Assembly (NCBI GenBank): GCA_947649495.1
Contig: CANSRU010000011.1
Coordinates: forward strand, 1-64,000
From: an uncultured Porphyromonadaceae bacterium
GTDB taxonomy: Bacteria; Bacteroidota; Bacteroidia; Bacteroidales; Muribaculaceae
DNA length: 64,000 nt
Direction of reading: 5' to 3'
Part shown: piece after piece, positions 1-64,000 of the stretch
Position numbering within the stretch: the first letter of the stretch is position 1
Layout: every line of letters starts with the position of its first letter
Made by a program: the position numbers and the translations under genes
Notes under the pieces: generated by a model
Seen by the model: only the letters and a program-made list of their open reading frames with translations
Databases searched by the model: none
What the model was told of the DNA's origin: nothing

Positions 1-1126
1 GCTTGATGTTGCCGTCCTTTGTCAGCCACGAGGACTGTTGCTGACCCTGACTGTTGCCTTGCTGCTGGTTCTGCTCCTGTCGTCGCACGCCGCCGGGTAC
101 AAATTCGACGCCCTTGCGGTCGGCTGACACCTGCAACACCACATTGTAGGTCTTGCCATTCTTGTCGGTAATCTGTTTAGGCGGGAGGGCTTTCCCTTTC
201 TTCAGTTCGCTTATTTCAGCCATAGTCAGTTTTGTCTGCCCGATGGTGTCCTTGATGAACACGGCCTTTACGGGCACCGACACAATCTCGTTGGTTAGAC
301 GGTCAACGCTGACATAGGAGGGCTTGACTTCCCCGGTGGCTTTGTCAACAAGGTCAACGACCTTGCCCAGATTGCCGGTTGTTTTCAGAGCCTCTTTATC
401 TTCCTTTGTGAACTTGTACCCCTCAAACTCTTGGTCGAGTTTGGGCTCGCGGTGTATGAAATGGGGCACCACCTTCACATTGCCGTCGGCATCGGTTCTG
501 AAAGAGAGTCGTGCGTCAATCGGGAATTTCTCCCCACCGAAATTGGGCGTGACGGTCACAATCTGCGACTTGCGGTTGTAGAGCATCTCGCGGAGGTCGC
601 CCGACTTTTCAAGCTGGTCGCGGTCTATGCCCCATTTCTCCTTGAGCATCGTCCAGTCGATTTTGCTTTCGTCGATGGCGTGATACTTTGGCTGTTCAGT
701 CTGTGCAGCCTGTTCCTCCGCCGGCTTCTGCGCCTGAGTTTCGGTCGCCTTATTCTCCTGAGCCTGTTCCTTGACGTTTGTCTGCGTCTGCTGGGGAACA
801 TCGACCTTGAAGTCTTTGAGAATTTCAGCGTTTGTTTCGGGATCCTTGATAAAGTCACACATTGCCATGCCAACACAATCGTAACGATCGGCAGGAACTT
901 TGAAGAATCCGAACATAGTGGGGTTCTTGCATTGTCTGACAAAATTTGACAAGAACGCTTCCAGCGGATTTTGTCCTTTCTTAAATTTTACGAGATCCTC
1001 CAGTGTGACGAACATTGGATCGGTGATTTTGGGTGTGCCGTCCTCATTGAGTCCGGTCACTGCGCCTACCTGCCCGGTTTCGTTGTTCCGGACAATCAGC
1101 ACTTCTTCATTCTGGTCTTTTGCCAT
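1..1126 (-). CDS. DUF3945/DUF4099-like protein of Bacteroidetes conjugative elements, C-terminus beyond window start (partial)
   Basis: Absent from ORF track because it has no stop inside the window. Reverse strand from ATG at 1126 is open to base 1: MAKDQNEEVLIVRNNETGQVGAVTGLNEDGTPKITDPMFVTLEDLVKFKKGQNPLEAFLSNF...YHAIDESKIDWTMLKEKWGIDRDQLEKSGDLREMLYNRKSQIVTVTPNFGGEKFPIDARLSF..., Q-rich tail. Confidence 0.8.
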   Translation of the reverse strand, partial: MAKDQNEEVLIVRNNETGQVGAVTGLNEDGTPKITDPMFVTLEDLVKFKKGQNPLEAFLSNFVRQCKNPTMFGFFKVPADRYDCVGMAMCDFIKDPETNAEILKDFKVDVPQQTQTNVKEQAQENKATETQAQKPAEEQAAQTEQPKYHAIDESKIDWTMLKEKWGIDRDQLEKSGDLREMLYNRKSQIVTVTPNFGGEKFPIDARLSFRTDADGNVKVVPHFIHREPKLDQEFEGYKFTKEDKEALKTTGNLGKVVDLVDKATGEVKPSYVSVDRLTNEIVSVPVKAVFIKDTIGQTKLTMAEISELKKGKALPPKQITDKNGKTYNVVLQVSADRKGVEFVPGGVRRQEQNQQQGNSQGQQQSSWLTKDGNIK

Positions 1127-1195
1127 AATTAAAAGAATTTTGGGTTAGAAACTTGCGCCGTTGCCGACGCGATAATTATTGTGTGTATGGATTGT

Positions 1196-1504
1196 CTATG
1201 CGTTGCGCAATGCGAAAAACTCAATCACATCTATGATGCGGTACTTGATTTTGGAATTTTTGGCGTTGCCGGTCTTGATAAACGGTAGTTCTCCGCTGGC
1301 CCGATACTCATATAGTTGCCTTTCGGAAATGCCATAATGTCTGCAAACCTCGGCGGTTGACATGGTATCTTTGTCCGGGTCTATGATGCCGAGCCCTTTG
1401 AGAGCGTCAAACATATTTTTCGCAAAGCGGTCAATCTTTCCCGACAATGAAGTTTCCATCGACTTTATCAGCTGGCATAGCTGGCGGTATTCTACGGAGT
1501 TCAT
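1196..1504 (-). CDS. Helix-turn-helix (excisionase-like, HTH_17/MerR-like) protein
   Basis: ORF 102 aa with MSTAEVCRHYGISERQLYEYRASGELPFIKTG, adjacent to integrase. Confidence 0.75.
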   Translation of the reverse strand: MNSVEYRQLCQLIKSMETSLSGKIDRFAKNMFDALKGLGIIDPDKDTMSTAEVCRHYGISERQLYEYRASGELPFIKTGNAKNSKIKYRIIDVIEFFALRNA

Positions 1505-1866
1505 CGTACTGTTGGGATTTTACGGTTGGACTTCTTGATTTCATCCAGTACCGCCTCGCTCCACTTTAATTGAAGACGGGCTATTGCTTTTAGAATAGGT
1601 GCAAGATGATAGTAAACCTCACGTCCGCGTTCCTCCCATGTGAGCCGGTATTTGTGGCGGACACGTTGCAGTTGTCTGGTTGACATTTTCAGCAGTCTTG
1701 CAGCTATTGAGTTTGGTATAGGCGGAATGGATGATATTTCATCACACTCGTTCTTCAACTCTTTTTTCTTTCGTTCCTCTTTTGTGAGTAGCTCAAGAAT
1801 CAAGGTCAGCGTTTCTTCAAGCGTGACCGTTCTTTGGTAGAGGGTTTCCAGTGTAATTGTTTCCAT
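1501..1866 (-). CDS. HTH-domain protein of mobile element
   Basis: ORF; start re-assigned to METITLETLYQR (ATG at 1866); PNSIAARLLKMSTRQLQRVRHKYRLTWEERGREVYY; 4-bp overlap with next gene. Confidence 0.65.
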   Translation of the reverse strand: METITLETLYQRTVTLEETLTLILELLTKEERKKKELKNECDEISSIPPIPNSIAARLLKMSTRQLQRVRHKYRLTWEERGREVYYHLAPILKAIARLQLKWSEAVLDEIKKSNRKIPTVR

Positions 1867-2046
1867 AAATTGTTTCTTGGATTTAGTGTTACGCTGGCAA
1901 AGTTCGGCATTCAGCAAAAGGTGCATAAGGTAGTTCCCGAGGTACTACCCTGATATTTTAACTTTCGTTAAGTGTTTCAATAAAAGACAAAGTGCCGGCC
2001 ATTGATATATAGCCGACACTTTATCAGTGAATTAGCGGTATATCAA

Positions 2047-3264
2047 CTAAAAATTGAGAGAGCCGAGATTTTGTGCGAGGTTTTCCATGTCCTTGCTGAT
2101 TTTCTCATTCGTGATTCGTGCATAGATTTGGGTGGTCTGGATATTTGTATGCCCCAGCATCTTACTGACCGACTCGATAGGTACACCCTTACCGAGCGTC
2201 ATGGTCGTGGCAAACGTATGCCGCGCCAGATGAAACGTGAGATTCTTCTCAATCCCACAAATATCCGCAATCTCCTTCAGGTAGCAGTTGAGTTTTTGGT
2301 TGGTAATGATGGGCATCAACTGTCCATCGAGATACTTGCCCTCATACTTTTTCAGTATTTTGAGAGCCGGAGGCAGGAGTGGAACTGTCACCTTGGTGTT
2401 GGTCTTCTGACGATGGGTGACAATCCACAGTCGGCCGTCGAACATCTTTTGGATATTATCGACACGGAGATGAGCGAGGTCGATGTAAGCCAGTCCAGTA
2501 AAGCAAGCGAAGATGAACACATCGCGCACTTGCTCCAGTCTGACAGAGCCAAACTCCTTTGCCATCATTTTTGAAAGTTCATCTTCCGTGAGATAGCCGC
2601 GGTCAACTCTCTCGCAACTGATTTTATAACCGTTGAAAGGGTCAACGAAAATCAGTCCGGCACGAATGCCTTTGTTGATTACCTGCTTGAAGAACTTCAT
2701 ACACTTGTAAGTGGTATTCTGCGAATACTTGTATTCCGTGCGAAGGAAAAACTCCAGATCGGTGATGAAGGAGGTCTTGATTTCTCGCAGGGGAATGTCT
2801 GTTATGTTGTATTTCTTCTTCATAAACTCCACCACACGGCGGTACATCCGCTCATATTTTCTATAGGTGGGATCGGCTTTGCTTAGGCCGACGAGCTTCT
2901 TGGTGTCTTCCAGATGCTGGAGGTAAAGTGGTACGAGAGATTCCTCTTTGGCGGTAACACCTGTAAAGGCATTCTTCACCATCTCCGCAGTCACATAGCC
3001 GTGACGATTGAGGATGTCGTAGTAGTGTTCCTTTAGAACGACTCTCATATCTTCAAGTCGTTTATTTATTTCAAGGACTTTGGCTGAACGACCAATGGCT
3101 TTACCAGCTTTTACGTCCCATAGTTCCGGCTCTACTGACAGAGTGGAGTTGATTCTTGCATACTCGCCGTTCACCGCTATACGTACTGTGATAGGGCACT
3201 TCCCATCCTTGTTGGTATAGTTGCCACGGATATGATAAAGAATCTTGAATGTGTTCTTTTTCAT
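2047..3264 (-). CDS. Site-specific tyrosine recombinase/integrase (Bacteroidetes CTn type)
   Basis: 405 aa; FACFTGLAYIDLAHL and HLARHTFATTMTLGKGVPIESVSKMLGHTNIQTTQIYARI (HxxR...GH...Y). Confidence 0.93.
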   Translation of the reverse strand: MKKNTFKILYHIRGNYTNKDGKCPITVRIAVNGEYARINSTLSVEPELWDVKAGKAIGRSAKVLEINKRLEDMRVVLKEHYYDILNRHGYVTAEMVKNAFTGVTAKEESLVPLYLQHLEDTKKLVGLSKADPTYRKYERMYRRVVEFMKKKYNITDIPLREIKTSFITDLEFFLRTEYKYSQNTTYKCMKFFKQVINKGIRAGLIFVDPFNGYKISCERVDRGYLTEDELSKMMAKEFGSVRLEQVRDVFIFACFTGLAYIDLAHLRVDNIQKMFDGRLWIVTHRQKTNTKVTVPLLPPALKILKKYEGKYLDGQLMPIITNQKLNCYLKEIADICGIEKNLTFHLARHTFATTMTLGKGVPIESVSKMLGHTNIQTTQIYARITNEKISKDMENLAQNLGSLNF

Positions 3265-3590
3265 TTCTTCCTTGGATTTAGTGTTATCATGAAGACGATT
3301 TCACCCGGCTTCGATATGATAACAAGTTTAACTTCTTGTCCGATTGGACGCTTTGAAGTCAAACATCAGACATATCAGCGACTTACGTCATTTTTAACAT
3401 GTCAGACATTTATACGACACTATGTAAAAGCCTGTCTGTATCAAGGCTTATCACAATATATCGGAAATCTGTGTCGGCACTTACTTTAACATCCATAGAT
3501 TCTGCTGTTAAAATGTCGCCTAAAATTCCGAGTTGCGTCTGAGTTAGGTCTTAGGAAGATATTGAACACCAATTTATTACACCGTTATCG

Positions 3591-3620
3591 GTCACATTTT
3601 TGTCACAATTCTCGTCACAA
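3591..3620 (+). repeat. Three GTCACA direct repeats at 11/12-bp spacing (3591, 3602, 3614)
   Basis: ggtcacatttttgtcacaattctcgtcacaa. Confidence 0.6.
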
Positions 3621-3711
3621 GAATTCTTGAAACGATTTGGTGACGAATAGTGGTCTGAGGAGGTCTTAACTTGGTCTGAAATCGGTCCTGAATCCGATAG
3701 GATAAGACACG

Positions 3712-3744
3712 AAAAAACCTCGGAACTATCTGATAGTCCGAGGT
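3712..3744 (-). terminator. Rho-independent terminator downstream of ssrA
   Basis: minus strand ACCTCGGA-CTATCAGATAG-T-TCCGAGGT followed by TTTTTT. Confidence 0.8.
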
Positions 3745-3782
3745 TTGTCTCGTATTGTCCGAATTAGGTCGGATGCCATAAG

Positions 3783-4181
3783 TGGAGCTGGAGGGACTCG
3801 AACCCTCGTCCAAACGCGGAACTAATGTGCTTTCTACATGCTTAGCTTTTACTTGGTTTTCGTGTTGCGGCAGGCAAAAAGCGACCAACCGCAGCCTTAT
3901 CCTCTAAAATTTCGGATGCTTCGCGAGGCTTTCAGCATCCTATTCCCGATTTACCTGCACCGCCTTGTCGATTAGTCTCGGAAAAAGGACAATCGGGCGA
4001 TGTCTTGTCGCTGCAACTGTTGCGGCGATTAAGCGTAATCTACTATACTTCGATTAGGCAGCAAGAGCGTAGTTGTTTTCGCCATTTAAAAAAGTCGATG
4101 TCGGAGATTATAGAGCACCTTCCATCATGGCTCTGCATGCTTACACACCACTTCTACACGCTGTCAAAACCAGTCAACCCC
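3783..4181 (-). ncRNA. ssrA: tmRNA (SsrA)
   Basis: 5' GGGGTTGACTGGTTTTGACAGC; tag ORF GGC GAA AAC AAC TAC GCT CTT GCT GCC TAA (GENNYALAA*); 3' T-arm GGGTTCGAGTCCCTCCAGCTCCA; acceptor GGGGUUG/CAGCUCC. Confidence 0.96.
4054..4083 (-). other. tmRNA tag-peptide reading frame GENNYALAA*
   Basis: Direct translation; ends in ALAA. Confidence 0.93.
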
Positions 4182-4229
4182 ATGTAATCGTTGTGTTTTC
4201 GTCGATAATCGCTCCCGACCATCGACGCT

Positions 4230-4238
4230 GCAAATATA
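4230..4238 (-). promoter_or_regulatory. ssrA promoter -7 box (TATATTTGC)
   Basis: Bacteroidetes TAnnTTTG motif upstream of tmRNA. Confidence 0.6.
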
Positions 4239-4421
4239 CAACAATTTCACCATGTGGACAAGTTCAGTATTTTTTATACTGTTGTACAATCTTGGATAAA
4301 TACATTCTGTTTTTAACCATAATTGGTAAATATACAGTGAAAACATATTTTTCCTCACCGCTTACGTGGTTAAAGATATTTAATCTTGCACATTGCGCAT
4401 ATACAACGAATAATTATTTAC

Positions 4422-4430
4422 TAATTTTGC
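4422..4430 (+). promoter_or_regulatory. nhaC promoter -7 box (TAATTTTGC)
   Basis: TAnnTTTG motif ~45 nt upstream of likely start. Confidence 0.55.
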
Positions 4431-4474
4431 ATCCGAATTTTTATACAGCAATAATTCACAAAAGAAAGAAGATT

Positions 4475-5938
4475 GTGTCAATACTGAATATAAAGCGCAC
4501 CATATCGCCATCGTTCCCGGTTTCAATCGTACCTATAGCCCTGCTGCTCGTAGCGTTGGTGGCAGTGATAGTTATAGACGGTGCCGATGCCGTGCAAAAT
4601 TACAGTTACTACATACTGTCGGCAGCTGCCGCTATATGTATATTGATAGGCCTCGCAACCACGCGCCGCAAGAAGTGTATAATTCCGGGGTTGCTTAAAA
4701 GCGCCCGGCAGATATTACCAGCCGTACCCATACTGATATTCATCGGAACTCTTTCCGCCACATGGATGCTCAGCGGAGTGGTGCCAACGCTGATAGACTA
4801 TGGTCTTGAACTCCTCAATCCCGATTCGTTCCTGCTGGTGGCATGCCTGACATGTGCCGCAATCTCGGTTGTGACCGGCAGCTCCTGGACCACCATAGCC
4901 ACTATCGGTGTAGCACTTCTTGGTGTTGGAACCGTAATGGGATATAACGCGGGATGGATTGCCGGAGCAATAATCTCGGGAGCTTATTTCGGCGACAAGG
5001 TGTCGCCGCTCAGCGACACGACGGTACTTGCGGCATCGACCTGCGGAGTGCCCTTGCTAACCCACATACGCTATCTGATGCTAACCTCCATACCGGCCTT
5101 GGCCATAGCTTTGGCCGTATATACAGCAGTAGGCTACAGCAGCGATCTCACTGCATCCAGCCATGCCGATGAAATAATACAGGCCATAAGCTCCACATTC
5201 AACATCACACCATGGGTGCTGGTGATACCGGCCATAACCATAGCCATGATATGCCTGCGTGCAGGCACCACACTGACATTAGCGGCAGGCTCAGCAGCCG
5301 GACTGGTCGGGATATGGATATTCCAGCCACAGATAGCTTCTGAACTCGCAGGTGGCGACGGAATCATACCTGCCGTTACGAGTTCGCTTAAAATATTGCT
5401 CACAAGCACTTCCCTATCGACAGGCAGCGAGATACTCGACCCGCTCGTGGAGACCGGTGGCGTGGAGGGAATGCTGCCGACAATATATCTCGTGCTATCG
5501 GCCATGCTGTTTGGCGGTGCAATGATAGGGACCGGAATGCTCGGCACCATAACTCATGCCATAACCTCGCGTCTGCGCCGAGCGCACTGCCTGATTGGCG
5601 CCACCGTAGGCAGCGGCCTGTTTCTAAACTCCTGCACAGGCGACCAATATCTGTCAATAATAATAGGTGCCAATGTCTACCGCAACACCTATCGCCGCCG
5701 TGGCATGAAACCTCAGGCTTTGAGCCGCACTCTTGAGGACTCCATCTCTGTGACATCGGTGTTGATTCCATGGAATTCGTGTGGCGTGACACAATCGACA
5801 GTGCTCGGAGTGTCGACATTCGTATATATGCCGTTCTGCCTGTTCAACATACTCAGCCCTATAATAACCATGGTGATGGCATGGAGCGGGTGGCGACTTC
5901 ACGCAAAACCGGCCCAAACCACCATGTCGGCAGCATAA
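4475..5938 (+). CDS. nhaC: NhaC-family Na+/H+ antiporter
   Basis: Multi-TM protein with CTGDQYLSIIIGANVYRNTYRRRGMKPQALSRTLEDSISVTSVLIPWNSCG; annotated ORF start (4073) lies in ssrA, so a GTG/TTG near 4475 downstream of the promoter is more likely. Confidence 0.82.
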   Translation: MSILNIKRTISPSFPVSIVPIALLLVALVAVIVIDGADAVQNYSYYILSAAAAICILIGLATTRRKKCIIPGLLKSARQILPAVPILIFIGTLSATWMLSGVVPTLIDYGLELLNPDSFLLVACLTCAAISVVTGSSWTTIATIGVALLGVGTVMGYNAGWIAGAIISGAYFGDKVSPLSDTTVLAASTCGVPLLTHIRYLMLTSIPALAIALAVYTAVGYSSDLTASSHADEIIQAISSTFNITPWVLVIPAITIAMICLRAGTTLTLAAGSAAGLVGIWIFQPQIASELAGGDGIIPAVTSSLKILLTSTSLSTGSEILDPLVETGGVEGMLPTIYLVLSAMLFGGAMIGTGMLGTITHAITSRLRRAHCLIGATVGSGLFLNSCTGDQYLSIIIGANVYRNTYRRRGMKPQALSRTLEDSISVTSVLIPWNSCGVTQSTVLGVSTFVYMPFCLFNILSPIITMVMAWSGWRLHAKPAQTTMSAA

Positions 5939-6072
5939 TCCTTGTTCACAAAAAAATTAACAGTCAACAGCCAATCTTTTTTATCGAGAGAGATGTTATA
6001 AATGTTGTAAGAAAAACAGATACACTATTGCGTCCGTTTATCCACATTTATCTAACATAAACACTCTCACCG

Positions 6073-7497
6073 ATGATTGACAAAAATTTCCGCGAAGGTG
6101 ATGCCAAGACAGACACCTTCGGCTCAAATGCAATGCTTCAGCCTTCGCCAGTGGAAAGAATTCCGGAAGGCCCCACAACTCCTGAAACCGCGTATCAGAT
6201 GGTAAAGGACGAGATATACGCCCAGACCCAACCGCGTCTTAACATGGCCACATTCGTAACCACCTACATGGACGACTATGCCACCAAACTGATGAATGAG
6301 GCCATCGCAATAAACTATATTGACGAGACTGAATATCCACGCGTGGCTGTGATAAACGGCAAGTGTATAAACATTGTGGCCAACCTGTGGAATTCTCCTG
6401 AAGAAGGCAAATGGAAAACCGGCGCCGTGGCCATCGGTTCGTCAGAAGCATGCATGCTCGGCGGAATCGCGGCATGGATACGTTGGCGCGAGAAACGCAA
6501 AGCCCAGGGGAAGCCTTACGACAAACCTAATTTTGTAATCTCCACCGCTTACCAGATATGCTGGCAGAAGTTTGCCGAACTTTGGCAGATAGAGATGCGC
6601 ACAGTGCCTCTAACTCTTGAGAAAACCACGCTCGACCCACAGGAAGCGCTTAAGCTCTGCGATGAAAACACCATTTGCGTAGTGCCGATAATGGGTGTGA
6701 CATGGACCGGCCTCAACGATGATGTGGAAGCTCTCGATGCAGCTCTTGACAAATTCAACGCCGAGACAGGATATGATATACCTATCCATATCGACGCAGC
6801 TTCGGGCGGCTTCATACTTCCCTTCCTGAACCCCGAAAAGAAGTGGGACTTCCGGCTTAAGTGGGTGCTCTCCATCTCCACATCCGGACATAAATACGGT
6901 CTGGTCTATCCGGGTCTGGGCTGGATAGTGTGGAAAGACAAGCGGTATCTCCCCGAAGTGATGTCGTTCAGTGTAAATTATCTTGGCGCGGAAATTCGTC
7001 AGGTAGGTTTGAACTTCTCACGTCCTGCCGCCCAGATTCTCGGTCAGTACTACCAGTTTATCCGTCTGGGATTCCAAGGCTACAAGGAGGTTCAGTTCAA
7101 CACTCTGGCCGTAGCCCAGTACCTGCACGATGAAATATCGAAAATCGAACCATTCGTAAACTACGACAAGAGTTGTCCGAATCCGCTGTTCGCATGGCTA
7201 ATCAAGCCTGAGGTTCAGAAAGACTACAAGTGGACCTTATTTGACCTCCAGGACAAGCTGGCCCAAAAGGGGTGGATGGTTCCCGCCTACACCATGCCTA
7301 AGGATATCGAGGAGATTGTTGTGATGCGCATAGTGGTGCGCCACGGTTTCAGCCGCGACATGGCCGACCAGCTGCTTGCCGACATCAACTTCGCCATATC
7401 GGAACTCAACCAGCTTGAATATCCTACACCATCGAGAATCAAGATGGAGAAAAACATACCGATAGAAGCAGCCAAATTCAACCATACGGGAAGATAA
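6073..7497 (+). CDS. gadB: Glutamate decarboxylase (PLP-dependent)
   Basis: 474 aa; IHIDAASGGFILPF; STSGHKYGLVYPG PLP-lysine motif; C-terminal FNHTGR. Confidence 0.93.
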   Translation: MIDKNFREGDAKTDTFGSNAMLQPSPVERIPEGPTTPETAYQMVKDEIYAQTQPRLNMATFVTTYMDDYATKLMNEAIAINYIDETEYPRVAVINGKCINIVANLWNSPEEGKWKTGAVAIGSSEACMLGGIAAWIRWREKRKAQGKPYDKPNFVISTAYQICWQKFAELWQIEMRTVPLTLEKTTLDPQEALKLCDENTICVVPIMGVTWTGLNDDVEALDAALDKFNAETGYDIPIHIDAASGGFILPFLNPEKKWDFRLKWVLSISTSGHKYGLVYPGLGWIVWKDKRYLPEVMSFSVNYLGAEIRQVGLNFSRPAAQILGQYYQFIRLGFQGYKEVQFNTLAVAQYLHDEISKIEPFVNYDKSCPNPLFAWLIKPEVQKDYKWTLFDLQDKLAQKGWMVPAYTMPKDIEEIVVMRIVVRHGFSRDMADQLLADINFAISELNQLEYPTPSRIKMEKNIPIEAAKFNHTGR

Positions 7498-7518
7498 CCG
7501 GCCTCTTCATGGAAACGC

Positions 7519-7558
7519 AATAAAATAGCGGCGCTATATAACGCGCCGCTATTTTATT
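7519..7558. terminator. Bidirectional terminator between gadB and the convergent ORF
   Basis: AATAAAATAGCGGCG...CGCCGCTATTTTATT perfect 15-bp inverted repeat. Confidence 0.85.
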
Positions 7559-7764
7559 TACTTCTTAGTATCAGATTCACGTTCACGGCGCAATCGTTCG
7601 CGACGCTTGAGGGTGAAATGCAGCAGGATTATGGCCGTGAGGCTTCCTAATATTATACCGAAATAGTAAAGATAGTGACCTTGCTGGAACTCACCTCGCC
7701 CTATATAGCTCATCACGGCGAGATATACCAGCAGAAGAAGTGGAATGAGAGTGGATCGTTTCAT
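7558..7764 (-). CDS. Small membrane protein, 68 aa, unknown function
   Basis: Two hydrophobic segments, basic tail; 4-bp overlap with upstream gene. Confidence 0.6.
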   Translation of the reverse strand: MKRSTLIPLLLLVYLAVMSYIGRGEFQQGHYLYYFGIILGSLTAIILLHFTLKRRERLRRERESDTKK

Positions 7765-8420
7765 GGATTTTGTGTATCGGGTTGGACAATATAAGGTGAT
7801 TTTTCAGGTTCAAACAGCCCCTGCAGTAGATGAAGGTATATCCGCAGACACGCCCATGCGTCTATAGCCGCATAATGTTGCTGGGCTTCTGAAAGTTGGG
7901 GCGCTTCCCAATTGGACAAACGCTGCCCTTTGGAAATTCTCGCACCGAAAATAATGCCATAGATCTTCTGAAGACTTGCATCGACAATGCCGTAGTCATT
8001 GACGAATGTCTGCAGGTCAATGAATCCGCCGGGATGAAATTCGGAAACCTTGTGGAGCACAAAAAAATCGTCTTTCAACGACAATCCTATTTTTATCACC
8101 GAGTCATTTTCTATAAACTCGAGCAATTCGGGCAATATGCCGGTCTTATTTATGCGGAACAGATAGCTGTGTGTCAAAGTTGAGACCTGCACGAGCGAAA
8201 CATTGAACCTGCGGCCCTTCTGAAATGCAGGCCGGGTCTCGGTGTCAAATCCCACCACAGCCTCGCGCGAAAGCTCCATCAAAGCCATGCGCGCAGTATC
8301 GGAATCCTCTACAACCGTAATCTCGCCCTTGAATTCAACGAGCGGCATAGCCGCAAGGATATCTTTAGGTATCGAAATACTTACTGTATGCGGTGTCATT
8401 GGTAATGTTTTAATGTTCAT
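7761..8420 (-). CDS. 3'-5' exonuclease domain protein (RNase D-like)
   Basis: VVGFDTETRPAF...HYAAIDAWACLRIYLHL. Confidence 0.88.
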   Translation of the reverse strand: MNIKTLPMTPHTVSISIPKDILAAMPLVEFKGEITVVEDSDTARMALMELSREAVVGFDTETRPAFQKGRRFNVSLVQVSTLTHSYLFRINKTGILPELLEFIENDSVIKIGLSLKDDFFVLHKVSEFHPGGFIDLQTFVNDYGIVDASLQKIYGIIFGARISKGQRLSNWEAPQLSEAQQHYAAIDAWACLRIYLHLLQGLFEPEKSPYIVQPDTQNP

Positions 8421-9058
8421 GCCCCCACAATGGGAACATCAATCACTTCAGTTCCGGGGAAATGCCTGTTGACATACCGCTCGACAAAGCCTCTGCTGTC
8501 GGCGGATATTACAGGGTCGGCATCGTAATAGTGGTTATAGGCCACTGAGTGCAGATGCATACCCCGGTTTTTTATAGCCTCGAGAGATAGAACAGTATGA
8601 TTTATGGAACCCAGCCGGCTGTTGGTTACCAGCATTACCGGCAGATTGCGTGTACGGGCATAATCTATCGAGAAAAAATCGTCGGTTATAGGCACCATCA
8701 GTCCTCCGGCACCTTCCACAAGCACCACATCGTACATTTCCGATAATTTCTGCGTGGCCGCATCAATAACCGACAAATCTATATCGCAACCATCAATGGC
8801 AGCTGCAAGCTGTGCCGATGCGGGATATGTGAATATGACGGGAGCTGTGGTGCGGTCAATGTCGCACGGCTGCATATCCATGCCCATCAGGCGGCGGTGA
8901 ACCTCTATATCCTCGGAGGTTCCGTTGCAACCGGTCTGTATGAATTTCTGTGTGATAACACTTTTACCTTCGGCCATCAGGCGGCGGGCAATGAATCCTG
9001 TCACATAACTTTTACCCGCGTCAGTGTCAATGCCCGAAATGAATATCACTTCGCTCAT
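8417..9058 (-). CDS. bioD: Dethiobiotin synthetase
   Basis: MSEVIFISGIDTDAGKSYVTGFIARRL; VLVEGAGGLMVPI; start shortened to MSEV. Confidence 0.9.
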   Translation of the reverse strand: MSEVIFISGIDTDAGKSYVTGFIARRLMAEGKSVITQKFIQTGCNGTSEDIEVHRRLMGMDMQPCDIDRTTAPVIFTYPASAQLAAAIDGCDIDLSVIDAATQKLSEMYDVVLVEGAGGLMVPITDDFFSIDYARTRNLPVMLVTNSRLGSINHTVLSLEAIKNRGMHLHSVAYNHYYDADPVISADSRGFVERYVNRHFPGTEVIDVPIVGA

Positions 9059-9059
9059 A

Positions 9060-9923
9060 TCACTTCTTCTTAGATACATTGCCTTCGTCGGCAAAACGGT
9101 TAGGGAATGATAATTGGACAGCAGGGCGCATCATGGCATAAATTATGAAAAATATGCCGAGAGCGATAAACGGCAGACTCAGCCACTGCCCCATGTTCAA
9201 TGTCATGTCGGCCTCGAAAGCCACCTGATCGTTCTTTATGAATTCAATAAAGAACCTCGGCACAAATATACCAAGGAAGAACACTCCGAATATCAGACCC
9301 GGGCGACGCTCGGCATTTTTCTTCCAATACATCCACATAAGGAGAGCGAACAAGGCGAGATAGCACAACGCCTCGTAAATCTGCGTGGGATGGCATGCCT
9401 GACCGGCATACAACTCATGCCATTCGCGCGAGCGCACGAACATCATACCCCATGGCAAATCTGTGGCATGGCCGAATATCTCGGAATTCATCAGATTACC
9501 GAAGCGTATCAACGCGCCGACCAAGGCTATGGGTATTACCAGACGGTCGAAAGTCCATATCGGATTGCGCTTTGTGGTAAAAATGGAAAACATTATCACG
9601 CCAAGAATCACACCTATCGTGCCGCCGTGGCTTGCAAGCCCTCCATTCCACACCTTTATTATTTCGCCGGGGTTGGCGCTATAGTAGTCCCATTCATAGA
9701 AAAACACATGGCCGAGACGAGCCCCGATTATGGTTCCCGCCATAACCCAAAGCAGCAACACCCCGAGCCAGCGCTCAGGAGCACCCTCGTGTTTATATAT
9801 ACGGCTTTCTATCTCGTAACCAATCAGAAATCCGATGGCAAACATAAGTCCATACCAACGTATGGACACCGGACTGCTGATAAGCTCGGGACTGACATTC
9901 CACACTATGTGTTCGAGTATCAT
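9060..9923 (-). CDS. lgt: Prolipoprotein diacylglyceryl transferase
   Basis: IRWYGLMFAIGFLIGYEI; RIRFGNLMNSEI-like RFGNLMNSEIFG; HPTQIYEAL. Confidence 0.93.
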   Translation of the reverse strand: MILEHIVWNVSPELISSPVSIRWYGLMFAIGFLIGYEIESRIYKHEGAPERWLGVLLLWVMAGTIIGARLGHVFFYEWDYYSANPGEIIKVWNGGLASHGGTIGVILGVIMFSIFTTKRNPIWTFDRLVIPIALVGALIRFGNLMNSEIFGHATDLPWGMMFVRSREWHELYAGQACHPTQIYEALCYLALFALLMWMYWKKNAERRPGLIFGVFFLGIFVPRFFIEFIKNDQVAFEADMTLNMGQWLSLPFIALGIFFIIYAMMRPAVQLSFPNRFADEGNVSKKK

Positions 9924-9939
9924 TTTCGTTTACTTTTTT

Positions 9940-9948
9940 GCAAAGTTA
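9940..9948 (-). promoter_or_regulatory. lgt promoter -7 box (TAACTTTGC)
   Basis: TAnnTTTG motif 17 nt upstream of ATG. Confidence 0.6.
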
Positions 9949-9995
9949 CGCAATTCTTTTGAAAAGGCCATCGGCATGCATCATACCTGACGGAG

Positions 9996-11570
9996 TCAAT
10001 CGTCGGGGCTGAGATTGTATAATTCGAGATTAAAATAATCCATTGCCCTGACATCATCTACAATGCTCTTCAGCATAGCCACCACATCGGGATGGTCGGC
10101 AGCCACATTACGTGTCTCGGCGTCAACCGTCACATCATAAAGCTGAGGCATGGCGAGGTAGCCGGTCTCTATCTCCGTGCCCCATGGCACTATCGCCGGA
10201 CCGGTACTCGGCTCTATATATTTCCATTTCGGTGTGCGGAGCGATAATGTTTTGTCAGCGGCCTGCTCCAACACCCAAGGACGCGGCCTCGGGTCTGTGC
10301 CAAGCAGATTTCCGAGACGATTATAGCTGTCGGGAGCACTTCCTTGCGGCACGCGCACACCGACGAGCGAAGCCATCGACTCCAGCCAGTCAATCTGCGA
10401 AACAAGACAGTCTGTCGTCTTTCCTCCGGCCACATGTCCGGGCCACCGCACAATTACGGGCACACGGGTGCCTCCTTCAAACGCACTGTACTTACCGCCA
10501 CGCAATCCGCCCGTGGGAGAATGACCGGAGAGAAGTTCCTTTGCCCGGTCATCATAACCGTCGTCGACCACCGGACCGTTGTCGCTCGACAGAATGACAA
10601 GAGTATTGTCGGTCAGGCCGAGGCTATCGAGCGCGGCCATGATACGTCCCACACTCCAGTCGAACTGCACAATAGCATCGCCGCGCACGCCCATCTTATT
10701 CTTACCGCGGAATCTTTCGTGAGGAAACCGGGGCACATGGACATCGTTGGTAGCGAAGTACATGAAAAACGGCTCATCCTTATGCTTTGCCATGAATGCC
10801 ACAGCGTGGTCTGTTATCGAATCGGCAATATTCTCATCTTTCCAAAGTGCCTTTCCCCCACCCTTCATGTAGCCTATGCGGCTTATACCATTGACTATGG
10901 ATTGGTCGTGCCCATGGCTTGGACGCATGTTGTAAAGCAGCTCAGGATTATCCTTGCCGGTTGGCTCGCCATCAAAATTCGACTCATAGCTAACCGATAT
11001 AGGGGCTTCGGGGTCGTGATTGGCCACCATCCCATTCTCAATGAACACACAGGGAACACGGTCGGCCGTCGCCGCCATTATATAGGAATAATCAAAGCCC
11101 AAATCGCCCAATGCGGCCGACAAGGGAGCATTCCAGTCCTGCTCACCCGACTTATCGCCGAGGCCGAGATGCCATTTTCCGAAAGCTCCGGTGGCATAAC
11201 CTTTGCTCTTGAACACATCGGCCATTGTAAACTGCTCGGGGCGAATAATCATACCGGCATTTCCGGCAGCCACATCCGTACCCGGTTTGCGCCAGGCATA
11301 TTCGCCGGTAAGCATGGCGTAGCGCGAGGGCGTACTTGTAGCGGCAGCGGCATGAGCATTGGTGAAACGAAGGCCCTCCGATGCCAGACGGTTGACATTA
11401 GGCGTGCTTACATTTTTAGCTCCGTAGCATTCCAGATCACCATAACCGAGGTCGTCGGCATAGATAAGAATCACATTAGGTCTCTCAGGCTTACGGTCGG
11501 TGGCCGATGCTTGAACTCCGACACCCATGGCCATGGCGCAGACTGCGACTTTATTTAGAAGATTGTTCAT
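9996..11570 (-). CDS. Sulfatase (arylsulfatase family, Ser-type)
   Basis: NVILIYADDLGYGDLECYG; STPSRYAMLTGEYAWR; GKWHLG; N-terminal signal peptide. Confidence 0.93.
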   Translation of the reverse strand: MNNLLNKVAVCAMAMGVGVQASATDRKPERPNVILIYADDLGYGDLECYGAKNVSTPNVNRLASEGLRFTNAHAAAATSTPSRYAMLTGEYAWRKPGTDVAAGNAGMIIRPEQFTMADVFKSKGYATGAFGKWHLGLGDKSGEQDWNAPLSAALGDLGFDYSYIMAATADRVPCVFIENGMVANHDPEAPISVSYESNFDGEPTGKDNPELLYNMRPSHGHDQSIVNGISRIGYMKGGGKALWKDENIADSITDHAVAFMAKHKDEPFFMYFATNDVHVPRFPHERFRGKNKMGVRGDAIVQFDWSVGRIMAALDSLGLTDNTLVILSSDNGPVVDDGYDDRAKELLSGHSPTGGLRGGKYSAFEGGTRVPVIVRWPGHVAGGKTTDCLVSQIDWLESMASLVGVRVPQGSAPDSYNRLGNLLGTDPRPRPWVLEQAADKTLSLRTPKWKYIEPSTGPAIVPWGTEIETGYLAMPQLYDVTVDAETRNVAADHPDVVAMLKSIVDDVRAMDYFNLELYNLSPDD

Positions 11571-11603
11571 TGGCTTTGTTTTTCACAAAAGTAATAAAAA
11601 AAG

Positions 11604-11636
11604 CTATTCCCCGCACAGCTAATGCGCGGGGAATAG
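11604..11636 (-). terminator. glyA terminator
   Basis: CTATTCCCCGC...GCGGGGAATAG then CTTTTTTT on minus strand. Confidence 0.85.
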
Positions 11637-11659
11637 ACATATTGCGGTTATTCAATGCT

Positions 11660-12940
11660 TTACCATGCAAACATGGGATAATTATCCATAATACCGTTGA
11701 CCTTCTCGCGCACGGATTTGATTACGTTGGGGTCATCGGGACTGGACAGCACCATGTCTATCATCTCCACAATCTCACCCATGAGTTCCTCCTTGGCGCC
11801 ACGGGTGGTGATGGCCGGGGTTCCGAGACGTATACCCGAGGTCTGGAAGGGAGAGCGGGAGTCGAAGGGCACCATATTCTTATTAGCGGTAATGTCAGCC
11901 TCCACAAGCACCTTTTCAGCAACCTTACCGGTCAGTTCGGGGAATTTTGTACGCAGGTCGAGAAGGATACAATGGTTGTCGGTACCATCGGAAATCACCT
12001 TATAACCCTTGTCCATAAGCGCGGTGGCCATAGCCTTGGCATTGCGCTGCACCTGAAGCTGATATTCACGGTAAGCCGGCTGCAAAGCCTCACCGAAAGC
12101 CACTGCCTTACCGGCAATAACGTGTTCGAGCGGGCCACCCTGCACTCCGGGGAACACAGCTGAATCGAGCAGAGCCGACATCATGCGAACCTCGCCCTTG
12201 TTGTTGGTCTTTCCAAAAGGATTGGGGAAATCCTCGCCCATAAGAATCACACCGCCGCGGGGTCCGCGCAGGGTCTTGTGGGTGGTGGAGGTTACGATAT
12301 GCGCGTATTTCACCGGATTGTCGAGCAAACCTGCTGCAATCAGGCCTGCGGGATGGGCCATATCGACCATGAATATAGCACCTATCTCATCGGCAAGACG
12401 GCGCATACGGGCATAATCCCATTCGCGGGAATATGCACTTGCTCCACCTATTATCAAGCGGGGACGCTCACGGCGGGCCACTTCCTCCATCTGCTCGTAA
12501 TCAACCAGACCATCCTCGGCACGCACATTGTACTCAAGAGCCTGGAACATGAGACCGGAGAAATTGACAGGGCTGCCATGCGACAGGTGACCACCGTGCG
12601 ACAGATTGAGACCGAGGAACTTATCGCCAGGCTTCATGCACGCCATGAACACCGCCATATTGGCCTGCGCTCCGGAGTGGGGCTGAACATTGGCATAAGC
12701 GGCACCGAACAGTTCCTTCAGACGGTCTATGGCAAGCTGCTCCACCATATCGACCACTCCGCAACCACCGTAGTAGCGGTGTCCGGGATAGCCTTCGGCA
12801 TATTTGTTGGTCAGGCATGAACCCATGGCCTTCATAACCTCGTCGCTCACGAAGTTTTCAGAGGCAATCAGCTCGATACCCTTCTTCTGGCGTTGATACT
12901 CGCGTTCGATTAAATCAAAAATCTGATTGTCAAATTGCAT
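11660..12940 (-). CDS. glyA: Serine hydroxymethyltransferase
   Basis: [51 protein letters not shown]. Confidence 0.97.
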
Positions 12941-12969
12941 AATGTTGGGGATATAATTTATATGTGTTA

Positions 12970-13536
12970 TTATTTCTTCTTTTTAGCCACTGACCAGCCG
13001 AAACGACCGAGAGGCTCACCCTGTGAGTAATATTGTCCATGGGTATAGTTGAGCAGACCCGCATCGCCGAGCCTGAAAGCTCCGGTGGTGGCATCCATCA
13101 GACTTTCGTCGGCATACACACCAAGCACTTCGGCAATGAACATGTCGTGGCTGCCGAGATGCAATATCTCCTTGACCCGGCATTCTATGCTCAACGGCGA
13201 CTCAGCCACCTGCGGACATCCCACCTTGACACCGGGTGCGGGTGTCAGTCCTGACTCGGCCCACTTATCGTAATCGCGCCCGGAACGCACACCGCACCAG
13301 TCGGTGGCACGCGCCATGGCCGCCGTAGTGAGATTGATGGTGAATTCCATCCGCGACTTTATTATATCGTAGGAATACCGCTCGGGACGCACCGATATGT
13401 AGCACATAGCCGGATCGGTGCATATTGTGCCGGTCCATGCCACAGTGAGGAGATTGCTTCTCTCCATAGTGCCACAGCTCACCAACACCGCCGGCAAGGG
13501 ATAAATCATGGTTCCGGGTTTCCACTCCTGTTTCAT
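12970..13536 (-). CDS. Flavin reductase family (FMN-binding) protein
   Basis: [59 protein letters not shown]; start shortened. Confidence 0.85.
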
Positions 13537-13553
13537 AGGCTGTCGGGGCTTTT

Positions 13554-14015
13554 TCAGTCTATTATGGCATCGCCGCTCTTCACCGTCTGCCCGCAATAAT
13601 GGCAACGTATGGTCACATCATCGCGGTCCACCACATGAAAACGGGTACGCATCGGTTCATTGTTGGTGATGCACTTCGGATTTCCGCAACGCACTATGCC
13701 AACAATCTCGTCGGGAAGTTTGACCTGTCGCTTATCCACCACCTCAAAATCGCGTATAGTATTGATTTTGGCATGCGGGGCAATCAGCGCTATGCGGTTA
13801 ATGACATCCTCGGGAAATTCCACATCGGCCACCTTTATTATACCCTTTAGACCGAGACGACGGCTCGAGAGATTGTTACCGATTGTCACGCTGTTGGGCA
13901 TACGCTCTATGCCGAGAATCTTCACGGCCTTAAACAGCATATCGTTAGGGATATGGTCTATCACCGTTCCGCGGCGCAGTGCGGCTACCGCGAGTTCTTT
14001 CTTATCTGTAGTCAT
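13554..14015 (-). CDS. pyrI: Aspartate carbamoyltransferase regulatory chain
   Basis: [21 protein letters not shown]; Zn-binding [12 protein letters not shown]...CHYCG. Confidence 0.95.
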
Positions 14016-14944
14016 ACCTTAGCTTCTTTGTAAATGTCAATACCGAGTGCCTTGCATATTATGGCCTGACGGGCATAGAGTCCGTTGCGTGCCTGCTCGA
14101 AATAGTAAGCCTTGGGGTCGTCGTCCACATCCTGAGCAATCTCATTGACCCTTGGCAGCGGATGCAGCACACGCAGATTGGGCTTGGCATCGGCAAGCAT
14201 AGAGGCGTGGAGATTGTATAGATTCTTTACCTTCTCATATTCCATTATGTCGGTGAAACGCTCACGCTGCACACGTGTCATATACAGAATATCGGAGGCG
14301 TTTATCACATCCTGACTGAATTCGGTGTGTTCGTAATACTTCAAACCATTGGCATCGCAAAAATCCTTGTATTCCTTTGGCATTTTCAGTTCATCGCACG
14401 CCACGAAATGGAATGTAGGATTGAAATAGCGCAGAGCCATGAGCAGCGAATGGACCGTGCGGCCATATTTGAGGTCGCCAACCATGGTAATGGTCAAATC
14501 GTTGAGCTTTCCCTGCGTCTTCGATATGGAATAAAGGTCGAGCATGGTCTGCGACGGATGCTGATTGGCGCCGTCGCCGGCATTTATCACCGGCACATCG
14601 GTCACTTCAGTTGCATAGCGCGCGGCCCCCTCGAGATAATGACGCATTATTATAAGATCCACATAGTTGCTCACCATCTTTATGGTGTCTTTGAGGGTCT
14701 CGCCTTTGGATGAGCTGGTGGTGGAGGCATCGGAGAAGCCTATCACACGTCCGCCAAGACGGTTCACTGCGGTTTCAAAACTGAGGCGCGTGCGGGTCGA
14801 CGGTTCAAAAAAAAGAGTCGCCACGACCTTCCCATCGAGAATTTTCTGGTCGGGGTGCTCTTCAAAGAAGCGCGCTCGCTCTATTAAGTCGAGGATTTCA
14901 TCGCGGGAGATGTCGTCAATCGACACGAGACTGTTGCTGTTCAT
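14012..14944 (-). CDS. pyrB: Aspartate carbamoyltransferase catalytic chain
   Basis: [15 protein letters not shown]; 4-bp overlap with pyrI. Confidence 0.97.
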
Positions 14945-15035
14945 AATGCCGGAAAGTTATATAAGTATCCTGAGTGCAAAGTTAATGAATCTCCACACCT
15001 TTCGCAAATTTTCCAACACTTGCAGATCTGCCTTT

Positions 15036-17381
15036 TTATTTCACGGCAACAGTGGTGCGCAGCTTTATATCGGCCGATGAAGAACCTATCATAAGTTCAA
15101 AATCGCCCGGCTCGATGACCGGCTTGTAATCCACACCTATAATCTCGAAATCGGCAGGCGTGAGACGAAACGACACAGATGTGCGCTCACCCTTTTTCAA
15201 CGCCACTCTCTCAAATCTTTTGAGCTGCATTACAGGCTGCACGGTAGAGGCTACGCAATCGCGCATATAAAGCTGAGCCACCTCCTCGCCATCGCGGCCG
15301 CCGATATTTTCCAGCACGAAAGTCACCGCCTCGGGCATACCGGTATTTTCATTTACCGCCACACGCATATCTGAATAGCTGAACTGCGTGTAACTTAGTC
15401 CGTAGCCGAAAGGATAAAGCGGCGTGGCACTGAGCTCCACATAATCGTGCAGGGCCGGCTGACGCTTATTGTAATAAAGCGGTATCTGTCCTACGGAGCG
15501 CGGCACTGTAAACGGCAGGCGTCCGGCAGGATTGTAAGTTCCGAACAGCACATCGGCTATGGCCATACCACCCTCTTGTCCGGGATAGTAGGCTGTAAGC
15601 AGGGCGTCTGCATTGGCCGCACTCCACACTTTGTCGAGCGGGCGACCTTCGATATACACCACTACCAACGGCTTTCCAGTGGCTTTCAACGCTTCGAGCA
15701 GGCGGTTCTGGTCGCCAAGCAGGGTGAGAGAGGCGCGGTCGTAGCCTTCGCCACTCTCCATATCGCTTACGGATGTAGCATTGACCTCGGCGGCACCAGT
15801 CTCCTTATAAGATGTCTTGAAATCGCGGGCACTCGAACCGCCAACCACCGCAATCACCACATCGGCACGGCCTGCAGCCGCAACGGCAGCCTCGATGTCG
15901 GAAAGTGAAGTATCGCGCACGGCACACCCCTTGACATATTCCACCCTGTCCGCACCAACGTATGCCTTAACTCCGTCGAGCACGGTTTTGACACATCCTT
16001 GAGCCTGTGGCGCCGTGTAGTCGCCAAGCTGATTGTAGACATTATCGGCATTGGGACCAACCACCGCCAAACGCACTTTACGTGAATCCAACGGCAGTAT
16101 ACCGCCCCTGTTCTCCAACAGCGTCACCGACTGTCGGGCAACCTCGAGAGCCACATTGCGGTGTGCCGCTGAATTAACCACCGCGACAGCACGCTCAGGC
16201 TTCACGTATGGATTCTCAAACAGCCCCATCTCGAATTTTAGAGCAAGCACATGACCTACGGCACGGTCGAGAAGAGCCATATCAAGACGACCGGACTTTG
16301 CGGCCGAAAGCAGATTCATATAAGCATCGCCACCGAGATCCACATCCAGACCGGCTCCGAGGGCAAGAAGAGCTGCATCCTCCATGGTGGGGACAACGTG
16401 GTGAGTCTCACACAGTCCCTCCACACTATAGAGGTCGGATACGGTAAAACCGCGGAAGCCCCACTGATTGCAAAGAATATCGGTAAGAAGCAAGCGGTTG
16501 GCCGTACATGGCATTCCATCAATAGAATTGTACGACGTCATTATGGACAACGCCCCCGCATCGACCGCCTTGTGGAACGGCGGAAGAAAATATTGCAACA
16601 GGTCGCGCATACCCACGGTGGAATAGTTGCCGTTCTGCCCACCTTCGGGCACAGCGTATGCCAGAAAATGCTTGAGTGTGGCAATAGTGGCATCGGGACG
16701 CGATATGTGTCCGCCACCAAGTCCGGTAACCATCGCCGCCCCCATAGTGCCGCTCAGACACGGGTCCTCGCCCATAGTCTCCTCAACGCGGCTCCACCGC
16801 GCGTCGCGCGACAGGTCGAGCACCGGACCGTAGCTTATATGGCCACCCTGACTGCGCACTTCGGCTCCGATGGCCTTGCCTACTCGCTCCATAAGAGCGG
16901 GATTCCATGTGGCGGCCATACCTATGCCGGTGGGAAACACCGTAGCTCCGATGGCCATGTGGCCGTGGGGCGCCTCCTCGGCAAGAAACATAGGTATGCC
17001 AAGCCGTGTATTCTCTATAACATATTTCTGTAAGGCGTTTCCGGCCATGGCGGCAAGACGGGGATTCAGGCCATTGTCAAGAGTTTTCCGTGTCCATGGA
17101 TCGGCACGGTACACCGCCCACAGCATTCCGGCACAGCGCTCATCAACAAGACGCTTGAATGTATCGGATACCTCCACTCGGTCCGGCCCCTTGATTTCAT
17201 ACATCTGCCATCCAAGCGGACATAGGAGCTGCCCCACTTTCTCCTCCACAGTCATGCGCCGCAACAGGTCCGACACACGTTTTTCCACAGAGAGTTTCGG
17301 ATTGAGATAATCGCCTTTCTCGCTACGTGCATAGACCGGCAGCGACATCAGAAGTGCAAGGATAATGGTGGTCAGTCTCAT
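15036..17381 (-). CDS. Glycoside hydrolase family 3 (beta-glucosidase/xylosidase type)
   Basis: 781 aa, signal peptide, LSVEKRVSDLLRRMTVEEKVGQL; GFTVSDLYSVEGL; C-terminal fibronectin III-like domain. Confidence 0.93.
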   Translation of the reverse strand: MRLTTIILALLMSLPVYARSEKGDYLNPKLSVEKRVSDLLRRMTVEEKVGQLLCPLGWQMYEIKGPDRVEVSDTFKRLVDERCAGMLWAVYRADPWTRKTLDNGLNPRLAAMAGNALQKYVIENTRLGIPMFLAEEAPHGHMAIGATVFPTGIGMAATWNPALMERVGKAIGAEVRSQGGHISYGPVLDLSRDARWSRVEETMGEDPCLSGTMGAAMVTGLGGGHISRPDATIATLKHFLAYAVPEGGQNGNYSTVGMRDLLQYFLPPFHKAVDAGALSIMTSYNSIDGMPCTANRLLLTDILCNQWGFRGFTVSDLYSVEGLCETHHVVPTMEDAALLALGAGLDVDLGGDAYMNLLSAAKSGRLDMALLDRAVGHVLALKFEMGLFENPYVKPERAVAVVNSAAHRNVALEVARQSVTLLENRGGILPLDSRKVRLAVVGPNADNVYNQLGDYTAPQAQGCVKTVLDGVKAYVGADRVEYVKGCAVRDTSLSDIEAAVAAAGRADVVIAVVGGSSARDFKTSYKETGAAEVNATSVSDMESGEGYDRASLTLLGDQNRLLEALKATGKPLVVVYIEGRPLDKVWSAANADALLTAYYPGQEGGMAIADVLFGTYNPAGRLPFTVPRSVGQIPLYYNKRQPALHDYVELSATPLYPFGYGLSYTQFSYSDMRVAVNENTGMPEAVTFVLENIGGRDGEEVAQLYMRDCVASTVQPVMQLKRFERVALKKGERTSVSFRLTPADFEIIGVDYKPVIEPGDFELMIGSSSADIKLRTTVAVK

Positions 17382-17406
17382 ATCTTATTCTTGAAAGTTA
17401 AATTCA

Positions 17407-18141
17407 TTATCGGGCAATATAAGTGACCGGAATAGGTGTCAGTTCGTAGCCATTGGCCACAGGAACAATAGTTGTGGACACGTTACCTTGTGTGTCCTGT
17501 CCGGGCGACACCGTAACCGACACCTCTCCATCGCCCTCGGGCGACAGTATATATCCATTTGTCACTGACACTCCGGCACCGGAATCGGCAACACGGAAAT
17601 CGAGATTGACAGTCACAGCACAATCACTTGTAAATTTCAGTACCATTTTCCGTGTCTGCCCTGCCTTGACAGAACCAAAATCCATGGCTGAACGGTCGGC
17701 ATATATGTCGTGGCCTATATGGTGGCTGTAACGTATGCCTCCGGCCTTGGGTGAGGCTTTCACTGTGCCCTTGATGCGGAGCTTGTTGAACTGCCGTCCA
17801 GAGCTCACCACGTTAATCTCTTTGCTGAATTTGCCGGGCCGGCCTTCAGGATTGAACGTAACGGAGACATAGCCCGATTCGCCGGACTTCAATGGACGTT
17901 TCGGGATGTCGGCACGTACACAGCCACATCCGCTCCGCGCATAGAGAAACGCCAGCGGTTCAGGACCGGTGTTGGTCACTTTAAAGCGGTGTGACACCTT
18001 TCCCCCACCTTCATCAACCGTGCCGAAATCGTGAAGTGTGGTGTCGAAGCGCGCATACCGGTTGACGGTCTGCGCCGATGCGGCCAACGCCGCAATCACA
18101 CACACCGACACCATGATTAATCTGCGCAAATTCTTCATCAC
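17407..18141 (-). CDS. DUF1573-domain exported protein
   Basis: HDFGTVDEGGGKVSHRFKVTNTGPEPL...SGCGCVRADIPK. Confidence 0.82.
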   Translation of the reverse strand: MMKNLRRLIMVSVCVIAALAASAQTVNRYARFDTTLHDFGTVDEGGGKVSHRFKVTNTGPEPLAFLYARSGCGCVRADIPKRPLKSGESGYVSVTFNPEGRPGKFSKEINVVSSGRQFNKLRIKGTVKASPKAGGIRYSHHIGHDIYADRSAMDFGSVKAGQTRKMVLKFTSDCAVTVNLDFRVADSGAGVSVTNGYILSPEGDGEVSVTVSPGQDTQGNVSTTIVPVANGYELTPIPVTYIAR

Positions 18142-18202
18142 AGCAAAATTACCTATATTCTCTTAACACAACAACATCAAAAATCACTTACACGTGATTA
18201 TC

Positions 18203-18238
18203 AAAAAAATGAGAGGGCGCACCATCGCTGGCACGCCC
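18203..18238 (-). terminator. Terminator of the SusC/D-GH18 operon
   Basis: GGGCGTGCCA-GCGA-TGGTGCGCCC then TCTCATTTTTTT on minus strand. Confidence 0.85.
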
Positions 18239-18334
18239 CCCGGGGTTGGGTAACTTTTATATGAAGTCAAACGTAAGCCTTACACAATCTTTATAAACCT
18301 TATACTATTAAATACACTGTTATCGTAACAGAGA

Positions 18335-19531
18335 TCAGAAAGGACATTTCTGGTTGTCGACATAAGTCACGTTGCCAAACGGAGTGGCGTTGTAGCCATG
18401 ACCGGTCTCATCAAGAATAGTGCCGTCGTCCTGAACTTCACCGTTGAATCGCCAGTAAGCTATGAGACCCTCCGATGTGGGATCTACGTAACAGATACCG
18501 TTTTCAATCTCATCGAGCGTACGGGCCACACCCCACACGCGGCATTCGCTCACGTATCCGTTGAAATAACGCTGATAGCCGGTGGAGCGACCGATAGAGA
18601 ATCCGTCGTTCCATGTGTGGCCGTCGTAGGCCATGGATAGATTGATGGTTCCACCTTGCGACTCGATGGAGTGGATTAACTCTCCATCAAGATATACACG
18701 GAGGAAGTGGCCATCGTACACAGCAGCGAAGTGCAACCAGTGGCCAGTGGGGAACTCCTTGTCAATCTTGGTGTCGAAGTGTTCCTTCTGGTCGGGATGG
18801 GTAGGATTACCTATAGAGCCTTTGGCAAGCTGGAGCTTGTTGCCGGGGAATCCGGCACCGTCGCCAAAGCGGAACAAGAAGTTTTCCTCGCATCCGCAGA
18901 GAGAACCGATCCATCCCATATCGAACGACACAGGCAACACCTTCATTTCAAGAGTCATTGCGCCAAGAGACTCGACAGGTGTATTCTCATTGAGATGTTT
19001 CCAAAAGCCCTTTATATCGAATCCACCGTTACCGCCAAGGTTGGCAGCCTTGATGTTGATTACCTTTGTAAACAACACGTAGGCTGTACGTGACGACTCC
19101 ATGACACCGACTCCACCCTCAACGTTGGTTATAGATACAGGTAGACAGTAGCCGACACCCTCCTGAAGTTTATCGCCATCGGCGGTGAGGAGTATGGATG
19201 TAGATTGATTACTGCCGGCTTTGATTATCACCTGCTCGCCATCGAGTGTATAAGCCTCTTCGGGAGGAAGCTGATAATTACGTCCGGTTTTCTTATTGTA
19301 GGCATCGAGAAGTTCGGGAGCAGCTTTCAGATGAACAGCCATATCGCCCTCGGCTTTTGCCGAAGAGGTGACGGTGAGACCCATCGACGATTGACCATCG
19401 ACCAGAAAACGCACGTTCTGCGAGGTAAGAGTTCCAGTAACGAACACAGCATCCTCGAAATCGGTGCCTTGCGAACAGCCTGCAAGCAGCATGGCTGCGG
19501 CTGCGAGTGTTCCTAAAATATATTTTTTCAT
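18335..19531 (-). CDS. Surface lipoprotein with DUF1735-like N-terminus and LamG/concanavalin A-like domain
   Basis: LLAGCSQGTDFED lipobox; GHWLHFAAVYDGHFLRVYLDGELIHS; EGLIAYWRFNGEVQDDG. Confidence 0.85.
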   Translation of the reverse strand: MKKYILGTLAAAAMLLAGCSQGTDFEDAVFVTGTLTSQNVRFLVDGQSSMGLTVTSSAKAEGDMAVHLKAAPELLDAYNKKTGRNYQLPPEEAYTLDGEQVIIKAGSNQSTSILLTADGDKLQEGVGYCLPVSITNVEGGVGVMESSRTAYVLFTKVINIKAANLGGNGGFDIKGFWKHLNENTPVESLGAMTLEMKVLPVSFDMGWIGSLCGCEENFLFRFGDGAGFPGNKLQLAKGSIGNPTHPDQKEHFDTKIDKEFPTGHWLHFAAVYDGHFLRVYLDGELIHSIESQGGTINLSMAYDGHTWNDGFSIGRSTGYQRYFNGYVSECRVWGVARTLDEIENGICYVDPTSEGLIAYWRFNGEVQDDGTILDETGHGYNATPFGNVTYVDNQKCPF

Positions 19532-19545
19532 GATTGGTCAGATAA

Positions 19546-20583
19546 TTATTTAGCGTAAACATTGAAATCGCCACATTCTATTTCCGGATTGCCCCAACCG
19601 GAAGTATTCGGTACCACAAGTTTGATGTAGCGCATGGGCACGGCGCCATATAGACCAACGAACGATTTGCCACTCCAATCGGAAACCTGAAGAGTACCGA
19701 TATCATTCCAATTACTGTTGTCAGTGCTGAAATATAGCTGAGTACCATCGGCGAAAGTACCGTAATCATAACCCCAGTTTTGGTAACAAGCTTTGATTCC
19801 GGCGACATTGTATACTCGACCCATGTCTACGACTACAGTTGCGACATCGCCTGATCCTTCGAACACGGCAGAGTTACCGGCATCGCCATCGAACCAGGCC
19901 GCTGGATCGCATGGAACTTGCTCCCAAGTACTATAATCGTACTTGGTACCCACCTCAGTGCCATCTATTCCGGTCACAGTCCAAGCGCTGCGGTCAGAGA
20001 CGAGCGAACCGATACAATTTCCTTCGGTCGCATCGTCGTTGACAATCTTCTCACTGATTCCTACAGTAAGATAGGAAATCGAGTTGACACTTTGAGCCGG
20101 ACGGGCGGAACCGCCATTGACCGACGACATGCGCACGGGGATAATGTATCCTTTTCTATCGGTGAGATTGGGGAGATATTCTTCGCTGATGGAGACAAAA
20201 GCTGTATCGACCGATTCAAACGCACCGGCGGGAATAGTGACAACATCCTGACTCAAGCTGACAGCTTCGGCAGGAACGGCCAGAAATTCAGTGCCGTTTT
20301 GCTCATTATAAGCATCAATGAGTGAGTTATCAACTTCAATCCCGATTTTGATGTCACCGGCAGCACTCGAACGAGCCTTGGCTATGAATCCGCAGTTGAC
20401 GCCACCGAAAGTACCTACGGGAGTCTGTATGATACCGTATGAACCTGAATTATCGGGTATGTAAACCACATTGTTTGCGTCGCCCGGAAAATCGTATTCA
20501 TCATCGTCGTCGCACGATGTGAATCCCATCGAGCAAACAGCAATAGCACTTGCTATTATTGATATATTTCTAAATTGTTTCAT
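19546..20583 (-). CDS. Surface lipoprotein with DUF1735 and F5/8 type C (discoidin) domain
   Basis: GFTSCDDDDEYD lipobox with acidic export signal; VVDMGRVYNVAGIKACYQNWGYDYGT...MRYIKLVVPN. Confidence 0.85.
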   Translation of the reverse strand: MKQFRNISIIASAIAVCSMGFTSCDDDDEYDFPGDANNVVYIPDNSGSYGIIQTPVGTFGGVNCGFIAKARSSAAGDIKIGIEVDNSLIDAYNEQNGTEFLAVPAEAVSLSQDVVTIPAGAFESVDTAFVSISEEYLPNLTDRKGYIIPVRMSSVNGGSARPAQSVNSISYLTVGISEKIVNDDATEGNCIGSLVSDRSAWTVTGIDGTEVGTKYDYSTWEQVPCDPAAWFDGDAGNSAVFEGSGDVATVVVDMGRVYNVAGIKACYQNWGYDYGTFADGTQLYFSTDNSNWNDIGTLQVSDWSGKSFVGLYGAVPMRYIKLVVPNTSGWGNPEIECGDFNVYAK

Positions 20584-20597
20584 GTTGATTCAAATTA

Positions 20598-21593
20598 TTA
20601 GTAAAGTGCGGGATTCTGAATCTGAATGCAGCGACGGAAATGATAATATGGTTCGATATTGGTTTCCGTCACGTTATAATTACGATGGATGAAGAATGCA
20701 CCGAAACCACCCTTGCGGCCTGATGTCGGTTTCCAACGAGCCTGATTGTACAGACCTGAAAGATCACCTTTCCAGTTATCGCCCACATTCTCGCAATTGA
20801 CAACCTTGCTATCGGGCCAACCGGCTGCGCCACCGACACCACCTCCGTAGGACTGCTTGAAATAGTAATTGGAAAGTTCCGCAGTTCCGGAAGGTGCGCC
20901 ACCGTCAATACAAAGCAGTTTATCGCAGATTCCCTCCTGATTTGCAACCTCATCGCCATAGCGTTCGCGTATGAGCTCGCGACGTTCCTCTTTAGTAATG
21001 TTGGGATTCGGGCCAAGATACTGGGCGAGGTGACGGTAGAAAATCATAAAGTTATCACCGCTCAGATAGTCGCCTTCAGGCTCATAGTCGGCATCGAAGC
21101 CATCGAGGTCGTTATCGAAAATCTGATCAAGGAAGTAATTGGCATACTGACGGAACGACTCCTCGATTTTCTCACGGTCGTTTTCAGCACGACCCTCGTT
21201 GTAAAGCTGCTTGAAGGGTTTGTCGTTGGTTTCGGCATCTATACGTGTAATAGCCACCACAAGCATCTTTGTTCCCTTGACTTTCTGCACGAAACGCATC
21301 TCTTCTACAACATCGGGCTTGGTAGGTATACCACCCCAGAGCGAACAGATGTCGAGCGAGTCGGGCAAGCCCATGAAGCGTACGGCCATGGAGTTCTGAG
21401 GGCCATACTCGGCAAACCAGCCGAAAGCAATCTCGTGGTCGCTGGCCTTGTAGTCGCGCAGGTTCTGGTAGTACTGCGGTCCGTAGGTGAACGGAGGATT
21501 GATAACATCGGGCTCTATGCGCTCAACATCATCGCAAGCGGTAAAGGCCGTGCCGACAACCACCATCGGAAGAATATATTTGAAAAGTTTCAT
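20598..21593 (-). CDS. GH18 glycosidase (endo-beta-N-acetylglucosaminidase type) lipoprotein
   Basis: NDLDGFDADYEPEGDYL (DxxDxDxE); lipobox FTACDD. Confidence 0.9.
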   Translation of the reverse strand: MKLFKYILPMVVVGTAFTACDDVERIEPDVINPPFTYGPQYYQNLRDYKASDHEIAFGWFAEYGPQNSMAVRFMGLPDSLDICSLWGGIPTKPDVVEEMRFVQKVKGTKMLVVAITRIDAETNDKPFKQLYNEGRAENDREKIEESFRQYANYFLDQIFDNDLDGFDADYEPEGDYLSGDNFMIFYRHLAQYLGPNPNITKEERRELIRERYGDEVANQEGICDKLLCIDGGAPSGTAELSNYYFKQSYGGGVGGAAGWPDSKVVNCENVGDNWKGDLSGLYNQARWKPTSGRKGGFGAFFIHRNYNVTETNIEPYYHFRRCIQIQNPALY

Positions 21594-21623
21594 AATTCTT
21601 AAAGTGATAATGATAAAATGTGA

Positions 21624-23246
21624 TTAACGTTTAACATCCCACCACAGACGGGTGCCGGCATTGTCCTGTCCGCCGAGCATCTGAACGGCAGCATTGACAT
21701 TGGCGGTATTGTTGGAGAACTCGGTGGAGGGGAACTGGATACGGCTTATCATCTCGTTGTTGCTCACACCTGAAGCATAGCTGTAGGTCTCGATGCGGAC
21801 CCAACCGGGATAGCCTGTGCGACGCATCTCGCTCCATGCCTCCTGACCGTCGGGATAAAGGGCAATCCACTTCTGAAGCATGATACGCTCAAGTTTCTCA
21901 TCCTGCGAAGCACTGTTGTCCCAGGCGACGGTGAGATTTGAAAGCATGCTTCCTACATTGACATCGCGATTGGTACGGGGATCAGTCCATGCTGTTTTGG
22001 GCAGAGAGGAGTTGTCGGCAATATAGCTGTCGGCACCACTTACACCGGCACTCTCGAATGAAGTGCGTATGCCCTGTTCGTACAGCTCCTGCACATTTCC
22101 GTTACCCATACCGAGACGGAGCTTGGCTTCAGCCTGCAGGAACCACGCTTCGGCAGCATGCATCCAAGGGAGATTGGAATTGGTGTCGTAGTTGGCCTGC
22201 GAGGTTATGCCGGGATATGAACCGAGATTACTTGTCATGCCGTTGCGCATACCGGTATACTCGCCGGTATCGGTGGCGGGGATAAAATAGGCTCTCATAC
22301 GCGGGTCGCCGAGACCGTTGAGATAGCAATCCATAGTGGCGCTCATGCGAAGGTCGCCGTTGCTGTTGAACGAGCGGGTCACTTCGTAAATCGGGTTGGT
22401 GAACGAGAAGGTGGCACTCTGTGTCAGTGCTGCATCATCGCTCGCAGAAGCCATGAAACCACAGGGGGCATCGAATGCTTTCTGTGCTTCGGCTCGTGCT
22501 TTAGCCTCGTCAACGTAAGATATACGCATGGCAAGACGCAGACGCAATGTGTTGGCAAACTTGAGCCATTTGGCCACATTGCCCTGGTATACGAAATCGT
22601 ATTTCTGCATGTAGGGCTTACCAATGGTGCTCTGATAGTTCTGGAGCACATCCATTGACTGGTCGAGTTCGGTGAAGAACTGATTGTAGACCTCCTGCTG
22701 GGAGTCGTAGGCCACATTGATACCTGTGCCGAACTGGCTGTAGGGTATAGGGCCGTATTTGTCGGTGATGCGGTTCATTGCAAACACCTTGACCACTGTG
22801 GCGAGTGCGCGGTCCACTGAATTTTCGTCGGTGTACTTCACTATTTCGCTCCAGGGCTGCATTATGTCGGTGTAAGCACGGTTGAACGGCATGTTGTACC
22901 AATGGTCCTGCATCTGGTAATGGTCGTGGTGACGGTTACCGATATTGTATCCGCTGTTCACGTTGGCAAAGTAGCTTGCGAAGATATCGCCGGTGAGCAT
23001 CTGGCATATCTGATATGTGCCGCCTTCGTCCTGACCCACCACGAACACACCGCGCTGCATCTGTGCGAAGAAAGCGCCTGTGCGGAGCTGGTCGCGGTCA
23101 AGTTCCTCGTCGGTGACTTCGTTAGGGTTGACGTTCCAGCTCTCGAACGAATCGGTACATGAGCTCAACATCATACCTCCGGCCAGAATGGCACCGCTGA
23201 TATAAGCGGAAAGTCTGTTGATATTTTTCATTTTGATTTGTTGCAT
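21624..23246 (-). CDS. susD-like: SusD/RagB-like nutrient-binding lipoprotein
   Basis: LSSCTDSFESWNVNPNEVTDEELDRD; LPWMHAAEAWFLQAEAKLRLG. Confidence 0.92.
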   Translation of the reverse strand: MQQIKMKNINRLSAYISGAILAGGMMLSSCTDSFESWNVNPNEVTDEELDRDQLRTGAFFAQMQRGVFVVGQDEGGTYQICQMLTGDIFASYFANVNSGYNIGNRHHDHYQMQDHWYNMPFNRAYTDIMQPWSEIVKYTDENSVDRALATVVKVFAMNRITDKYGPIPYSQFGTGINVAYDSQQEVYNQFFTELDQSMDVLQNYQSTIGKPYMQKYDFVYQGNVAKWLKFANTLRLRLAMRISYVDEAKARAEAQKAFDAPCGFMASASDDAALTQSATFSFTNPIYEVTRSFNSNGDLRMSATMDCYLNGLGDPRMRAYFIPATDTGEYTGMRNGMTSNLGSYPGITSQANYDTNSNLPWMHAAEAWFLQAEAKLRLGMGNGNVQELYEQGIRTSFESAGVSGADSYIADNSSLPKTAWTDPRTNRDVNVGSMLSNLTVAWDNSASQDEKLERIMLQKWIALYPDGQEAWSEMRRTGYPGWVRIETYSYASGVSNNEMISRIQFPSTEFSNNTANVNAAVQMLGGQDNAGTRLWWDVKR

Positions 23247-26200
23247 TAGAAGTTAACTTTAACTGAGAAGCCGAGGTTGCGCATCGACGGCATCATGAAG
23301 TAGTCGATACCGCTCCAGCCCATGTTGGTGTTGGCTGTAAGTTCGGGGTCGTAAGGGGCTTTCTTGTAGAAGAAGAACAGGTTGCGGCCGATGAACGACA
23401 CGTTCAGACCCTGAATCCAGTTGACCCAACGCTTAACCGGGATGTCGTAGCCGAGGGTGAGTTCGCCAAGACGCACGTTGGTTGCCGAATAGACATAGTT
23501 CTCACCGATATTCGAACCTACATATTCAATATATTTCTGAGCTGCGGGGACAATGGCACCGTTTATCATCACGCCGGCATTATCGCGGGCTATAGCCGAG
23601 GTCTTCGACACACCGTAGGCATCCATCATGGCTTCAGTCATCGAAACGACCTGACCGCCGATGCGGGCATTGATAAGGAAGCCGAGTGAAAGTCCGTTCC
23701 AGTGGAAGGTGTTACGCCAGCCCATGGTGTACTTGGGTTCGGCGTTGCCGGCATAAATCCAGCCATCGCCGAGAGGACCGGCCTTGTCGTCCTTGCTCAC
23801 GGTGTTTTCCACATAATCCACTATCACATTACCGTGGAAGTCGCGCTTGAGAGTGGTAACGTAGAGGTCGCCTATGGAACCGCCCTCAATCAGACGGCTC
23901 TTGACATTGCCCACGGTTGCTATGTCGAGCACTTTCTGCTCGGCAACGATGCCGGGAGCCACCTCTACAGGACGAAGAAGCTTGACAATCTTGTTGCGGT
24001 TGATGGTATAGGTGAAGTTGGACTCCCACTGAACCGGGCCGAGAGGCTGATTGATGCCGAGGCTCAGTTCGATACCCTTGTTGTCAATCTGACCGCCGTT
24101 GATATAGATTGAGCTATAACCTGATGCGGCTGAGAGTGTGGGGTTGAAGAGCTGATTGTAAGTGGAGGTCTTGTAAAGAGAGATGTTGAAATTAATCTTG
24201 TCCATCCACAGGCGTGCGTTCAAACCTACTTCCCATGCCTTGGTACGTTCGGGCTTGATGTTATTGTTGGGATAGGTTGTGGTGGTCGATGGATAGCCTG
24301 ATTCAAAGGGATAGGTCTGATAAGCGATATAGCGCATGGGCGAGTTACCCACCTCAGAGTATGAACCGCGTACTTTCAAGAAAGAAAGCACATTGCCGCG
24401 CATGGCGGGAATCATGTCGGTGAGGATGGCCGAGAGACCTACGGAAGGATAAGCCACGTAGCTGCTGCTGGTCCATGCCAATGCCGACGACCAGTCGATG
24501 CGGCCTGCGAGGTCAAGATAGAGCATGTCACGCCATCCGAGCTGTGCAGTGGCGAATACCGACTGTGTCTGGTCGTGCCAGTTTTCCTGATCCTCTACGT
24601 AGTGCTGACCATTTTTATTAACCTGCTTGAGGGTGAATTTGTTGGCCACCGAAGTGAGGTCGCCACCGGTCTTGTACCAGTCGTACTTCATATCGTTGAT
24701 AGAGGCTCCTGCTGTGGCAGTGAGCGATACATCGCCAAACTTATTGCTGTAGTTGGCCATCACATCGGCATATATCTGACGTGTGGTGGCATCGGCTTTG
24801 TAATAAAGACCGTTTTCACCGGCAAATGTACCGTTGGTCGATGCACTGTACTTGGTCTCGTATTTCTCACCGGTCTGGTCAAGTTTGGCGCGGGCGCTGA
24901 TGTTAAGGCCTTTCACCACATTGTCCCAATATAGACCGCCGGTCATCATGAAGCGGTTCTTGTGGTTGATGAAGTTGTCGCGCTGGGTAATCCAGTAGGG
25001 GTTCTGGCTTGCGAGGTCGTCGTTCCAGGGCCAATACTGGGTCTTGAAGTTTCGGCTCGGGTCGTACATCTCGAATACCTTATAGGTGTCAAGACTATAG
25101 GACGGCGACATAAGGTAAAGGGGCACGAGGGGGTTCATGTATTTACCCGACGACACCATGTTGCGTTCCTTGACATTCATGTAGCTCGAAGCAAGGTCCA
25201 GACGGAGCTTGTCCTTGATGAGGTCAGTGGTGTTGCGTATGGTGAAGTTGTAACGGTCGAGAGTGTTGTTCTCGATGATACCCTCGGCATTTGTGGCTGC
25301 CAATGAGAGGAAAGTCTGATTGTTGGATGTACCGGTGGTCAATGTCACTGCATTGGTCTCATTGAAACCGGTCTGGAAGAAATCAGTGGGATCGTACGAA
25401 CTTGGCTGACCGAGTTTGGCACCCCAGCTGCGGAATTCACCGTTGGCGGCACCGTAAGTGTTCTGGAACTCGGGAGTGGCAGTGGCCTTGAGGAACTGAG
25501 TGGAGTTGGAGTAAGTGACCTTGGTCTTTCCCTCAGCACCCTTGCGGGTGGTAATCATTATGACACCGTTGGCGGCATCGCTACCGTAAAGAGCCGAGGC
25601 TGCGGCACCTGAAAGCACCGACATCGATTCGATATCCTCGGGGTTTAACATCGCAGCACCGTCGCCCGACATGCCCATGCCGGTGAAACCGTCCTTCATG
25701 CTATTGAGAAGCTGCTGGTTTTCAAGCGATGGCATAGGTATACCGTCAATAACATAGAGGGCGTTGTTGTTACCCGATATTGACTTGGTACCGCGCATCA
25801 CCACCTTGGCACCACCGCCAATACCGGTGGAGGAAGCATTGATGTTGACACCGGCTACCTTACCGGCCAGAGAGTTTACGAAGTTAGCATCTTTCACATT
25901 GGTGAGCTCGTCGGCCTTAATCTGCTGGGTATTGTAGGTAAGGGCTTTTTCCGAGCGCTTGATACCGAGGGCAGTCACCACCACCTCGTCGAGACTTGTG
26001 GCCGTGGGATCCATCTTGAGGTCGGCCACATCGCCCGAAGCCTTCAGTTCCACCGGTTTGTAACCTACGTATGTAGCCGAAACCACCGGATCGGTTCTAT
26101 CGGTAGTTATAGTGTAATTACCGTCAAAGTCGGTGGTGGCCACAGTTTTTGTGCCTTTGATACGCACGGTGACACCAATCATCGGGTCGCCGTTCTCATC

Positions 26201-26572
26201 AAGAATCTGACCGGTAATCTTACGTTTTTTCCCTACCGCGGGTGTTCCCGACTTTTTGGCCGAATCAACTTTTTTAAGATAAATGTGCTTGCCCTCTATC
26301 ACAAATGTGACTGAGGTTCCGTCAAGCAATTTCCTAAGCGCCTCATCTACCGGCTTGTCTTTAATCACTGCCGGACGCACCTTGGTGGTGGTAATGGCAT
26401 CGTCGTAAAAAAACTCGTAGCCCGCACCCGACCTGATTTGAGTTATCACATCGCCGAGATTGGATTTGTCGGTGGTGGTGACTGTGACATTTGCCATAGC
26501 CAGCGCCGACATCGCCAGGAATGTTCCGACAAACACATGCCGCATTCTGACTTTAAGGAATTTAATAAACAT
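23246..26572 (-). CDS. susC-like: SusC/RagA TonB-dependent transporter with N-terminal STN domain
   Basis: 1108 aa; STN segment (DKSNLGDVITQIRSGAGYEFFYDD), carboxypeptidase-regulatory-like domain GQILDENGDPMIGVTVRIKGT, TonB plug ALYVIDGIPM. Confidence 0.95.
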   Translation of the reverse strand: MFIKFLKVRMRHVFVGTFLAMSALAMANVTVTTTDKSNLGDVITQIRSGAGYEFFYDDAITTTKVRPAVIKDKPVDEALRKLLDGTSVTFVIEGKHIYLKKVDSAKKSGTPAVGKKRKITGQILDENGDPMIGVTVRIKGTKTVATTDFDGNYTITTDRTDPVVSATYVGYKPVELKASGDVADLKMDPTATSLDEVVVTALGIKRSEKALTYNTQQIKADELTNVKDANFVNSLAGKVAGVNINASSTGIGGGAKVVMRGTKSISGNNNALYVIDGIPMPSLENQQLLNSMKDGFTGMGMSGDGAAMLNPEDIESMSVLSGAAASALYGSDAANGVIMITTRKGAEGKTKVTYSNSTQFLKATATPEFQNTYGAANGEFRSWGAKLGQPSSYDPTDFFQTGFNETNAVTLTTGTSNNQTFLSLAATNAEGIIENNTLDRYNFTIRNTTDLIKDKLRLDLASSYMNVKERNMVSSGKYMNPLVPLYLMSPSYSLDTYKVFEMYDPSRNFKTQYWPWNDDLASQNPYWITQRDNFINHKNRFMMTGGLYWDNVVKGLNISARAKLDQTGEKYETKYSASTNGTFAGENGLYYKADATTRQIYADVMANYSNKFGDVSLTATAGASINDMKYDWYKTGGDLTSVANKFTLKQVNKNGQHYVEDQENWHDQTQSVFATAQLGWRDMLYLDLAGRIDWSSALAWTSSSYVAYPSVGLSAILTDMIPAMRGNVLSFLKVRGSYSEVGNSPMRYIAYQTYPFESGYPSTTTTYPNNNIKPERTKAWEVGLNARLWMDKINFNISLYKTSTYNQLFNPTLSAASGYSSIYINGGQIDNKGIELSLGINQPLGPVQWESNFTYTINRNKIVKLLRPVEVAPGIVAEQKVLDIATVGNVKSRLIEGGSIGDLYVTTLKRDFHGNVIVDYVENTVSKDDKAGPLGDGWIYAGNAEPKYTMGWRNTFHWNGLSLGFLINARIGGQVVSMTEAMMDAYGVSKTSAIARDNAGVMINGAIVPAAQKYIEYVGSNIGENYVYSATNVRLGELTLGYDIPVKRWVNWIQGLNVSFIGRNLFFFYKKAPYDPELTANTNMGWSGIDYFMMPSMRNLGFSVKVNF

Positions 26573-26741
26573 AGCTGATGTTTTGGTATTAATGATTGGT
26601 TATTACAAAACCATGAGGTTTATACACTATAAGCACATCTACATGCTAAATTACCTATCGGAAAGTTAAAAAATAAAATATGTTCTACAACATGTTTTTC
26701 TCTCCTGAACAACACCGTCCACCCCACCGCACTTTACAGAC

Positions 26742-26784
26742 CGTGGCGGGATCGCTCGAACATAGAGCCTGACCCCGCCACGTA
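26742..26784. terminator. Long hairpin between fecR-like gene and susC
   Basis: CGTGGCGGG...CCCGCCACG 9-bp perfect arms. Confidence 0.55.
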
Positions 26785-26800
26785 ACTATAGTAATTGATT

Positions 26801-27826
26801 TTATCTTTTCTTAGCCGATATCCACACCTCTCCATTCTCAATCGTATAGATTATAGGGAGAGTGTTGGACAGGATATTGAGAGTGGTATCAATGCTGTCA
26901 TATTTCATCGCCGCACCTGAATATGTGGCATTTGAACTAACATTGTCCTTTACATGCACTTTCATACCATATAGACGCTCGAGCGCCGAGGCAATCTGAC
27001 GTATAGTGGCATTGCGGAACGGAATGTTGTTGTCGTGCCACACGGCATCGAGCGGTGTGTCGGTATCGTTGACCGTAAGGAGACGGCCTTTGGGATCGTA
27101 AGTGGCTTTCTGTCCCGGAGTAAGCATCACACAACCGTCGCCCTCCGTTTCATTGACCTTGACACTCCCCTCCACCAGACTCACAAAGCTGAAAGCATCG
27201 CCTTGACTGCTGCGGAACGTAAATTTAGTTCCAAGCACGGTTACGTCGAGGTATTCACCATCGACAGTGAACGGGTGCGCCTCGTCGCGCTCCACCTCAA
27301 AATATGCCTCTCCATGAAGCGACACACTGCGGTTGGAAGCAAACGTTTCGGGATATTCAATAGTGGAATATTTATTGAGCCACACTTTGGAGCCATCGGG
27401 CAGAACGGCCTCAACCGGCGATGCCGCAGCCGTGAGCGTGACCATCTGAGTCTGTGTCGACATGATAAAAGGCATGGCGACAGCCACCAGCAACGCCACC
27501 GTTGCAGCCACCGCACCACCCCACAGCCATTTCCGGCGGCGCCGCGCCCGGGATATTCCCTCCTCGGCTGCAATGCGCCGGCAAAGCCTGGCGTAAGCCT
27601 TGTCACGCTCCGCGCATGAGGCATCTGAACCATAGCCGTCACGGGCAATAACATCGGCACGCTCAAGATCGAACAGCAGGCGGGCATTGTCGGGCGACCG
27701 GGATATCCAGTCGTTTATTTCGGCCAACTCGCTGTCGGAGCATTGCGAAGTGAGAAAGCGCGTAAGTATATCTTCTGATAATTTGGTCATGATAAAAATT
27801 GGCGTTCTAAGTATATTTAACACCAA
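26801..27826 (-). CDS. FecR-family anti-sigma factor
   Basis: TM segment after RRRRKWLWGGAVAATVALLVAVAM; VWLNKYSTIEYPETFASNRSVSLHGEAYFEVERDEAHPFTV. Confidence 0.93.
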   Translation of the reverse strand: MVLNILRTPIFIMTKLSEDILTRFLTSQCSDSELAEINDWISRSPDNARLLFDLERADVIARDGYGSDASCAERDKAYARLCRRIAAEEGISRARRRRKWLWGGAVAATVALLVAVAMPFIMSTQTQMVTLTAAASPVEAVLPDGSKVWLNKYSTIEYPETFASNRSVSLHGEAYFEVERDEAHPFTVDGEYLDVTVLGTKFTFRSSQGDAFSFVSLVEGSVKVNETEGDGCVMLTPGQKATYDPKGRLLTVNDTDTPLDAVWHDNNIPFRNATIRQIASALERLYGMKVHVKDNVSSNATYSGAAMKYDSIDTTLNILSNTLPIIYTIENGEVWISAKKR

Positions 27827-27852
27827 AAGTGGGAAATATACTTAACGCATGA

Positions 27853-28416
27853 TTAAAAAAACGTATTAATGAACAACAAAAAGAACAAATAGCGCAATTT
27901 TTCGCGCAAAATGCGCAGTGCTTTATAAATATGGGCGTCGACCGTGCGCACCGAGACACCCATGGCATCGGCAATATCGCGATTGCGCAGACCGTGGATA
28001 TAGCTCAACTTGAATGCCTCCCGGCATTTATCGGGCAATTCGCTTATAGCCACATCTATCTGACGCCGCATCTCCTCACGCTCGATATCGACAGACTGAT
28101 CGGCCTCGGTGAGAAGATGCTCCATACGCATGGAATCGATTGATTCCAACAAATCTATCCTCAATGAATCAGCGCCACGACCACGCAACACATTAAGCGA
28201 ACGGGTCGATACAGCCTGATAAAGATAGCCGGATATGTTTCCGCTGAAATCTATGCGGTTTCGGTTCTGCCAAAGTTCGAAAAACACATCCTCCACCACA
28301 TCCGCGGCATCGTCGTCGCTGTCAAGAAAACGGCGCGCATGAACTCGGAGGCGCGTATAGTACGTCTCAAAAAGATGGCGGTAATATTCTGATATGTCTA
28401 ATTCTTCGGAATCCAA
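27853..28416 (-). CDS. ECF RNA polymerase sigma-70 factor
   Basis: DDAADVVEDVFFELWQNR; LPDKCREAFKLSYIHGLRNRDIADAMGVSVRTVDAHIYKALRILREKL. Confidence 0.94.
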   Translation of the reverse strand: MDSEELDISEYYRHLFETYYTRLRVHARRFLDSDDDAADVVEDVFFELWQNRNRIDFSGNISGYLYQAVSTRSLNVLRGRGADSLRIDLLESIDSMRMEHLLTEADQSVDIEREEMRRQIDVAISELPDKCREAFKLSYIHGLRNRDIADAMGVSVRTVDAHIYKALRILREKLRYLFFLLFINTFF

Positions 28417-28556
28417 TGTTTCATGGCACGCACAAGGTCATTATAATATTGTCAGGGTGCGCAGCTGTTTGAATTTCACCTTATGTTCCTGTACGCCGCA
28501 AAATTATAAAAAATGTGAAAAATTACCCCCCCCAATTGTTAAATCATATTAACAGA

Positions 28557-28616
28557 CCTATATAACATAGGCCACCCATACTTAGTACAGGCAGCCTATA
28601 TATATTATATATAAGG
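28557..28616. repeat. Tandem AT-rich palindromes
   Basis: CCTAT-ataac-ATAGG (28557-28571) and CCTATATATATTATATATAAGG (28595-28616). Confidence 0.6.
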
Positions 28617-28621
28617 TGTAT

Positions 28622-28753
28622 CTAACGGCCCATCTCAAAGACAAACCCGTTATCGTCGAAACCATCCGGAGCCACGATGTAAAAATATATCATGCGATGG
28701 CTCGGTTCGTCACCCTGTATACGATTATCCAACAATGGATTACTTTTGGCTAT
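28622..28753 (-). pseudogene. Possible remnant of a deleted gene's 3' end (C-terminal ~43 codons)
   Basis: Frame shifted from the neighbouring stop reads IAKSNPLLDNRIQGDEPSHRMIYFYIVAPDGFDDNGFVFEMGR*; protein-like, no plausible start. Confidence 0.35.
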
Positions 28754-29639
28754 TCAGAAAGATTGAATAAGGGACGCGACCTCGCCATATAGTATCAGGG
28801 GTGAGGCCGAGTATATGTGCCATGAGCGGGGTTATGTCGGTTGACATTACCAATTCTGGAATCTGGTATCCATGCTTGATACCTTTTCCCCACACCACCA
28901 ACGGTGACAGCATCTCAGACATTGAGGTGCCACCATGATTTTTATCCAGGCCACCATGGTCGGCCGTTATCACAAACACCGTATCGTCTATTATGCCGGC
29001 CTCCTCCACTGCCTTGACTATCCGGGCTATGCAGCTGTCAAGATACGTCATCATCCCATAATATTCCGCAGACCCCCAACCGGTATCGTGCCCGGGATGG
29101 TCGGGACGGTCAAAAACCACAGCTATCAATTCGGGACGGTTGGCACGTATGTAATCACATGCCCGCTGTGTTATATTTTCAAGAGTGGGCTGCTCGAAAT
29201 GGTTGAGCGACAATGTATCCACAAGATGTTTTATACCGTCCCATTCAGCAAACAGCGCGAGGTTGGCATCGGGGTTCTCGTTTCTCGCCACCTGAAATAT
29301 AGTAGGCAGTATGCCATTTTTCTTCACCGCTCCGGCAGGTTGCTCAAGTTCGGGTGTTTTTGAACCCCATTGCAGGTATCCATGTACCTCCGTAGGCACC
29401 CCCATGAATATCGAGGCCCAGTTGATGGCACTTGACGATGGCAACACACTGCGTTTGCTCAACGTCAGGGCGCCCTCCGACGCAAGTTTCTTCACTGTGG
29501 GCATATCCGATTTTTCGTAAGTATTTGCAGCCCACCCGTCAAGACCGATAAACACCACATGACCCGCTACATTGTCCGTAGCACCACACGCGAACCACAC
29601 CATAAGCATGGCCGCGACTGTACTTAAAAATCTAACCAT
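28740..29639 (-). CDS. Alkaline phosphatase-superfamily protein (type I phosphodiesterase/nucleotide pyrophosphatase)
   Basis: VFIGLDGWAANTYEKSDMPTVKKLASEGALT; FVITADHGG; signal peptide. Confidence 0.85.
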   Translation of the reverse strand: MVRFLSTVAAMLMVWFACGATDNVAGHVVFIGLDGWAANTYEKSDMPTVKKLASEGALTLSKRSVLPSSSAINWASIFMGVPTEVHGYLQWGSKTPELEQPAGAVKKNGILPTIFQVARNENPDANLALFAEWDGIKHLVDTLSLNHFEQPTLENITQRACDYIRANRPELIAVVFDRPDHPGHDTGWGSAEYYGMMTYLDSCIARIVKAVEEAGIIDDTVFVITADHGGLDKNHGGTSMSEMLSPLVVWGKGIKHGYQIPELVMSTDITPLMAHILGLTPDTIWRGRVPYSIFLNSQK

Positions 29640-29715
29640 ATCTTTACTCTTTTGTATAATTATTCAGCAAGTACAAAGATACAAAGAGCGTGGATAGAAT
29701 ACAAGTTTAACGCCA

Positions 29716-30654
29716 TCAGCGGCGGGCAAGAGACAGGAATGAAGCCGGTATCGGAGTGGCAAACGACATCTCCTTACGTGTTATCGGATGAATGAACCGG
29801 AGTGTCTGCGCATGCAATGCCAACCGGTGTATCGGGCTTGCCGCGGCTCCATATTTGCGGTCGCCCGATATTGGATGTCCGAGATCTTTCATGTGAACAC
29901 GTATCTGATTTTTGCGGCCGGTATCCAGTTCAACCTCAAGCAAAGAGTAATCCCGACCTTTGCGGAGAGTGGAATACCTTGTCACCGCAAGCTGTCCCTC
30001 CTCCTCGTTGTCGGTGGAGTAGACCTCAAACTGCGAATTCTCCACAAGATAACTCCGCACGGTTCCGCAATCCTGTTCAGGAGCGCCCTCCACCACAGCA
30101 AGATACTTTCGGTTCAGCACCATATTGTTCCAGTTGTGCTGCATTCCCTCTTTGGCTTTCTCGTTTTTGGCAAACATCATAAGCCCCGAGGTGTCACGGT
30201 CAAGCCGGTGCACTATAAACAGCTTGTTGAGCGGATTTTTCTTCTTTACGTAATCACGCAGTATTGAATAGGCCGTTCCATCCTTGGTCTTGTCATTGCC
30301 CATTGAAAGCAGACCGTAGCCTTTATTAACCACAATTATATCATCGTCCTCATACACCAGTTTCAAACGGCGGTGATAGAACACATGAAACTCCCGGGTG
30401 AAATTGACCTTCACTACCTGTCCGGGCTCCAACGGCAGGTCAAACTGTCGCTGCGGCATGTCGTCCACCGCCACCTGATTGTGTGCCAGCATCTGCTTAA
30501 TCACTGTACGCTTCACCCCTTCCACGTTGGCAAGGAGAAACTCAAGCAGGGTATACTGTTCGGCAACAGTATACGACTTTATCACATCGGGGCGCACCGG
30601 AGTACGCTTACGACGGGCTGCGGCCCGGTCCTCATTCTTATTTCTTTGAGACAT
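29716..30654 (-). CDS. RluA-family pseudouridine synthase with S4 domain
   Basis: LFIVHRLDRDTSGLMMFAK; start re-assigned to MSQRNKNED. Confidence 0.93.
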   Translation of the reverse strand: MSQRNKNEDRAAARRKRTPVRPDVIKSYTVAEQYTLLEFLLANVEGVKRTVIKQMLAHNQVAVDDMPQRQFDLPLEPGQVVKVNFTREFHVFYHRRLKLVYEDDDIIVVNKGYGLLSMGNDKTKDGTAYSILRDYVKKKNPLNKLFIVHRLDRDTSGLMMFAKNEKAKEGMQHNWNNMVLNRKYLAVVEGAPEQDCGTVRSYLVENSQFEVYSTDNEEEGQLAVTRYSTLRKGRDYSLLEVELDTGRKNQIRVHMKDLGHPISGDRKYGAAASPIHRLALHAQTLRFIHPITRKEMSFATPIPASFLSLARR

Positions 30655-30656
30655 TC

Positions 30657-32993
30657 TTATTTTTTCTTTCTCGACGTGGCAGTTCTGCGGGAAACCTTCT
30701 TGGGCTGGGCATCCTGCTCTTCGATGAGTTTCATACACTCCTCAAGCGTGAGCGCAGCCGGATCAGTCACAGTCTTTGGTATCTTGTAATTTTGTTTTTT
30801 ATAGGCGATATACACACCGTAGCGGCCGTTGAGTATCTGCAAATCGGCATTGTCGTCAAATGTCTTTACCACCTTCTTGCTGTCAGCATCCCGCTTGGCC
30901 AATATCAGTTCCTGAGCCTCTTCAAGGGTTATAGTCAGCGGATCTTTATCGGATGGTATGGACACAAACTTTCCTGAATGACGCACATACGGACCGAACC
31001 GACCTACAGCTACCGAGACCTCCGCCCCTTCGAAATCACCGAGTGTACGCGGCAAGTCAAACAGTTTCAATGCCTCTTCGAGAGTGATATCAAACACCGA
31101 CTGATCCTTTCGGAGTGAGGCAAAGCGAGGTTTCTCGTCACCGGTGCTGTCGCCAATCTGCACCACCGGGCCGAATCGGCCTATTTTCACCGAAACAGTT
31201 TTTCCGCTTCCGGGCTCAGTGCCGAGCATGCGCTCACCCACCTTATGTTCCAGGCGGGTATCACTTGCCTTTTCCACTTCGGGGTGGAACACCTGATAGA
31301 AATCGCCAATCTCCTTCTGCCATCCGGCATTACCCTCGGCAATCAGGTCAAAACGTTCCTCAAGGTCGGCCGTGAAATTATAGTCAAGTACATTAGGGAA
31401 ATACTGGGTGAGGAATTCATTAACCACCACACCTGTGTCTGTAGGCAACAGTTTGCCCTTGTCAGCACCGACATTAACCGACGATGTATCCGACACAACA
31501 GTTCCATTCTTCAAAGTGAGTGTCACCACTTCATGCTCCTCGCCGGCACGGTCGCCTTTCTCCACGTACTCGCGATGCTGAATGGTCGAGATGGTGGGAG
31601 CGTATGTCGACGGACGTCCGATACCCAGCTCCTCCATTTTCTTTACAAGCGATGCTTCCGTAAAACGCGGTGGATGCTGAGTGTAACGTTCCGATGCACT
31701 TATACCGATGGGAGCAAGTTGTTCTCCCCGCTCCATCAACGGCAGCTGGGAATCGGACATCTCTTCCGACGCATCATCGTGTCCCTCCGAGTACACCCGT
31801 AGGAATCCATCAAACCGCACCACTTCGCCGGTAGCCGTAAAATGCTCCTGACGGGTAGACGGCGTGATTTCCACGGTTGTCTTCTCTATCTCCGCATCGG
31901 CCATCTGCGATGCGATGGTGCGCTTCCATATCAACGCATACAGACGGCGTTCCTGAGGAGTGCCATCTATATCGTGATTGCTTATATATGTGGGGCGTAT
32001 GGCTTCGTGTGCCTCCTGCGCGCCACGCGATTTGGTATGATAATGGCGCACCTTCAGATAATTGTCGCCAAGAGTGTCCTTTATTTCTTCCGATATATTT
32101 TCTATGGCCAATTTCGACAGATTGAGCGAATCGGTACGCATATATGTTATGTGACCGGCCTCGTAAAGTCGTTGGGCCACCATCATGGTCTGCGACACGG
32201 TAAATCCGAGCTTGCGCGAAGCCTCCTGCTGCAGGGTCGATGTGGTGAATGGAGGTGCCGGAGATTTTTTCAGCGGCTTTACCGCCACATCCGTAACCTT
32301 GAATGAGGCATTGGCGCAATCCTCAAGAAATCCTCGCGCCGCAGCCTCATCGGAAAGACGTTTCGGCAACTCGGCTTTCACAGTCTTGCCGATGGTGTTC
32401 TTGAACTGTCCGGTAACACGGAAATATGCCTCGGGGACAAAAGCACGTATCTCATTCTCACGCTCCACTATCAGCCTCACTGCAACCGACTGCACGCGGC
32501 CGGCCGACAATGCCGGCTTGATTTTGCGCCACAGCACAGGCGACAGCTCGAAACCCACAATCCTGTCCAGAACCCTGCGGGCCTGCTGTGCATCGACAAG
32601 ATTCAGGTCTATGCCACGTGGATTCTTAATGGCGTGGAGTATCGCATCTTTGGTTATCTCATGGAACACTATGCGCTTTGTGGTGTCGGGCTGCAACCCG
32701 AGCACCTCATACAGATGCCAGGCTATAGCTTCCCCCTCGCGGTCCTCATCAGATGCGAGCCACACCATCTGTGCCTCCTTTGCCGCTTTGCGCAAGCTTT
32801 TGACAAGTTCCTGCTTGTCGGCCGGAATTTCATATTCCGGTTCAAACTGATGGTCGGTATCTATGCTGAAATCCTTCTTGCGGAGGTCGCGTATGTGTCC
32901 GTAGCTTGACATCACCTTATAGTCCTTGCCAAGAAATTTCTCTATCGTCTTGGCCTTGGCCGGCGATTCCACTATTACCAGATTCTTTATCAT
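30657..32993 (-). CDS. topA: DNA topoisomerase I
   Basis: NLVIVESPAKAKTIEKFLG; VWLASDEDREGEAIAWHL; ITYMRTDSLNLS. Confidence 0.97.
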   Translation of the reverse strand: MIKNLVIVESPAKAKTIEKFLGKDYKVMSSYGHIRDLRKKDFSIDTDHQFEPEYEIPADKQELVKSLRKAAKEAQMVWLASDEDREGEAIAWHLYEVLGLQPDTTKRIVFHEITKDAILHAIKNPRGIDLNLVDAQQARRVLDRIVGFELSPVLWRKIKPALSAGRVQSVAVRLIVERENEIRAFVPEAYFRVTGQFKNTIGKTVKAELPKRLSDEAAARGFLEDCANASFKVTDVAVKPLKKSPAPPFTTSTLQQEASRKLGFTVSQTMMVAQRLYEAGHITYMRTDSLNLSKLAIENISEEIKDTLGDNYLKVRHYHTKSRGAQEAHEAIRPTYISNHDIDGTPQERRLYALIWKRTIASQMADAEIEKTTVEITPSTRQEHFTATGEVVRFDGFLRVYSEGHDDASEEMSDSQLPLMERGEQLAPIGISASERYTQHPPRFTEASLVKKMEELGIGRPSTYAPTISTIQHREYVEKGDRAGEEHEVVTLTLKNGTVVSDTSSVNVGADKGKLLPTDTGVVVNEFLTQYFPNVLDYNFTADLEERFDLIAEGNAGWQKEIGDFYQVFHPEVEKASDTRLEHKVGERMLGTEPGSGKTVSVKIGRFGPVVQIGDSTGDEKPRFASLRKDQSVFDITLEEALKLFDLPRTLGDFEGAEVSVAVGRFGPYVRHSGKFVSIPSDKDPLTITLEEAQELILAKRDADSKKVVKTFDDNADLQILNGRYGVYIAYKKQNYKIPKTVTDPAALTLEECMKLIEEQDAQPKKVSRRTATSRKKK

Positions 32994-33168
32994 TGTTTAC
33001 GAATAGTTTCGCGTGATTATGTAAGAGTTATGTGAATTTCGGCGACAAAATTAGAAAAAGAAATCCACAAATATCTTAACACATTATTAAATTTAACACA
33101 CCGCCTACCCTCTAAAGATTATATCTTTAAAGGACAATAAGATTTAACACTTCGGTGCGTCGGGCGCC

Positions 33169-33729
33169 TTAATATTTATATAGCATACCCTGTGCTACCG
33201 CTCCAGCGGCCTCAGCACCTTTCGATGCCTCCACTATTGCAAGGGCGAATGCAAATGTGCTTGCCGGACCGTTGCCGGTTATCACATTTCCGTCACGCAC
33301 CACCCTCTCACCGGTCATCTCGGCCTCGGTTGTAGCCAGGGACTCCATACCAGGATAGCATGTGGCCTTGCGTCCGTCTATTATGCCGAGCGGCGACAGC
33401 ACCAACGCGGGCGACGCGCAGATTGCGGCTATTTTTCCACCGGCGGCATTATGGTTGCGCAGCATTTCGCTCAGTTTGCCGCAGGCTGCAAGATTGGTCG
33501 CTCCGGGCATACCGCCGGGGCATATCAGCCACGAGTCAGTTTCAGGAAGCTCCACATTATTTATTACTGTGTCAGCCGTAACCTTCACGCCGTGGGCGCC
33601 TGTCACTTCGGCTACCGGATTTATCGACACTGTCTTCACATTCATTTCCGCCCGGCGCAGAACATCCACCGTAGCCAGTGCCTCGACTTCCTCAAAGCCA
33701 TTGGCAAGGAAAATATAAGATTCTTGCAT
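33169..33729 (-). CDS. DJ-1/PfpI family protein
   Basis: LANGFEEVEALATVDVLRRA; GGKIAAICASPALVL. Confidence 0.92.
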   Translation of the reverse strand: MQESYIFLANGFEEVEALATVDVLRRAEMNVKTVSINPVAEVTGAHGVKVTADTVINNVELPETDSWLICPGGMPGATNLAACGKLSEMLRNHNAAGGKIAAICASPALVLSPLGIIDGRKATCYPGMESLATTEAEMTGERVVRDGNVITGNGPASTFAFALAIVEASKGAEAAGAVAQGMLYKY

Positions 33730-33789
33730 GATTGTCTGTTTTTATGGTCTGTTTGATGCAAAACTAATAAAAAGTAGTGGATTTATAAC

Positions 33790-33798
33790 TACCTTTGC
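33790..33798 (+). promoter_or_regulatory. -7 box TACCTTTGC upstream of apbE-like gene
   Basis: TAnnTTTG motif 16 nt upstream of ATG. Confidence 0.6.
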
Positions 33799-33813
33799 GC
33801 ACAATAAGTTCAC

Positions 33814-34809
33814 ATGACAACGCGACTGACATCAACAATCATGGCTGTCGCTGCCGTAATCCTGTTGGCAGGATGCGGCGGCAGCAGAGACACGGACTAC
33901 CGGAAAGCCGAAGGCATCGTATGGGCCACCACCTATCACATCACCTACCGTAGCCCGCTGGACCTTGACGATTCGCTCCAGATTGTATTCAGACAAGTCG
34001 AGGAGTCGCTGTCGCCTTTTGACCCCACATCGACTGTATCACGCATAAACCGTGGGGAGTCTGCCATTACCGACACTATGTTCCGGCACATATTCAACGC
34101 TTCGTGCCAAGTCAATGCCATAAGCCACGGGGCGTTTGACCCAACGGTGGCTCCGCTCGTCAACCTGTGGGGATTCGGCTACCGCGAGCATGGCGGAGAG
34201 CCTACCGACGCTCAGATTGACAGCGCCCTTCAGCTTGTCGGGATAGACCGCTGCCACTTGGACAAAGATAAGTTAGTGAAACAACATCCCGGCATCGAGT
34301 TCAACTTCAGCGCAATCACCAAAGGCTACGGATGCGACATGATAGGTGAGATGCTGCGCCGCAACGGATGTACAGACTATATGGTGGAAATTGGCGGGGA
34401 AGTGGCGGTCTCAGGCTCAAACCCGCACGGAACACCTTGGCGCATAATGATTGATTCTCCCGACGAATCAAATCGCGAAGTGCGGCACCGGCGTCTGGCT
34501 GTGGCCGAGATAACCGACTGCGGAGTGGCCACCTCGGGCAACTACCGCAATTACCGCGACACAGGTTCCGGTAAAGCATGGCACACCATAAGCCCCGTCA
34601 CCGGCCGGCCGGCAATTACCACCACTGTAAGTGCCACTGTAGTCGCGCCATCAGCCATGCTCGCCGACGCTCTTGCCACAGCATGCATGGCTATGCCTCT
34701 TGATTCGGCAAAAGCTATGATTGAACGGCTGCCAGGCACCTCGGCGCTACTCGTTGAACGCCGCGACTCATCATTGCAAGTCACAATCACCCCCGGATTT
34801 CCGATATAA
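33814..34809 (+). CDS. apbE: FAD:protein FMN transferase (ApbE family) lipoprotein
   Basis: ILLAGCGGSRDTDY; WATTYHITY; GVATSGNYRNYR; HTISPVTGRP. Confidence 0.9.
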   Translation: MTTRLTSTIMAVAAVILLAGCGGSRDTDYRKAEGIVWATTYHITYRSPLDLDDSLQIVFRQVEESLSPFDPTSTVSRINRGESAITDTMFRHIFNASCQVNAISHGAFDPTVAPLVNLWGFGYREHGGEPTDAQIDSALQLVGIDRCHLDKDKLVKQHPGIEFNFSAITKGYGCDMIGEMLRRNGCTDYMVEIGGEVAVSGSNPHGTPWRIMIDSPDESNREVRHRRLAVAEITDCGVATSGNYRNYRDTGSGKAWHTISPVTGRPAITTTVSATVVAPSAMLADALATACMAMPLDSAKAMIERLPGTSALLVERRDSSLQVTITPGFPI

Positions 34810-34850
34810 CAAAAGTGTAAATTCACACCCATGGCCCTCTATATGTGCTG

Positions 34851-34859
34851 TAACTTTGC
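34851..34859 (+). promoter_or_regulatory. -7 box TAACTTTGC abutting amidase start
   Basis: 7 nt from ATG 34866. Confidence 0.6.
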
Positions 34860-34865
34860 AGTGTT

Positions 34866-35270
34866 ATGAGGAGGATTGACAAAATTATAATTCATTGTTC
34901 GGCCACACCGGCGGGACGCAATGTTACAGTAGCCGAGATAGACAGATGGCATCGCGAACGAGGATTCAACGGCATAGGCTACCATTATGTGATAATGCTT
35001 GACGGCACTGTGTGTAAGGGACGCGACATAGCTATAGCCGGTGCGCATTGCAAGGGGCACAATGCGCATTCCATAGGCATCTGCTATGTAGGAGGATGTG
35101 ATGCACGCATGCAGCCGGCCGACACACGGACACCGGCTCAGAAACACGCTCTTTCAAGACTTGTCGCGGAACTGTCTGGCAGATATCCTGACGCGACAAT
35201 ACACGGACATCGGGAGTTTGCCGCAAAGGCTTGCCCATGTTTCGATGCCGCAAAAGAGTATGGCAATTAG
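34866..35270 (+). CDS. N-acetylmuramoyl-L-alanine amidase (PGRP/amidase_2 type), no signal peptide
   Basis: MRRIDKIIIHCSATPAGRNVTVAEIDRWHRERGFNGIGYHYVI...IHGHREFAAKACPCFDA. Confidence 0.93.
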   Translation: MRRIDKIIIHCSATPAGRNVTVAEIDRWHRERGFNGIGYHYVIMLDGTVCKGRDIAIAGAHCKGHNAHSIGICYVGGCDARMQPADTRTPAQKHALSRLVAELSGRYPDATIHGHREFAAKACPCFDAAKEYGN

Positions 35271-35272
35271 GT

Positions 35273-35815
35273 TCAACAGCCGAATTCGGCAGCCATCGCA
35301 TCAAACCGCGCGAGGGTATCCGCACCGAATCGTGCAAGCGAGCTCCGCACTTTGTCGAATGATTTACGCTTCATGTCGCCACTCTTTGAATAAAACTTAT
35401 CGGCATAGCACACCACTCGCTCAAGCAAAGTCTCGGGAAGGAAATCACGATGGGGCAGCGGCAGGTGCTGTTCCACCACATCCTTAACCGTAATGCCGGC
35501 GCCGGTATGTCGTTCGGCCACGCGGGCATATATCTCCGGCATCCCTTCACGGCGCAGCAACTCTGCTCCGATTAAGCCGTGACGTATGTATGGTTCCATC
35601 CCCCGACATTCTATCCCCGGGGCATCGGTGGCATATATACCGATATCGTGCAGCATGGCAGCCGCGCGTACCTCATTCTCGTCGAGCGGCAGATTGCACC
35701 GGCGGCATATCGCCACCGCCTCATCGGCCACCGCCCGGCAATGTGCCAAATAAATATCCCGCAGTGCAGTGCCCGCGGGATAATATTTATCTATAATAGA
35801 ATTGTAATATATCAT
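35273..35815 (-). CDS. HD-domain phosphohydrolase
   Basis: VRAAAMLHDIGIYATDAPGIECRGMEPYIRHGLIGAELL. Confidence 0.88.
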   Translation of the reverse strand: MIYYNSIIDKYYPAGTALRDIYLAHCRAVADEAVAICRRCNLPLDENEVRAAAMLHDIGIYATDAPGIECRGMEPYIRHGLIGAELLRREGMPEIYARVAERHTGAGITVKDVVEQHLPLPHRDFLPETLLERVVCYADKFYSKSGDMKRKSFDKVRSSLARFGADTLARFDAMAAEFGC

Positions 35816-36849
35816 TTTGTCTCCTCTATCACAGTGTTCCAGCCATGAGTGTCGGGAATCTCGCCGAGCTGTATGGCACGCAACGTATTGTATAGCTTCG
35901 TGGTGACCGGACCGGGTTTGCCATCCTTGGCTATTATGTATTTATGGCCGGTATCAAGGTCGTCAATCTCACCTACGGGCGAAGCCACAGCCGCTGTGCC
36001 GCAGGCAGCCGCTTCCTGCACCTCATCAAGTTCCTCCACAGGGATATGGCGCGATTCCACCTCTATACCCATATCCTTCGCTATCTGTTGCAGACTCATA
36101 TTGGTAATCGACGGCAAAATTGAATCTGACGCAGGAGTGATATATTTTCCATCCTTTATTGCGAAGAAGTTGGCCGGGCCGCATTCGTCAAGATACTTTT
36201 TCTCTTTCGGATCGAGATAAAGCACAGCTGAATAGCCAAGTTCATGAGCATGTTCACCGGCGCCGAGGCTCGCGGCATAATTGCCACCCACTTTCCATCG
36301 TCCGGTACCTTTAGGAGCCACTCGGTCGTACTCACGCATTATACAGATATTAGTCGGAGCAAAACCGGTCTTGAAATAAGGACCCACCGGACTTACCAGA
36401 ATCATGAACAGATACTCCGTGGAGCTGCGCACTCCCACACTCGCACTCATACCGATTTCAAGCGGACGGATATACAAAGAGGCTCCGCTACCGTAAGGCG
36501 GGACAAAACGGGAGTTCAACTGCACCGCCTTAGTCACCATCTCGCAGAACAGTTCCACAGGCACAGGCTGCATTTTCAAACCCAGCGCCGACTCCTGTAT
36601 ACGATGGGCATTCTCGCGCATACGGAACACGCGTATCTTTCCATCCTCACCACGGAAAGCCTTCAGTCCCTCGAATATCTCCTGACCGTAGTGCAACGCA
36701 GTGGCAGCCATATGTATATTGATGGTTTCCGACGATGAAACTTCTATTTCGCCCCATTTACCGTCGCGATAATAACACCGCACATTATAGTCCGTGCGTA
36801 TATAACCGAAAGGCAGATTAGCCCAATCCAGATTAAGTTCTTCTTTCAT
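35812..36849 (-). CDS. ilvE: Branched-chain amino acid aminotransferase
   Basis: HYGQEIFEGLKAFRGEDGKIRVFRMRENAHR; KVGGNYAASL. Confidence 0.95.
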   Translation of the reverse strand: MKEELNLDWANLPFGYIRTDYNVRCYYRDGKWGEIEVSSSETINIHMAATALHYGQEIFEGLKAFRGEDGKIRVFRMRENAHRIQESALGLKMQPVPVELFCEMVTKAVQLNSRFVPPYGSGASLYIRPLEIGMSASVGVRSSTEYLFMILVSPVGPYFKTGFAPTNICIMREYDRVAPKGTGRWKVGGNYAASLGAGEHAHELGYSAVLYLDPKEKKYLDECGPANFFAIKDGKYITPASDSILPSITNMSLQQIAKDMGIEVESRHIPVEELDEVQEAAACGTAAVASPVGEIDDLDTGHKYIIAKDGKPGPVTTKLYNTLRAIQLGEIPDTHGWNTVIEETK

Positions 36850-37073
36850 ATTCTATGGTTATGAATTTCGTCACAAATGTAACAATTCTTTTATTAACCA
36901 AGTTTAAAATGCACAAAAACCCACCGTCTGCGCAATCCCCCGCCATTATTCAAATCGTTTTACTACCTTTTGTATACAGTATTTCCTGCATTAAACCACT
37001 CCTGACGCAACAACACGAAACCGCAAGTTAGTTAAAAGCCGTGCAATAATTGTGATTTTACAAGGATTGGTAG

Positions 37074-37082
37074 TATCTTTGC
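37074..37082 (+). promoter_or_regulatory. -7 box TATCTTTGC upstream of lptD-like gene
   Basis: TAnnTTTG motif. Confidence 0.55.
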
Positions 37083-37107
37083 ACACAATTATATTGTCAT
37101 TGTCACA

Positions 37108-40026
37108 TTGAGACATTCTCAACTATATATAATCTTTTTGGTAGCGGTAATGGTGACTCTTGGAGCCACCGCGTCGCGTCATGCCGTATCCGAGCTTGAA
37201 ATTCCGGTTCCGGAAGTTGGTCGCATGGCGGTTGACACTCCGGAGAATGCCGTAGACTCTCCCACCATATTATCACGGCAACGCACCACCGAATCCCGCC
37301 GCGAAGCTATGCGCCACCGCGCAACACGCCGGCCTAAACTCCGGCCAGACAGCACGCTAATTCCCGACAGCGTCACCACAGTAACCGATTCGACATCCAA
37401 TCAGGCTGACAGCGTGGCTATTTCGCTCAAACGCACCAGGCTTAACACCGAAACTGACACTGTGAAAAAAAGTGGAGGCAAACGCATATCCCGCATAAAG
37501 GTTGATCTTGATAACCCTGTTGACATCTATGCAAAGGACTCCATGGTGCTGCACGGACAAAGCAACGCATATCTTTATGGCGAAAGCAAAGTGGTCTACG
37601 GGCAAATCGACCTTCAGGCGGCACGCATCCAGCTGAACATGGACAGCAGCACGGTTTATGCTGTAGGCGTACCCGATTCGGTAGGCGAAATAGTAGGCTC
37701 GCCTATTTTCACTGACAAAGGTACCGAATACCAGTCAAAGACCATGCGCTACAACTTCGAGACCGAAAAAGGATTCATCACAGATGTGATAACCGAACAA
37801 GGCGAAGGATACCTCACCGGTGGATTGTCTAAAAAAGTAGGCGACAATACATTCTACATCCAGAATGGGCGGTACACCACATGCGACAACCACGAGGACC
37901 CGCACTTCTGGCTTCAGCTCACCAAAGCCAAGGTCCGGCCGAAAAAGGACATTGTATCCGGGCCGGCCTACATGGTGCTCGCAGGTCTCCCGCTGCCTCT
38001 TGCCGTGCCGTTCGGCTACTTCCCATTTTCTGAAAAATACTCCAGCGGCATAATATTCCCATCGTTCGGCGACGACTACAACCGCGGCTTCTATCTCAAG
38101 GACGGCGGTTACTACTTCGCCATAAACGACAACATAGACCTTGCCCTCACCGGCGAACTTTACACAAAGGGGTCATGGGGACTTCAGGCTCGTTCATCTT
38201 ACGTCAAGCGATACAAGTATTCGGGCAACTTCAACCTAAGCTATCTGCGTACAGTGCTCGGCGACAAGGGGCTACCCGACTACTCCAAGCAGACCAACTT
38301 CCAGATTCTCTGGAATCACACACAGGATGCAAAGGCCAACCCGATATTCAACTTCTCGGCATCGGTCAACTTCACCACATCGGGCTATTCACGCAACAAT
38401 CTCGACAGTTACTATTCCAATTCGTTTACCGAAAACACCAAGAGCAGCACCGTCAATTTCACTTGGCGGCCTCCGGGCTCAAAATGGTCGGTTTCCGGAA
38501 CCGCAAGCGTGGCTCAGCGAAGCCAGGACTCCACACTTGCCGTATCGTTCCCGAACTTCACGGTAACCATGTCGCAGGTTTATCCATTCAAGCGCAAACG
38601 CGCCGTGGGTACCGAAAAATGGTATGAGAAAATAAAACTCTCCTATTCCGGTCAGTTCAACAACTCACTCACCGCCAAGCAAAACGAATTTTTCAAAAAG
38701 AACCTTATAAAGGATTGGCGCAACGGCATGCGGCACAGCATACCTATCTCCGCCACTTTCAACATATTCAAATACCTCAACCTCACACCGAGCATCAATC
38801 TCACCGACCGAATGTACACCTCCAAGGTACGCCGCCAGTGGGATCCCAACGCTGCCCGAGAAATATGCGACACAAGCTATAATTTCTACAACGTGTGGGA
38901 CTTCAACGCATCCGTATCGCTCGACACCAAAATTTACGGTTTCTTCCAGCCGCTGCCATTCCTTGGCGATAAGGTCAAGATGATACGCCACGTAATGACC
39001 CCCACAATCAGTTTCTCCGGTTCCCCCGACTTCAGCAGTCCTTTCTTCGGTTACTACGACCAATATCAGTATACCGGAGCCAATGGAGAGATGATGACGC
39101 GTAAATACTCCCTGTTCCCCAACGCTCTTTTCGGTGTTCCCGGACAAGGGAAGCAGGGGGTGGTCAATTTCTCGTTGGCCAACAATGTGGAAATGAAAGT
39201 GAAGTCCGACAACGACTCCATTGGTGAGAAGAAAATATCACTGATTGAGAACTTCACCATATCACAAAGCTACAACTTCGCAGCCGACTCACTCAACTGG
39301 AGCAACATCAACACATCGCTGATGCTGCGTCTGGTCAAGAACTTCAACCTCAACCTGTCGGCTGTATGGGACGTTTACACCTACCAGTTGAACTCCGCCG
39401 GTAATCCGGTGCGCGTCAACATTCCTCGTTGGAAAGCAGGCAAAGGCTGGGGACGCCTGTCGAGCACCGGCACCTCGTTCAGCTATACATTCAACAACGA
39501 CACATTCAAGAATCTATTCAAGAAAAAAGACGAATCGTCGGACGACGATAACGACAAGTCTAAAAACAGACGTCAGGATGCCTTTGCCAACCGGCGCGGG
39601 GAAGAAGAGGACGATCACGACCACTCCGACCAGATGGAGATGAATCCCGACGGATACATGAAATGGGAAGTACCCTGGAGCCTGACCCTTAACTATTCTG
39701 TACAGTACGGCTACGGTGCTTTCAACAAAAAGAAGATGGAATACGACGGAAAATTCACCCAGAACCTGAGCATGTCAGGCAACATCCGTCCCACAAAGAA
39801 CTGGAACTTCAGTTTCACCGCAAGCTACGACTTCAACACCCACAAACTCGCCTACATGAACTGCAACATCTCGCGCGACCTGCACTGCTTCACCATGACG
39901 GCAAGTTTCGTGCCTGTCGGTCCGTACAAATCCTACAACTTCCACATCTCCGTCAACTCCTCAATGCTATCCGACCTGAAATACGACAAACGCTCGTCTG
40001 CATCCAACGGAGTCACCTGGTATTGA
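37108..40026 (+). CDS. lptD: LptD/OstA-like LPS-assembly outer-membrane protein
   Basis: 972 aa; OstA-like segment (LYGESKVVYGQIDLQAARIQLNMDSSTVYA), PHFWLQLTKAKVRPKKDIVSGPAYMVLAGLPLPLAVPFGYFPFS; TTG start at 37108 or ATG at 37150. Confidence 0.85.
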   Translation: MRHSQLYIIFLVAVMVTLGATASRHAVSELEIPVPEVGRMAVDTPENAVDSPTILSRQRTTESRREAMRHRATRRPKLRPDSTLIPDSVTTVTDSTSNQADSVAISLKRTRLNTETDTVKKSGGKRISRIKVDLDNPVDIYAKDSMVLHGQSNAYLYGESKVVYGQIDLQAARIQLNMDSSTVYAVGVPDSVGEIVGSPIFTDKGTEYQSKTMRYNFETEKGFITDVITEQGEGYLTGGLSKKVGDNTFYIQNGRYTTCDNHEDPHFWLQLTKAKVRPKKDIVSGPAYMVLAGLPLPLAVPFGYFPFSEKYSSGIIFPSFGDDYNRGFYLKDGGYYFAINDNIDLALTGELYTKGSWGLQARSSYVKRYKYSGNFNLSYLRTVLGDKGLPDYSKQTNFQILWNHTQDAKANPIFNFSASVNFTTSGYSRNNLDSYYSNSFTENTKSSTVNFTWRPPGSKWSVSGTASVAQRSQDSTLAVSFPNFTVTMSQVYPFKRKRAVGTEKWYEKIKLSYSGQFNNSLTAKQNEFFKKNLIKDWRNGMRHSIPISATFNIFKYLNLTPSINLTDRMYTSKVRRQWDPNAAREICDTSYNFYNVWDFNASVSLDTKIYGFFQPLPFLGDKVKMIRHVMTPTISFSGSPDFSSPFFGYYDQYQYTGANGEMMTRKYSLFPNALFGVPGQGKQGVVNFSLANNVEMKVKSDNDSIGEKKISLIENFTISQSYNFAADSLNWSNINTSLMLRLVKNFNLNLSAVWDVYTYQLNSAGNPVRVNIPRWKAGKGWGRLSSTGTSFSYTFNNDTFKNLFKKKDESSDDDNDKSKNRRQDAFANRRGEEEDDHDHSDQMEMNPDGYMKWEVPWSLTLNYSVQYGYGAFNKKKMEYDGKFTQNLSMSGNIRPTKNWNFSFTASYDFNTHKLAYMNCNISRDLHCFTMTASFVPVGPYKSYNFHISVNSSMLSDLKYDKRSSASNGVTWY

Positions 40027-40109
40027 CAAATTAACCATTTTAACCAAAATTCAGAACCTTCGGCGCCAATCGTATGTTGTAACGTACGAATAAACCGACT
40101 ATTTTATTT

Positions 40110-43100
40110 GTGAGAACGAGTGTTGTACATCTATTGAAAAAGATTTCACTGTGGACCATCCTCATCATTGTGGCTACAGTGCTTATAATTCCGGTACTTC
40201 TGTATATTCCGGCCATACAGGAATTTGCTAAAAACATCGCCGTTACAGAGGTAAAGAAAGCCACCGGAATGGACATAACGCTCGACCGTATCTCCCTCAA
40301 ATTCCCTCTAAGGCTCAGTCTCGACCGCCTGATTGTAATAGAAGCCTCGGGCGACACCATGGCAACGGCCCGCCAGGCTGCCGTAGATGTCAGACTGCTT
40401 CCACTGTTCAAAGGTGAGATAGCCATAAGCGGCGCCGAACTCGACCATGCGTCTTACCGTCTCGGCACTCCCGATTCAGCAATGTTCCTTAAAGCCCGCA
40501 TCGAGAAATTCAAAGCCGAAAACACCGACCTCAACTTCTCCTTCTCAAAAATAGACATAGGCAACGCTGCTCTTGATGGAGCCGACATAAGTCTGGTTAT
40601 CAAAGATACCGTGACAGACACACCCGTCGACACCACCGCTGCGAACCCTATGCTGATCAAAGCCGGCGACATAGCTCTGAGCCGTGTCAGATTCCGCATG
40701 TCAATGCTCCCTGTCATTGACTCCCTCGGAACATATATAGGCATAGCTTCCCTCAAAAACGGCATTATCGACACCGGCAACCGCAGCATCGATGTCGGAA
40801 GTCTTTCGGTCGACTCCGTGACAGCCACTTATCTGACACCCTCAGCCCAATGGCTCAAGACGCATCCACAGACAGATTCGGTCAAACCGGCCACTGCCGA
40901 CAGTATCGCTGCCGATATTCTGCCATGGACCATAACAGCACGTCAGCTATCACTTACGGCACCTATGGCCATATATGCCATGCAGGGATCCAAGCCCATG
41001 CCCGGGCTCGACATGAACTACATTCAGGCAAGCCGCATAGCATTGCAAATAGACTCTTTCTACAATCGCGGCACCGAAATAAACGTCCCAATAAAACACT
41101 TCTCAGCCGAAGAACGGTGTGGCATAACGCTCAACGCCCGGGGCACATTCGCCATGGACTCCTCAGCCATCACAGTCTCCGGATTCGATATATCCACCCT
41201 GTTCTCCCATCTGAAAGCCGATGCGGAAATGGGATTGGGCGATTTGACCAAAGACCCGGCGTTACCGCTTAAACTCATCACCACAGGTACAATCTCCCCT
41301 GTCGATATCACTGCCGCCATGCCATCCATGCGGCAATACTTCCGGTCACTCCCCAAATCCTCAGGTCTGAACATGGACATTGACATAAACGGCACGGCGG
41401 GGGCACTTGACGTCAACAAACTGAAATTAGAACTACCGCACCACTTATCGGTCAATGCCAACGGCCATGTCGACAACCCGATGGATTTCAAACGCATGAA
41501 GGGGAAAATCGACATTAATGGCAACCTCAGGAACGCAAATTTCATAAAGCCGACGCTTCTCGATGCCAAAATGGCCCGAACAGTCAACATACCCCCCACC
41601 ACCATCAAAGGCACGGTTGACTACAACCCCGGTCTGATATCCGGCAATATCGCCATGCGCACAGGCTCCGGAAGAATGGCATTCAACGGACGCTGGAACT
41701 CCCGTGCCGAAGGTTACGATGCCACCCTTGGCATAGACCGTTTCCCGGTAGCCTCATTCCTTCCCACCTTAAGCATAGGCGATGTTACCGCCCACGCCTC
41801 CGTAAACGGCAACGGCTACAATCCATCCAACCGGCGCACCCATGCCAAAGCACGGATAGACATTGACGACATCACTTACCAAGGCCAGAAACTCACAGAT
41901 CTGTCACTCGATGCATCGCTTGACACATGCCGGCTCACCGGAACCTTGGCGTCGCGCAACCCCGATGCCGACCTCGACATTGATTTTGCCGCCACTCTTC
42001 TCCCCGACGAATATGAATGGGACATAAACGGCGACGTACGCCACCTTGACATGCAGCAGCTGAAGCTATCGTCAACACCGATGAACGGCATGCTTTCCAT
42101 CTATACCAACGGCACATACAACCCACGCAACGGATTTATAGATGGCGAAGCTGAAATCAGCAATCTGCACTGGACTCTCGACAAAAACACCCTGTCGGCT
42201 CCTGAAATCAAGGCACGGCTGCTTAGCACCGACACCCTTACACAAGCCTCGGTAAATTCCGGCGACCTCGCGGCAAATCTATCGGCTCTATGCCCTCTCG
42301 ATTCCGTATTGACAGGAGTTACGGCCTTTACCGACACCGTCATGCGCCAGATTGACCGGCGCAACATCGACGTCGTCGAGCTGCAACATACCCTTCCTCA
42401 CATGGCTCTTGACATGACAATGGGCAAGAACAATATCGCAGCCGACTACATCGCCGACCTGTCAGGAACCACATTCAAAAACGCCGCACTCACATTCTCC
42501 AACGATTCCCTCTTATCGTTCCGCGGCGACATCTCCGGGCTCGTTACAGGCTCGACGCGTCTCGACAACATCGCCCTCAGCGCCAATCAACACGGACGCT
42601 TCCTCGTATATCACGCTGCCGTCGACAACAAGCCCGGCACCATGGACAACTTCGCCCATATCAAGCTCAACGGCTTCATTGCCGCTGACAAACTGTCGGC
42701 GCTCCTCAAGCAGTCCAACATACGCAATGAAGAGGGATTCATGATTGGCTTCAACGCCGCAGTCACCGATTCCGCGCTTAACGTGCGCTTTGTCCCCTAC
42801 AAGCCCACCATCGCATATAAGAAGTGGGATATAAACCACGACAACAGCGTTACTTTCAACTTTGCCGAGAAACATCTTGACGCAAATCTGAAACTGATGT
42901 CGGGCGACAGCTATCTGCACCTCTACACCGAGCACCTTCCCGACAGTGCCATGCACACACAGGAAGATGTGGTGCTGCAGCTTGCCAACATTAACCTTGC
43001 CGAATGGCTGTCCATCTCCCCGTTCGCTCCTCCGGTGAAAGGCATGGCTGATGCCGACATGCGTTTCCGTTGGGATGAGAAGCAGATTACAGGCAACGGC

Positions 43101-44945
43101 ATGGTAAACCTGACAGACATCTATTACGGCCGCGACCGTGTCGGCACATTCACACTCGATCTTGATGTTGCCAACGACAACCGTACCGGAGCGCTCAATG
43201 CCGATGTATCGCTTATGGTCGACAGCGTGAAGGTGATTACCGCCACCGGAGCCCTTAACGACTCCACCGCCCGCAATCCATTCCTGCTCGACTTCTCGAT
43301 GATACGTTTCCCATTGCGCGTGGTCAACCCCTTCCTGCCCAAAGGCACAGCCCAACTCAGCGGAATGCTCAACGGACGCATGGACATAACAGGTTCGATG
43401 GCGCAACCCATTTTCAACGGCTACCTTGATTTCGACTCGACGGCTGTAAAAGTAGGCATAACCGGAGCAAGCTATAAGTTCTCGGAAGAGAAAATTCCTG
43501 TCGACAGCAACATTGTGCGGTTCACCGACTTCACCATAGGCGGTCTCAACGGCAACGATCTTCATGTCAACGGCACAGTCGATGCCCGTCGGCTGTCAGA
43601 CATACAGATTGACCTCGACATGCGCGGTCGCGACATGCAGATCATCAATTCCTCGCGTCCTCGTGGCGCCGATGCCTATGGCAAGGCCTTCATTGACCTT
43701 GACGCATCGGTTAAAGGCAACATGGATATGCTGAATGTCAATGCCATGCTCAACGTGCTTGCAGGCACCAACGTGACCTACATTCTGAGCAGTGACGCCC
43801 AGTCGGCTCTCTCATCGCAGAAGTCAGAAAAGATGGTACGGTTCGTAAACTTCGCCGACACCACACAGGTTATTGACGCCGATTCGATAACCTCCGCCCC
43901 CATGTCGATAAATCTTGAAGCCAACCTGATTATATCGGAGGGCTCGACCATAAACGTCGACCTGTCGACCGACGGTAAAAATAAAGTCTCGCTGCAAAGC
44001 AACGGCAACCTCACGTTCACCATGAACCCCATGAACGACGGACGCCTCACCGGACGTCTGAATATCGACAAAGGTTTTGCCCGCTATACACCTCCATTCC
44101 TCTCCGAGAAAAACTTCTCATTTCAGGAGGGAAGCTACGTGGCATTCAACGGCGACATGCTCAACCCCACGCTCAACATACATGCCACCGAGAAACTTAA
44201 AGCCAACGTCACTCAGGAGGGACAAAACTCCCGACTGGTTAATTTCGACATAATCCTCAATGTGACAAACACACTGCAGAACATGAACGTGGCATTCGAC
44301 CTCTCGACCAACGACGATCTGACCATACAGAACGAACTCTCCTCAATGAGCCCCGAACAACGGGCCAACCAGGCCATGAACATGCTGCTGTATAATGTCT
44401 ACACCGGGCCCGGCACCAAAGCCAATGCCAACCTTTCGGGCAATCCGCTATTCTCATTCCTCGAGTCGCAAATCAACTCGTGGGCGGCCAACAACATACG
44501 AGGTGTCGACATTTCGTTCGGCATAGACCAATACGACACCACCACCGATGGAGCCAAATCCACCACCACAAGCTATAGCTACCGCGTGTCCAAATCCCTG
44601 TTCAACGACCGTTTCAAGATTGTCGTTGGAGGCAATTACTCCACCGATGCCGATGCCGACGAGAACTTCTCACAGAACCTCATCAACGACATAGCATTCG
44701 AATACATGCTCAACCGCAGCGGCTCGATGTATGTCCGCCTGTTCCGCCATGTAGGCTTCGAGAGCATTCTTGAGGGCGAAATCACACAGACAGGTGTAGG
44801 TTTTGTACTCAAACGCAAACTCAACTCCCTGCGCGACCTCTTCCGGCGCAACCGCAAACCGGTTGCTCCGGCGCCGCAAGTGACCGAAAACAAAGTAACC
44901 CAACCTGAAAACAAAGCGACAGATGACCACTCCACGCAAAAATAG
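40110..44945 (+). CDS. tamB: TamB/AsmA-like (DUF490) translocation and assembly module protein
   Basis: 1611 aa, GTG start, single N-terminal TM, repeated beta-strand segments, C-terminal TamB domain (LSGNPLFSFLESQINSWAANNIRGVDISFGID). Confidence 0.88.
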   Translation: MRTSVVHLLKKISLWTILIIVATVLIIPVLLYIPAIQEFAKNIAVTEVKKATGMDITLDRISLKFPLRLSLDRLIVIEASGDTMATARQAAVDVRLLPLFKGEIAISGAELDHASYRLGTPDSAMFLKARIEKFKAENTDLNFSFSKIDIGNAALDGADISLVIKDTVTDTPVDTTAANPMLIKAGDIALSRVRFRMSMLPVIDSLGTYIGIASLKNGIIDTGNRSIDVGSLSVDSVTATYLTPSAQWLKTHPQTDSVKPATADSIAADILPWTITARQLSLTAPMAIYAMQGSKPMPGLDMNYIQASRIALQIDSFYNRGTEINVPIKHFSAEERCGITLNARGTFAMDSSAITVSGFDISTLFSHLKADAEMGLGDLTKDPALPLKLITTGTISPVDITAAMPSMRQYFRSLPKSSGLNMDIDINGTAGALDVNKLKLELPHHLSVNANGHVDNPMDFKRMKGKIDINGNLRNANFIKPTLLDAKMARTVNIPPTTIKGTVDYNPGLISGNIAMRTGSGRMAFNGRWNSRAEGYDATLGIDRFPVASFLPTLSIGDVTAHASVNGNGYNPSNRRTHAKARIDIDDITYQGQKLTDLSLDASLDTCRLTGTLASRNPDADLDIDFAATLLPDEYEWDINGDVRHLDMQQLKLSSTPMNGMLSIYTNGTYNPRNGFIDGEAEISNLHWTLDKNTLSAPEIKARLLSTDTLTQASVNSGDLAANLSALCPLDSVLTGVTAFTDTVMRQIDRRNIDVVELQHTLPHMALDMTMGKNNIAADYIADLSGTTFKNAALTFSNDSLLSFRGDISGLVTGSTRLDNIALSANQHGRFLVYHAAVDNKPGTMDNFAHIKLNGFIAADKLSALLKQSNIRNEEGFMIGFNAAVTDSALNVRFVPYKPTIAYKKWDINHDNSVTFNFAEKHLDANLKLMSGDSYLHLYTEHLPDSAMHTQEDVVLQLANINLAEWLSISPFAPPVKGMADADMRFRWDEKQITGNGMVNLTDIYYGRDRVGTFTLDLDVANDNRTGALNADVSLMVDSVKVITATGALNDSTARNPFLLDFSMIRFPLRVVNPFLPKGTAQLSGMLNGRMDITGSMAQPIFNGYLDFDSTAVKVGITGASYKFSEEKIPVDSNIVRFTDFTIGGLNGNDLHVNGTVDARRLSDIQIDLDMRGRDMQIINSSRPRGADAYGKAFIDLDASVKGNMDMLNVNAMLNVLAGTNVTYILSSDAQSALSSQKSEKMVRFVNFADTTQVIDADSITSAPMSINLEANLIISEGSTINVDLSTDGKNKVSLQSNGNLTFTMNPMNDGRLTGRLNIDKGFARYTPPFLSEKNFSFQEGSYVAFNGDMLNPTLNIHATEKLKANVTQEGQNSRLVNFDIILNVTNTLQNMNVAFDLSTNDDLTIQNELSSMSPEQRANQAMNMLLYNVYTGPGTKANANLSGNPLFSFLESQINSWAANNIRGVDISFGIDQYDTTTDGAKSTTTSYSYRVSKSLFNDRFKIVVGGNYSTDADADENFSQNLINDIAFEYMLNRSGSMYVRLFRHVGFESILEGEITQTGVGFVLKRKLNSLRDLFRRNRKPVAPAPQVTENKVTQPENKATDDHSTQK

Positions 44946-47226
44946 ATTCATTCTGCTGGCAGGCCTACTGGGCCTCATCGTCTCCGCATGCATCTCCTCG
45001 TGCTCCACCACCAAAAGGCTCGGAGCCGACGACATACTCTATACCGGCGTGAAGAAAATAGACATCTCCACCCCCTCCAAAGAACAGAAATTGGCTCCCG
45101 GTTTAGCGGCCGATGTCAAAGCTGCCGTCAACGTAAAGCCCAACAACAGTCTCTACTCCCCCTACATCCGCTGGCCATTCCCTGTTGGGCTGTGGGTCTA
45201 CAACAACTGGTCCAATCCACCAAAGGGACTGAAACACTGGCTCTACGAAAAACTCGTGGCCGAGCCGGTGCTCATTTCCGACGTGCGCCCCGAAGTCAGG
45301 GTAAAGATGATTGACGAACTGCTCGACAACAACGGTTATTTCCGCGGCAATGCCTCTTACGAACTGATTCAGGGCAAAAACAAAAAGAAAGCGAGGATAC
45401 TCTACCGCGTCAATACCGGCCCCGAATATCCCATAGACACCGTAGAACTCCTACCCGACACCTGCCACCTCTACCATATAGTCGACTCTGTAGCCGCACG
45501 CCTACCATATCTGCAGGCAGGCAACCGCTACTGCACCGACTCGCTCAGCGCCGCCCGCGTACGTATTGCCAACGTAGTGCGCAACCGCGGATACTACTTC
45601 TTCAAACCCGACTACATAGAATATCTCGCCGACTCCATAGCCACACCTGGCAAAATAGCCATGCGCATGACCATGGCCCGCAATGTGCCTGCCGCCGCTA
45701 CCCGCCGTTATGTGACAGGCTCGGTGATAACCCGCGTCCACCGTAATCAGGGAGGCGGCACTCCCGACACCTTCGATACCCGACGTGGCAAAGTGGTGCA
45801 GATGCTGCCATCACGCCTGCGTAAAGACCTCCTGCCGGGATGCATCACATTCCGTGGTGGCAAGACATTCTCCGTACGCGACATGAACCGCACTCAGACC
45901 TATCTCTCACGCCTCGGCATTTTCAGCGGCATCGAAATCAACGTGGTGCCCGACACCCTCAGCCCCCGCACGCTGAATGTGGAGATAGACTGCACGCTCG
46001 ACGCTCCGCTCGAAGCATCGGTGGAGGTCAATGTTACATCCAAATCCAACAGCTACCTCGGTCCCGGTGTGGACCTGCGCCTCACCAACAAAAACCTGTT
46101 TGGCGGGGGCGAACAGTTCAGCATAGACCTTGTAGGCAGTTACGAATGGCAGACAGGACGCAACCGCAGCTCAGTATTCAACTCCTACGAAGCCGGTCTT
46201 ACCGCCTCACTTGCATTTCCCAGACTCCTGGCACCGCGGTTCATACCCCGCTCCCGCCGTGAGTTGAACTGGACACGCATATCGCTCGGAGCCGATCTCC
46301 TCAACCGCCCCCATTACTTCAACATGGCGCAGTTCAATGCCGCATTCACCTACGACTGGCGCGCCAGCAGGCATGTCACCAATTCACTCACTCTCCTGAA
46401 AATAACCTACACCAAACTCATGCGCACCACCCACGAGTTCGACTCAATAATGGATGCCAATCCGGCCATAGCGCAGAGTTTCCGGAGCCAATTCATTCCG
46501 CAGATGTCGTTCAGCTACATCTACGACCGTGCATTCGACCGCAATAACTCCATCAACTGGCAGTTTACCGTACAGGAAGCCGGCAATATATTCTGGAGTA
46601 TCTGGCAGGCATGTGGAAAGAAAGGTGAGAAGGAACTGTTCCACACTCCGTTCTCCCAATTCGTAAAAGGGCAGACCCAATTGGTCTACAACCGCCGCCT
46701 GAGTGGCGACAACTGGCTCGTGAGCCGTCTGGCCGTAGGTGCGGCCCACGCATACGGCAACTCCACCCAAGTGCCTTACAGCGAGCAGTTCTATGTTGGT
46801 GGCGCCAACTCCATCCGAGCCTTCACCGTGCGCAGCATCGGTCCGGGCAGCTACCGGGTTCCCGCCGACCAGGTCAACGGCTACTTTGACCAGACCGGAA
46901 CGTTCAAGCTCGAGTTCAATGTCGAATACCGCTTCCCTATATTCGGCCCGCTGCACGGCGCCATGTTCATCGATTCGGGCAACGTGTGGCTGCTCAAGAA
47001 CGATCCGAACCGACCCGGCGGCACACTGCGTGCACGCACATTCTGGCGCGACATTGCCCTTGGAACAGGTGTGGGGCTACGTGTGGACATCGGCATGCTC
47101 GTGGTGCGCGGCGACCTTGGTATAGGCATACACGCCCCTTATCACACCGGCAAGCGTGGCTACTACAACATGACCAAATTCAAGGATTCCCTCGCATTCC
47201 ATCTTGCCATAGGCTACCCATTCTGA
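44923..47226 (+). CDS. tamA: BamA/TamA-like Omp85 outer-membrane protein
   Basis: 767 aa lipoprotein-like start (SACISSCSTTKRLG), POTRA then SEQFYVGGANSIRAFTVRSIGPG barrel motif; overlaps tamB by 23 bp. Confidence 0.9.
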   Translation: MTTPRKNRFILLAGLLGLIVSACISSCSTTKRLGADDILYTGVKKIDISTPSKEQKLAPGLAADVKAAVNVKPNNSLYSPYIRWPFPVGLWVYNNWSNPPKGLKHWLYEKLVAEPVLISDVRPEVRVKMIDELLDNNGYFRGNASYELIQGKNKKKARILYRVNTGPEYPIDTVELLPDTCHLYHIVDSVAARLPYLQAGNRYCTDSLSAARVRIANVVRNRGYYFFKPDYIEYLADSIATPGKIAMRMTMARNVPAAATRRYVTGSVITRVHRNQGGGTPDTFDTRRGKVVQMLPSRLRKDLLPGCITFRGGKTFSVRDMNRTQTYLSRLGIFSGIEINVVPDTLSPRTLNVEIDCTLDAPLEASVEVNVTSKSNSYLGPGVDLRLTNKNLFGGGEQFSIDLVGSYEWQTGRNRSSVFNSYEAGLTASLAFPRLLAPRFIPRSRRELNWTRISLGADLLNRPHYFNMAQFNAAFTYDWRASRHVTNSLTLLKITYTKLMRTTHEFDSIMDANPAIAQSFRSQFIPQMSFSYIYDRAFDRNNSINWQFTVQEAGNIFWSIWQACGKKGEKELFHTPFSQFVKGQTQLVYNRRLSGDNWLVSRLAVGAAHAYGNSTQVPYSEQFYVGGANSIRAFTVRSIGPGSYRVPADQVNGYFDQTGTFKLEFNVEYRFPIFGPLHGAMFIDSGNVWLLKNDPNRPGGTLRARTFWRDIALGTGVGLRVDIGMLVVRGDLGIGIHAPYHTGKRGYYNMTKFKDSLAFHLAIGYPF

Positions 47227-47260
47227 TTTTCCCCATCCCTCTCCGAACCATAAAACGACA

Positions 47261-47289
47261 CGCAGGGCCATCTTTAAGATGACCCTGCG
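47261..47289. terminator. Bidirectional terminator between tamA and ROK kinase
   Basis: CGCAGGGcCATCTTTAAGATGaCCCTGCG. Confidence 0.75.
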
Positions 47290-47313
47290 CACTTCATTAT
47301 CTTATTCTCAATC

Positions 47314-48336
47314 TTATGCCATGGGGGCGGCAGGAGCAGCTGATGCAGGCTGCACCATTGTCACTGTGAGAGGTTTAGCCTCCCATCCGAGAGCGCTTGC
47401 ACCAAGCACTGCGGCATCGGCCTCCTTAAGTTCCGACTGGAGCACCTTCACCTTGTTCTTCCAGATGCTGAGCATGTTGCGTTCCATTGACTCGCGCAAC
47501 GGACGGAGAAGCAACTCACCAGACTTGGCAAGGCCACCGAATATCACAAACGCCTCAGGAGAAGAGAACACAGTGAAATCAGCCAAAGCCTCACCCAATA
47601 TGTTTCCTGTATACTCGAACACACGCTTGGCCAGCTCATCGCCTGCCATAGCCGCATCGTAGACATCTTTAGATGTGATTTCCTCGACCGGTATGTCGCG
47701 AAGCAGCGAAGGCTCGTCGGTAATCTCCACATATTCGCGCGCTGTACGGGCCACGCCGGTAGCTGAGCAATAAGTCTCAAGGCATCCCGTACGGCCGCAA
47801 CCGCACAGACGGCCATTATTGCGCTTCACAATAACGTGACCGAGTTCACCGGCAAATCCATCGTGGCCATACACCAGCTGACCGTTTATCACGATACCGC
47901 TGCCCACACCTGTTCCGAGAGTTATCATTATGAAATCTTTCAGACCGCGCGCCGCGCCGTAGGTCATCTCACCGATAGCCGCTGCATTGGCATCGTTGGT
48001 TATAGCCACCGGTATGCCGAATTTCTCGCTGAGCATCTGAGCGAAAGGTATAGGAGTAGGCCACGGCAGATTGACACCATCCTCTATCATTCCGGTAAAA
48101 TAGTTGGCATTGGGAGCACCAACTCCTATGCCGAATATCTTGTCCTCGGCATCAATGCTGCTAAGCAGACGCATTATCTCCGTGTGGAGTTCATCTATAT
48201 AATCGTTGAAATCGGCATGCTTACGGGTCTTTATCGAATTGCTGGCAAGCACCACACCGCGGGCATCTACCACACCGAACACGGTATTGGTACCACCCAT
48301 GTCTATTCCTATCACATAGGGCTTTGGACTGTTCAT
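47314..48336 (-). CDS. ROK-family sugar kinase (glucokinase-like)
   Basis: IGIDMGGTNTVFGVVD; CGCGRTGCLETYCSATG. Confidence 0.94.
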   Translation of the reverse strand: MNSPKPYVIGIDMGGTNTVFGVVDARGVVLASNSIKTRKHADFNDYIDELHTEIMRLLSSIDAEDKIFGIGVGAPNANYFTGMIEDGVNLPWPTPIPFAQMLSEKFGIPVAITNDANAAAIGEMTYGAARGLKDFIMITLGTGVGSGIVINGQLVYGHDGFAGELGHVIVKRNNGRLCGCGRTGCLETYCSATGVARTAREYVEITDEPSLLRDIPVEEITSKDVYDAAMAGDELAKRVFEYTGNILGEALADFTVFSSPEAFVIFGGLAKSGELLLRPLRESMERNMLSIWKNKVKVLQSELKEADAAVLGASALGWEAKPLTVTMVQPASAAPAAPMA

Positions 48337-48487
48337 CTGATATTAGTTTAAATTTTAATATGTTTTGCCACAAAGTTAACCGATTTTCTCAAAAGCCACG
48401 CACACATTTGCAGTTTTTTAACCATAACAGCCCCATTTATCGGCCATAGCCCCATTTGGGCAGGTTGGCCAAATCTACGGATTTGAG

Positions 48488-48496
48488 TAACTTTGC
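48488..48496 (+). promoter_or_regulatory. -7 box TAACTTTGC abutting C11 protease start
   Basis: 4 nt from ATG 48500. Confidence 0.6.
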
Positions 48497-48499
48497 ACC

Positions 48500-49693
48500 A
48501 TGAAATTTCTGAAATCACTATTCATCAGTATAATTACATGCTGCCTTATGGTGGCAATAACATCGTGCGGCAACAGCGACAGCGATAACGAACCCACGCC
48601 ACCTGAGCCATCGCAATCCGATGATGTATCGCGCACAGTACTCGTCTACATGGCGGCCAACAACAATCTCTCGGCCAATGCCCTGAACGACATTGCCGAA
48701 ATGAAACGCGGACTTACCCAGGGAGCACGTCTCAACGGAGGCCAGCTTCTGGTCTATCTCACATACCCCGGAAAGGCACCCCGCCTGTTTGAGATAGACA
48801 GCGATGGAACCGAACACGATATAGTAACATACGCCACCGACATATCCTCGCTAACCATCGAACGCATGCGCCTGGTGGTTGACGACATGCGGCGTGCAGC
48901 TCCCGCCGACGAATATGGTCTGATTCTTTGGAGCCACGGCACCGGATGGCTGAACGATACCGGAGTGATAACAGAGCCCGAGACGGAAGCCTCCGGCATA
49001 TCCCCCCTGTCGTTCGGAGCCGACGGATATCCATGGAAAAAGATGTCAATCAGATCACTTGCCAGAGCTATTGCCGATGTGCACTGGGAATTCATATATT
49101 TCGACTGCTGCCACATGGCCACCGTGGAGGTAGCCTACGAGCTGCGCCACCTCACCGGCAGCATAGCAGGCTCAGTAACCGAACTTGAGATAGACGGAAT
49201 GCCCTATCACCACAATCTGGAGTGCTTTTTCGCCACCACACCCGATATCCGGCAGGCTGTGATGAACACTTACCTCTATTATGCCAATCAAGTAACCGGC
49301 CCCAACGAAGGCTGCTCGATGACACTCATCGACACATCTCACCTCGACCGCCTCGCCGAGGCCACCAAAGCGATATACCTGTCAGGAGCGCAACCTGACG
49401 GCGATTACACACCTGTGCCATGCTTCCGCAAACTGGTGATGAGCACAGGCATATTCGACATGCACCATTACATGAACTCACTCCAGGCCGACCCTCAGTT
49501 ACTGCAGAACTGGAACGAGATATTCAACATGACCGTCGTAGCGCACCACTCCACGTCTGAAGTATATGGGCTTGACACCTCCGGATTTCACGGACTTGGC
49601 AGCCACATATTAAACATGCCCGAAGATGCCGGGCTCTATGGCTACGACGACACATCATGGTGGCATGATGTAGTGTCGGCACGTTTCAATTAA
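48500..49693 (+). CDS. Clostripain-family (C11) cysteine peptidase lipoprotein
   Basis: VAITSCGNSDSDNE lipobox; YGLILWSHGTGW (His); WEFIYFDCCHMATVEVAYEL (Cys). Confidence 0.9.
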   Translation: MKFLKSLFISIITCCLMVAITSCGNSDSDNEPTPPEPSQSDDVSRTVLVYMAANNNLSANALNDIAEMKRGLTQGARLNGGQLLVYLTYPGKAPRLFEIDSDGTEHDIVTYATDISSLTIERMRLVVDDMRRAAPADEYGLILWSHGTGWLNDTGVITEPETEASGISPLSFGADGYPWKKMSIRSLARAIADVHWEFIYFDCCHMATVEVAYELRHLTGSIAGSVTELEIDGMPYHHNLECFFATTPDIRQAVMNTYLYYANQVTGPNEGCSMTLIDTSHLDRLAEATKAIYLSGAQPDGDYTPVPCFRKLVMSTGIFDMHHYMNSLQADPQLLQNWNEIFNMTVVAHHSTSEVYGLDTSGFHGLGSHILNMPEDAGLYGYDDTSWWHDVVSARFN

Positions 49694-49716
49694 CCTAACA
49701 CCAACATAATCACAAT

Positions 49717-50817
49717 ATGTTCAAAATACAGCTCCCGGAGATGCCCGTCATACCTGATTCCATCCCCTCCCCATCAAAAGAACTCAGTTCGCTTAAAGCC
49801 CTATCAGCCGACGAACTTATTAACAAGCTCGTCAGCACAATGGTAGACTTCGCCATACACCTCGCCATAGCCATTTTCGTGTTCTATGTAGGCAAGTTCA
49901 TAATAGGCAAACTATACTCGTTCGTAGCGGGCATAATGGTGCGCCGGAAGGTCGACCGCTCCCTCAGCACATTTGTGCTGAGCCTTGTGCGTATGCTTCT
50001 GTATTTCATACTGATAGTGACCGTAATCGGCATCCTCGGCATAAACACAAGTTCATTCATCGCTATCTTCGCATCGGCAGGCGTCGCAATCGGTATGGCG
50101 TTGAGCGGCACTTTACAGAATTTTGCCGGCGGTGTACTGATTCTCCTTCTCAAGCCATACAAAATCGGCGACTACATCGAAGCCCAGGGATTTGCAGGAA
50201 CAGTAACCGAGATACAGATATTCTCCACCATAATCTGCACCCCCGACAACAAATCTATCATAATCCCCAACGGCGGACTGTCAACCGGATCAATCAACAA
50301 TTGGTCGCGCGAGGAATTCCGGCGCGTACAGTGGGATGTGTCCATATCCTACGGCGACGATGTCGCTGTGGCTCGCCGTATAATCACCGATATGCTCCTC
50401 GCCGACAGCCGCGTAATCAAAGATTCAGCCAATGCCGACCGTATAGCCGATGAAATCAAGGCCGAACATCACACGGAAGAGATTGCTGAAGAACAATCTA
50501 CCAACTGGTTCGGACGTCTCCTGCAGCGCCGGCACAGAAAAATCAAGCAGCGCATGGAGCAGGCCGAGGAACGCCAGCAACAGCAGTTGCTCACACTGCG
50601 TCCCGCAGTCGACCGCCGTCCCACGGTAGTGCTCGGACAGATGGCCGACAGCAGCATAAACCTCACGGTAAGAGCCTGGGTGCGGTCGTCCGACTACTGG
50701 GGTGTGTACTATGACATCAACGAACTCATCTACACCACCCTGCCCCAGCACGGTCTCTCATTCCCCTTCCCCCAGATGGACGTACACATAGTTCCGGCCG
50801 ACACTCCGGCTCAGTAA
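49717..50817 (+). CDS. MscS-family mechanosensitive ion channel
   Basis: SAGVAIGMALSGTLQNFAGGVLILLLKPYKIGDYIEAQGFAGTVTEIQIFSTII. Confidence 0.93.
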   Translation: MFKIQLPEMPVIPDSIPSPSKELSSLKALSADELINKLVSTMVDFAIHLAIAIFVFYVGKFIIGKLYSFVAGIMVRRKVDRSLSTFVLSLVRMLLYFILIVTVIGILGINTSSFIAIFASAGVAIGMALSGTLQNFAGGVLILLLKPYKIGDYIEAQGFAGTVTEIQIFSTIICTPDNKSIIIPNGGLSTGSINNWSREEFRRVQWDVSISYGDDVAVARRIITDMLLADSRVIKDSANADRIADEIKAEHHTEEIAEEQSTNWFGRLLQRRHRKIKQRMEQAEERQQQQLLTLRPAVDRRPTVVLGQMADSSINLTVRAWVRSSDYWGVYYDINELIYTTLPQHGLSFPFPQMDVHIVPADTPAQ

Positions 50818-50891
50818 TCACCAACCGGCACAACCGTGCCTAATTTTGATAAATATAACAGTTAAGGCTGTGCGGTTCGCATTTTTTTTGC

Positions 50892-50899
50892 TACTTTTG
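50892..50899 (+). promoter_or_regulatory. Promoter -7 box TACTTTTG for recJ leader
   Basis: TAnnTTTG motif ~200 nt upstream of recJ. Confidence 0.55.
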
Positions 50900-50904
50900 T
50901 AGCA

Positions 50905-51092
50905 AGCATGGTTTGCGTCCGAACCAACACTATTGTCACGGTAGGGCACGCCGGCATGGCGGCCCATCTCTTCTCACAAATACTTGCCGTTTATTGACAT
51001 TCCGGCCCCCGGAGGGGCAACGGCGCCGACCGATGCCCGGAGTTGCGCTGTCAATCTCCCTGCGACTGAGAAAATAAAAAATAACGACATAA
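50905..51092 (+). ncRNA. Structured recJ 5' leader / candidate sRNA
   Basis: GGGC-a-CGCC-ggcat-GGCG-GCCC (50944-50964); GCCCC-CGGA-GGGGC (51005-51018); alternative TGTCA/TTGACA/TGTCAA arms. Confidence 0.45.
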
Positions 51093-52820
51093 ATGACAAG
51101 TAAATGGAATTATCTACCCCTTACTTCCGACGAGCAAAAATCAGAGGCAGCGTTAGCTAAGAAATATGCCGACGTGCCCCCGGTCAGCGAGCTGCTGGCC
51201 CAGCGGGGCATATCCACGATTGAGGAGGCCGAGAAATTTTTCCACCCCTCACTCAAGGATTTGTACGACCCCTTTTTGATGCCTGACATGGACAAAGCAG
51301 TCGGGCGACTCAACAAAGCAATGGGTAGGAAAGAACGTATCATGGTATACGGAGACTACGACGTCGACGGCACCACTGCCGTGGCTCTTGTCTACAAGTA
51401 CCTGCAGAACTTTTACTCCAACATCGAGTATTACATCCCCACTCGCTACGACGAGGGCTACGGAATATCACGCCGAAGCATAGACTATGCAGCCGAGCAG
51501 GGAGTGAAACTCATAATAATCCTTGACTGCGGTATAAAGGCTATTGAGGAGATTGCCTATGCCAAAACTCTTGGCATAGACTTTATAATCTGCGACCATC
51601 ATGTGCCTGATGACGAACTGCCTGATGCCGTGGCAATCCTCAATCCGAAACTTGATGGAAGCACATATCCATGCCCCCATCTGTCGGGCTGCGGAGTGGG
51701 ATTCAAATTCATGCAGGGATTCGCGCAAAGCAATGGCATTCCGACGTCTGATCTCGAGGGTATGCTCGACCTTGTGGCTGTCAGCATAGCTGCCGACATA
51801 GTGCCCATGGTCGATGAAAACCGCATAATGGCCTACCATGGTCTGCGACGTCTCAACACCAACCCCAACATGGGGCTGCGTGCCATAATACGCATCTGCG
51901 GACTTATGGGAAAGGAAATCACCATAAGCGATGTGATATTCAAGATTGGCCCCCGCATCAACGCATCGGGACGCATGCAGAGCGGACGCGAGGCTGTGGA
52001 ACTGCTGGTGGCACGCGATGTGGCCGATGCCAACGAGAAGAGCAAAGCCATAGACCAGTACAACAAGGACCGCAAGGAACTCGACAAGCGGATAACCGAA
52101 GAGGCCAGTACCATACTCCAGCAGCACGATGATATGCTCGACGACCGTAAATCGATAGTGATTTACAACAAGGACTGGCACAAGGGCATAATAGGAATTG
52201 TAGCATCAAGGCTCACCGAGCTATATTACAAGCCTTCGGTGGTGCTCACCCTCACCAACGGTCTGGCCACAGGCTCATCGCGTTCGGTTCAGGGATTTGA
52301 TGTATACAAAGCCGTAGACTCCGCCCGCGATATTCTCGAGAATTTCGGCGGCCACGCCTATGCCGTGGGGCTTTCACTCAAGGAGGAGAACATTCCGGAA
52401 TTCACACGCCGCTTTGAGCAATATGTAGCCGAGCACATCCAGCCGGAACAGCTGCGGCCCATGCTCGACATCGACGCATATCTCACATTCTCCGAAATAA
52501 CACCGGCATTCGTCAACACCTTGCGCCGTTTCAATCCATTCGGCCCGGGCAACAGCAAACCGGTGTTCTGCACACGCAATGTGATGGACTTCGGCACAAG
52601 CAAACTCGTAGGCAAAAACCTTGAGCACATCAAGTTTGAGCTTGTCGACGACACCTCGGGAAAAGTATTCAACGGCATCGCGTTCAACATGGCCGAACAC
52701 TTCGACCACATACATTCGCGCCGACCGTTCGATATATGCTATACCATCGAGGACAACAAGCATCAGAGCGCCACATCGTCCATACAACTGCTCATAAAAG
52801 GCATACATCCTAAAAAGTAA
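51093..52820 (+). CDS. recJ: Single-stranded-DNA-specific exonuclease RecJ
   Basis: IMVYGDYDVDGTTAVALVY; LIIILDCGIKA; ICDHHVP; GGHAYAVGLS. Confidence 0.96.
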   Translation: MTSKWNYLPLTSDEQKSEAALAKKYADVPPVSELLAQRGISTIEEAEKFFHPSLKDLYDPFLMPDMDKAVGRLNKAMGRKERIMVYGDYDVDGTTAVALVYKYLQNFYSNIEYYIPTRYDEGYGISRRSIDYAAEQGVKLIIILDCGIKAIEEIAYAKTLGIDFIICDHHVPDDELPDAVAILNPKLDGSTYPCPHLSGCGVGFKFMQGFAQSNGIPTSDLEGMLDLVAVSIAADIVPMVDENRIMAYHGLRRLNTNPNMGLRAIIRICGLMGKEITISDVIFKIGPRINASGRMQSGREAVELLVARDVADANEKSKAIDQYNKDRKELDKRITEEASTILQQHDDMLDDRKSIVIYNKDWHKGIIGIVASRLTELYYKPSVVLTLTNGLATGSSRSVQGFDVYKAVDSARDILENFGGHAYAVGLSLKEENIPEFTRRFEQYVAEHIQPEQLRPMLDIDAYLTFSEITPAFVNTLRRFNPFGPGNSKPVFCTRNVMDFGTSKLVGKNLEHIKFELVDDTSGKVFNGIAFNMAEHFDHIHSRRPFDICYTIEDNKHQSATSSIQLLIKGIHPKK

Positions 52821-52827
52821 GGCAGCC

Positions 52828-54729
52828 ATGTCTCTCTCCCCTCTGGACGTACTCCGCCGGCACTGGGGCTACGACTCGTTCCGCGAGATGCAGCTCCCCA
52901 TCATCGACTCCATACTGGCAGGCAACGACACCCTCGGACTTCTACCCACGGGAGGCGGAAAGTCCATTACATTTCAAGTGCCGGCCATGATGCTCGACGG
53001 GCTTACACTCGTGATAACGCCCCTTATATCGTTGATGAAGGACCAGGTGGACAATCTGGCACGCATAGGCATCAGGGCCGTTGCCCTGCATTCAGGGCTC
53101 ACACGGGCAGAACACCGTCTCGGTCTCGACCGATGCCGCCTTGGCAAAGCCAAACTCCTGTATCTTTCGCCCGAGAAGCTTCAGTCCAAGACATTCATAG
53201 AGGAGCTGCAGCAGATGCAGGTGAGCCTGATAGTGGTCGACGAGGCACATTGCATATCGCAGTGGGGCTACGACTTCCGCCCCTCCTATCTGCGAATAGC
53301 TGCGTTGCGCCGGCTGTTCAGCGACGCACCTGTGCTCGCGCTCACAGCATCGGCCACACCGGAAGTAGCCGACGACATAATGGAACGGCTGGAATTCCGT
53401 TCACGCACGCTTTTCTCAAAAAGTTTCTCCCGCCCGAACATAACCTATGTGGTGCGCCACACCGACCACAAACCGGAGATGATACTGCGTGTGCTCCGGG
53501 CCACCCGCGGATGTGCCATAGTCTACGTGCGGTCGCGGCGCCGTACGCGCGAACTGGCAGAAATTCTGGTCAAAGAGGGCATAACGGCCGATTTTTACCA
53601 TGCCGGTCTCGCCCCCGAGGACAAAAACACGAAACAGAACCGGTGGAAAAACGATGAAGTGCGGGTAATGGTGGCCACCAATGCTTTCGGCATGGGCATA
53701 GACAAGCCTGATGTGCGCACAGTGATTCATGCCGACCCTCCCTCATCGCTTGAGGAATACTATCAGGAAGCGGGGCGCGCCGGACGCGACGGGCTACCAT
53801 CATACGCCGTGGTGGTAACAGCTCCCGCCGACAAAGCCACTCTCACCCGCCGCCTCAACGAGAGCTTTCCCGACAAAGACACGATAAGGCGCGTCTATGA
53901 ATTGGCCGGAAACTTCCTCGATGTAGCCGTTGGGAGCGGTTACAATAATCTTTATGAATTCAACTTCAGTCTGTTCTGCGAACGATTCAGAATGCGGCCG
54001 CCGGTAGTGCGCAACGCTCTCGCCATTCTGTCGCGTGCGGGCTACATAGACTATGTGGACGAAGTAACCACCCGCTCACGCGTAATGGTGGTGATGAGCA
54101 AGCACGACCTCTATTCACTGCGGCTCGACGACACAACCGACAGGGTATTCCAATTGTTGCTGCGCACCTATACAGGCCTGTTTGCCGACTACGTTTATAT
54201 CTCCGAACCTCTCATGGCCTCACGCCTGAACATAACTGAGGAAAGCATATACAATGCCCTGCTCTCTTTGGCCCGCCAACATGCCATACACTATGTGCCC
54301 CGCAAAACCACACCTTATATATTATATACCACATCGCGCGAACTGCCACGGCATATCACCCTCACCCGCAAAGTCTACGAAGACCAGCGCGAACGCATGG
54401 CCCACCGCATCGAGGCCATGAAGCGGTTCATATTCTCCGATACTGAATGCCGTGTCAACACCATGCTCCGCTATTTCGGGGAAAAACCGGCTGAACCATG
54501 CGGACTGTGCGATGTGTGCCGCAGCCGGCGCAAAACCGTCCGGCCTACTGACTACGGAGCTCTCCGCGACAATATACTCCGTCTTGCCTCTCAGCCCGGC
54601 GGCCATACTGTGGACTACATCGCCGCACAACTATCCATGCAACCTGCCACGATAATCCCGCACATCCGCACACTGATGGACGAAGGCGCAATAATTCTCA
54701 CCGGCAACACCATTACCATCGCAAGGTAA
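52828..54729 (+). CDS. recQ: ATP-dependent DNA helicase RecQ
   Basis: LLPTGGGKSITFQVPAMM; VDEAHCISQWGYDFRPSY; GRAGRDGLPS; Zn Cys cluster EPCGLCDVCRS. Confidence 0.96.
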   Translation: MSLSPLDVLRRHWGYDSFREMQLPIIDSILAGNDTLGLLPTGGGKSITFQVPAMMLDGLTLVITPLISLMKDQVDNLARIGIRAVALHSGLTRAEHRLGLDRCRLGKAKLLYLSPEKLQSKTFIEELQQMQVSLIVVDEAHCISQWGYDFRPSYLRIAALRRLFSDAPVLALTASATPEVADDIMERLEFRSRTLFSKSFSRPNITYVVRHTDHKPEMILRVLRATRGCAIVYVRSRRRTRELAEILVKEGITADFYHAGLAPEDKNTKQNRWKNDEVRVMVATNAFGMGIDKPDVRTVIHADPPSSLEEYYQEAGRAGRDGLPSYAVVVTAPADKATLTRRLNESFPDKDTIRRVYELAGNFLDVAVGSGYNNLYEFNFSLFCERFRMRPPVVRNALAILSRAGYIDYVDEVTTRSRVMVVMSKHDLYSLRLDDTTDRVFQLLLRTYTGLFADYVYISEPLMASRLNITEESIYNALLSLARQHAIHYVPRKTTPYILYTTSRELPRHITLTRKVYEDQRERMAHRIEAMKRFIFSDTECRVNTMLRYFGEKPAEPCGLCDVCRSRRKTVRPTDYGALRDNILRLASQPGGHTVDYIAAQLSMQPATIIPHIRTLMDEGAIILTGNTITIAR

Positions 54730-54770
54730 AAAGTGTCGGCCAATCGGGTTCACATTATTTAATCTCTTTT

Positions 54771-54922
54771 AGTGGTGGGCTTTCCCACTCTCGGCTTGCA
54801 GGATTGTTTCTATATATGAATCCGCACCGCGGCACACACGTCCGCCTGCGGATCGGGAACATAACGCACATCCCTCGTCCTTAATACCGGATAGTGATTA
54901 TTAGATATTAAGGCTCTCATAA
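54771..54922 (+). ncRNA. Candidate structured intergenic RNA downstream of recQ
   Basis: GTGGG-cttt-CCCAC; ATCCGCA-cc-GCGG...CCGC-c-TGCGGAT; CCTTAATA...TATTAAGG in non-coding DNA. Confidence 0.35.
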
Positions 54923-54941
54923 ATAAATAGTTGAAACGGCG

Positions 54942-54974
54942 AGGATGAACCACACCCAAGGTGAGGTTCATCCT
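54942..54974. terminator. Terminator between recQ and ychF
   Basis: GGATGAACC...GGTTCATCC followed by TTTG; AAA on the other side only weakly. Confidence 0.6.
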
Positions 54975-55007
54975 TTGTCGTCATATTATCAAGTAAATCA
55001 GCGGGGA

Positions 55008-56111
55008 TCACACATTGAAGAGGAAGTGCATTATGTCGCCGTCCTGCACTATGTATTCCTTACCTTCGATGTTCATTTTGCCGGCCTGGCGCACAGCGGC
55101 TTCGCTGCCAAGCGTAACATAGTCGTCGTATTTTATCACCTCGGCGCGTATGAATCCCTTCTCGAAATCCGTGTGGATAATACCGGCACACTTCGGAGCC
55201 TTGCTGCCGCGGAGGAATGTCCACGCACGAACCTCATCCTCGCCCGCGGTGAAATATGTCTGCAGATCGAGCAATGCATAGGCGGCACGTATCAGACGCG
55301 ACACGCCTGATTCCTCAAGCCCTATCTCGGCGAGAAATTCCTTACGGTCCTCAAAAGTGTCAAGCTCGGCTATCTCAGCCTCGGTCTGAGCCGCAACCAC
55401 AAGAATCTGGGCATTCTCGCTTTCAACGGCCTTGCGCACAGCCTCGACGTAGGCATTGCCTGTGGCAGCAGAAGCGTCGTCGACGTTGCACACATACAGC
55501 ACCGGCTTGTTGGTCAGCAGAAAGAGGTCGCGGGCAAAACGCTGTTCATCGACAGTCTCAAACTCCACCGAACGTGCGGGAAGTCCTTGCTGAAGAGCTT
55601 CCTGATATTGACGGAGCACCTCATACTGCATCTTGGCCACCTTGTCGCCGCCAGTCTGTGCCTGCTTCTGTGTCTTAGCCATGCGGCTCTCCACTGTCTC
55701 AAGGTCCTTTATAAGAAGCTCGTAGTCTATAATCTCCTTGTCGCGCACCGGATCAACCGAGCCATCCACATGGGTTATATTATCATCGTCGAAGCAGCGG
55801 AGCACATGGATTATTGCGTCGGTCTCGCGGATATTGGCGAGAAACTTATTGCCGAGACCTTCACCTTTGCTCGCGCCCTTTACCAGACCGGCGATATCCA
55901 CAATCTCCACTGTGGCCGGAACCACGCTGCGTGGCTTGCACATATCCACAAGAGTGGTGAGACGGTCGTCGGGCACGGTAATCACACCCACGTTAGGTTC
56001 TATGGTGCAGAACGGAAAGTTGGCCGACTGGGCTTTCGCGTTTGACAGACAGTTGAAAAGAGTGGACTTACCCACATTGGGCAGACCCACTATACCGCAT
56101 TGTAATGCCAT
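55008..56111 (-). CDS. ychF: YchF/OLA1-family ATPase
   Basis: CGIVGLPNVGKSTLFNCLSNAKAQSANFPFCTIEPNVGVI; TGS-type C-terminus. Confidence 0.96.
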   Translation of the reverse strand: MALQCGIVGLPNVGKSTLFNCLSNAKAQSANFPFCTIEPNVGVITVPDDRLTTLVDMCKPRSVVPATVEIVDIAGLVKGASKGEGLGNKFLANIRETDAIIHVLRCFDDDNITHVDGSVDPVRDKEIIDYELLIKDLETVESRMAKTQKQAQTGGDKVAKMQYEVLRQYQEALQQGLPARSVEFETVDEQRFARDLFLLTNKPVLYVCNVDDASAATGNAYVEAVRKAVESENAQILVVAAQTEAEIAELDTFEDRKEFLAEIGLEESGVSRLIRAAYALLDLQTYFTAGEDEVRAWTFLRGSKAPKCAGIIHTDFEKGFIRAEVIKYDDYVTLGSEAAVRQAGKMNIEGKEYIVQDGDIMHFLFNV

Positions 56112-56142
56112 GTTTGTATATTCAGTTTATAATATTCAGAGT

Positions 56143-56151
56143 GCAAAGGTA
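56143..56151 (-). promoter_or_regulatory. ychF promoter -7 box TACCTTTGC
   Basis: TAnnTTTG motif. Confidence 0.6.
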
Positions 56152-56177
56152 GTGAAAATAGCTCTTACGGCGAAACC

Positions 56178-57146
56178 TTATCGCTCGAACACCTGACGCA
56201 CCTTATAGCCGAACTCATTGAGCATCGACATCATGGGAGTGAGCAGCGGACGAAACGGTTTGTCGGTCGGCGGAGTATAGACACACAGCTGACGCTCGTG
56301 GCAGCGAATGTCAATATCCGGATCCATCACCATAGGCTCCCCATCGACATGCACCGCGCCCGACGTTTTACGCGAGATAGAGATGTTCTTGGCACGGAAC
56401 GAATGTATCAGAAAATTCTTGTCAATAAATCCGGTGAGCAGATCCACACCGACCAATGCAGTGGTGAGCAGATTGCCGTAATGGATTATGGTCACATCGA
56501 GCAGTCCGTCGGTAATGGAAGCGTGCGGGGCAATATAAGCATTGTTGCCATACTGCGAGGCATTGCACACAGCCACCACAAAAGCTCTCTCCGTAAGCAC
56601 CTCGCCATTGGCCTTTATCACATATTCCTCAGGCTCATAGCTCATAAATTCCTTGAATGTATTGCGGATATATGTGAGCTTTCCGCGGCGTTTAGATTTC
56701 GCGAATTTCTCACTCACAGCAGCATCGAATCCGGTGCCGAACGTGCAGAAAAACGGGATGCCGTTGGCACTGCCGCTATCGCAAATCTCTGTATGCCCCT
56801 GAGCTATAATATCCAGCGAGGCCTTTATATCAATCGGGATGTTAAGATGGCGTGCAAGTCCATTGCCGGAACCACAGGGTATTATGCCCATCGGCACCCC
56901 TGTTCCACACATAGCAATGGCTGTTTCATTAATAGTTCCGTCGCCCCCTGCTGCTATCACCATGTCGTAACCCTTGGCCACGGCGTTTTTAGCCAGCCGC
57001 GTGGCATCGCCACGGCATGTGGTCCAAGCGTGAGTCACGCCTATGCCCAGCGGAGCGAGGCGCGCGTCGACCACCTTGGCAAGCCCGCGCTTGTTGGTGG
57101 TGCCCGATATCGGATTGACTATTAAAAATGCTCGTCGGTGTGTCAT
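56178..57146 (-). CDS. Diacylglycerol/lipid kinase family protein (YegS/DagK)
   Basis: FLIVNPISGTTNKRG; VIAAGGDGTINETA; IPCGSGNGLARHL. Confidence 0.93.
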   Translation of the reverse strand: MTHRRAFLIVNPISGTTNKRGLAKVVDARLAPLGIGVTHAWTTCRGDATRLAKNAVAKGYDMVIAAGGDGTINETAIAMCGTGVPMGIIPCGSGNGLARHLNIPIDIKASLDIIAQGHTEICDSGSANGIPFFCTFGTGFDAAVSEKFAKSKRRGKLTYIRNTFKEFMSYEPEEYVIKANGEVLTERAFVVAVCNASQYGNNAYIAPHASITDGLLDVTIIHYGNLLTTALVGVDLLTGFIDKNFLIHSFRAKNISISRKTSGAVHVDGEPMVMDPDIDIRCHERQLCVYTPPTDKPFRPLLTPMMSMLNEFGYKVRQVFER

Positions 57147-57152
57147 GGTGGC

Positions 57153-57161
57153 GCAAAGATA
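57153..57161 (-). promoter_or_regulatory. -7 box TATCTTTGC abutting lipid kinase start
   Basis: 7 nt from ATG 57146. Confidence 0.6.
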
Positions 57162-57209
57162 ATCGTTTTACCCCAAACCTCCAACTCGACCCGACGGATG
57201 CATTTATTA

Positions 57210-57257
57210 CACATGGTAGCCGGATTTGACTTTAATCAATCAATCCGGCCACCGTGT
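57210..57257 (-). terminator. Hairpin downstream of PEGA lipoprotein gene
   Basis: CACATGGTAGCCGGATT...AATCCGGCCACCGTGTG. Confidence 0.6.
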
Positions 57258-57282
57258 GCCATCACTTTCTTTGAACCCTCCT

Positions 57283-58041
57283 CTACTCTTTAGGAACGAG
57301 TTCAAAGAAACCGCTTATCTCCTGTTGATCAAGTGCCTGACGTACATTAAAGCGCTTGACCTGTTCCTCATATCCCCGCTTCTGTACCTTCACCTCAATA
57401 GTAACATCTTTGGAATTATCATAGGTAAGACCGAGAATATTGAATCCACGTGTTTCCTCGTAGGGCGTGGTAGTAAGATAAGTCTCATTTGTATTCTTAA
57501 CTTCTGCAGGAACACTTGATATCACGCGCCAAAATATTCTGGCTCCACGCGGGTCAGAATCAAAATACCATCTTATTATTGCGTCTTCCATCTTCGTTGT
57601 CCCGGGCGCTTCGCGAGTGACCACTTCTCTTTTTTCAGACATTGCCTGCGGTTTCTTTTCAGCCGGCTTGAACATGTGGAACACAGCATCAGGATACACA
57701 AAAGGATATACTGAAGCATCCGGAACTATGCTCTCAACGCCATTGGCATAACCATCCTTAATGAACATAAAATGAATACGATTCATTTCCTGAGTGTTTT
57801 GCAATCTCTTACCAGGAGTCTTGAACCCGGTATTGTCAGTTTTGTAGGTAAGAGGAATGGACACCTTTGCCGGAGTGGACTCACACAACACCTGACCGTT
57901 CATCACCACTTTTGCTCCACGGGGCTCACTGTCAAGAGTTATTATTTTTGTCTGAGGCGCAGACACTTTCTTTGCCGCGCAACCCGCCAGTAACACAATA
58001 GCCATAAATACGGCTACAATCGACACTAAATTTGTTTTCAT
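57283..58041 (-). CDS. PEGA-domain lipoprotein, unknown function
   Basis: LLAGCAAKKVSAP lipobox; ITLDSEPRGAKVVMNGQVLCESTPAKVSIPLTY. Confidence 0.75.
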   Translation of the reverse strand: MKTNLVSIVAVFMAIVLLAGCAAKKVSAPQTKIITLDSEPRGAKVVMNGQVLCESTPAKVSIPLTYKTDNTGFKTPGKRLQNTQEMNRIHFMFIKDGYANGVESIVPDASVYPFVYPDAVFHMFKPAEKKPQAMSEKREVVTREAPGTTKMEDAIIRWYFDSDPRGARIFWRVISSVPAEVKNTNETYLTTTPYEETRGFNILGLTYDNSKDVTIEVKVQKRGYEEQVKRFNVRQALDQQEISGFFELVPKE

Positions 58042-58113
58042 TACATAAATGATATTACACCGACCAACACAGCCCCGACTTGGCCAAAAACATTACGATA
58101 TCTATAAATGAAG

Positions 58114-58260
58114 AGCGTGGGACTGTAGCCATACCATCGTTAGAAGGTCCTGAGAAAACCATGGAAAATGAGTATGGGAATAGCAGCCCACGCTATACGC
58201 GTGAGAACCACTATGCCTATCTTGTTTCCGTTGTTTGAAAATTTCTCAGGTTTTCTAACG
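58114..58260. ncRNA. Candidate pseudoknotted RNA / interleaved inverted-repeat element
   Basis: AGCGTGGG 58114-58121 with CCCACGCT 58187-58194 (+CTG/CAG, CCATAC/GTATGG); CGTTAGAA 58138-58145 with TTCTAACG 58253-58260 and CCTGAGAAA 58149-58157 with TTTCTCAGG 58242-58250. Confidence 0.5.
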
Positions 58261-58369
58261 CAAGATTAGCATAACGCTCCTCTAAAATTCAATATGTAGG
58301 TGACGGCTTCTCCAAGTCGTCGTGGCAAAAATACAAAAAAACGTCGAATATTCCGTTATTGAACTTTTT

Positions 58370-59164
58370 TCATTTCAGGCGGTAGTCGCGGGCGGAGTAG
58401 TCGAAACGGACGCCGCGCCCCTCAAAGAGCCGCTCCATGGCCCGGGAGGCAATCATCTCGTCGACTGTGCCGCAAAGCAAACTTCCATCGCCCGGCAGCA
58501 ACCATAGCCGCGAAGCGACAGACAGCGCATCGGCCACATCGTGCGTGGACAGCAACACAGCCTTACCACGGTCGGCGGCAAGAGCCGACAGCAGCCCCAT
58601 CACCTCAAGACGCGAGGCCACATCAAGAAACGATGTCGGCTCATCGAGCATCATCACCGGTGTCTGCTGCGCCACAGCCCTGGCTATCATCACCTTCTGA
58701 CGTTCACCATCAGACAATGTGGCCATAAACCGACCTGAAAGAGTGGCGATGCCCACGGCAGCCATACTTTCGTGGACAATACGGCGGTCGTCGGCCGACA
58801 ACCTCCCGAAAAAACCTGTATATGGCTGGCGTCCGAGCCCCACCACCTCATCGACCGTCAAAGCTCCGGCATGGGTACGCTCGGTGTATACAACACTGAC
58901 CATACGGGCCGACTCGACCGCCGGCAATGAGTAGATGTCGCGACCGTCAACCATGACGTGTCCTGACAATGGCTGCTGCTCACGTGCAAGGGTGCGCAAC
59001 AATGTGCTCTTACCTGCACCGTTGGCTCCGAGCAGGCACACCACCTCTCCGGCACGCAGATCCACATCAATATTTTCCAACACCGCCGACACACGCCGAC
59101 CTGCCGACCTGTAACCAACCGCCAGACCGCGGGCTTTCAACAATATGTCTCCTACGGTCTCCAT
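58370..59164 (-). CDS. Iron-siderophore/hemin-type ABC transporter ATP-binding protein
   Basis: LLGANGAGKSTLLRTLAREQQPLSG; LSDGERQKVMIARAVAQ; MLDEPTSFLD. Confidence 0.92.
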   Translation of the reverse strand: METVGDILLKARGLAVGYRSAGRRVSAVLENIDVDLRAGEVVCLLGANGAGKSTLLRTLAREQQPLSGHVMVDGRDIYSLPAVESARMVSVVYTERTHAGALTVDEVVGLGRQPYTGFFGRLSADDRRIVHESMAAVGIATLSGRFMATLSDGERQKVMIARAVAQQTPVMMLDEPTSFLDVASRLEVMGLLSALAADRGKAVLLSTHDVADALSVASRLWLLPGDGSLLCGTVDEMIASRAMERLFEGRGVRFDYSARDYRLK

Positions 59165-60210
59165 CAGTTGAAATACATTAACCGTTTACGACACACTATC
59201 ACATACACCACAATCGGCACTCCGATAACAGGCGTTATGGCATTGACCGGTATCACCCCGACACCCGCGGGAAGCACGGATACAAGAGCGCACAACAGAG
59301 CCGTGGCACCACCGGTAAGTGCCGTGACAGGCATAAGCACCGAGTGATTGGAGGTGCGCAGCATTATGCGGGCTATGTGCGGCACTATCAACCCGAGAAA
59401 CCCTATGGGACCACAAAAAGCCGTGACAAATGCAGTGAGTGCTCCCGAGGCCATGAGCAAGCGCACACGCACACCTTTTATATCCACGCCGAGACTTTCG
59501 GCATATCGCGCACCGAGCAGCAGGGCATTAAGCGGCTTGACAAGGAGCATGGACAAAGCCACGACAGGCAATGTGACCGCGGCAAAGAGGGCGGCACGGT
59601 CGAGCGACACTCCCGAAAAGGTACCAAGCCCCCATATTATAAAGGAATGCACCCCCTCCTGAGTTGCGAAAAAGTTGAGCAATGATATGGCCGATGAAGC
59701 AAAATAGCCCACAAGAATACCGACAATAAGCAGCATTGTGGAGCTGTGGACCACTCTTGCGAACAGAAGAAGGACACAAAGCACAACGGCCGCCCCGGCC
59801 AAAGCTCCGACCAAAGCCCCGACATACTGCCCCACTCCGGCCACCATTCCGGCACAGGCCAGCATGACGACAGCAACTCCGAGCGACGCTCCGGTGGACA
59901 CACCGAGTATCGACGGCCCGGCAAGAGGATTGTCAAAGCAAGTCTGCAACAGCAATCCGGCCACAGCAAGAGCACATCCGGCCACAAAAGCAGTGATAAC
60001 CATAGGAACACGTGTGTGCAGCACAATCGTACGCCATGCCTCCCGCGACACATCGCCACCGATAAGCGACTTCCATACATCGCCGGCGGGAATGTCGACA
60101 GAGCCAAACATAAGGCAACCTATGGACAGCACCACGGTGCATACGACAAGCAGAGTTATGAAAAATGCTTTGCGTCCGAACCTATTATTATATGTGGCTG
60201 AGTGTATCAT
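59164..60210 (-). CDS. FecCD-family iron ABC transporter permease
   Basis: LLLQTCFDNPLAGPSILGVSTGASLG; FCGPIGFLGLIVPHIARIMLRTSNHSVLMP; start moved to M at 60210 because the -7 box (60220-60228) lies inside the longer ORF. Confidence 0.93.
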   Translation of the reverse strand: MIHSATYNNRFGRKAFFITLLVVCTVVLSIGCLMFGSVDIPAGDVWKSLIGGDVSREAWRTIVLHTRVPMVITAFVAGCALAVAGLLLQTCFDNPLAGPSILGVSTGASLGVAVVMLACAGMVAGVGQYVGALVGALAGAAVVLCVLLLFARVVHSSTMLLIVGILVGYFASSAISLLNFFATQEGVHSFIIWGLGTFSGVSLDRAALFAAVTLPVVALSMLLVKPLNALLLGARYAESLGVDIKGVRVRLLMASGALTAFVTAFCGPIGFLGLIVPHIARIMLRTSNHSVLMPVTALTGGATALLCALVSVLPAGVGVIPVNAITPVIGVPIVVYVIVCRKRLMYFN

Positions 60211-60219
60211 AAATATATC

Positions 60220-60228
60220 GCAAAAGTA
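60220..60228 (-). promoter_or_regulatory. -7 box TACTTTTGC for permease
   Basis: TAnnTTTG motif, divergent to TAATTTTG at 60251-60258 (+). Confidence 0.55.
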
Positions 60229-60285
60229 ATGAATTTTCAATTAAATCGACTAATTTTGAACATATCTAAAACGCTCATAACAATT

Positions 60286-61104
60286 ATGTCACACCGACTT
60301 CTTGCCCTTATTACGCTTATATGCCTCACCATAGCATCAATCTGTTTCTCGTGCGGCACGAAACCGGCCGAAAACCCGTCGGCCGAACATGGAGCCACAT
60401 ATTTCAGACTACGCAAGGAGGTGAAAAAAATCAACGATGAATGCCCGATACCTTTAGGAGCGGCAGGAAAGATATCGTCGATGAAACTCAATGCCGACTC
60501 CAATATTGTGATAATGACAGTGGATATGCCCGGACAGCAAGCCTTCGACCTGATGACCGGCGACAGGAATCTCGGGAAAAGACTTGTCAACGACCTTGCA
60601 GGAGACTTGGACATGGAATCGGAGAGCGACCTTTTCAGACTGATTGCCGAAAACGGCACATCATTCACCATAACATACCGGTACAGGCACAACAGCCGGA
60701 GCCTGACCATAACCCCGGCTGAACTCGACTCGGCAATAAACTCCACCGCCGATACACGCACACGAGCCGCAACGTCGCTCCAGTACATGCTCGACAACTA
60801 CCGCACGAACCTACCCTTAAAAATCAGCGACAAGATTTCGCTCACCGATGTTATGGAACATGGCGACACATTGGTGTTCCAATACACCGTGGCCGACCGC
60901 CTTACCGAGATGGAGCGGGACTCAGACCCGCTGAAGGACCGGCTGATCCATACCATGCTTACCGATCCCGGCCTACATGCAGATATAGAGACAATACGCG
61001 ATACGGGAAAATCGCTCACTTACCGCTACACATCGTCCTTCTCCGGACGACATATCGATATAATTTTCTCCAACGACGAACTCCATTACCTGACTCGCAA
61101 ATAA
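60286..61104 (+). CDS. Hypothetical lipoprotein
   Basis: MSHRLLALITLICLTIASICFSCGTKPAENPSAEHGA lipobox; start re-assigned. Confidence 0.7.
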   Translation: MSHRLLALITLICLTIASICFSCGTKPAENPSAEHGATYFRLRKEVKKINDECPIPLGAAGKISSMKLNADSNIVIMTVDMPGQQAFDLMTGDRNLGKRLVNDLAGDLDMESESDLFRLIAENGTSFTITYRYRHNSRSLTITPAELDSAINSTADTRTRAATSLQYMLDNYRTNLPLKISDKISLTDVMEHGDTLVFQYTVADRLTEMERDSDPLKDRLIHTMLTDPGLHADIETIRDTGKSLTYRYTSSFSGRHIDIIFSNDELHYLTRK

Positions 61105-61119
61105 CCATCTGAACAAGCA

Positions 61120-61144
61120 GGGAGCCGATTCAAAACCGGCTCCC
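61120..61144. terminator. Bidirectional terminator upstream of galK 3' end
   Basis: GGGAGCCG-attcaaaac-CGGCTCCC. Confidence 0.7.
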
Positions 61145-61175
61145 CACATAAAAAATACACATCAGATATCAGTGA

Positions 61176-62315
61176 TTATTGCTCCTCGTAACGGCGGGCG
61201 CCATCAGAAACAATAACGGGATATATTTTCGGCTCGTGGCCATAGCGTTCGTTAAACTTGCGTGTAACAGTGGCAATGAAGTTGTCGTAAAGCTCATCTT
61301 TAACCAGATTGACTGTACAGCCACCGAAACCGCCACCCATTATGCGCGAACCGGTCACCCCACACTCCTTGGCAACATCGTTGAGATAATCGAGTTCCTC
61401 ACAGCTCACTTCGTAGAGTTTCGACATACCTTCGTGAGTACCATACATGCAGCGTCCCACAGTATCGTAATCGCCACGGTTCAAGGCATCGCACACATCA
61501 AGCACACGTTGCTTCTCCTCGATAACATATTTAGCACGGTTATAGTCCTCAGCGCTCACTTTGTCCTTGGCGGCATCGAGCATAGCCATGTCGGCATCGC
61601 GCAATGTCTCCACACCGAGAGTGGCGGCCACGCGCTCACAGCTCTCACGGCGCTTGTTGTAGGGAGAATCGACCAATTCATGCTTCACACGCGAATCCAC
61701 AAGCACGAGCTTGTATCCATCGAGTTTGAACGGGAAATATTCAAATTCACCTGAGCGGCAGTCAAGACGCATCAGATTGTCCTTCTTACCGTGAACCGAT
61801 GCAAACTGGTCCATAATGCCGCAGTTCACACCGCAATAATTATGTTCGGTGCTCTGTCCGATCTTGGCAAGCTCCATTTTGGGGAACTTATTGTCGTTGA
61901 ACAGTTCGTTGAGAGCGTTGGCAAAACAGCTTTCCAAAGCGGCACTCGACGACAGACCGGCTCCAAGAGGTACATTGCCGGCAAACACTGCATCGAAACC
62001 TTTCACCTCACCACCGCGCTTGATTATCTCGCGGCACACGCCGAATATGTAGCGCGCCCACTGCTGTGAGGGTGCATCTTCCTCATTAAGGCCAAATTCC
62101 ACGTATTCGTCGATATCGATGGAATAAACACGCACCTTATCGGTACCGTTAGGCTTGATCTCGGCCATAATGAACTTGTCGATGGCTCCGGGGAATACGA
62201 AACCACCATTATAATCGGTATGCTCACCGATAAGATTGAAACGGCCGGGGGCTACAAACAGAATGCCATCCTCGCCAAAACGCGATTTGAATTGCTCTTT
62301 GATTTTAGTTTTCAT
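61176..62315 (-). CDS. galK: Galactokinase
   Basis: FVAPGRFNLIGEHTDYNGGFVFPGAI; GAGLSSSAALE; GSRIMGGGFGGCTVNLV; start re-assigned to MKTKIKEQF. Confidence 0.96.
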   Translation of the reverse strand: MKTKIKEQFKSRFGEDGILFVAPGRFNLIGEHTDYNGGFVFPGAIDKFIMAEIKPNGTDKVRVYSIDIDEYVEFGLNEEDAPSQQWARYIFGVCREIIKRGGEVKGFDAVFAGNVPLGAGLSSSAALESCFANALNELFNDNKFPKMELAKIGQSTEHNYCGVNCGIMDQFASVHGKKDNLMRLDCRSGEFEYFPFKLDGYKLVLVDSRVKHELVDSPYNKRRESCERVAATLGVETLRDADMAMLDAAKDKVSAEDYNRAKYVIEEKQRVLDVCDALNRGDYDTVGRCMYGTHEGMSKLYEVSCEELDYLNDVAKECGVTGSRIMGGGFGGCTVNLVKDELYDNFIATVTRKFNERYGHEPKIYPVIVSDGARRYEEQ

Positions 62316-62457
62316 GATTGTATGTATGGATTGAATGATAATCGCAATAAGGTTCGTAAAGGTAACAAAATAATCCGAATCCACATCCATAAGCGGATGA
62401 AACTTATTTTTATCAACCTCACATACCGATTATATCACACCATACATACCATAATTA

Positions 62458-63594
62458 TCATATTGACATGCGTCGATAATAACGAGGTTCGCCCGGCAGC
62501 AAACCGGGATGGAATATAATGATATAGTCCTTCAACAACCGTTCGGGATGAAACGGAAATTCATCGAACAATGGCGAAACAGAAGTGTCGCACACCCACA
62601 CATTCCCGTCCTTAAAAGCATCGAAACTTGCATTCAACGGATTATTGGCCTTGAGCGCACCCATATCCATAGGCCCATAGCTCCTTATCAGCCAGCAATC
62701 GGCATGGACAGCACAGTCAAGCACAGCGGCGTAATCAAGCTGAAGCGAACCTGCGCTGCCATCGGAAGCCCAGGGATAGACGGCTCCGGCATCCTGAAGC
62801 ATACGCGCCATGTAGCTGCGGCCACCGGGCATGGCCCACACGCCGTCGAAACACTGTTCGGTTATCACCTCCGGACGCGTCTTTACGTCACCGACAAGCG
62901 CCGTGAGCGCTTCATAATCGTGGCAAACGCTATTGAATATAGAATCGGCCCGCGGCATATCGCCATACAACGCACCAAGAAATTTGATCCACTCAGCCCG
63001 GGCTATGGGTGTTGACTCCATATAGTCGGCACAATCAATCACCGTGATACCAGCCTGGTCTATCACTCCATGCCCGGCATTCTCGTACGGCGAAGCCAGA
63101 ATAACCTCAGGGTTATGCTCTACAATCTTCTCCAACGATGGCGACATTGATGAACCGACATCAACAATCGAACCGTCGGCCAGTCCTTTCACAATAGCCG
63201 GCGTGCGGAAATAAGAGCCATCGGCCACCGATGTGACAGCCGACACCTTTCCAAGCTCATCGATAACGCCGGCATGCACTCCACTGTAAACCAGCGATGA
63301 TTCCACCGGCACCCTTACCACAGCAGCACCATCGACCTGAGGCACCTCGCGCGCATCCCGCGGCACCAGCACATACCGTGCCATAAGCCTCGTGGTGTCC
63401 CATGGATTTTTCACATCCGCAATCATATAGCCGCCGCAATCCACCAATGTGAGCAATTCCGATGCTACCGTAAGCGTATCGCCCACCTCCTCTCCGGCAT
63501 GCCGTCCGCTCCCGCTTCCGCACGAATTAAGCATGACACACAGCGATAACACCAGATGCCACAACACAAATACCGACAATCTCAATCCTTTCAT
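62458..63594 (-). CDS. Iron-type ABC transporter substrate-binding lipoprotein
   Basis: MLNSCGSGSG lipobox; SSMSPSLEKIVEHNPEVILASPYENAGHG; FDAFKDGNVWVCDTS. Confidence 0.85.
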   Translation of the reverse strand: MKGLRLSVFVLWHLVLSLCVMLNSCGSGSGRHAGEEVGDTLTVASELLTLVDCGGYMIADVKNPWDTTRLMARYVLVPRDAREVPQVDGAAVVRVPVESSLVYSGVHAGVIDELGKVSAVTSVADGSYFRTPAIVKGLADGSIVDVGSSMSPSLEKIVEHNPEVILASPYENAGHGVIDQAGITVIDCADYMESTPIARAEWIKFLGALYGDMPRADSIFNSVCHDYEALTALVGDVKTRPEVITEQCFDGVWAMPGGRSYMARMLQDAGAVYPWASDGSAGSLQLDYAAVLDCAVHADCWLIRSYGPMDMGALKANNPLNASFDAFKDGNVWVCDTSVSPLFDEFPFHPERLLKDYIIIFHPGLLPGEPRYYRRMSI

Positions 63595-63695
63595 ATTCTG
63601 CTATAAAATCATTCCATCGGCAAATTTAGACATAAAAGAATCCCCGGCATGTGTGAATCCGCACTTTTTTTTAACCAAGAATTGATTTAAATCAC

Positions 63696-63704
63696 TAAAT
63701 TTGC
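63696..63704 (+). promoter_or_regulatory. mdh promoter -7 box TAAATTTGC
   Basis: TAnnTTTG motif ~34 nt upstream of ATG. Confidence 0.55.
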
Positions 63705-63737
63705 AGAAAGCAAACAATTAACCAAAATCAAAACAAT

Positions 63738-64000
63738 ATGTCAAAAGTAACCGTAGTAGGCGCCGGCAATGTGGGCGCTACATGTGCAAATGTATTGGTA
63801 ACCCAAAGTATAGCCGATGAAGTAGTGCTCATCGACATCAAGGAAGGTCTTGCCGAAGGAAAAGCGATGGATATAATGCAGACCGCCAACATACTCGGTC
63901 TGAACAGCCGTCTCACCGGTGTGACCAACGACTATGAGAAGACCGCCGGCAGCGACATGGTAGTGATAACCTCAGGCATTCCCCGCAAACCCGGCATGAC
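63738..64000 (+). CDS. mdh: Malate dehydrogenase, N-terminal part (runs off window)
   Basis: [87 protein letters not shown]. Confidence 0.96.

Follow-up and report, generated by a model that had tools for sequence, protein, structure and literature searches.

A putative two-state, double-pseudoknot leader RNA preceding accessory envelope genes across the Bacteroidota

Introduction

In trp-type attenuators and pseudoknotted riboswitches, the 5′ leader is structured and transcribed from a promoter of its own, and it combines covarying, mutually exclusive helices with an output element placed beside the start codon. Within the Bacteroidota, the FopS and GibS sRNAs of Bacteroides make up a multicopy RNA family with sigma-ABfr promoters, FopS being about 65-70 nt long, composed of a single-stranded 5′ part and a terminator, and acting in trans (PMC11697453). 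The rAID interbacterial-defence arrays of Bacteroidales contain short, low-GC accessory genes, and "conserved intergenic sequence motifs" have been reported for them (PMC12247911). Finally, the motifs Bacteroidales-1, Bacteroides-1, Bacteroid-trp and Flavo-1 are structured RNAs of this phylum that were found computationally (Weinberg 2010; PMC2864571).

Here we describe an element that shares traits with each of these systems. It lies in a 64,000-nt stretch of contig CANSRU010000011.1 from an uncultured Porphyromonadaceae bacterium (the whole stretch is called the window below), upstream of a gene for a PEGA-domain lipoprotein. Judging from sequence evidence, we consider it probable that the element is part of a leader of about 278 nt at the 5′ end of the lipoprotein mRNA, and that this leader is one of a phylum-wide set of cis-acting, two-state RNA switches.

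Results

A preliminary description of this locus had reported long interleaved inverted repeats, and their arms are present where it placed them: AGCGTGGG at 58114 faces CCCACGCT at 58187, CGTTAGAA at 58138 faces TTCTAACG at 58253, CCTGAGAAA at 58149 faces TTTCTCAGG at 58242, and a CACGC-GCGTG hairpin occupies 58189-58203. Its view that such an arrangement is unlikely by chance holds in so far as the pattern is rare, an interleaved perfect 8+8 repeat pair in 147 nt arising in 7 of 5000 dinucleotide shuffles, but the rarity is not decisive alone, with pairs of this kind in 11 of 6386 overlapping windows along the 64 kb. Given a handful of such places in the same DNA, the repeat pattern by itself is suggestive only. 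Compared with shuffled versions of itself, the 278-nt leader forms a more stable fold (z = -2.93), and it is the homologs that confirm the structured element as real.

A BLAST search with the intergenic region returned dispersed copies in most genomes of the genus (18 of 41 related genomes, with a maximum of seven copies per genome), all of which read as RNA on the strand that corresponds to the minus strand of the window. With a covariance model (R1), the element was found in 26 of the 34 genomes of the genus, in 99 of 118 genomes and 24 of 26 genera of the window's family, and in 66 of 198 Bacteroidales genomes. A second model (R2), built from 71 diverged copies, extended this to 141 of 295 Bacteroidales genomes (87 of 171 genera) and, phylum-wide, to 57 of 397 genomes, some of them from other orders of the same class and a few from beyond that class. 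The window copy (58110-58280, minus strand) matches R1 over its full length with 136.4 bits and R2 with 135.3 bits. Carrier genomes often hold 4-9 copies or more, and these copy numbers are lower bounds, since the wide scans scored no more than a few candidates in each genome. Carriers recognized in a core-pattern scan include Bacteroides rodentium, B. gallinarum, B. faecis, B. stercorirosoris, Parabacteroides faecis, Phocaeicola massiliensis, P. coprophilus and Xylanibacter species; the family is found across gut and environmental Bacteroidota.

That the element could not be assigned to a known family in the preliminary description agrees with our searches of Rfam 15, in which neither the window copy nor other copies had a credible match. 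At the gathering thresholds the sole match in the window is a tmRNA gene elsewhere (3780-4181, minus strand); at E <= 10 the 551 bases around the window copy gave two chance matches only; seven close copies had no match, and neither had any of 14 diverged copies at E <= 1. We found no account of the element in the literature, as far as open-access papers cover it, and the phylum goes unmentioned in RNA discovery screens that covered 26 and 50 genomes. The structured RNA is apparently undescribed, with the proviso that the thousands of candidates in PMC8040213 were not compared one by one.

Two variants of the element were seen. In one subfamily (loci L091-L093, L098-L101 and L105) the loop of hairpin E carries a long insert (CTTGTCG...CCCCGACAAGGGG) that is itself a conserved hairpin. 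A Bacteroides rodentium contig (L184) has two copies spaced 2.7 kb apart (positions about 3600 and 6300), one intact and one missing both ends, as if the latter had come from partial duplication or conversion.

All features described from here on lie on the minus strand of the window. Its scaffold consists of helix B (B1+B2; 5′ strand 58242-58260, 3′ strand 58138-58157), which is the "stem B" already described, and of helix D (58225-58229 with 58163-58167). Nested pairs covary very strongly: in an alignment of 71 sequences, which was fitted to the nested model and leans towards it, 24 of the 28 scaffold pairs predicted by RNAalifold carry compensatory changes, and at several B pairs all four Watson-Crick types occur and no sequence breaks the pair (one pair, for example, is UA 32, AU 13, CG 13 and GC 12 times). 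A closing helix P1 (GAAGCGU/ACGCUUC), attractive by eye, was discarded, its within-sequence advantage being weak (-6.12 against -5.55).

Around the scaffold lie segments that have more than one partner. Segment 1 (C, 58261-58276) is the 5′ strand of pseudoknot stem C. Segment 2 (C′, 58209-58224) is complementary to C, a pairing that belongs to what we term state I, and to H′, which it would pair with in state II. Segment 3a (A, 58184-58194) can pair with A′ in state I or with E in state II, hairpin E being CACGC-GUAUA-GCGUG (58189-58203), the 3′ strand of which is the start of A; segment 3b (H′/K, 58172-58186) can likewise pair with K′ (segment 4a, 58128-58134) or with C′. Segment 4b (A′, 58114-58125), finally, has A as its partner in state I and A″ in state II. 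The latter, GGGGCUG at 58070-58076, is complementary to CAGUCCC of A′ and lies in the loop of hairpin F (GGCC...GGUC, 58062-58085), which was noticed by eye in other copies too and ends, in the window copy, 20 nt before the ATG. The family's A-A′ plus K-K′ pairing is what the preliminary description called the 17-bp "stem A", and the proposed competition of the third hairpin (E) with this stem is borne out. The stems of that description are real, but pseudoknot stem C/C′ and helix D had escaped it, as had the A″ complement beside the start codon.

The pseudoknots were scored explicitly in a 26-sequence MAFFT alignment, where 89.3% of cells pair, as opposed to 39-44% after a shift of the partners by 1-3 columns, and where 127 cells show double changes against 49 after shuffling. 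Because helix A-A′ varies in the close set mainly on one side (GU/GC), duplex energies within the same RNA were compared with those between different RNAs in a wider set of 65 nonredundant copies (<82% identity; 5000 permutations), on which the case for A-A′ depends. Since the regions were set after part of the same sequences had been viewed and the copies share ancestry, the resulting scores are to be read with some reserve: B (z = -26), D (-20), C-C′ (-10), C′-H′ (-14), A-A′ (-7), K-K′ (-5) and A′-A″ (-11), each with 0 of 5000 permutations. In the same test C-H′, A-A″, C-A″, C′-A″ and C′-A′ had no within-sequence advantage; these five of the six negative-control region pairs were flat, and the sixth, H′-A″, was borderline (z = -2.7; 19 of 5000). 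The E-A pairing is nearly invariant, so it says little here. Compensatory changes, which had been proposed as the evidence to look for, are present in stems B and D, with the pseudoknot stems supported as well.

Permutation support for C-C′ as well as C′-H′, and for A-A′ as well as A′-A″, means that mutually incompatible pairings are both supported and that the alternatives reach the expression platform; this yields a strand-exchange anatomy in which 1:2 plus 3:4 is set against 2:3 plus 4:5. The earlier proposal of either a pseudoknot or two alternative hairpins is thereby answered in favor of both sets, as alternatives. At paired positions of the minus strand, G·U combinations outnumber A·C ones by 157 to 37, an excess expected of an RNA and not of a DNA hairpin, which upholds the reading of the element as a minus-strand RNA.

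Classical attenuators follow the same 1:2/3:4 versus 2:3/4:5 logic, which could conceivably be driven here by a leader peptide: an ORF starting at an ATG in C would be translated, and the ribosome covering segment 1 would favor the 2:3 pairing. The window copy has a candidate ORF there (ATG CTA ATC TTG CGT TAG, encoding MLILR), and many Bacteroidales copies read ATG CTT ATC TTG followed by a stop. Against this, the ATG occurs in only 29 of 65 nonredundant copies (TTTTG in 9 more), in several distant copies a start codon is absent from that place, and the ATG is also demanded by C-C′ pairing. We regard a leader peptide as very improbable for the element and unlikely as a general mechanism.

Upstream of the element, TATTTTTG (58326-58333) matches the Bacteroidota -7 box TAnnTTTG, from which transcription would start near 58319. 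The same box lies about 43 nt 5′ of the element's GAAGCG motif in 46 of 61 nonredundant copies, compared to 7 of 305 control windows. A classical sigma-70 scan found nothing, as is expected in this phylum. On the other side of the element, an ATG opens an ORF of at least 60 aa in 264 of 296 copies, at a median distance of 51 nt (quartiles 45-58). In the window this is the PEGA-domain lipoprotein gene (57283-58041; 252 aa), homologs of which follow other copies as well: PEGA-family genes stand downstream of the element at two loci in the same genome, in genomes G008 and G011 and probably also in G001.

What follows the element is otherwise diverse. As many as 194 of the 264 downstream products (about 73%) look exported, against 262 of 836 (31%) for other ORFs at the same loci, signal peptides and lipoboxes having been called heuristically and some loci being near-duplicates of each other; in the window's own genome an exported-protein gene follows each of five inspected copies. 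The 224 complete downstream products fall into 131 unrelated clusters, a spread that is unusual for a ligand riboswitch, with Pfam or NCBIfam matches to PEGA, an HtrA-like protease, LpoB, a Lnu nucleotidyltransferase, GNAT and zinc ribbons. The largest cluster (20 members, among them those of L017, L030, L115, L135, L137, L145 and L241) comprises exported proteins of about 190-280 aa with the motif FKGIPIEGSM / FLGIPVDGSK, and its representative has no Pfam or NCBIfam match. At three distant copies (L163, L165 and L168) the arrangement differs from that in Bacteroidales: the next long ORF lies about 229 nt away and has a carboxypeptidase-like/TonB-plug N-terminus, like SusC/RagA-type proteins.

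This spacing and this bias also bear on whether the element is a free-standing sRNA. Such an RNA would start at the promoter and stop at A-A′ and the pyrimidine-rich stretch CCACGCUUUUU, giving a trans-acting molecule of about 200 nt whose proximity to a gene is incidental, or whose gene is reached by read-through. It would account for the element having its own promoter and for the T run that directly follows A′ in many copies, and dispersed multicopy sRNA families such as FopS do exist in Bacteroides (PMC11697453). It would not account for the tightly fixed start-codon distance, the pronounced excess of exported products, A′-A″ complementarity beyond the would-be terminator, or the many copies without a T run (CACGCTTCGTG); in the window no terminator was called at A′. 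We consider a free sRNA rather unlikely. A cis-regulatory leader, one of the options raised previously, is the best supported among them, given the element's own promoter, the tight ATG spacing and the covarying A′-A″ pairing near the start codon.

Another option is that the structure works as DNA, the element being a MITE or a folded single-strand recombination site, like integron attC, that carries a promoter along. Plain REP and MITE repeats are recognized by terminal inverted repeats and target duplication; attC acts as folded DNA and lies on both sides of each cassette. Several observations would suit such a view. Pairs of copies are 90-97% identical over promoter and element, with visible boundaries of the shared segments and with unrelated flanks on both sides, which indicates that promoter and element can move or recombine without the gene that they precede; downstream ORFs have a lower GC content (0.39) than the upstream flank (0.465), as for acquired genes; their content (Lnu, GNAT, zinc ribbon, DJ-1) is cassette-like; and in some large, fragmented genomes (G040, G204 and G296; e.g. 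L308-L312) many copies are no more than 200-400 nt away from a contig end, hinting at repeated sequence adjoining them. The nearest relatives of the adjoining ABC gene are 66-72% identical, too distant for an insertion footprint to be read from an orthologous site.

Set against these points are the G·U over A·C asymmetry and the mutually exclusive covarying pairings, both of which point to RNA, as well as the tight ATG spacing. Terminal repeats, target duplications and transposition machinery are not established, and a recombinase-like ORF was found in only 2 of 110 loci of at least 6 kb, by a single phmmer query. The attC-like cassette was rejected on the same asymmetry and on the inspected loci having one element per gene or operon, not one on either side. 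Many dispersed copies, which had been put forward as the mark of a REP/MITE-like repeat, are indeed present, but unlike a plain repeat of this kind the element keeps its structure by compensatory change and its place before genes. We give a DNA-level element little credence.

Discussion

Taken together, the family, its helices and alternative pairings, the promoter match, the spacing, the downstream-gene bias and the portability of the unit suggest control of accessory envelope genes by a cis-acting leader as the best reading. In our model, a sigma-ABfr-type promoter would start the RNA, and helices B and D would form its scaffold. Segment 3 (A+H′/K) could then pair either downstream with segment 4 (K′+A′) or upstream with segment 2 (C′+E). 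In state I, the 1:2 and 3:4 pairings (C-C′, A-A′ and K-K′) would build a double pseudoknot. In state II, 2:3 and 4:5 (C′-H′, E-A and A′-A″) would leave the RNA unknotted except that A′ would be joined to the loop of hairpin F, just 5′ of the start codon. The two states may interconvert in the cell, with a signal (conceivably a ligand, a protein, an RNA, translation or the rate of folding) biasing the strand exchange and thereby setting translation, or possibly transcript continuation, of the downstream gene. The promoter and leader have been copied as a unit before many unrelated genes, mostly those for exported proteins and lipoproteins.

The broader proposal, that this is a new, phylum-wide class of two-state double-pseudoknot RNA and that a travelling promoter and leader puts horizontally acquired, mostly exported accessory genes under one signal, has in our judgment about an even chance of being right. 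If so, a structured RNA that is very widespread in gut Bacteroidota has been without a curated model, and it would rank among the rare complex RNA switches that recur before many unrelated genes. Its signal would expose how envelope and accessory genes of abundant gut bacteria are controlled in common, and Bacteroides tools could employ the module as a regulator. The map of exclusive pairings makes direct compensatory-mutation tests possible at once.

With respect to known systems, the Weinberg 2010 motifs that have Rfam models do not match the element, whereas Bacteroides-2 and GUCCY-hairpin have no Rfam model and were unscored (PMC2864571). The rAID arrays differ in that the element usually occurs once per operon, in no dense array and rarely near a recombinase. 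R1 at E <= 1 had no match in ten SUKH_6 loci, nor in five SUKH regions of 14-18 kb, loci and regions alike not being established as bona fide rAID arrays; on its absence beside the SUKH genes tested, we rejected it as the rAID intergenic motif. Membership in FopS is ruled out by length and structure, the element being a pseudoknotted leader of about 170 nt. Compared to riboswitches and attenuators, whose anatomy it otherwise shares, the element is without an Rfam match, is interleaved with a long scaffold helix, and precedes genes of no fewer than 131 unrelated clusters.
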